A stretch of 23,348 nt of DNA from Clostridia bacterium (GTDB lineage Bacteria > UBA6262 > WVXT01 > JAUXBS01), in contig JAUXDE010000012.1 in the NCBI GenBank assembly GCA_030618495.1, positions 1 to 23,348 of the forward strand. The letters are read 5' to 3'. The translations under genes and the position numbers were made by a program. How positions within the stretch are numbered: position 1 is the first letter of the stretch; each line of letters begins with the position of its first letter. Below, piece after piece: positions 1 to 23,348 of the stretch. The notes under the pieces are model-generated. The model was not told the origin of the DNA and made no database searches. It was given only the letters and a program-made list of their open reading frames with translations.

Positions 1-623
1 ACCAGGGGTAACGTTATTGCCATTTCCTTGCTCGCAAGCGCTAAAACGAAACAAATCACCGAAATCAGGTATCCAAAGGTCCTTTTTTCCGTTAAATGCC
101 TGATAAAAAGCACAGCCGCCAGGATATAAAAGAACGCAGCCATCAACTCCGACCTCTGCCAGACATAGTTAACCGCCTCAGTATTCACCGGGTGAATCAC
201 GAATATCAGCGACGTAAACAATGCGGCAATATGAATGTTTTTCTTTTCAGTGGGTAGGTTCATGCCGGACGGCTCCATGCCTGAGAGAATAACGAATAAA
301 ACGTACACCAGTACTGCATTGGCGGCATGCAGTAAAATACTCACCACATGGTAATTGATGACATTAAGCCCTCCGAGTTTGTAGTTCACGGCAAACGTCG
401 TCATTAAAAGCGGTCTGTAAACGTTTTTTAATACATCCGAATTCCCGGCGGAATAAACGGGCCTGCTGAAGAACATGGGAATATTGGCAACATTTCTTAT
501 CATGTCATTTTTTACTATTGTACTGTCATCATCATAGGCAAAGTCATTGTTGAGGGTGTTTGCGTAAACGATGAAGGCGGTAATCACTATCAGAATAATA
601 TGATAACGTTTTATTTTTTTCAT
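1..623 (-). CDS. TMTC-like GT-C membrane glycosyltransferase (partial, N-terminal 207 codons)
   Basis: An open frame runs from an ATG at 623 off the left edge without a stop, giving 207 codons. The product starts with a transmembrane helix (about residues 7-24), followed by an acidic YDDD motif (30-33) in the first external loop. Further on are YRPL (69-72), HPVNTEAVNYVWQRSEL (144-160) and KEMAITLP (199-206). These match the TMTC/DUF1736 family of GT-C enzymes, which transfer sugars from lipid-linked donors, and they are close to the full-length protein at 12587-14329. The two genes share a 26-bp identical stretch (166-191 and 13827-13852). The paralog suggests a C-terminal TPR region beyond the window. 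The gene lies directly downstream of pilA and has its own consensus promoter only 11 bp before the ATG. Pilin or surface-protein glycosylation is possible but inferred. The family call is fairly sure; the substrate is unknown. Confidence 0.82.
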   Translation of the reverse strand, partial: MKKIKRYHIILIVITAFIVYANTLNNDFAYDDDSTIVKNDMIRNVANIPMFFSRPVYSAGNSDVLKNVYRPLLMTTFAVNYKLGGLNVINYHVVSILLHAANAVLVYVLFVILSGMEPSGMNLPTEKKNIHIAALFTSLIFVIHPVNTEAVNYVWQRSELMAAFFYILAAVLFIRHLTEKRTFGYLISVICFVLALASKEMAITLPL

Positions 624-634
624 GGCTATTGAAG

Positions 635-663
635 ATTATATATTCAAGCAGGGGAATTGTCAA
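635..663 (-). promoter_or_regulatory. Sigma70-type promoter for the partial TMTC-like gene
   Basis: On the minus strand TTGACA (663-658) and TATAAT (640-635) are separated by 17 bp, a perfect consensus match. The expected transcription start lies about 3-5 nt before the ATG at 623, so the transcript would be nearly leaderless. Confidence 0.75.
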
Positions 664-717
664 CAGTAAATAAAACAGTAATTAAAACAGGATATTCGAT
701 GAGACCGAAAGGAAGGT

Positions 718-808
718 AAAAAAAATAGGTTGATGGCAATCAATCGAATAGAATCAATAATGATGACACAAAGACTTTTCGCTTGATTAAAACACATCAA
801 CCTATTTT
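718..808 (-). terminator. Candidate intrinsic terminator downstream of pilA (long loop)
   Basis: A perfect 14-bp inverted repeat (808-795 with 735-722) lies 16 bp after the pilA stop. On the minus-strand transcript the second arm ends in an uninterrupted run of U (to 718), as in a Rho-independent terminator. The 59-nt loop is unusually long, but it contains a smaller AT-rich stem (788-783 with 743-738) that could bring the arms together. Confidence 0.5.
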
Positions 809-823
809 GCTGATTTACGCGGA

Positions 824-1261
824 TTACCAGGCTGTGTAATAGTTGCCCTTGGTATCCGTACCGGATACATTCACCCACGCATCTCCGGTGGTGAGGTTGT
901 AAAGCCAACCGTTGGTACCGCCTACATCTCCGATGGTGCCAATCTCTTCGGTGTTGTTTTCGCCCGAAGCCCCGCCTCCAACCTTACGCTCAGGTAATGA
1001 TGCCATGTACTTGGCTGCTGTACCTGCATCGTTCTGGATACTTATCATCCCAGCAAGCGACGCCGGCCACATTCCTTCGTTGTCAGCGTAGTAAATACTT
1101 AGCGCGCTGCGGATTGAACCCAGTTTACCCTTCGTTGCGCCTTCATTGGATTTTCTTACCAAATCCGCGAAACGCGGCATTGCTACTGCGGCAAGAATAC
1201 CGATGATGGCAACCACGATCATCAACTCGATCAATGTAAAACCTTTACTTGTTCTCTTCAT
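824..1261 (-). CDS. pilA: Type IV pilin / type II pseudopilin (PilA- or GspG-like)
   Basis: This 145-residue protein has a textbook class III signal: a short basic leader MKRTSKG, cleavage before Phe, Glu at +5 (FTLIEL), and a hydrophobic assembly helix with [13 protein letters not shown]. The rest is a small, Gly- and Asn-rich globular domain (YYADNEG, WPASL, GWLYNL) of the kind seen in GspG-like pseudopilins and in major pilins of deep-branching bacteria. A strong Shine-Dalgarno, GGGAGGTG, precedes the ATG. It follows pilB-pilT-pilC but has its own promoter and 5' stem-loop, which fits a highly expressed subunit. The retraction ATPase pilT upstream favours a type IV pilin over a secretion pseudopilin. 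No prepilin peptidase or pilMNOPQ genes are in the window. The pilin class is sure; the exact role is less so. Confidence 0.9.
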
Positions 1262-1288
1262 TTTAATTCACCTCCCTTTTTTATTATT

Positions 1289-1306
1289 AGCAGGCTCCTG
1301 CCTGCT
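1289..1306 (-). promoter_or_regulatory. 5' UTR stem-loop of pilA mRNA
   Basis: A perfect 7-bp GC-rich hairpin (AGCAGGC, 4-nt loop, GCCTGCT) starts a few nucleotides after the predicted transcription start and ends before the Shine-Dalgarno. It has no U-tract, so it is not an intrinsic terminator. A stem at the extreme 5' end often stabilises abundant mRNAs; that role here is inferred. Confidence 0.5.
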
Positions 1307-1316
1307 TTCAATACAA

Positions 1317-1345
1317 ATACTACCATGAACCGTCTTCTATGTCAA
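1317..1345 (-). promoter_or_regulatory. Sigma70-type promoter for pilA
   Basis: TTGACA (1345-1340), a 17-bp spacer ending in TGG, and TAGTAT (1322-1317) form a promoter with a perfect -35, an extended TGn and a 4/6 -10. It lies in the pilC-pilA gap, so pilA can be transcribed on its own. Confidence 0.65.
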
Positions 1346-1383
1346 GTAATACTTTTGTAACATCGATGATTTCAATTTATTAC

Positions 1384-2592
1384 CTACACATCCCCGGCCA
1401 TCGATCCCATCTCAAACATCGGCAGGAACAACGCCACGACCATTCCCCCGACGACAACACCGAGCACTACTATGATTAACGGTTCAATCATTGCCGTCAG
1501 CCCTTCCACTGCCTGGTCAACTTCGGTATCATAGAAATCCGCTATCTTTGAGAGCATCGTGTCAAGGTTGCCTGTTTCCTCTCCCACGGATATCATCTGG
1601 ACGACCATTGGCGGGAAAACGCCGCTTTTTTTCAGGGGTTCCGCAATCCTTTCCCCTTCCCTGATACTCTCCTTGGCTTCATTGATAGCTTTTTCAACCA
1701 CCTTGTTCCCCGCGGTTTTCGCAACGGTTTCAAGGGCCTGCAGTATGGGCACGCCACTTTTTATCAGCGTGCCGAAAGTCCTGGTGAACTTTGCGATAGA
1801 AACTTTCTTAAGTATCATCCCTAATATGGGCAACTTCAGCATAATAGCATCTATCTGAAGCCCTCCGCGTTCCGTCTTTTTGTATGCCTTGAACGCAAAC
1901 ATCCCGCCGATACCTCCAACTATCATAAACGGTATCGCCTTTATGGCATTCTCACTCGCAGCCACCAGTATCCTGGTGGGCATAGGCAGTTCCTTCCCGA
2001 AACCAGAGAACATTATGGAGAACTTCGGAACCACAGCCGTAAGAACGAACCCCACGATACCGAACATAGCGAAGAAAATAACAACAGGATATGACATGGC
2101 TGATTTTATCTGTCCCTGCAGTTTTGCCGCCGCCTCCATGTAGTCTGAGAGCCTTTCAAGAATAACGTCAAGTATACCGCCGACCTCGCCTGCCCTTACC
2201 ATGCTGACGTAAAGGGTCGTGAACACCTTGGGGTGGCGATCCATTGCATCGGCAATGGTTATCCCCGATTCAATGTCCTCCCTTATCTTGCCGACTACCT
2301 GCTTGAACGGGGGGCTCTCAATCTGCTCATGCAGGATTGACAGGGACTGGACGATGGGGACACCCGAATTGACCAGGGTTGAAAGCTGCCTGCTGAATAT
2401 CACCAAATCCTTCCTCTTAACCTTTGGCTTCAATAACTTCATTTTTCCGCCAGCGCCCTTTTGTTCGGATATATCAAGTATAATAAATTTTTGTTCCCTC
2501 AACTTGCCTACGACCGACTGCTGGTCATTCGCTTCCATAACCCCTTCAAGGACGTTCCCCTGTATGCTCCTTACTTTATAACTGAATTTCAT
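1384..2592 (-). CDS. pilC: Type IV pilus inner-membrane platform protein PilC (GspF family)
   Basis: At 402 residues it has the usual PilC/GspF length. After an N-terminal cytoplasmic region (about 1-60) come two T2SSF repeats, each opening with a similar signature: FSRQLSTLVNSGVPIVQSL (66-84) and FTRTFGTLIKSGVPILQAL (269-287). The acidic GEVGG and GEETGN turns follow. Membrane segments are near 168-190, 219-236 and the C-terminal 372-392 (IIVVLGVVVGGMVVALFLP). It forms the integral-membrane base on which the PilB and PilT motors act. The Shine-Dalgarno GGAGG precedes the ATG, 50 bp after the pilT stop, so it is co-transcribed with pilT. No terminator is visible before pilA. Nothing abnormal is seen. 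Confidence 0.95.
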   Translation of the reverse strand: MKFSYKVRSIQGNVLEGVMEANDQQSVVGKLREQKFIILDISEQKGAGGKMKLLKPKVKRKDLVIFSRQLSTLVNSGVPIVQSLSILHEQIESPPFKQVVGKIREDIESGITIADAMDRHPKVFTTLYVSMVRAGEVGGILDVILERLSDYMEAAAKLQGQIKSAMSYPVVIFFAMFGIVGFVLTAVVPKFSIMFSGFGKELPMPTRILVAASENAIKAIPFMIVGGIGGMFAFKAYKKTERGGLQIDAIMLKLPILGMILKKVSIAKFTRTFGTLIKSGVPILQALETVAKTAGNKVVEKAINEAKESIREGERIAEPLKKSGVFPPMVVQMISVGEETGNLDTMLSKIADFYDTEVDQAVEGLTAMIEPLIIVVLGVVVGGMVVALFLPMFEMGSMAGDV

Positions 2593-2642
2593 TCAAGTCC
2601 TCCGTCAAATAACAAAATCTCTTAAAAAACAGGATTCTATTC

Positions 2643-3767
2643 CTACTTTCCATACCCGCCATAATTACCCGGTTTTGACGTTCCGGGACCTGCGCCTGAC
2701 TTGCCTCCCCCACCCTTGAAAAGCCTGTCCAGTTCCTCAGGGTCAGTACTCTGCGCTATTGCCTGCGCGTAAGTAATGAAGTTCTTGGAGGTCAATTCGT
2801 AAAGACTGGCATTCATCGTCTGCATTCCAAATCTCCCACCTGACTGCATTGCCGTTGGAATCTGTTCTGTTTTGTTATCACGAATCATGTTTCTTATACC
2901 GGGAGTCAGTTTGAGTACTTCTATAGCCATGCACCTGCCCTGCCCGCTGGCTTTGGCAAGAAGGCGCTGGGACAAAACACCCTCAAGGACAAAAGACAAC
3001 TGCGAACGAATCTGAGTCTGCTGGTGGGGCGGGAATACGTCTATTATCCTGTTTATCGATTGAATAGCGTCAATAGTATGCAGTGTGGCAAAAACCAGAT
3101 GTCCTGTCTCGGCTATCGTTAAGGTGGCTTCTATCGTTTCCAGGTCACGCATTTCTCCGATCAGTATTATATCGGGGTCCTGGCGAAGCACATGCTTCAG
3201 GGCAATGGTAAAACTTTCGCTGTCACTGCCTATCTCCCTCTGGTTGACCACGCACTTCTTATGATGATGCACGTATTCGATCGGGTCCTCAATTGTCATA
3301 ATATGACTTGTCCTTTGTTCATTAAGATAGTTAATCATCGAGGCAAGTGTCGTGGACTTACCGGAACCTGTCGGGCCCGTAACAAGGACAAGCCCGGAAT
3401 GCAGTTTCATAAAATCGTAAACAACCCCGGGCAAGCCGAGCTGTTCAAAAGTCATAAAATAATTGGGCACGGCTCTCAGGGCAGCGCCGACCACGCCCCT
3501 CTGCCTGAAAACATTCATTCTCACCCTGCCTATACCCTTTAGCCCGAAGGAAAGGTCAAGTTCATTATGGGCTTCAAAATGGCTTTTATGCTTGTCCGAA
3601 AGCAGGCTGTAAATCAGGTTCTGGCATTGTTCCCTTGTAAGTTTCTCGTATTCCGTTGGAATGAGTTCCCCGTCTATCCTTAATACCGGCGAACTGTTTA
3701 CCGTCAGGTGCAAGTCCGAAGCGTTTTTTTTCATCATAATTTCCAGCAATTCGCTGATCGTTACCAT
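2643..3767 (-). CDS. pilT: Type IV pilus retraction ATPase PilT
   Basis: This 374-residue secretion ATPase has Walker A GPTGSGKST (131-139), the Asp box MTIEDPIEY (157-165), Walker B DIILIGEMRD (199-208) and the His box TGHLVFATLHT (221-231). It also has a variant of the PilT retraction signature, GIRNMIRD (290-297; AIRNLIRE in well-studied PilT). It lacks the long MshEN N-domain and the Zn tetracysteine of PilB. It depolymerises the pilus for twitching motility or uptake. The C-terminus (about 351-374) is a Gly-, Pro- and Lys-rich tail not typical of PilT. AGGAG precedes the ATG. It follows pilB across a repeat-rich 132-bp gap and is upstream of pilC. Confidence 0.96.
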   Translation of the reverse strand: MVTISELLEIMMKKNASDLHLTVNSSPVLRIDGELIPTEYEKLTREQCQNLIYSLLSDKHKSHFEAHNELDLSFGLKGIGRVRMNVFRQRGVVGAALRAVPNYFMTFEQLGLPGVVYDFMKLHSGLVLVTGPTGSGKSTTLASMINYLNEQRTSHIMTIEDPIEYVHHHKKCVVNQREIGSDSESFTIALKHVLRQDPDIILIGEMRDLETIEATLTIAETGHLVFATLHTIDAIQSINRIIDVFPPHQQTQIRSQLSFVLEGVLSQRLLAKASGQGRCMAIEVLKLTPGIRNMIRDNKTEQIPTAMQSGGRFGMQTMNASLYELTSKNFITYAQAIAQSTDPEELDRLFKGGGGKSGAGPGTSKPGNYGGYGK

Positions 3768-3797
3768 GTTATTCTCCTCTCATACATTATCGGTTCT

Positions 3798-3900
3798 AAA
3801 TTATGGGGACACGTACCTAATTAGAATTTGGGGACACGTACCTAATTATTGGGACACAATTATTAAATAATTAGGTACGTGTCCCCAAATTCCCCATAAT
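3798..3900. repeat. Nested direct/inverted repeat between pilB and pilT
   Basis: A 20-bp unit of the form TGGGGACACGTACCTAATTA occurs twice in direct orientation (3804-3823 and 3829-3848, 25-bp period) and once inverted (within 3868-3891). The second copy and the inverted copy form a perfect 27-bp stem (3824-3850 with 3866-3892) around a 15-nt loop that itself holds a degenerate GGGACAC. An outer 10-bp arm pair (3800-3809 with 3891-3900) reaches the pilB stop codon, and the first direct copy could pair with the inverted copy instead. Neither side has a U-tract, so it is not a standard terminator. It resembles a REP-like intergenic palindrome, but no transposase is nearby. Confidence 0.9.
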
Positions 3901-5648
3901 TATTCCTCATCTTCGACCGTCAATCGCAGGACTTCCTCAACAGTGGTCGCCCCGACAAGCATTTTCTTTACCGCGGCGTCACGCAGAGTTATCATTCCTG
4001 TTTTCTTCGCGGCTTTTCTTATCTCAAGAGTTGGTTTACTCTGCAGGATGAGTTTCCTTATGGTATCGTTCATCTCCATCACTTCATAGCAGGCAAGCCT
4101 TCCCTTGTAACCCGTATTACTGCATTTATCACAACCCTTTCCCCTGTAAAGGTTAACCTTTTTCTTCCCATCAAACATTTCCTTACCGACACCGATGCTC
4201 TCAAGGTACTCCGATGAAATTTCATAGGGTTCCTTGCAATCCTTGCATATAACCCTTGCAAGACGCTGCGCCACGACCATGATAACCGTTGAAGTTATCA
4301 GGAACGGTTCAACGCCCATATTCAGCATGCGCGTCACCGAACCCGGGGCGTCATTTGTGTGAAGCGTTGACAGAACGAGGTGTCCCGTAAGCGCCGCATT
4401 CACGGCTATCTCAGCTGTCTCCGTGTCCCTTATCTCACCGACCATTATGATATCCGGGTCCTGCCTGAGGAATGAGCGCAGTCCGGCTGAAAACGTAAAA
4501 CCGATGTCAGGCTTTACCTGCACCTGGTTGATACCCGCGAGCACGTACTCAACAGGGTCTTCAATGGTGTTGATGTTCTTGTCGGGAAAGTTCAGCGTTG
4601 AAAGAGCCGAATAGAGAGTGGTTGACTTCCCGGAGCCGGTGGGGCCCGTAACGAGTATAATTCCATAGGGCGCTTCAATGCACTTGTTGAATATGGCAAG
4701 CGTTTCGGGCTCAAATCCAAGTTTGTTCAGGTCCAGGCACAGGTTGGATGAGTCAAGTATGCGCATGACTATCTTTTCACCGAAAGCTGTCGGGCAAATG
4801 GACACACGGAGATCGATTTCCCTGTCCATTATCTTTATTTTTATGCGGCCGTCCTGCGGTACGCGCCTCTCGGCGATGTTAAGGCTCGACATAATCTTGA
4901 ACCGGGAAATTATGGCATTCTGAAGTTTTTTGGGGGGAGCGTTTACCTCATGAAGCACGCCGTCTATACGGTAACGCACGCGCAGTTTCTTCTCGTAGGG
5001 TTCTACATGAATATCGCTTGCCTTTGCCCTTATCGCGCCCGAGAGGAGCAGGTTGCAGATTCTTATAATCGGAGCTTCCTCTCCCGCCGCCGCAAGCGCG
5101 CTCAGGTCATCCGATTCCTCGTCCTCTTTCACCACTTCCAAATTTGCATCCTCTTCAGAAGTACTCATCTCCTTTACGATATCGTCCATGGAACCCTTGA
5201 CGCTGTAGTACTTCTCAATGGCATTCTTGATTTCCGCCTCAGAGGCAATGACAGGGTTGATTTCACAACCCGTCATTAAGCGCAGGTCATCCGTCGCAAA
5301 AACGTTCAGGGGATCGTTCATTGCAATAGTGAGAATCTTCCCTTCCTTGCTTATGGGAATAAGAGTCTGGTGCCTTACAACGTTTTCCGGAACGCTTCTT
5401 ATAACATCAGGGGAAATCTCCCCGTATTCCGACAGGCTTATGTAAGGTACCCCGCACTGCTTGCCAAGGAACGCAAGAAGAACGTCCTCAGTAATATATC
5501 CAAGACTTATCAGCGACTCCCCTAATTTTATACCCTTGGCTTTCTGGTCCTGCAGGGCATTTCCAAGCTGCTCTTTGCTGATTATTCCAACCTCTGTGAG
5601 AAGGTCGCCAAGCTTTTTTTTGGTTGCCGTATCCTTTTGTTTTGCCAT
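3900..5648 (-). CDS. pilB: Type IV pilus extension ATPase PilB (GspE family)
   Basis: The protein is 582 residues from the chosen ATG. An MshEN/GspE-N domain (about 12-145) may bind nucleotide or c-di-GMP. The ATPase core has Walker A GPTGSGKST (335-343), Asp box IEDPVEY, Walker B DIIMVGEIRD (399-408) and His box TGHLVLSTLHT. A Zn-binding tetracysteine is split as CKDC (468-471) and CDKC (506-509). It powers pilus polymerisation through PilC. The ATG at 5648 has AAAGAGAG upstream. A TTG seven codons earlier (5669) is in frame but has no Shine-Dalgarno, so I prefer the ATG. The start lies 28 bp after the pta stop, indicating one transcript. An acidic linker (about 160-185) separates the N-domain from the motor. 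Confidence 0.95.
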   Translation of the reverse strand: MAKQKDTATKKKLGDLLTEVGIISKEQLGNALQDQKAKGIKLGESLISLGYITEDVLLAFLGKQCGVPYISLSEYGEISPDVIRSVPENVVRHQTLIPISKEGKILTIAMNDPLNVFATDDLRLMTGCEINPVIASEAEIKNAIEKYYSVKGSMDDIVKEMSTSEEDANLEVVKEDEESDDLSALAAAGEEAPIIRICNLLLSGAIRAKASDIHVEPYEKKLRVRYRIDGVLHEVNAPPKKLQNAIISRFKIMSSLNIAERRVPQDGRIKIKIMDREIDLRVSICPTAFGEKIVMRILDSSNLCLDLNKLGFEPETLAIFNKCIEAPYGIILVTGPTGSGKSTTLYSALSTLNFPDKNINTIEDPVEYVLAGINQVQVKPDIGFTFSAGLRSFLRQDPDIIMVGEIRDTETAEIAVNAALTGHLVLSTLHTNDAPGSVTRMLNMGVEPFLITSTVIMVVAQRLARVICKDCKEPYEISSEYLESIGVGKEMFDGKKKVNLYRGKGCDKCSNTGYKGRLACYEVMEMNDTIRKLILQSKPTLEIRKAAKKTGMITLRDAAVKKMLVGATTVEEVLRLTVEDEE

Positions 5649-5676
5649 TTGGAATCTCTCTTTAATCAAATTGCAG

Positions 5677-6639
5677 TTACTGGAGGGCTGTTACCGCCAC
5701 AGAGTTTACGATATCCTCCACGTTACAGCCCCTGGACAAATCATTGACCGGCTTTGCCAGCCCCTGGAGTACCGGGCCAACTGCTTCCGCCCCGGCAAGC
5801 CGCTGTACTATTTTATAGGAAATATTGGCGCTGTTTAAATCCGGGAATATAAGAATATTCGCATTTCCCGAAAGAACAGAATCAGCTTTTTTCTTCTTCG
5901 CAACATCACTAACGATGGCTGCATCAAGCTGCAACTCCCCGTCTATTATAAGCCCGCTATCAATTCCCCTGGCTATTTCCACAGCCTTCCTGACCTTCTC
6001 AACGGAATCACCTTGCGCGCTGCCTTTCGTGGAATATGAAAGCATGGCGACGCGCGGTGTCCATCCAAAAAGGTTTCCTGCGCTGGCTGCCGTCGTAACG
6101 GCAATATCAGCAAGTTGTTCCGCATTAGGTTCGGGAACAACTCCGCAGTCCGCAAAAAGCAAACAACCGTTCTCTCCATACCCGTGATCCGGAACCTTCA
6201 TGATAAAGAAACTTGAGATTATTGAACAGCCCTTGCGGAGCCCTATAACCTTGATTGCAGAGCGCACGATATCAGCGGTGTTGTTTACCGCCCCACCCAC
6301 CAAGCCGTCAGCCTCACCCTTATGGACAAGCATACAACCAAAATACAGGAAGTTATCCATTATGGACTCGGCATACTTCCTGTTTTCCTTGCCCTTCCTT
6401 AATTCATAATAAGTTTCAATGAAATCTTCTTTTTTTTCGGAATCGTTTGGATCAATAATACGGACACTGCTCTCAGATATATTTATTTTTGACGGGTTTC
6501 CAAGCAAAATGACCTTTGCAATCTTCTGTTTTACGATTTCTTCAGCAGCCCTGCAGACCCGCTCATCATTACTTTCAGGCAAAACTATGGTTTTTTGCTT
6601 TTCTTTTGCCTTTACCCGCAATCCATCAAGAAAACTCAT
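5677..6639 (-). CDS. pta: Phosphate acetyltransferase Pta (short form)
   Basis: The 320-residue protein matches the PTA_PTB catalytic domain throughout. Seen features are the N-terminal KTIVLPESNDERV, the central DGLVGGAVNNTADIVRSA stretch, the MLSYSTKGSA segment and the C-terminal signature AKPVNDLSRGC with VEDIVN. It interconverts acetyl-CoA and acetyl phosphate in the cytoplasm for acetate metabolism. It is the short class of about 320-340 residues, without the extra N-terminal domains of the 714-residue Escherichia coli enzyme. AGAGGA precedes the ATG. Acetate kinase, its usual neighbour, is absent, and the gene is instead first in the pilB-pilT-pilC transcript. A phosphate butyryltransferase would look similar, but the motif set favours Pta. 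Confidence 0.93.
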   Translation of the reverse strand: MSFLDGLRVKAKEKQKTIVLPESNDERVCRAAEEIVKQKIAKVILLGNPSKINISESSVRIIDPNDSEKKEDFIETYYELRKGKENRKYAESIMDNFLYFGCMLVHKGEADGLVGGAVNNTADIVRSAIKVIGLRKGCSIISSFFIMKVPDHGYGENGCLLFADCGVVPEPNAEQLADIAVTTAASAGNLFGWTPRVAMLSYSTKGSAQGDSVEKVRKAVEIARGIDSGLIIDGELQLDAAIVSDVAKKKKADSVLSGNANILIFPDLNSANISYKIVQRLAGAEAVGPVLQGLAKPVNDLSRGCNVEDIVNSVAVTALQ

Positions 6640-6674
6640 AATGGTATTTTTCCTCTTGAGTGTGGTGCTTATGA

Positions 6675-6703
6675 ATTATATCTCATTAGATCGCTTTTGT
6701 CAA
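6675..6703 (-). promoter_or_regulatory. Sigma70-type promoter for the pta-pilB-pilT-pilC operon
   Basis: TTGACA (6703-6698) and TATAAT (6680-6675) are separated by exactly 17 bp, a perfect consensus match. The predicted leader before the pta ATG is about 28 nt. No other strong promoter was noticed before pilB or pilT. Confidence 0.8.
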
Positions 6704-6803
6704 TGTTTTTAGTCCTTTTGTGAATCATATACTATTGGAAACCGTGGTCAGGACTGACTTACTGCCCCTTTTAGCTATTATATATATATAAAGGAAACGG
6801 GAC

Positions 6804-6838
6804 AAAAAAAAGCGGCTTGCCTTTATTGACAAGCCGCT
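6804..6838 (-). terminator. Intrinsic terminator of the PorV-family gene
   Basis: On the minus strand a 9-bp stem (AGCGGCTTG and CAAGCCGCT, 10-nt loop) is followed directly by seven or more U. It lies 32 bp after the stop of the gene ending at 6871, a textbook Rho-independent terminator. Confidence 0.92.
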
Positions 6839-6870
6839 ATACATGATACACTTATTTTAATTAGTACTAA

Positions 6871-8073
6871 TTAGAACCTGAACGAGAGAGACATTCTGTG
6901 CGCCGCGCCCAGGCCATCCTGAGCCCCTATATTAAACAACCCGCTGAACGCATAGTTCACTTCAACCATGTCTGCAAACTTCAGGCCTATACCCGCCGAA
7001 CCGGTAAAAACATTCAAGTCCGCAGTTGGACCCGCCAACTGCTTGACACCGGCGCGAATTGCAAGCATATTGACAATCCACAACTCCATACCTGCCGAGA
7101 AATCCATTAATTGCTGATCCTGTAAAATACCACCGACCATTACATCCGCCGCAACCGTTATGGCTGATATTCCCGGCATGCCTGAGAGAGTATACGATAC
7201 ACCGGCTCCGACACCCATGGGAATTGTTGCAGGGGCAGGCGCTGCTACCGAAGGATACATCAGGTTTTGCGCCGACCCATCATAAACGGCAGGATCCCTA
7301 TAGTATGGCAAACCGTTCGCATCCAATTTGTCCTCATTCACTGACCAGGCCATTTGTGACATGTCCATTAAATTCCTGGCAACAATACCTACGCTCAAAC
7401 CACTCGCCGCTTCGCCCATCAGGGGATTGCCGGGATTCATCCTGTACATCAATCCCACATCTACTCCGAAACCACTGGCTTCATACTCAAATACACTCTG
7501 GCTGAGCAGTTTTACGTTGGCGCCGACACAGAGACCGGGACCGAAGTTCTGTGAGAAACTTACTATGATAGCCTGCTCCATGTCACTGCCTTCTTTCATG
7601 TTGTCCGGATTATAGAAGACCCTCTCGCCTGTTTCCCATATCCCGTCTCCATCATCATCCCATTCCAACCCCCTGGTGTCATATATTCCATCTATTCCAA
7701 GCTGAACCAGACTTGCGCCGATTCTCATGGCGCCAAGCGTCCACACTAACCCGAAGTAATTATAGTTAGCGCCTAACTGCGCCACATTGATACCGGCTAA
7801 ATTACCGGCATCATCAGTACCTACACTTTCCAGGGCTGCCGGACAGTACATAGCTATTATTTCTTTCTTGTGCATGCCGCCCATTCCTGCCGGGTTCCAG
7901 TAAGCCGCGCTTCCATCGTTTGCTATGCCAATGAATGTTCCTCCCATTCCCAGAGCTCTCGCTCCTACTCCTATATTAAGGAACTCTCCGGCATATTTAC
8001 CATCCGCAAAAGCGCTAGTGGCAAACACTGCAAAAACTAACACAACTCCAATCAAAATAAGTGTTCTTTTCAT
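6871..8073 (-). CDS. PorV/PorQ-family outer-membrane beta-barrel protein
   Basis: The protein is 400 residues from the ATG at 8073. A cleavable signal peptide (1-23, ending TSAFA before DGKYAGEF) leads into the family's hallmark N-terminus GVGARALGMGGTF, then NDGSAAYWNPAGM. Alternating hydrophobic strands follow, and the last residue is Phe (SLSFRF), a BamA-type outer-membrane signal. Residues 139-150 (DDDGDGIWETGE) match a 12-residue EF-hand calcium loop. The frame is open to 8148, but that would put the start inside the promoter, while GGGAGGG precedes the ATG at 8073. The family includes PorV of type IX secretion and many barrels of unknown role; no type IX genes are here, so the function is unassigned. 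It is monocistronic with two promoters and a terminator. Confidence 0.88.
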   Translation of the reverse strand: MKRTLILIGVVLVFAVFATSAFADGKYAGEFLNIGVGARALGMGGTFIGIANDGSAAYWNPAGMGGMHKKEIIAMYCPAALESVGTDDAGNLAGINVAQLGANYNYFGLVWTLGAMRIGASLVQLGIDGIYDTRGLEWDDDGDGIWETGERVFYNPDNMKEGSDMEQAIIVSFSQNFGPGLCVGANVKLLSQSVFEYEASGFGVDVGLMYRMNPGNPLMGEAASGLSVGIVARNLMDMSQMAWSVNEDKLDANGLPYYRDPAVYDGSAQNLMYPSVAAPAPATIPMGVGAGVSYTLSGMPGISAITVAADVMVGGILQDQQLMDFSAGMELWIVNMLAIRAGVKQLAGPTADLNVFTGSAGIGLKFADMVEVNYAFSGLFNIGAQDGLGAAHRMSLSFRF

Positions 8074-8119
8074 CTTCTTACCCTCCCTCTGAAATGTCCA
8101 ACTAAATTTCCTTACTACA

Positions 8120-8148
8120 AGTATATAACACGAACCAACATTTGTCAA
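8120..8148 (-). promoter_or_regulatory. Proximal sigma70-type promoter of the PorV-family gene
   Basis: TTGACA (8148-8143), a 17-bp spacer and TATACT (8125-8120) lie about 40 bp before the ATG at 8073. This position also rules out translation starting further upstream at 8148. Confidence 0.75.
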
Positions 8149-8228
8149 GCACTTTTTACAATTTTTTTCTTAACCACAATTCCCGATACACTGCATTGGT
8201 AAACCTGCACTTTCAAAGTTTCAATACT

Positions 8229-8257
8229 ATTATAACATGAAATAACCATTTTGTCAA
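8229..8257 (-). promoter_or_regulatory. Distal sigma70-type promoter upstream of the PorV-family gene
   Basis: TTGACA (8257-8252), a 17-bp spacer ending in TGT, and TATAAT (8234-8229) give a perfect consensus with an extended -10. It lies between tRNA-Pro and the proximal promoter, so the gene appears to have tandem promoters. The transcript between them has a possible 8-codon ORF (8196-8170, MQCIGNCG) of doubtful meaning. Confidence 0.75.
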
Positions 8258-8286
8258 GTGTTTATTTTGTGACTTTAATTACAACA

Positions 8287-8361
8287 TCGGGGTGGCCGGA
8301 TTTGAACCGGCGACCTCCTGCTCCCAAAGCAGGCGCGCTAGACCAACTGCGCCACACCCCG
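8287..8361 (-). tRNA. tRNA-Pro (anticodon UGG)
   Basis: The minus strand folds into a full cloverleaf of 75 nt. The 7-bp acceptor stem pairs CGGGGTG with CACCCCG, the D arm has stem GCGC and GG in the loop, and the anticodon stem CCTGC/GCAGG carries loop TTTGGGA (anticodon TGG). The variable region is 5 nt, the T arm is GCCGG-TTCAAAT-CCGGC, and the discriminator is A. CCA is not encoded, so it must be added after transcription. It follows rdgB by 59 bp on the same strand and may be cut from the valS-rph-rdgB transcript. Confidence 0.96.
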
Positions 8362-8420
8362 TACCGGCACTACTGCTGCTCCTGTAAATCCGTTCATTTT
8401 TGCGTTTAATAACTATAAAC

Positions 8421-9020
8421 TTATAATATATTAAGTAATATTATATCTTTTACCTTAATGAATGCCTTTGCCCTATGGCTTATCTTATTTTTTGTTTCCT
8501 GTTCCAGTTCAGCAAAGGTCTTCCCGTATTCAGGAACTATAAACAGCGGATCATAACCAAAACCGCCGTCCCCGCGCTTTTCCCTGCCAATTATCCCTTC
8601 ACATACACCCTGAACCGTCCTCATTTGGCCACCCGGACTGTAAAGGGCTGCAACACACTTAAACCTTGCCCGTGAGTTTTGTTCAGAAATATCCTTCATC
8701 AGTTTCAACAGTTTGTTGTTGTTATCATCATAACTGCAGTTCTCACCCGCAAACCGCGCCGATATTACCCCCGGAGCGCCGTTTAATGCCTCTACTTCCA
8801 GCCCCGAATCATCGGATAATGCAGTCTTGCCTGTGAACTCACTTACAACCCTTGCCTTTTTCACGGCATTGTCTTCAAGCGTTGCTCCATCCTCAACCAC
8901 CTCAGGACATCCCGGAAAATCTTCAAGCGTTAAGATTCTTATGTCAGGACTTTTCAATATATTCCTGATTTCGTTTACCTTGCCCGGGTTTCTTGTCGCA
9001 AGAACTATTTCTCTTATCAT
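8421..9020 (-). CDS. rdgB: XTP/dITP diphosphatase (RdgB/HAM1 family)
   Basis: At 199 residues it has the usual length for this house-cleaning pyrophosphatase, which hydrolyses XTP, dITP and ITP so they are not built into DNA or RNA. The family motifs are all present: the N-terminal phosphate-binding ATRNPGKVNEI, the metal/nucleotide region ALSDDSGLEVEALNGAPG, then SARFAG, GGFGYDPLF and SHRAKAF near the C-terminus. The ATG lies 5 bp after the rph stop, so translation is probably coupled; the only Shine-Dalgarno-like run (GGGGA) is rather far upstream. The rph-rdgB pair is a common conserved arrangement in bacteria. No key residue appears to be missing. Confidence 0.96.
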   Translation of the reverse strand: MIREIVLATRNPGKVNEIRNILKSPDIRILTLEDFPGCPEVVEDGATLEDNAVKKARVVSEFTGKTALSDDSGLEVEALNGAPGVISARFAGENCSYDDNNNKLLKLMKDISEQNSRARFKCVAALYSPGGQMRTVQGVCEGIIGREKRGDGGFGYDPLFIVPEYGKTFAELEQETKNKISHRAKAFIKVKDIILLNIL

Positions 9021-9025
9021 GGTTT

Positions 9026-9742
9026 TTATTTAAGTTCCCCGATCTTTTTCTTATGTATTTCAATAACCTCAAGAATGCCGCTCTTTGCCAGCTCAAGCAG
9101 TTTCTCCAGTTCATTCCCCGAAAATGAATATTCCTCTCCGGTTGCCTGTATTTCCACGAACCTGCCATTGCCGGTCATCACCACGTTCATATCCACCGAA
9201 GCATTGGAATCATCAACGTATGTCAGGTCCACCATGGGCTTACCGTCCACTATACCTACGCTTATGGCTCCAAGATAGTCCTTAATGGGCCAACCGGTTA
9301 ATTTTTTTTCCCTGTTTAATTTGCGCAGGGCTTCAACAAGGGCAATAAAACCGCCGTTTACGGATGCCGTGCGCGTACCGCCGTCCGCCTGTATCACATC
9401 ACAGTCCACGATGATAGATCGTTCCCCGAGCGTTTTCAGGTCTGTTACCGCCCTGAGCGACCTTCCTATCAGCCTCTGTATTTCCTGCGTTCTGCCTCCA
9501 ACCTTGTACCTTTCCCTTGCCATCCTGGTGCCGGTTGAACGCGGAAGCATTGAATACTCAGCGGTAACCCAACCGGTGCCCGCGCCTTTCAGGTGCGGAG
9601 GGACCTTTTCCTGAATGGACGCAGTACACACCACCCTGGTGTTGCCAAAAGAAATGAGCACCGAACCATCTGCGTTCTTTATGTAATTCCGGACTATCTT
9701 CACTTCCCTTATTCTATCCCCTCTTTTCGTATGCAATCCCAT
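9026..9742 (-). CDS. rph: Ribonuclease PH
   Basis: At 238 residues it matches RNase PH, the phosphorolytic 3' exoribonuclease that trims tRNA precursors. Seen motifs are [13 protein letters not shown], the substrate region [14 protein letters not shown] with [19 protein letters not shown], and the phosphate and catalytic stretch [19 protein letters not shown]. Later come AISVGIVDG and [14 protein letters not shown] sits well before the ATG. It lies between valS (41 bp upstream) and rdgB (5 bp downstream). A tRNA gene follows rdgB on the same strand, which fits its tRNA-processing role, although that may be coincidence. Nothing abnormal is seen. Confidence 0.97.
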
Positions 9743-9783
9743 AATTGGACTCCTTTAATTACCCGCTGTACGGGGCAAATGTT

Positions 9784-12450
9784 TTATTTTAATAAGTTTA
9801 AATTATTTATAAGTTTCTGCTTCTTATCCTGAAGTTCCTTTTCCTGGCTTCTGGCTTTTTTCACGATATCTTCAGGGGCATTATTCACAAAGGATTTATT
9901 GCGTAGTTTTTGAGTTAGTTTTTCAAGCACTTCCTCCGTCTTCCGGATTCCATTGCTTAATCTCGCCTCCTCTTTTTCTATGTCAATTATCCCTTCAAGA
10001 GGAACGTATACTTCCATGTTTCTTACAACAGCCGTTGCCGCTTTGTCAGGTTTCTTCACATTCGTTCCAACGCTTATTTTTGACCTGGCAAGAGCATTTA
10101 TATACGTTTCATGCTTTTGAATGAACTCTGCTACTTCCGTTTCCCTTGCTAAAATTTCAGGTTCAACCATCTTTGCGACAGGCACATTCATTTCGCTCCT
10201 GATATTACGCACCGCTGTTATCATTTCTATTATCAGCCCCATATTACTCATCACATCACTGTCAATCTCGCCGCCCGAAGGCCAGTTTGATATCATGATT
10301 GATTCATGATTCCCATGGGGCCTGCCGCGCGCAAGTTCCCTGAGGCTCTGCCAGATCTCTTCCGTAATAAACGGCATTATGGGATGAAGCAGTTTCAATA
10401 CACCTTCAAGCACTTCCACAAGCACGTTCTGAACTATAATTCTTTGTTCTTTTGACCCTTTTCCCGTAAGCCTGGGTTTTGCAAGTTCAAGATACCAATC
10501 ACAGTACTTGTTCCACAGGAACTCGTACAGAAGCCTCGCCGCCCTGCTCATATCGTATTCGTCAAACGCCCCGGTGACCTCCTTTACCGTACTGTTGAAT
10601 TCAGAAAGAATCCATCTGTCGCTCAACTCCAGTCTTTCTTCATCCTCAAGGGACGTCCATTCATAACCCTCCATGTTCATCATAACAAAACGGGATGCAT
10701 TCCACATCTTGTTGGCAAAATTCCTTGCCGATTCAAAGTTTTCATCGGATACCTGAAGGTCTCTTCCCATTACCCCTGTAAGGCACAGGCAGAAACGCAG
10801 CGCGTCAGTGCCATACTTTGACGTGACCTCAAGCGGGTCTATTACGTTACCGTATGATTTGCTCATCTTCTTGCCCTTTGAATCTCTCACTATGCCGTGA
10901 ATGTAGACCGTATGATAGGGAATATCCTTCATCAGTTCCATCCCCATCATAATCATTCTTGCAACCCAGAGGTAGAGTATTTCATGACCGGTAACAAGCA
11001 CTGAAGTGGGATAGAAAAATTCCAGTTCCTTTGTTTTTTCCGGCCAGCCAAGCGTTGAAAAAGGCCACAGCGCCGAAGAGAACCATGTGTCCAGCACGTC
11101 AGGGTCCCGGATGAGTTCTTCACTGCCGCATTGCGGGCACCTGCCGGGCTTTGATTCAGAAACAATTGGCTCGCACGGTTTTGACAGCTTCTTTTGCGAA
11201 ATCCTTTTTGAGTTCGGGCAGTACCACACGGGTATCCGGTGCCCCCACCATATCTGGCGGCTTATGCACCAGTCATGAAGGTTCTCAAGCCAGTTCATGT
11301 ACGGCTTGGTCCATCTTTCGGGAACGAATTTTACCTTGTTTTTATTTACAACGTCCATTCCCATCTTTGCCATCCCGCTCATCTTAAGGAACCACTGTTC
11401 CGAAACCAGGGGTTCTATCACCGTTTCACAGCGGTAGCACTGGCCTATGGAGGTGGTATAATCCTCTGTCTTTTCAAGGTAACCGGATTCTTCAAGGTCC
11501 CTGACAAGTTTCTTCCTGCATTCATACCTGTCCATGCCTTTATACTTTCCCGCCGCATCGGTCATCATGCCTTTTTCATCAATAACCTTTACCCCGGGAA
11601 GTTTATGCCGGAGCCCCATTTCAAAATCATTCGGGTCATGAAGCGGTGTCACTTTTACCGCGCCCGTACCGAAAGAAGGATCAACAAAATCATCGGCAAT
11701 AACGGGAATTTCCCTGTTCATTACGGGTAATGTTACCGTTGAACCTATAAGGCCCTTGTACCTTTTATCCTTCGGGTTTACGGCAACGGCAGTATCGCCG
11801 AGCATTGTTTCAGGGCGTGTTGTCGCCACGTTTATATCCCCGTATTTTATATACCAGAGTTTCCCGTTTACTTCCTCATGTTCTACTTCTATATCCGACA
11901 GCGCTGTCAGGCACCTGGGGCACCAGTTTACAATATACTCGCCGCGGTAAATAAGGCCTTTTTTGTAGAGGTCAACAAATGCCTTCATGACCGCTTTTTC
12001 ACATATGCCGTCCATCGTAAACCTGGTCCTCTCCCAGTCACAGGAGCAACCCAGCTTCTTTAACTGTTCAAGTATGTTATCCCCGGTCTTTCCCCTCCAT
12101 TCCCACATGCGCCTGAGAAATTCCTCCCTGCCCAGTTTCTGCCTGTCCAGCCCTTCTTTAGCAAGTTTCTTTTCAACGATGTTCTGCGTTGCAATGCCGC
12201 CGTGATCGGTGCCGGGCAGCCACAGGGTTTCATATCCCTGCATCCTTTTTATCCTTATAAGAACGTCCTGAAGCACGTTGTTTAACGCATGCCCCATGTG
12301 AAGCAAGCCCGTAACATTCGGGGGAGGTATTGCGATGGTATAAGGTTTGGCGCTCTTACCGGGAACTGCGTGGAAGTAGTTATGTTCCAGCCAGAACTTA
12401 TACCACTTATTTTCTGTATCCGCGGGATCATATTTTGTTTTAATATTCAA
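9784..12450 (-). CDS. valS: Valyl-tRNA synthetase
   Basis: A class I aminoacyl-tRNA synthetase of 888 residues that charges tRNA-Val. It has PPPNVTGLLHMGHAL (HIGH motif, near 51-54), the CP1 editing domain with TTRPETMLGDTAVAV and GTGAVKVTP, the CISRQIWWGHRIP segment, and a Zn-ribbon-like cysteine set with CPQC. DVLDTWFSSALWP, the KMSKS loop (528-532) and a C-terminal Val-RS coiled coil (about the last 65 residues, with IDIEKEEARL) follow. No ATG start fits. The frame opens at a TTG at 12462, but a second TTG at 12450 has GGAG six bases upstream and is preferred. It is first in valS-rph-rdgB. No T-box leader is seen in the 124-bp gap. Confidence 0.97.
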   Translation of the reverse strand: MNIKTKYDPADTENKWYKFWLEHNYFHAVPGKSAKPYTIAIPPPNVTGLLHMGHALNNVLQDVLIRIKRMQGYETLWLPGTDHGGIATQNIVEKKLAKEGLDRQKLGREEFLRRMWEWRGKTGDNILEQLKKLGCSCDWERTRFTMDGICEKAVMKAFVDLYKKGLIYRGEYIVNWCPRCLTALSDIEVEHEEVNGKLWYIKYGDINVATTRPETMLGDTAVAVNPKDKRYKGLIGSTVTLPVMNREIPVIADDFVDPSFGTGAVKVTPLHDPNDFEMGLRHKLPGVKVIDEKGMMTDAAGKYKGMDRYECRKKLVRDLEESGYLEKTEDYTTSIGQCYRCETVIEPLVSEQWFLKMSGMAKMGMDVVNKNKVKFVPERWTKPYMNWLENLHDWCISRQIWWGHRIPVWYCPNSKRISQKKLSKPCEPIVSESKPGRCPQCGSEELIRDPDVLDTWFSSALWPFSTLGWPEKTKELEFFYPTSVLVTGHEILYLWVARMIMMGMELMKDIPYHTVYIHGIVRDSKGKKMSKSYGNVIDPLEVTSKYGTDALRFCLCLTGVMGRDLQVSDENFESARNFANKMWNASRFVMMNMEGYEWTSLEDEERLELSDRWILSEFNSTVKEVTGAFDEYDMSRAARLLYEFLWNKYCDWYLELAKPRLTGKGSKEQRIIVQNVLVEVLEGVLKLLHPIMPFITEEIWQSLRELARGRPHGNHESIMISNWPSGGEIDSDVMSNMGLIIEMITAVRNIRSEMNVPVAKMVEPEILARETEVAEFIQKHETYINALARSKISVGTNVKKPDKAATAVVRNMEVYVPLEGIIDIEKEEARLSNGIRKTEEVLEKLTQKLRNKSFVNNAPEDIVKKARSQEKELQDKKQKLINNLNLLK

Positions 12451-12480
12451 CTTTAACTCCAATATTTTCGACGTTAAATC

Positions 12481-12509
12481 AGCATAGCAAATTTATAATA
12501 CCAATGCAA
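12481..12509 (-). promoter_or_regulatory. Candidate promoter for valS-rph-rdgB
   Basis: TTGCAT (12509-12504), a 17-bp spacer ending in TGC, and TATGCT (12486-12481) give a moderate match with an extended -10, about 30 bp before the valS start. The rest of the 12463-12586 gap is AT-rich, and I see no terminator or riboswitch in it. Confidence 0.4.
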
Positions 12510-12586
12510 ACTAAACATTACACTCTTAATATTCAATATTTATCTTGTTTTATTCTCATCTAAAATGGTGAAACGGCTGACAGAAC

Positions 12587-14329
12587 TTAATACAATTTCA
12601 TTAATATCTTTTCAGCTTCTTTTTTATCGTTTTCCGCAAGGTCATATCTGCCCATTTTTCTATGAGTGATACTACGGTTATTATACGCCATTACATAATA
12701 AGGCCATAATTCAATAGCTTTAGAAAAATCATTTACAGCTTTGTCATGGGCCTCCATTATCCCGTAAACAACACCCCTGCTGTTATAAACCCTTGCATTG
12801 CCGGGATTTATCTTTAACGCCTTGTTATAATCCGTTATTGCCTTATCGTAAATCCCTTTCTTCTTGTATGTTGCTCCGCGGTTATAATGGGCCTTTGCAT
12901 CTTCCGGGAACAATACTATTGCAGCGCTAAAATCAGACAGGGCCTTGTCATGTAACCCTCTTTCCTTGTATAACATCCCCCTGCTATTAAGAGCAATTAC
13001 TGAATTCTTATTATTTTGCAGTACTTTAGACCATAGGATTACCCCATCACTCCAATCACTATTCCTCCTCATGGTCAACAATGAAAACAATATGAGCACT
13101 ATGCAAATCGCAGCCGGCAGTAATTTATCCCTGTGTATGCCCTGCAGGCGCTTATACAATAGAATGATTAACGCTGATATCATACCTGCGCATGGAAGAT
13201 ATATCCTGTGTTCATTCATAATAACAGGATAAAGAGATATTATACTTGAAGTGGGAATCAGTATGATGAAAAACCACAGGATAAACAGTGATATTGTTTT
13301 TGAAGTCTTTGACAGCCGTATTCCAGCCATAACGATTATCCCTATTACAATTAATGATAAAAGCGATCTGATGTCAATAATACTTTCCGAAAATGGAAAG
13401 AAATGGTCTATTGAAAGACCTACAGGCAATATCATTAGCCTGAAATAATCCATAATCGCCCTTGGCTGTGTTATGAAGTACCAAAACGCGCCGGTATCAC
13501 CCTGAGAACCAAGGGTTTTCAATTCATCGTAACTAAATAACCTGAAAAATGAATACAGTAATGCAATCAAGAGAAACAATAAATGGTATTGCTTGATGTT
13601 GTTAATGAATTTCTTTTTATTATAACCGGAAATGAAATACCAGTCCACAAGCATGAGTATTGCCGGCAATGTAACAGCCATCTCTTTGCTTAAAAGCGCC
13701 ATCATGAAAGATATTACAGAGAACAGATAACACAAATATGCTCTTCTTCCGTTAAGGTGTTTAATGAATAATACAAGAGCCAAAAGGTAGAAAAATGATG
13801 CCATAAGTTCTGATCTTTGCCATATGTAGTTAACCGCCTCAGTATTCACCGGATGCACCGCAAATAACAATGAGCTAAAAAAGGCTGCTTTATGCGCATC
13901 GTTTCTTCTCCCGGGTATTTCTGTGGAAGGGGTTTCCATGCCAAAGAACATGCGCATTAACAAATAAATCAATACAGCATTGGCTGTATGAAACAAAACG
14001 CTCACCACATGATACCCTACAACATTAAACTTTCCAATCCTATAATTTAAAGCGAATGAAATCATTGCAAGAGGCCTATAAACTTTTTTCAGTACACCTG
14101 ATTCCCCTGAATTAAAAAAGTTTTTATTGAAAAATAATGGAATATTCCGGACGTTCCTTATCAGGCTGTTTTCTTCAATTGTCGCTTTATCATCATAAAC
14201 AAATGTATTATTAAGAGAATTGGAGTAAACAACAAAAGTAATTAATATTATTGTCAGTATATGGAACCATTTTATCCTGCGCATTTGATTGTAATTGTCA
14301 TCATGATTTATATTAATCATTGGATTCAA
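12587..14329 (-). CDS. TMTC-like GT-C membrane glycosyltransferase with four C-terminal TPRs
   Basis: The product is about 580 residues. A polytopic membrane region (about 20-420) carries the family marks: an acidic YDD (45-47) in the first external loop, HPVNTEAVNYIWQRSEL (159-175), KEMAVTLP, QPRAIMDYFRL and NEHRIYLP. These match TMTC/DUF1736 O-mannosyltransferase-like GT-C enzymes. Four tandem 34-residue TPRs follow (444-477, 478-511, 512-545, 546-579). It probably glycosylates exported proteins from a lipid-linked donor, with the TPRs binding acceptor or partner; this is inferred. The start is uncertain. The frame opens at TTG 14386; GGAGG sits 5 bp before TTG 14329, and ATG 14320 and ATG 14284 are alternatives. 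The last aligns with the paralog at 1-623. It is downstream of the CapA-family gene, probably in one transcript. Confidence 0.82.
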   Translation of the reverse strand: MNPMININHDDNYNQMRRIKWFHILTIILITFVVYSNSLNNTFVYDDKATIEENSLIRNVRNIPLFFNKNFFNSGESGVLKKVYRPLAMISFALNYRIGKFNVVGYHVVSVLFHTANAVLIYLLMRMFFGMETPSTEIPGRRNDAHKAAFFSSLLFAVHPVNTEAVNYIWQRSELMASFFYLLALVLFIKHLNGRRAYLCYLFSVISFMMALLSKEMAVTLPAILMLVDWYFISGYNKKKFINNIKQYHLLFLLIALLYSFFRLFSYDELKTLGSQGDTGAFWYFITQPRAIMDYFRLMILPVGLSIDHFFPFSESIIDIRSLLSLIVIGIIVMAGIRLSKTSKTISLFILWFFIILIPTSSIISLYPVIMNEHRIYLPCAGMISALIILLYKRLQGIHRDKLLPAAICIVLILFSLLTMRRNSDWSDGVILWSKVLQNNKNSVIALNSRGMLYKERGLHDKALSDFSAAIVLFPEDAKAHYNRGATYKKKGIYDKAITDYNKALKINPGNARVYNSRGVVYGIMEAHDKAVNDFSKAIELWPYYVMAYNNRSITHRKMGRYDLAENDKKEAEKILMKLY

Positions 14330-14394
14330 CAGAACCTCCGATGCATTTATTTTTATCGGTTCCCCGCTGACTGTTTTTTTCCGCAAGCCCGTTT

Positions 14395-15429
14395 TTATTC
14401 TTCTATCGGCGTAACGGAATAGCCCTTGATTTTTTCTACTAAATTTTTTCCCTCTTCGCCTTCCATAATCCGCGGCTGGAACAAAACGCTTGCTATGTCA
14501 ACCGGCACTATCCTGTGGGTTATCCCTTCCCTGCCCAGACGGATAAATAAAATCATGGTTTCCTTGATATCTCCCGTCCAGTTTGCCCCAAAGACAAAGT
14601 TACCCAGCGAGTAGGCAATCACCTTTCCCCTGTAGGTTTCAACTCCCTGAAGGACATGTGGATGATGCCCTAAAACCACGTCTGCCCCTGAATCCACAGC
14701 CAGGCGCGCGTATTCCTTCTGGTAACTCTTGATTCTATGGGACTTTTCGGAACCCCAATGAAATGACACCACAACGAAGTCTGCATTTTCCTTTGCCTTT
14801 TTAACGTCATATTTTATATACCCCGGGTAGCCAAAAACAACTCCGGGTTTTCGCTTCGTTGCATTCATTTCCATTGGAAAGGTGTTTGAGAAACCAATGA
14901 AGGCCACCTTCAGTCCATTAGCCTCAATAATCACGGGCTCCCTTGCCTCGTATAGATTTTCCCCAGCGCCAAAATACCTTATCCCCGCATTCCCCAGGGT
15001 TTCCATCGTATCCATGAGACCGATGCCGCCGTAGTCCATGATGTGGTTGTTGGCAAGGTTTACTACGTCTACTCCCCCTCTTTTCAGGCACTTAACATAT
15101 TCTGGGTCAACCCGGAAATTAAATTTTTTTTCCATTTTTTCACCCCTCTTCGTAAACGGGGCTTCCAGGTTTCCAACTGCTATATCCGCCTTTTCAAGTA
15201 CATCGCTGACACCTGAAAAAGGAAAATCAAAAGGGTCTTTGCCGGCTCCGGCAAGTTTCAAGTAGATATTATCAAGATGCCAGCCCAGCACAATATCCCC
15301 TATCGCCGCAACGACCACTTCTTCCCGCTTGCCTGACTTCTCCACAGCCGTTCCGGCAGTACTGAGTAGAACAACCGAAAAAATCGATAATATACATAAA
15401 AATACACCGGATTTCATGGGTTTTGCCAT
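14395..15429 (-). CDS. CapA-family metallophosphatase-like protein
   Basis: The protein is 344 residues from the ATG at 15429. An N-terminal signal or anchor helix (about 7-26) precedes a PGA_cap/CapA metallophosphatase fold. Metal-site-like motifs run in the expected order: GDIVLG (44-49), NLEAPFT (87-93), LANNHIMDYG (125-134), FHWGSE (223-228), GHHPHVLQ (254-261) and YSLGNFVF (273-280). Relatives take part in poly-gamma-glutamate capsule export, but most members have no assigned substrate, and no pgsB or pgsC homologue is here. The neighbouring glycosyltransferase suggests an envelope role. The ATG has no Shine-Dalgarno and coincides with the predicted transcription start; TTG 15435 and ATG 15417 are alternatives. 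Family call firm, function open. Confidence 0.88.
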   Translation of the reverse strand: MAKPMKSGVFLCILSIFSVVLLSTAGTAVEKSGKREEVVVAAIGDIVLGWHLDNIYLKLAGAGKDPFDFPFSGVSDVLEKADIAVGNLEAPFTKRGEKMEKKFNFRVDPEYVKCLKRGGVDVVNLANNHIMDYGGIGLMDTMETLGNAGIRYFGAGENLYEAREPVIIEANGLKVAFIGFSNTFPMEMNATKRKPGVVFGYPGYIKYDVKKAKENADFVVVSFHWGSEKSHRIKSYQKEYARLAVDSGADVVLGHHPHVLQGVETYRGKVIAYSLGNFVFGANWTGDIKETMILFIRLGREGITHRIVPVDIASVLFQPRIMEGEEGKNLVEKIKGYSVTPIEE

Positions 15430-15435
15430 ACACAA

Positions 15436-15464
15436 ATAGTATCACATTTATCTTTATATTACAA
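15436..15464 (-). promoter_or_regulatory. Candidate promoter for the CapA-family gene
   Basis: TTGTAA (15464-15459), a 17-bp spacer ending in TGA, and TACTAT (15441-15436) form a moderate extended -10 promoter. The expected transcription start falls on or next to the ATG at 15429, implying a leaderless mRNA. Confidence 0.4.
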
Positions 15465-15524
15465 TTAAAAGTAACTGAAATATAACGATATTCTACAAGA
15501 AACCTATTAAAAACCATAAAAACC

Positions 15525-15552
15525 TTGACAAAAATATCTTAATTGTTATAAT
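15525..15552 (+). promoter_or_regulatory. Sigma70-type promoter of the M23 peptidase-bactofilin operon
   Basis: TTGACA (15525-15530) and TATAAT (15547-15552) are both perfect and separated by 16 bp. The predicted leader is about 32 nt before the ATG at 15591. It diverges from the CapA-family gene promoter. Confidence 0.88.
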
Positions 15553-15590
15553 ACACTAGAATAAATTGTTGTGCATAATAAAGGAAAAAA

Positions 15591-16505
15591 ATGTTAAGAG
15601 CCATTATTAGATTTCTAAAAAAGAAAATGACTGTCATCATCGTACCACACTCCACCCGTCATCCCATAAGGAGCAGTATATCTTCACTACTCATATTTTT
15701 CATGTTTTTCATATGGGCAGGCTCATTCGGATGGGCTATATGGATTATAAGCAAGAAAATAAATTATGAGGAAACTATTAAAACCAATACGGTCCTGCGG
15801 AAAAAATCCGAATTCCTTGCCAAATCCATGGCGGAAAGCAGGGATTACATTGAAAAAGTCAGTGAAATGGAAACCAAGCTCCGGGGACTGTTAAACTTGA
15901 AATCAAGGAAGAATATTATTGAACCCGCAGGAATCGGCGGCCCCAGCATGCATGACGAAAATATTATTGCCCACCTGTTTGAATCAGGGGAAAATTTCAA
16001 TTCTGAGGAAACCTCAATGAACCTCAGGGAAATGAAAAGAGATTCCTGGCTCACAACACAGGGCTTCCGTGAAATTGAAGGTTACATAGAAGGAGAAAAA
16101 AGCAAGTTACTGGCAACCCCCTGTATTTGGCCCGCTCCGGGCACCATCACGTCAAGGTTCGGCTGGAGAATTCATCCTCTTACAAGAAGGAAGGAATTCC
16201 ACAAGGCAATTGATATCGCAAACAAGAAAGGGATTCCTATACGAGCCACGGCTGACGGCAAAGTCCTATTCTCCGGCTGGCAGGGAAGTTACGGCAGGGC
16301 TATAATGATTGATCACGGGCAGGGTTTTTCTACCAGGTACTGCCATATCCAGACTCTTCTCGTTAAAGCCGGGGAACGAATAAAGAGAGGGCAGACTATC
16401 GCCCTGATAGGCTCAACAGGACGCAGTACAGGTTCTCACCTGCACTATGAAGTCTGGTACCGGGGCAAACCGGTTAACCCGATAAAATACCTGGTGAAGA
16501 AATAG
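15591..16505 (+). CDS. Membrane-anchored M23 peptidoglycan endopeptidase
   Basis: The 304-residue protein has a basic N-terminus with TVIIVPHSTRHP, a transmembrane anchor (about 31-54), a coiled-coil-prone stretch (about 55-105), and an M23/LytM domain (about 178-303). All active-site residues are visible: the Zn ligands H204 and D208 in HKAID and H285 in HLHYE, plus H252 and H283. It should therefore be catalytically active, cutting peptide cross-links in the periplasm. The AAAGGA Shine-Dalgarno lies close to the ATG. The next gene, 45 bp downstream, is a bactofilin. M23 peptidase and bactofilin pairs set cell shape in several bacteria, the filament positioning the enzyme, so this is likely a cell-shape operon. 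Confident of family; specificity not known. Confidence 0.93.
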   Translation: MLRAIIRFLKKKMTVIIVPHSTRHPIRSSISSLLIFFMFFIWAGSFGWAIWIISKKINYEETIKTNTVLRKKSEFLAKSMAESRDYIEKVSEMETKLRGLLNLKSRKNIIEPAGIGGPSMHDENIIAHLFESGENFNSEETSMNLREMKRDSWLTTQGFREIEGYIEGEKSKLLATPCIWPAPGTITSRFGWRIHPLTRRKEFHKAIDIANKKGIPIRATADGKVLFSGWQGSYGRAIMIDHGQGFSTRYCHIQTLLVKAGERIKRGQTIALIGSTGRSTGSHLHYEVWYRGKPVNPIKYLVKK

Positions 16506-16550
16506 TTCTGAAAATTCAAAGATCCTCTCAAATCTATTCCGGAGAACAAC

Positions 16551-17027
16551 ATGTTCGGTAAACCCAACGACAAAAACATAGAAAAGTTCAATAAAATAGA
16601 AACCATTGTCAGTCACCATACTGAAATCAAGGGTAATATGAGTTCAAAGGGAAGCCTGCGTATTGACGGTATTTTTGAAGGTATCATTGAACACGCCGAC
16701 GGCATCATCCTGGGGGAAACGGGAATAATAAAAGGCGACATCAATGCCCAGAACATCGTCATAGGCGGTAAAATAACAGGAAATATCACGGCGGCAGAAA
16801 CCATTGAAATACTTGAAACGGCGCAGGTTTACGGCGACATGAATTCTTCAACGCTTTCAATCGCGGAAGGAGCCATCTTCGAAGGAAACTGCATAATGAC
16901 CAAATCAACATCCACCCAACCCCGCGATGAAAACTCCGGCGCGGGAATTGAAGACTTAGAGGAAAACCGCATTCACTCCAAGGACAACCAATACACCGGA
17001 GAGGGTGCTCACCAGAATCATCGCTGA
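16551..17027 (+). CDS. Bactofilin (polymer-forming cytoskeletal protein)
   Basis: This 158-residue protein has the bactofilin beta-helix core (about 15-120), with short repeats of the form G-x-I-x-G-x-I: IKGNMSSKGSLRIDGIFEGII, then GIIKGDINAQNIVIGGKITGNI, then AQVYGDMNSSTLSIAEGAIFEG. Flexible tails lie on both sides. Bactofilins self-assemble without nucleotide into membrane-associated filaments. GGAGA precedes the ATG. It shares a transcript with the M23 endopeptidase upstream. The hydrophilic C-terminal tail (about 135-158) is encoded by DNA that overlaps, on the opposite strand, the last 72 bp of the AEC transporter gene, so tail length may be constrained or variable. Family identification is firm. 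Confidence 0.93.
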   Translation: MFGKPNDKNIEKFNKIETIVSHHTEIKGNMSSKGSLRIDGIFEGIIEHADGIILGETGIIKGDINAQNIVIGGKITGNITAAETIEILETAQVYGDMNSSTLSIAEGAIFEGNCIMTKSTSTQPRDENSGAGIEDLEENRIHSKDNQYTGEGAHQNHR

Positions 17028-17837
17028 TGCAAATTCAGGATTGGCATCGTATTTCTTAGACAATATATACGCTATTACGGCAGTCGGCATGACTGAACTC
17101 ACTATTACCACTTTACTGCTCAATTCTCCCATAGAGAGAATCCTGACCACCGCCAGCGATGCCGCCAGTCCCGCGCTGAAACGAAACACGGAACCTGCGA
17201 ATGCCAGCTTTAACAATCCCGTATTCCTGAAGTTAATATTGTAACCCACGAAAATAAGCATTGCCGGGATAGTTACAGCTTTGAGCGTATAATTCACCCC
17301 GACAACCAGTCCCGGGATACTTACCCTGCAAACATTCAATACAACACCCAGAATTGCAGCATAGACTATGGGCAATCTGAAAATTTCCTTAAAACCGCTT
17401 TTCCTACTAACCAGGGACACCCCCAGGGTGAAATGACACAAAGTTGTTGTCGTACTGTAAATTACGGCATATGCAGCCCCTTCAGCGCCAAAGAGAACCA
17501 TGTTTAAAGGTATGCCTATAAACGCCGAGTTCATGAACATTATCGGCAGGCAGACTTCTCTCAGCTCAAGCCCGGACAATCGCGAGAAAACAAGCGCAAA
17601 AATCAAGCCTGTTCCAACAACAATCATCGCGGCAAATCCAACGTTTCCAATCGAACCGATACTAATATTGCTCTCCCATAAAACAACCAGGACAAAACAA
17701 GGCATGAGAAAATACAGAATAATATCCACGGCAACATCTATTGCCCTCTTTACGTTTCTTACCCTTATCCTGCCCAGCAGGCACCCTGCCAGCATGAAAA
17801 CGAATACCTTTGAAAAAAGCATATAAATAACATCCAT
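16956..17837 (-). CDS. AEC-family transporter (auxin efflux carrier type permease)
   Basis: This 293-residue membrane protein has about ten hydrophobic segments in two similar halves, the AEC/BASS-like layout. The first half carries the conserved segment MFMNSAFIGIPLNMVLFG with the Asn and Gly-x-Pro helix break, and the second half has VSSVMPTAVIAYILSKKYDAN. Bacterial relatives export or import organic acids such as malonate or malate, but the substrate cannot be read from sequence. AAGGA lies 8 bp before the ATG. It is a single gene, convergent with the bactofilin gene: the two coding regions overlap tail to tail by 72 bp, covering this protein's last membrane helix. Confidence 0.9.
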   Translation of the reverse strand: MDVIYMLFSKVFVFMLAGCLLGRIRVRNVKRAIDVAVDIILYFLMPCFVLVVLWESNISIGSIGNVGFAAMIVVGTGLIFALVFSRLSGLELREVCLPIMFMNSAFIGIPLNMVLFGAEGAAYAVIYSTTTTLCHFTLGVSLVSRKSGFKEIFRLPIVYAAILGVVLNVCRVSIPGLVVGVNYTLKAVTIPAMLIFVGYNINFRNTGLLKLAFAGSVFRFSAGLAASLAVVRILSMGELSSKVVIVSSVMPTAVIAYILSKKYDANPEFASAMILVSTLSGVLVVLGVNAVFL

Positions 17838-17891
17838 AAATATCTTCCTTTAAATAAACTGCTGGTGTGGTATTCTATGTGTAGTATTCTA

Positions 17892-17919
17892 TTGACTTTA
17901 TTGATAATATTGGTATAAT
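17892..17919 (+). promoter_or_regulatory. Sigma70-type promoter of the SurA-N chaperone gene
   Basis: TTGACT (17892-17897), a 16-bp spacer ending in TGG, and TATAAT (17914-17919) form a strong extended -10 promoter. Two copies of GTATTCTAT (17870-17878 and 17884-17892, 14 bp apart) lie immediately upstream and touch the -35 box, as operator half-sites might. Confidence 0.75.
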
Positions 17920-17990
17920 CAAAAAACAAATATAATATAATACAAACCTTATTTTAATGTATTATACCATAAACACAGGAGACAAGTCCA

Positions 17991-18686
17991 ATGATGAATT
18001 ATTTAAGAAAAAGAATGAAAGTATTTTTGTGGATAATAGTCATTACCTTCGTCGGTGGGATATTTCTTATGCAGTACACCGCAAGAAGGTTCAGCAACGA
18101 GGCTGCCGAGGTCAACGGTGTAAAAATACCGTATGAAACTTACAAGCAGCAGTTACAGCAAAGACTGCAAAGCAGTAGGAGCGAAAACCCGGAGGAGGAA
18201 CTCAAGGACGAAGATGTAAAAAGAATCAAGCAGGACGTCATTAGCTACCTTATACTTGAAGAACTCCTGTGGCAGGAAGCCGGTAAATACAACTTGAAAA
18301 TAAGCGACAAGGAACTTGCCGCCACCATACGCTCTTTCCCCCAGTTCCAGAAGGAAGGCCAGTTCTATAATGAAATTTACATGCAGACTCTGAAGTATGC
18401 CTTCCGCACCACCCCGGACAAGTACGAAAAGCGGATAAGAAAAATCCTTATTACAGAAAAAATGAAAAGATTGGTATTCTCAGGTATAAAAATAACGAGC
18501 CGGGAAATAGAACATGAGCGGTTCAGGAGAAACACAGAAAAACCGGAAGAAGGGGAAGAAGACACCCTCCCCGGGACAGTTATGCAGTCAAAGATGATGC
18601 TTCTAAGAAACCGTTGGTTCAACAACATCTATAAGGATGCAAAGATAACAAACAACCTCCAGAGAATAGAAAAATTGGGTTTCTAA
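17991..18686 (+). CDS. Membrane-anchored SurA-N/PpiD-like chaperone without a PPIase domain
   Basis: The protein is 231 residues. A short basic N-terminus and one transmembrane helix (about 9-29) resemble the PpiD anchor. Then follows NEAAEVNGVKIPYETYKQQLQQRL, the start of a SurA_N domain, and a helical region with the usual DVISYLILEELLWQEAGKYNLKISDKELAATI. The C-terminal third is charged and helical. No parvulin-type isomerase domain is present, whereas SurA (about 430) and PpiD (about 620) have one or two. It probably faces the periplasm and holds unfolded outer-membrane proteins; this is inferred. AGGAG precedes the ATG, and a second ATG follows at once (17994). Its TAA shares bases with the TAG of the convergent radical SAM gene. 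Confidence 0.82.
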   Translation: MMNYLRKRMKVFLWIIVITFVGGIFLMQYTARRFSNEAAEVNGVKIPYETYKQQLQQRLQSSRSENPEEELKDEDVKRIKQDVISYLILEELLWQEAGKYNLKISDKELAATIRSFPQFQKEGQFYNEIYMQTLKYAFRTTPDKYEKRIRKILITEKMKRLVFSGIKITSREIEHERFRRNTEKPEEGEEDTLPGTVMQSKMMLLRNRWFNNIYKDAKITNNLQRIEKLGF

Positions 18687-19696
18687 GAACACCCACCCAT
18701 TCCTGCAATATTCACGTCCTCACCGCACCCGGCGCACCTGCCTTCCTTAACCTTTATCACTTCCGTAATATAACCCCTTCTGCGTATAAGAATTTCCCTG
18801 CAGTTCGGGCAGTAGGTGTTGCTCTCGGGTTCCTCCATAACATTGCCCAGGTAAACGTGCCTCAGTTTCTTGACAGCAATATCCCTTGCCATTTCAAGAG
18901 TTGAAAAAGGAGTGGCTTTCACGGTCATTTTGTAACAGGGGTAATACCGGGAAAAATGAACGGGTATGAGTTCCGACAGGGAAGACACCCAGTTTATAAG
19001 TTCCGATATGTCTTCCTTCGTGTCGTTCAGCCCCGGAATAATCAAATTCGTCACTTCAACATGCACCTTCTTCTTGAACATAATCTCAACGGTCCTTAAT
19101 ACATCCCCCAGCCTTCCGCCGCAGTACTTCCTGTAGAATTCATCCTTGAATGATTTCACGTCAACATTGGCGGCATCAATGAAGGGCAAAAGGTTCACCA
19201 GCGGTTCCTCGTTCAGGAACCCGTTGGTAACCAGAATGTTCACCAGGCCTTTATCCTTTATTTTTATTGCCGTTTCGTTCAGGTGTTCGTAGTTGATTAA
19301 AGGTTCGTTGTAAGTATAGGCAACGCCTATTGAACCGCGCGCGCCTGCAAGTTCGGCTATATCATCGGAACCCAGTTCCCTCGCAGGAAGGTCACCCGGA
19401 GCGCGCTGGGAGATTTCATGGTTCTGGCAGAACCGGCAACTCAGGTTACAGCCGGCTGTCCCGAGTGACAGCACCTGGCTTCCCGGGTAAAAATGATACA
19501 GGGGTTTTTTTTCTATGGGGTCGATGTTAACGGAAGTGTACCTGCCGTAGGTCAGGGCGTACAGCTTGCCCCCGTCATTCTTCCTTGTTCCGCATGCGCC
19601 CGTCTTGCCTTCTTCAATAACACATTTATGGGGGCAGAGTGAACAGCGGACCTTGTTTCCTTCATTAAGCGGTGAATAGTATAGGGCTTGCTTCAC
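18683..19696 (-). CDS. amrS: AmmeMemoRadiSam-system-type radical SAM enzyme (AmrS/PflA-like)
   Basis: The 337-residue protein begins with a four-Cys region (C18, C21, C25, C35), then the radical SAM cluster motif CNLSCRFC (C83, C87, C90). Next come AYTYNEPLINYE, ILVTNGF and DVKSFKDEFYRKYCGG, then HFSRYYPCYKM. Two CxxC pairs at the C-terminus (C296/C299, C321/C324) form a probable Zn ribbon. This layout is that of the AmmeMemoRadiSam radical SAM enzyme, related to pyruvate formate-lyase activators; its substrate is not established. The usual partners Memo and AMMECR1 are absent here. It starts with GTG behind AAGGA, 24 bp after rnfB on the same strand, so it is probably the last gene of the rnf operon. 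Confidence 0.9.
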   Translation of the reverse strand: MKQALYYSPLNEGNKVRCSLCPHKCVIEEGKTGACGTRKNDGGKLYALTYGRYTSVNIDPIEKKPLYHFYPGSQVLSLGTAGCNLSCRFCQNHEISQRAPGDLPARELGSDDIAELAGARGSIGVAYTYNEPLINYEHLNETAIKIKDKGLVNILVTNGFLNEEPLVNLLPFIDAANVDVKSFKDEFYRKYCGGRLGDVLRTVEIMFKKKVHVEVTNLIIPGLNDTKEDISELINWVSSLSELIPVHFSRYYPCYKMTVKATPFSTLEMARDIAVKKLRHVYLGNVMEEPESNTYCPNCREILIRRRGYITEVIKVKEGRCAGCGEDVNIAGMGGCS

Positions 19697-19720
19697 TTTA
19701 TATCCTTCGACTCAGGGGTA

Positions 19721-20578
19721 CTACGAGTGATTCGTGGCCTGCGATTCTGCGTTTTTCTTTTTTTTACTTCTTTCTTCAGGCTCTTTGGAGGAGTGTTTCT
19801 CGGTATAAATTATTGTTTTTGAAGGGCACTTTTTCACACAGATACCACAGCCATTACACCTACTGTAATCAATTACCGCAAGATTTTCTTCTATGGTTAT
19901 TGCCTTTTCGGGACAGAACTTGACACATATGCGACAGGCGAAACATCCGGCCTTGCATATCTTCTTGACGGAAGGCCCCTTGTCATGCGAACCGCATTTT
20001 ACGTATACCTCCGCTTTTTCAGGAATAAGTTTTATTACATTAACAGGACACGCTTCTATGCACTTACCGCAAGCCGTGCATTTTTGAGGTATGATTTCAG
20101 GGATTTTTCCAGGCTCCCACCTTATGGCATCAAAGTTACAGGCCTTAACGCAGTCACCCAGTCCAAGACAAGCATACCTGCAGGACTTGAACCCGCCTGC
20201 GACAGAACTTGCAGCATAACATTCATTTATCCCGACATAGTTAAACTTCTGTTCACAATCCCTTCCCCCGCACAGTACCCTCGCCACCCGCCTTTCCCTC
20301 AGTGATGCTTCCCTGCCCAGTATTTCACCTATTTTCTCAACCGTTTCCGTTCCACCCGCGGTACACAGCCCCGGGTCAGCGCCCTCTTTTATCATTGCCT
20401 CCGCATAACCGCTGCATCCGGGAAAACCACAGGCGCCGCAGTTTGCCCCGGGCAGTATTCTCAACAGGTGTTCCTGCCTTGGATCAACAGGCACGGCAAA
20501 TTTCTTCGCCGCAACGGCAAGGATGAAACCGAAAACAAGTCCTATCCCGCCCAATAGTATAACAGTGTTTAAAATCAT
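19721..20578 (-). CDS. rnfB: Rnf complex Fe-S subunit RnfB
   Basis: The 285-residue protein has an N-terminal membrane helix (about 5-25), then the RnfB cluster motif GANCGACGFPGC with a later Cys (C47, C50, C55, C72). At least three clear CxxCxxCxxxCP-type ferredoxin motifs follow (C167-C177, C212-C222, C241-C251). A further cysteine-rich stretch lies at C133-C147. RnfB accepts electrons from ferredoxin and passes them to the membrane subunits. The total number of Fe-S motifs is higher than in proteobacterial RnfB (about 190 residues) and resembles the extended RnfB of anaerobes such as acetogens. A Lys- and Glu-rich tail (261-285) ends the protein. It starts 16 bp after the rnfA stop with only a weak Shine-Dalgarno. 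Confidence 0.95.
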   Translation of the reverse strand: MILNTVILLGGIGLVFGFILAVAAKKFAVPVDPRQEHLLRILPGANCGACGFPGCSGYAEAMIKEGADPGLCTAGGTETVEKIGEILGREASLRERRVARVLCGGRDCEQKFNYVGINECYAASSVAGGFKSCRYACLGLGDCVKACNFDAIRWEPGKIPEIIPQKCTACGKCIEACPVNVIKLIPEKAEVYVKCGSHDKGPSVKKICKAGCFACRICVKFCPEKAITIEENLAVIDYSRCNGCGICVKKCPSKTIIYTEKHSSKEPEERSKKKKNAESQATNHS

Positions 20579-20594
20579 ATTTTAAATAAACTTT

Positions 20595-21182
20595 CTATAA
20601 CCCGAACAAACCTTTAAATCCCAGGAATGCCAGAGACATCAACGCTGCCGTAAAGAATGCAATCGGATAACCTGCCAGCGCCTTCGGTACCGGCGCGGTA
20701 TCCAGCCTTTCCCTGATTCCCGCAAAAAGAATTATCACTACGATAAATCCCAGGGATACCCCTATGGCATAAACCAGCGCCTGTATAAAACTGAAACTAT
20801 AATCCACATGCAGGAAAGAAGCTGCAAGTATCGCGCAGTTCGTGGTGATAAGCGGCAGATAAATCCCGAGGGATTTATAAAGATTGGGAATATATTTTTT
20901 CATAAACAGTTCTTCAAGCTGTACAAGCGAAGCTATGACAAGAATAAAAGTTACTATCTTCAGAAACTCCAGCCCCATGGGTACCAGGAGATAATTATAT
21001 ATAACCCATGTCACCGCCGATGATACGGTCATTACAAATATAACGGCCATACCCATTCCAATGGCGGACTCCATCCTGCCCGAAACCCCGAAGAACGGGC
21101 AAAGACCGATAAACCTGATGAGCACTATGTTGTTAACTATCATTGCTGAAAGAAAAATTCCAAACAGGCTTATTTCGTTCAT
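20595..21182 (-). CDS. rnfA: Rnf complex membrane subunit RnfA
   Basis: This 195-residue protein has six hydrophobic segments and the RnfA/NqrE signatures: FLSAMIVNNIVLIRFIGLCPF near the start, then KSLGIYLPLITTNCAILA with its conserved Thr-Asn-Cys. In characterised Rnf and Nqr structures, the cysteines of the A/E (D/E) pair bind a membrane-buried 2Fe-2S centre; C28 and C116 are the candidates here. The C-terminal half has GIRERLDTAPVPKALAGYPIAF. It pairs with RnfE in the ion-translocating core. Its ATG lies one base after the rnfE stop, so translation is almost certainly coupled. Length is typical. Confidence 0.96.
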   Translation of the reverse strand: MNEISLFGIFLSAMIVNNIVLIRFIGLCPFFGVSGRMESAIGMGMAVIFVMTVSSAVTWVIYNYLLVPMGLEFLKIVTFILVIASLVQLEELFMKKYIPNLYKSLGIYLPLITTNCAILAASFLHVDYSFSFIQALVYAIGVSLGFIVVIILFAGIRERLDTAPVPKALAGYPIAFFTAALMSLAFLGFKGLFGL

Positions 21183-21183
21183 T

Positions 21184-21804
21184 TCATTCCTTTTCTTCCT
21201 TCTTAATCATGTCTTTTTCCGACTGCCTGTTCCTTGTCCAGTTTAGAATGCCCATTAAAGAACCTATGGTAATAAAAGCCCCCGGAGGCAGTATCATAAT
21301 CATAGCAGGATGCGCTATGAAACGGGCTGAACCAAAAATCGTACCGTTTCCCGACACTTCCCTGATAATCCCTATAAGAACGATTACCAGGGTAAATCCC
21401 ACACCCATTCCTATCCCGTCAAGAAGAGCGTCAAATACCCTGTTCCTGTACGCGAATGCCTCCCCGCGGCCCAGTATAATACAGTTTACCACTATCAGCG
21501 GAACGAATATCCCCAATGATTTATGCAGGGGAGGTAGATATGAGGCCATCATAAGATCGATGATGGTTACAAAAGTGGATATAACCACAATGAAAACCGG
21601 TATGCGTATCTGGTCGGGAATCACCCCGCGGATTAAGGAAATAACCACGTTTGAACAGATAAGGACAAAGGTTGCGGCAATCCCCATACCCAGGGCATTT
21701 ATAGCATTATTGGAAACGGCAAGTAAAGGACACAGCCCTATCATTAGAACCAGGACGGGATTTTCCCTGATTAAACCGTTGGTTAATGTTTTTAATCTGT
21801 TCAT
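21184..21804 (-). CDS. rnfE: Rnf complex membrane subunit RnfE
   Basis: The 206-residue protein is homologous to RnfA in inverted topology. Seen signatures are GLIRENPVLVLMIGLCPLLAVSNNAINALGMG near the start and HKSLGIFVPLIVVNCIILGRGEAFA, where the Val-Asn-Cys-Ile motif supplies the second cysteine of the shared 2Fe-2S site. GFTLVIVLIGIIREVSGNG and the conserved PPGAF follow. The charged C-terminus (NRQSEKDMIKKEEKE) is cytoplasmic. The ATG overlaps the rnfG stop by 4 bp (ATGA), and rnfA begins one base after this stop, so G, E and A are translationally coupled. Nothing unusual in length or motifs. Confidence 0.96.
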   Translation of the reverse strand: MNRLKTLTNGLIRENPVLVLMIGLCPLLAVSNNAINALGMGIAATFVLICSNVVISLIRGVIPDQIRIPVFIVVISTFVTIIDLMMASYLPPLHKSLGIFVPLIVVNCIILGRGEAFAYRNRVFDALLDGIGMGVGFTLVIVLIGIIREVSGNGTIFGSARFIAHPAMIMILPPGAFITIGSLMGILNWTRNRQSEKDMIKKEEKE

Positions 21805-22637
21805 TTTCCCTTCCTTCCGGCTGACTCCAGGGCATTCTGAACCGCGTCAATCAAACCCTGGCTGGTAAGAGTTGCGCCGCTGACGGTATCAACTTCCGTT
21901 GTCTGTTCCCTGAGGATTTTGGCGGGTATTTCTGCCTTCACCTTTGCCCAGTACCTCTTTGCCTCCTGCTGTCTTATCACCTTTATGGCCTTAATCCCGC
22001 GGGATTCTATCACAACTTCAACCCTTACCGGACCGGCGGCCCCTTCCCCCCTCCCCCAGTACGAGCCGTCAGGCACACGGTTCAGAATATCCCTCTTGCC
22101 GGTGTAATTTACGTACTCGTTATAAAGGTTAAAACCCTTCTTCACTCCGCCGGTTACCGCGCGGGAGGATATCGTTGCTGCCGTAACCGCATCAATTTTT
22201 CCATCGGAACCGTCACTGGCCAAACACGCTTCTTTCTCTGTCAATCCTCTGAACTGGTCCGTAAACTCTGCTGCGGCTATCTTGTTCCCCAGCCCCGGCG
22301 TCTCCGTCTGGTTTATAATATAAAGGCCTTCTATTTTCCCTTTCATGCTCATCCCGATGAGCATTTTAATCTCTCCGCTGTAACCTTTAACCGATACCGG
22401 CAGGATAAGCCCCGCTTTCCTGCCCTCATCATCATATCCTATATAACAGGCCTCTTTCCGGATTTTTATTTCCTCAAATCCCGAAGAGCGCGGCAAAACG
22501 TCCCTGCGCAGCCTTTCCAGTTCATTTTTCATGTGGGCGTCAATCCTGGGCTTTGTATTTTTATAGGTTACTGCCAGCAGGACCGCAGCGACAGAAGTTA
22601 CAATTGTTAAAACTACAATTTTTTTAATGATTTCCAT
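21801..22637 (-). CDS. rnfG: Rnf complex flavoprotein RnfG with two FMN-binding domains
   Basis: From the ATG at 22637 the product is 278 residues, against about 190-210 for ordinary RnfG. A transmembrane helix (about 7-24) leads to a periplasmic FMN_bind domain with GYSGEIKMLIG, TETPGLG and the flavinylation motif DAVTAAT (149-155). A second FMN_bind-like domain is fused behind it (about 186-275), with GSYWGRGEGAAGPV, IESRGIKAIKV and a perfect Dxx(S/T)GAT motif, DTVSGATLTS (250-259). ApbE would attach FMN to T155 and T256. The frame is open to 22685, but the ATG at 22637 matches normal RnfG N-termini. It overlaps the end of rnfD by 14 bp, with GGGAG upstream inside rnfD. RnfG passes electrons between RnfD and the rest of the complex. 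Confidence 0.93.
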   Translation of the reverse strand: MEIIKKIVVLTIVTSVAAVLLAVTYKNTKPRIDAHMKNELERLRRDVLPRSSGFEEIKIRKEACYIGYDDEGRKAGLILPVSVKGYSGEIKMLIGMSMKGKIEGLYIINQTETPGLGNKIAAAEFTDQFRGLTEKEACLASDGSDGKIDAVTAATISSRAVTGGVKKGFNLYNEYVNYTGKRDILNRVPDGSYWGRGEGAAGPVRVEVVIESRGIKAIKVIRQQEAKRYWAKVKAEIPAKILREQTTEVDTVSGATLTSQGLIDAVQNALESAGRKGK

Positions 22638-23348
22638 TATTAGTTTCAATGCTCCCGAACGGCTTGTGTTCCGTATATTTATCAATAACAGGAGTAAGGA
22701 TATTCATGATCAAAATGGAATAACATACCCCTTCCGGGAAACTTCCCTTGTATCTTATGAGCATCGTCAGCAGACCGCAGCCGATACCGAAGATTAACCT
22801 GCCCTTGTTCGTCATGGGTGTGGTAACCATGTCTGTTGCCATGAAAAACGCCCCCAGCACCAAACCGCCCGCCATTACATTAAAAAGCGGGTCCAGGTTA
22901 AATACCGCTGAAATTACGCAAACCGTACCTATGTACGATAACGGAATGTGGAGTGTTATACGCTTCCTGTAAAGCAGGTAAACTGCGCCAACCAGTAACG
23001 CCAGAACCGATGTTTCACCGAGACAGCCGGCCCTGCTTCCTAAAAACATATCCATGTACGACGGCAGTTCCACGGATAATCCCGTTTTCAATATTCCCAG
23101 CGGGGTTGCGCAGCTGATACCGTCAAACGGCGTTGACCAGTTCGTCATATGAATAGGCCAGGAAGCAAGGAGAACCGCGCGGGAAACCAGCGCCGGGTTA
23201 AACGGGTTGTAACCGAGACCGCCGAATACCTGCTTTCCCAGGATAATCGCAACAACGGCCCCTATCACCACCATCCATACGGGAGAGGACGGCGGGATGA
23301 CGAAAGCAAACAATATACCGGTGACAACCGCGCTGGGATCATTTACCG
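22624..23348 (-). CDS. rnfD: Rnf complex membrane flavoprotein RnfD (5' end outside window)
   Basis: The frame remains open to the right edge, and the extra codons give DPSAVVTGILFAFVIPPSSP, a typical internal RnfD segment, so the true start lies outside the window. The visible 240 or so codons cover the last two thirds. Included are the helix after VFGGLGYNPFNPALVSRA, the covalent-flavin motif DGISCATPLGI (Thr as predicted FMN phosphodiester site, Dxx(S/T)xAT) and FMATDMVTTPMTNKGRLIFG. Then come IRYKGSFPEGVCYSILIMN and a short hydrophilic tail. RnfD is a membrane subunit involved in electron transfer and ion translocation. It overlaps rnfG by 14 bp. The usual order predicts rnfC just beyond the edge. 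Confidence 0.95.
   Translation of the reverse strand, partial: VNDPSAVVTGILFAFVIPPSSPVWMVVIGAVVAIILGKQVFGGLGYNPFNPALVSRAVLLASWPIHMTNWSTPFDGISCATPLGILKTGLSVELPSYMDMFLGSRAGCLGETSVLALLVGAVYLLYRKRITLHIPLSYIGTVCVISAVFNLDPLFNVMAGGLVLGAFFMATDMVTTPMTNKGRLIFGIGCGLLTMLIRYKGSFPEGVCYSILIMNILTPVIDKYTEHKPFGSIETNNGNH

Follow-up and report, generated by a model that had tools for sequence, protein, structure and literature searches.

The rnfG gene in the window (the whole stretch of DNA that was analysed, 23,348 nucleotides) encodes a protein in which a standard RnfG is followed by a second FMN_bind domain carrying an intact ApbE flavinylation motif. On the DNA, PF04205 is matched twice above its curated cut-off (E 1.2e-17 and 3.8e-14), and the protein matches the same family over two stretches at 112.9 bits. 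Domain 1, which is the ordinary RnfG domain, spans residues 85-168 and domain 2 about residues 199-272; both assignments are confident, and a link of only about 10-20 residues lies between them. The earlier note had proposed a second domain of this kind, and its proposal holds: residues 186-278 searched alone against PF04205 give E 5.8e-15, far beyond chance, and the motifs DAVTAAT (149-155) and DTVSGAT (250-256) lie exactly where it had placed them. Two FMN_bind domains are combined in a single membrane-anchored protein, the anchor being assigned by homology to RnfG. From the two motifs we infer that ApbE would attach FMN to both Thr155 and Thr256. The gene, its parts and its neighbours are as follows.

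22624-23346, minus strand: rnfD, truncated at its 5' end by the contig boundary, with a flavinylation-type motif DGISCAT (TIGR01946, 292 bits)
21801-22637, minus strand: rnfG, 278 residues, two FMN_bind domains (PF04205, TIGR01947)
22110-22637, minus strand: RnfG part proper, residues 1-176 (TIGR01947 over residues 8-173, PF04205 over 85-168, Foldseek)
21804-22082, minus strand: domain 2, residues 186-278 (PF04205 searched alone; 8p2b by sequence and fold)
21184-21804, minus strand: rnfE (TIGR01948, 255.7 bits)
20595-21182, minus strand: rnfA (TIGR01943, 253 bits)
19721-20578, minus strand: rnfB, polyferredoxin subunit (NF005503, 263.6 bits; TIGR01944, 132.6 bits)

The identity of the protein as a membrane-anchored RnfG, as had been suggested, is confirmed by its N-terminal part, which scores 131.1 bits against TIGR01947 (curated cut-off 102). 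This part contains the N-terminal membrane anchor, the sequence ETPGLG at residues 112-117, which is conserved in NqrC and RnfG and binds the flavin non-covalently (PMC4348036), and motif 1 with its predicted FMN on Thr155. Domain 2 is of the small FMN_bind type, with FMN predicted on Thr256. The coordinates given previously for the gene are correct, and the strand, which had been left unstated, is minus: the coding part runs from 22637 down to 21804, with the stop codon at 21803-21801. The genes are arranged on the contig in the order rnfD-G-E-A-B, and rnfD, rnfE, rnfA and rnfB each score above the cut-off of the corresponding NCBI family model. A family-model search of the source genome found no match to rnfC over its cut-off, probably because the contig ends within rnfD; rnfC adjoins or precedes rnfD-G in a genome of the same genus (G001) and in an order-mate (G005).

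Conservation of the two-domain arrangement could be followed through the six genomes, from two families, that represent the phylum in our collection. Both domains and both motif threonines are present in each of the four order-mates whose rnfG is complete; these belong to the sister family and show 45-48% identity to the source protein for each domain. The cores T152-A-A-T155 and S253-G-A-T256 are invariant in the five complete proteins of the two families; in the sixth genome, G001, rnfG breaks off at residue 120, where the contig ends, and is uninformative on domain 2. Among the more divergent and better-resolved sister-family pairs, dN/dS ranges from 0.22 to 0.26 in domain 1 and from about 0.24 to 0.26 in domain 2, and the two domains are under similar constraint. 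A scan of the genome contig collection returned matches only in three order-mates, and a scan of viral contigs found nothing. These observations also bear on whether the gene could be an assembly chimera or a frameshift product, the circumstance in which the extension would have been confined to one assembly. The G+C content is indeed higher in domain 2 (0.56) than in domain 1 (0.47), as a chimera might show. However, the reading frame is open throughout, with its start overlapping rnfD and its end sharing ATGA with the start of rnfE, and the same fusion occurs at 45-48% identity in four further assemblies from another family. We therefore reject an artefactual origin, which we consider next to impossible.

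Domain 2 appears to have been acquired from outside RnfG. By phmmer it scores 51-55 bits against three small FMN_bind proteins that stand alone in other lineages, 36 bits against a fourth and 44 bits against CbFMN4 domain 1 (8p2b), whereas it scores 10-21 bits against RnfG domains and just 4.7 bits against its own domain 1. Because it resembles the small stand-alone proteins much more than it resembles domain 1, we conclude that it was most likely added by fusion; a small periplasmic flavin carrier was probably joined to RnfG in an ancestor shared by the whole of this small phylum. Tandem duplication within RnfG does have a precedent in the distant genome G188 (L077), where a two-FMN_bind RnfG sits in an rnfCDGEAB cluster and the second domain is of the RnfG type and looks like a duplicate. 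In the protein studied here, by contrast, the second domain is of the small stand-alone type, and the phmmer scores lead us to reject duplication as a highly improbable origin. A survey of 386 genomes drawn from across the domain gave matches to the protein in 178 of them; matches spanning both domains were seen in this phylum only. A second FMN_bind domain in RnfG was nevertheless seen in at least two other genomes, G188 and, more weakly, G130; this count is a lower bound, as FMN_bind matches were examined in 28 genomes picked mainly for long frames. The fusion described here and the tandem duplication in G188 together suggest repeated origins of a second flavin on RnfG.

The first motif carries alanine (Ala153) where glycine is usual, which the earlier note had read as a possible mark of a weaker site. 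That reading is not borne out. Alanine occupies this position in 11 of 22 RnfGs sampled from other lineages, so that Ala153 can be discarded as an anomaly, and RnfD of the same window has cysteine at the corresponding position (DGISCAT). A Gly-to-Ala change in a Klebsiella fumarate reductase cuts flavinylation to about half (review PMC12052999), and by analogy a lower flavin occupancy at motif 1 is possible. The site is probably used, and flavinylation there might perhaps be less complete with a foreign ApbE. The transferase itself, for which a search elsewhere in the genome had been recommended, was found: PF02424 matches at E 4.2e-78 on contig C136 (L003/L081), in a gene truncated where the contig stops. 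A C-terminal apbE piece on C55 (L004/L082) overlaps the C136 gene with about 91% identity over 108 bases, and the pieces may be strain variants of a single gene, or two distinct genes. ApbE is encoded in all six genomes of the phylum. The sister family has a complete apbE within the rnf cluster itself, in the order rnfC-D-G-moeA-like-E-A-B-cutA-like-rSAM-apbE. The moeA-like gene of that cluster (named by eye; L078, 4435-5628) splits the rnf run between rnfG and rnfE, and it is absent from the rnfG/rnfE junction in the window.

The nearest solved relative of domain 2 is CbFMN4 domain 1, in which FMN has been shown on the matching threonine: FMN is attached to Thr67, its ring is flanked by Tyr11 and Leu40, and N5 is bonded by Thr37 (PMC10339131). 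The sequence of domain 2 aligns with this structure (8p2b) along 83 residues (E 1.5e-10), and the alignment keeps the FMN threonine in register. Structure models of the whole protein and of domain 2, built from four sequences, reached pLDDT values of only 58-61 and are of low confidence. The whole-protein model matches the Rnf subunit G of C. tetanomorphum and A. woodii in Foldseek, and the top PDB match of the domain 2 model is again 8p2b (E 7.5e-4). The expectation that domain 2 would adopt an FMN_bind fold thus held as far as this fold match and the predicted strand-strand-strand-helix-helix order, which agrees with 8p2b-type domains, whereas placing the threonine in a flavin pocket was beyond models of this quality. 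Read from the gap-free alignment rather than from a model, Thr67, Tyr11, Leu40 and Thr37 of CbFMN4 domain 1 correspond to Thr256, Ala200, Tyr229 and Ala226. The Ala200 position is phenylalanine in the sister family, Tyr229-Trp230 is invariant, and in domain 2 the ETPGLG stretch is replaced by QEAKRYW.

According to the alignment, the non-covalent half of the pocket is altered (QEAKRYW for ETPGLG, Ala200 for tyrosine), as might be expected if domain 2 had no working flavin, or were poorly flavinylated, and served RnfG in a structural or docking role. Against this, the ApbE motif is intact and its core invariant, the seven-residue motif suffices for ApbE by itself (PMC12052999), and stand-alone relatives with similarly altered pockets also keep the motif. 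We regard this structural or docking reading as unlikely.

We propose that the source protein is an RnfG with a fused small FMN carrier, that both parts are flavinylated, and that domain 2 serves a periplasmic partner; taken as a whole, we hold this explanation to be about evenly balanced between right and wrong. Following the predicted transfer of FMN to Thr155 and Thr256 by ApbE, domain 1 would act as the usual shuttle between the iron-sulphur cluster of RnfA/E and the flavin of RnfD. Domain 2, tethered to domain 1 through the short linker on the outer face, might exchange electrons in either direction with domain 1 and also with a periplasmic partner. In this way, part of the electron flow could leave or enter the pump outside the membrane. 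In favour of this explanation, the electron-exit idea agrees with a published proposal for multi-flavinylated RnfG (PMC8238504). More tentatively, and as a reading less likely than not, we suggest that the arrangement could constitute a phylum-wide, non-haem electron port, through which electrons from ferredoxin would pass to or from a periplasmic partner while ions are still pumped.

Genes for such a partner were sought by family searches for FMN_bind proteins and paired-CXXCH cytochromes, which brought none to light. Omp85 proteins are present in all six genomes, which indicates that a periplasm is probably present. Besides RnfG, no other FMN_bind protein was detected in any genome of the phylum, so there is no separate flavin carrier of that type in these genomes. 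No paired-CXXCH cytochrome was matched in any of them, and a ccsA-like gene was found in the source genus only. Because the sister family retains domain 2 while having no detectable CcsA-type gene, a c-type cytochrome is unlikely to be the general partner; the distribution of ccsA and the empty paired-CXXCH search led us to discard a link between domain 2 and c-type cytochromes. It is also conceivable, if rather improbable, that domain 2 is flavinylated but works only within the pump, sharing electrons with domain 1 and RnfD as an additional relay or store and having no outside partner. The empty paired-CXXCH search, the lack of a second FMN_bind protein in the genome and the shortness of the link between the domains would all fit such an internal role. 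Yet a single FMN on RnfG is enough to complete this path in the Rnf complexes that have been studied well (PMC12174285), and domain 2 descends from a family of separate proteins.

The RnfG proteins of Clostridium tetanomorphum (7zc6) and Acetobacterium woodii (9eri) resemble the source protein in the anchor, domain 1, ETPGLG and the C-terminal threonine motif, but they carry a single FMN and stop after domain 1. Small FMN_bind domains similar to domain 2 are found in CbFMN4 (domain 1, 8p2b) and SaFMN3 (domain 2, 8p2a); these proteins are secreted and contain three to four similar copies, whereas the source protein has a single copy, fused to RnfG, with differences at several pocket residues. 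The closest precedent is the work of Meheust et al. (2021, eLife 10:e66878; PMC8238504), who describe RNF clusters with a multi-flavinylated RnfG containing more than one FMN_bind domain and propose a second path to alternative extracytosolic acceptors. The Christensenellales forms that they highlight have an added multi-haem portion, while the source RnfG has no haem motif and a small FMN_bind addition. The source lineage may already be included in the cluster list of that study. Both the multi-flavin RnfG and the idea of a second electron exit were thus published in 2021, and the source RnfG is a well-supported further case. To this we add that domain 2 most likely originated by fusion, that it is conserved over a small phylum, that the alanine motif is ordinary and that apbE is present in the sister-family cluster. 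We found no test of the 2021 idea of outside electron exchange by Rnf in the literature examined. Should domain 2 prove to be flavinylated and redox-active, the protein would offer a compact case in which to test such exchange outside the membrane and without cytochromes.

Several further features were observed in these genomes. On contig C22 of the source genome (G000; L080), a CcsA-like gene overlaps the gene for a PD40 beta-propeller protein (1893-3647 and 3575-4354, both on the minus strand); the latter protein has one CASCH haem motif and a flavinylation-like motif, DAVSGAS, which could be a chance occurrence. In the window, a reading frame of 425 residues at 6871-8148 (minus strand) has no Pfam match at E 1e-5. 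Just after rnfB, an AmmeMemoRadiSam-type radical SAM gene occupies positions 18683-19696 of the window (minus strand). Similar radical SAM genes, recognised by eye, lie beside or just after rnfB in the sister family (L078, 8263-9285) and in the distant G188 (L077, 378-1361), and this repeated neighbourhood may reflect a functional link between radical SAM and rnf genes.
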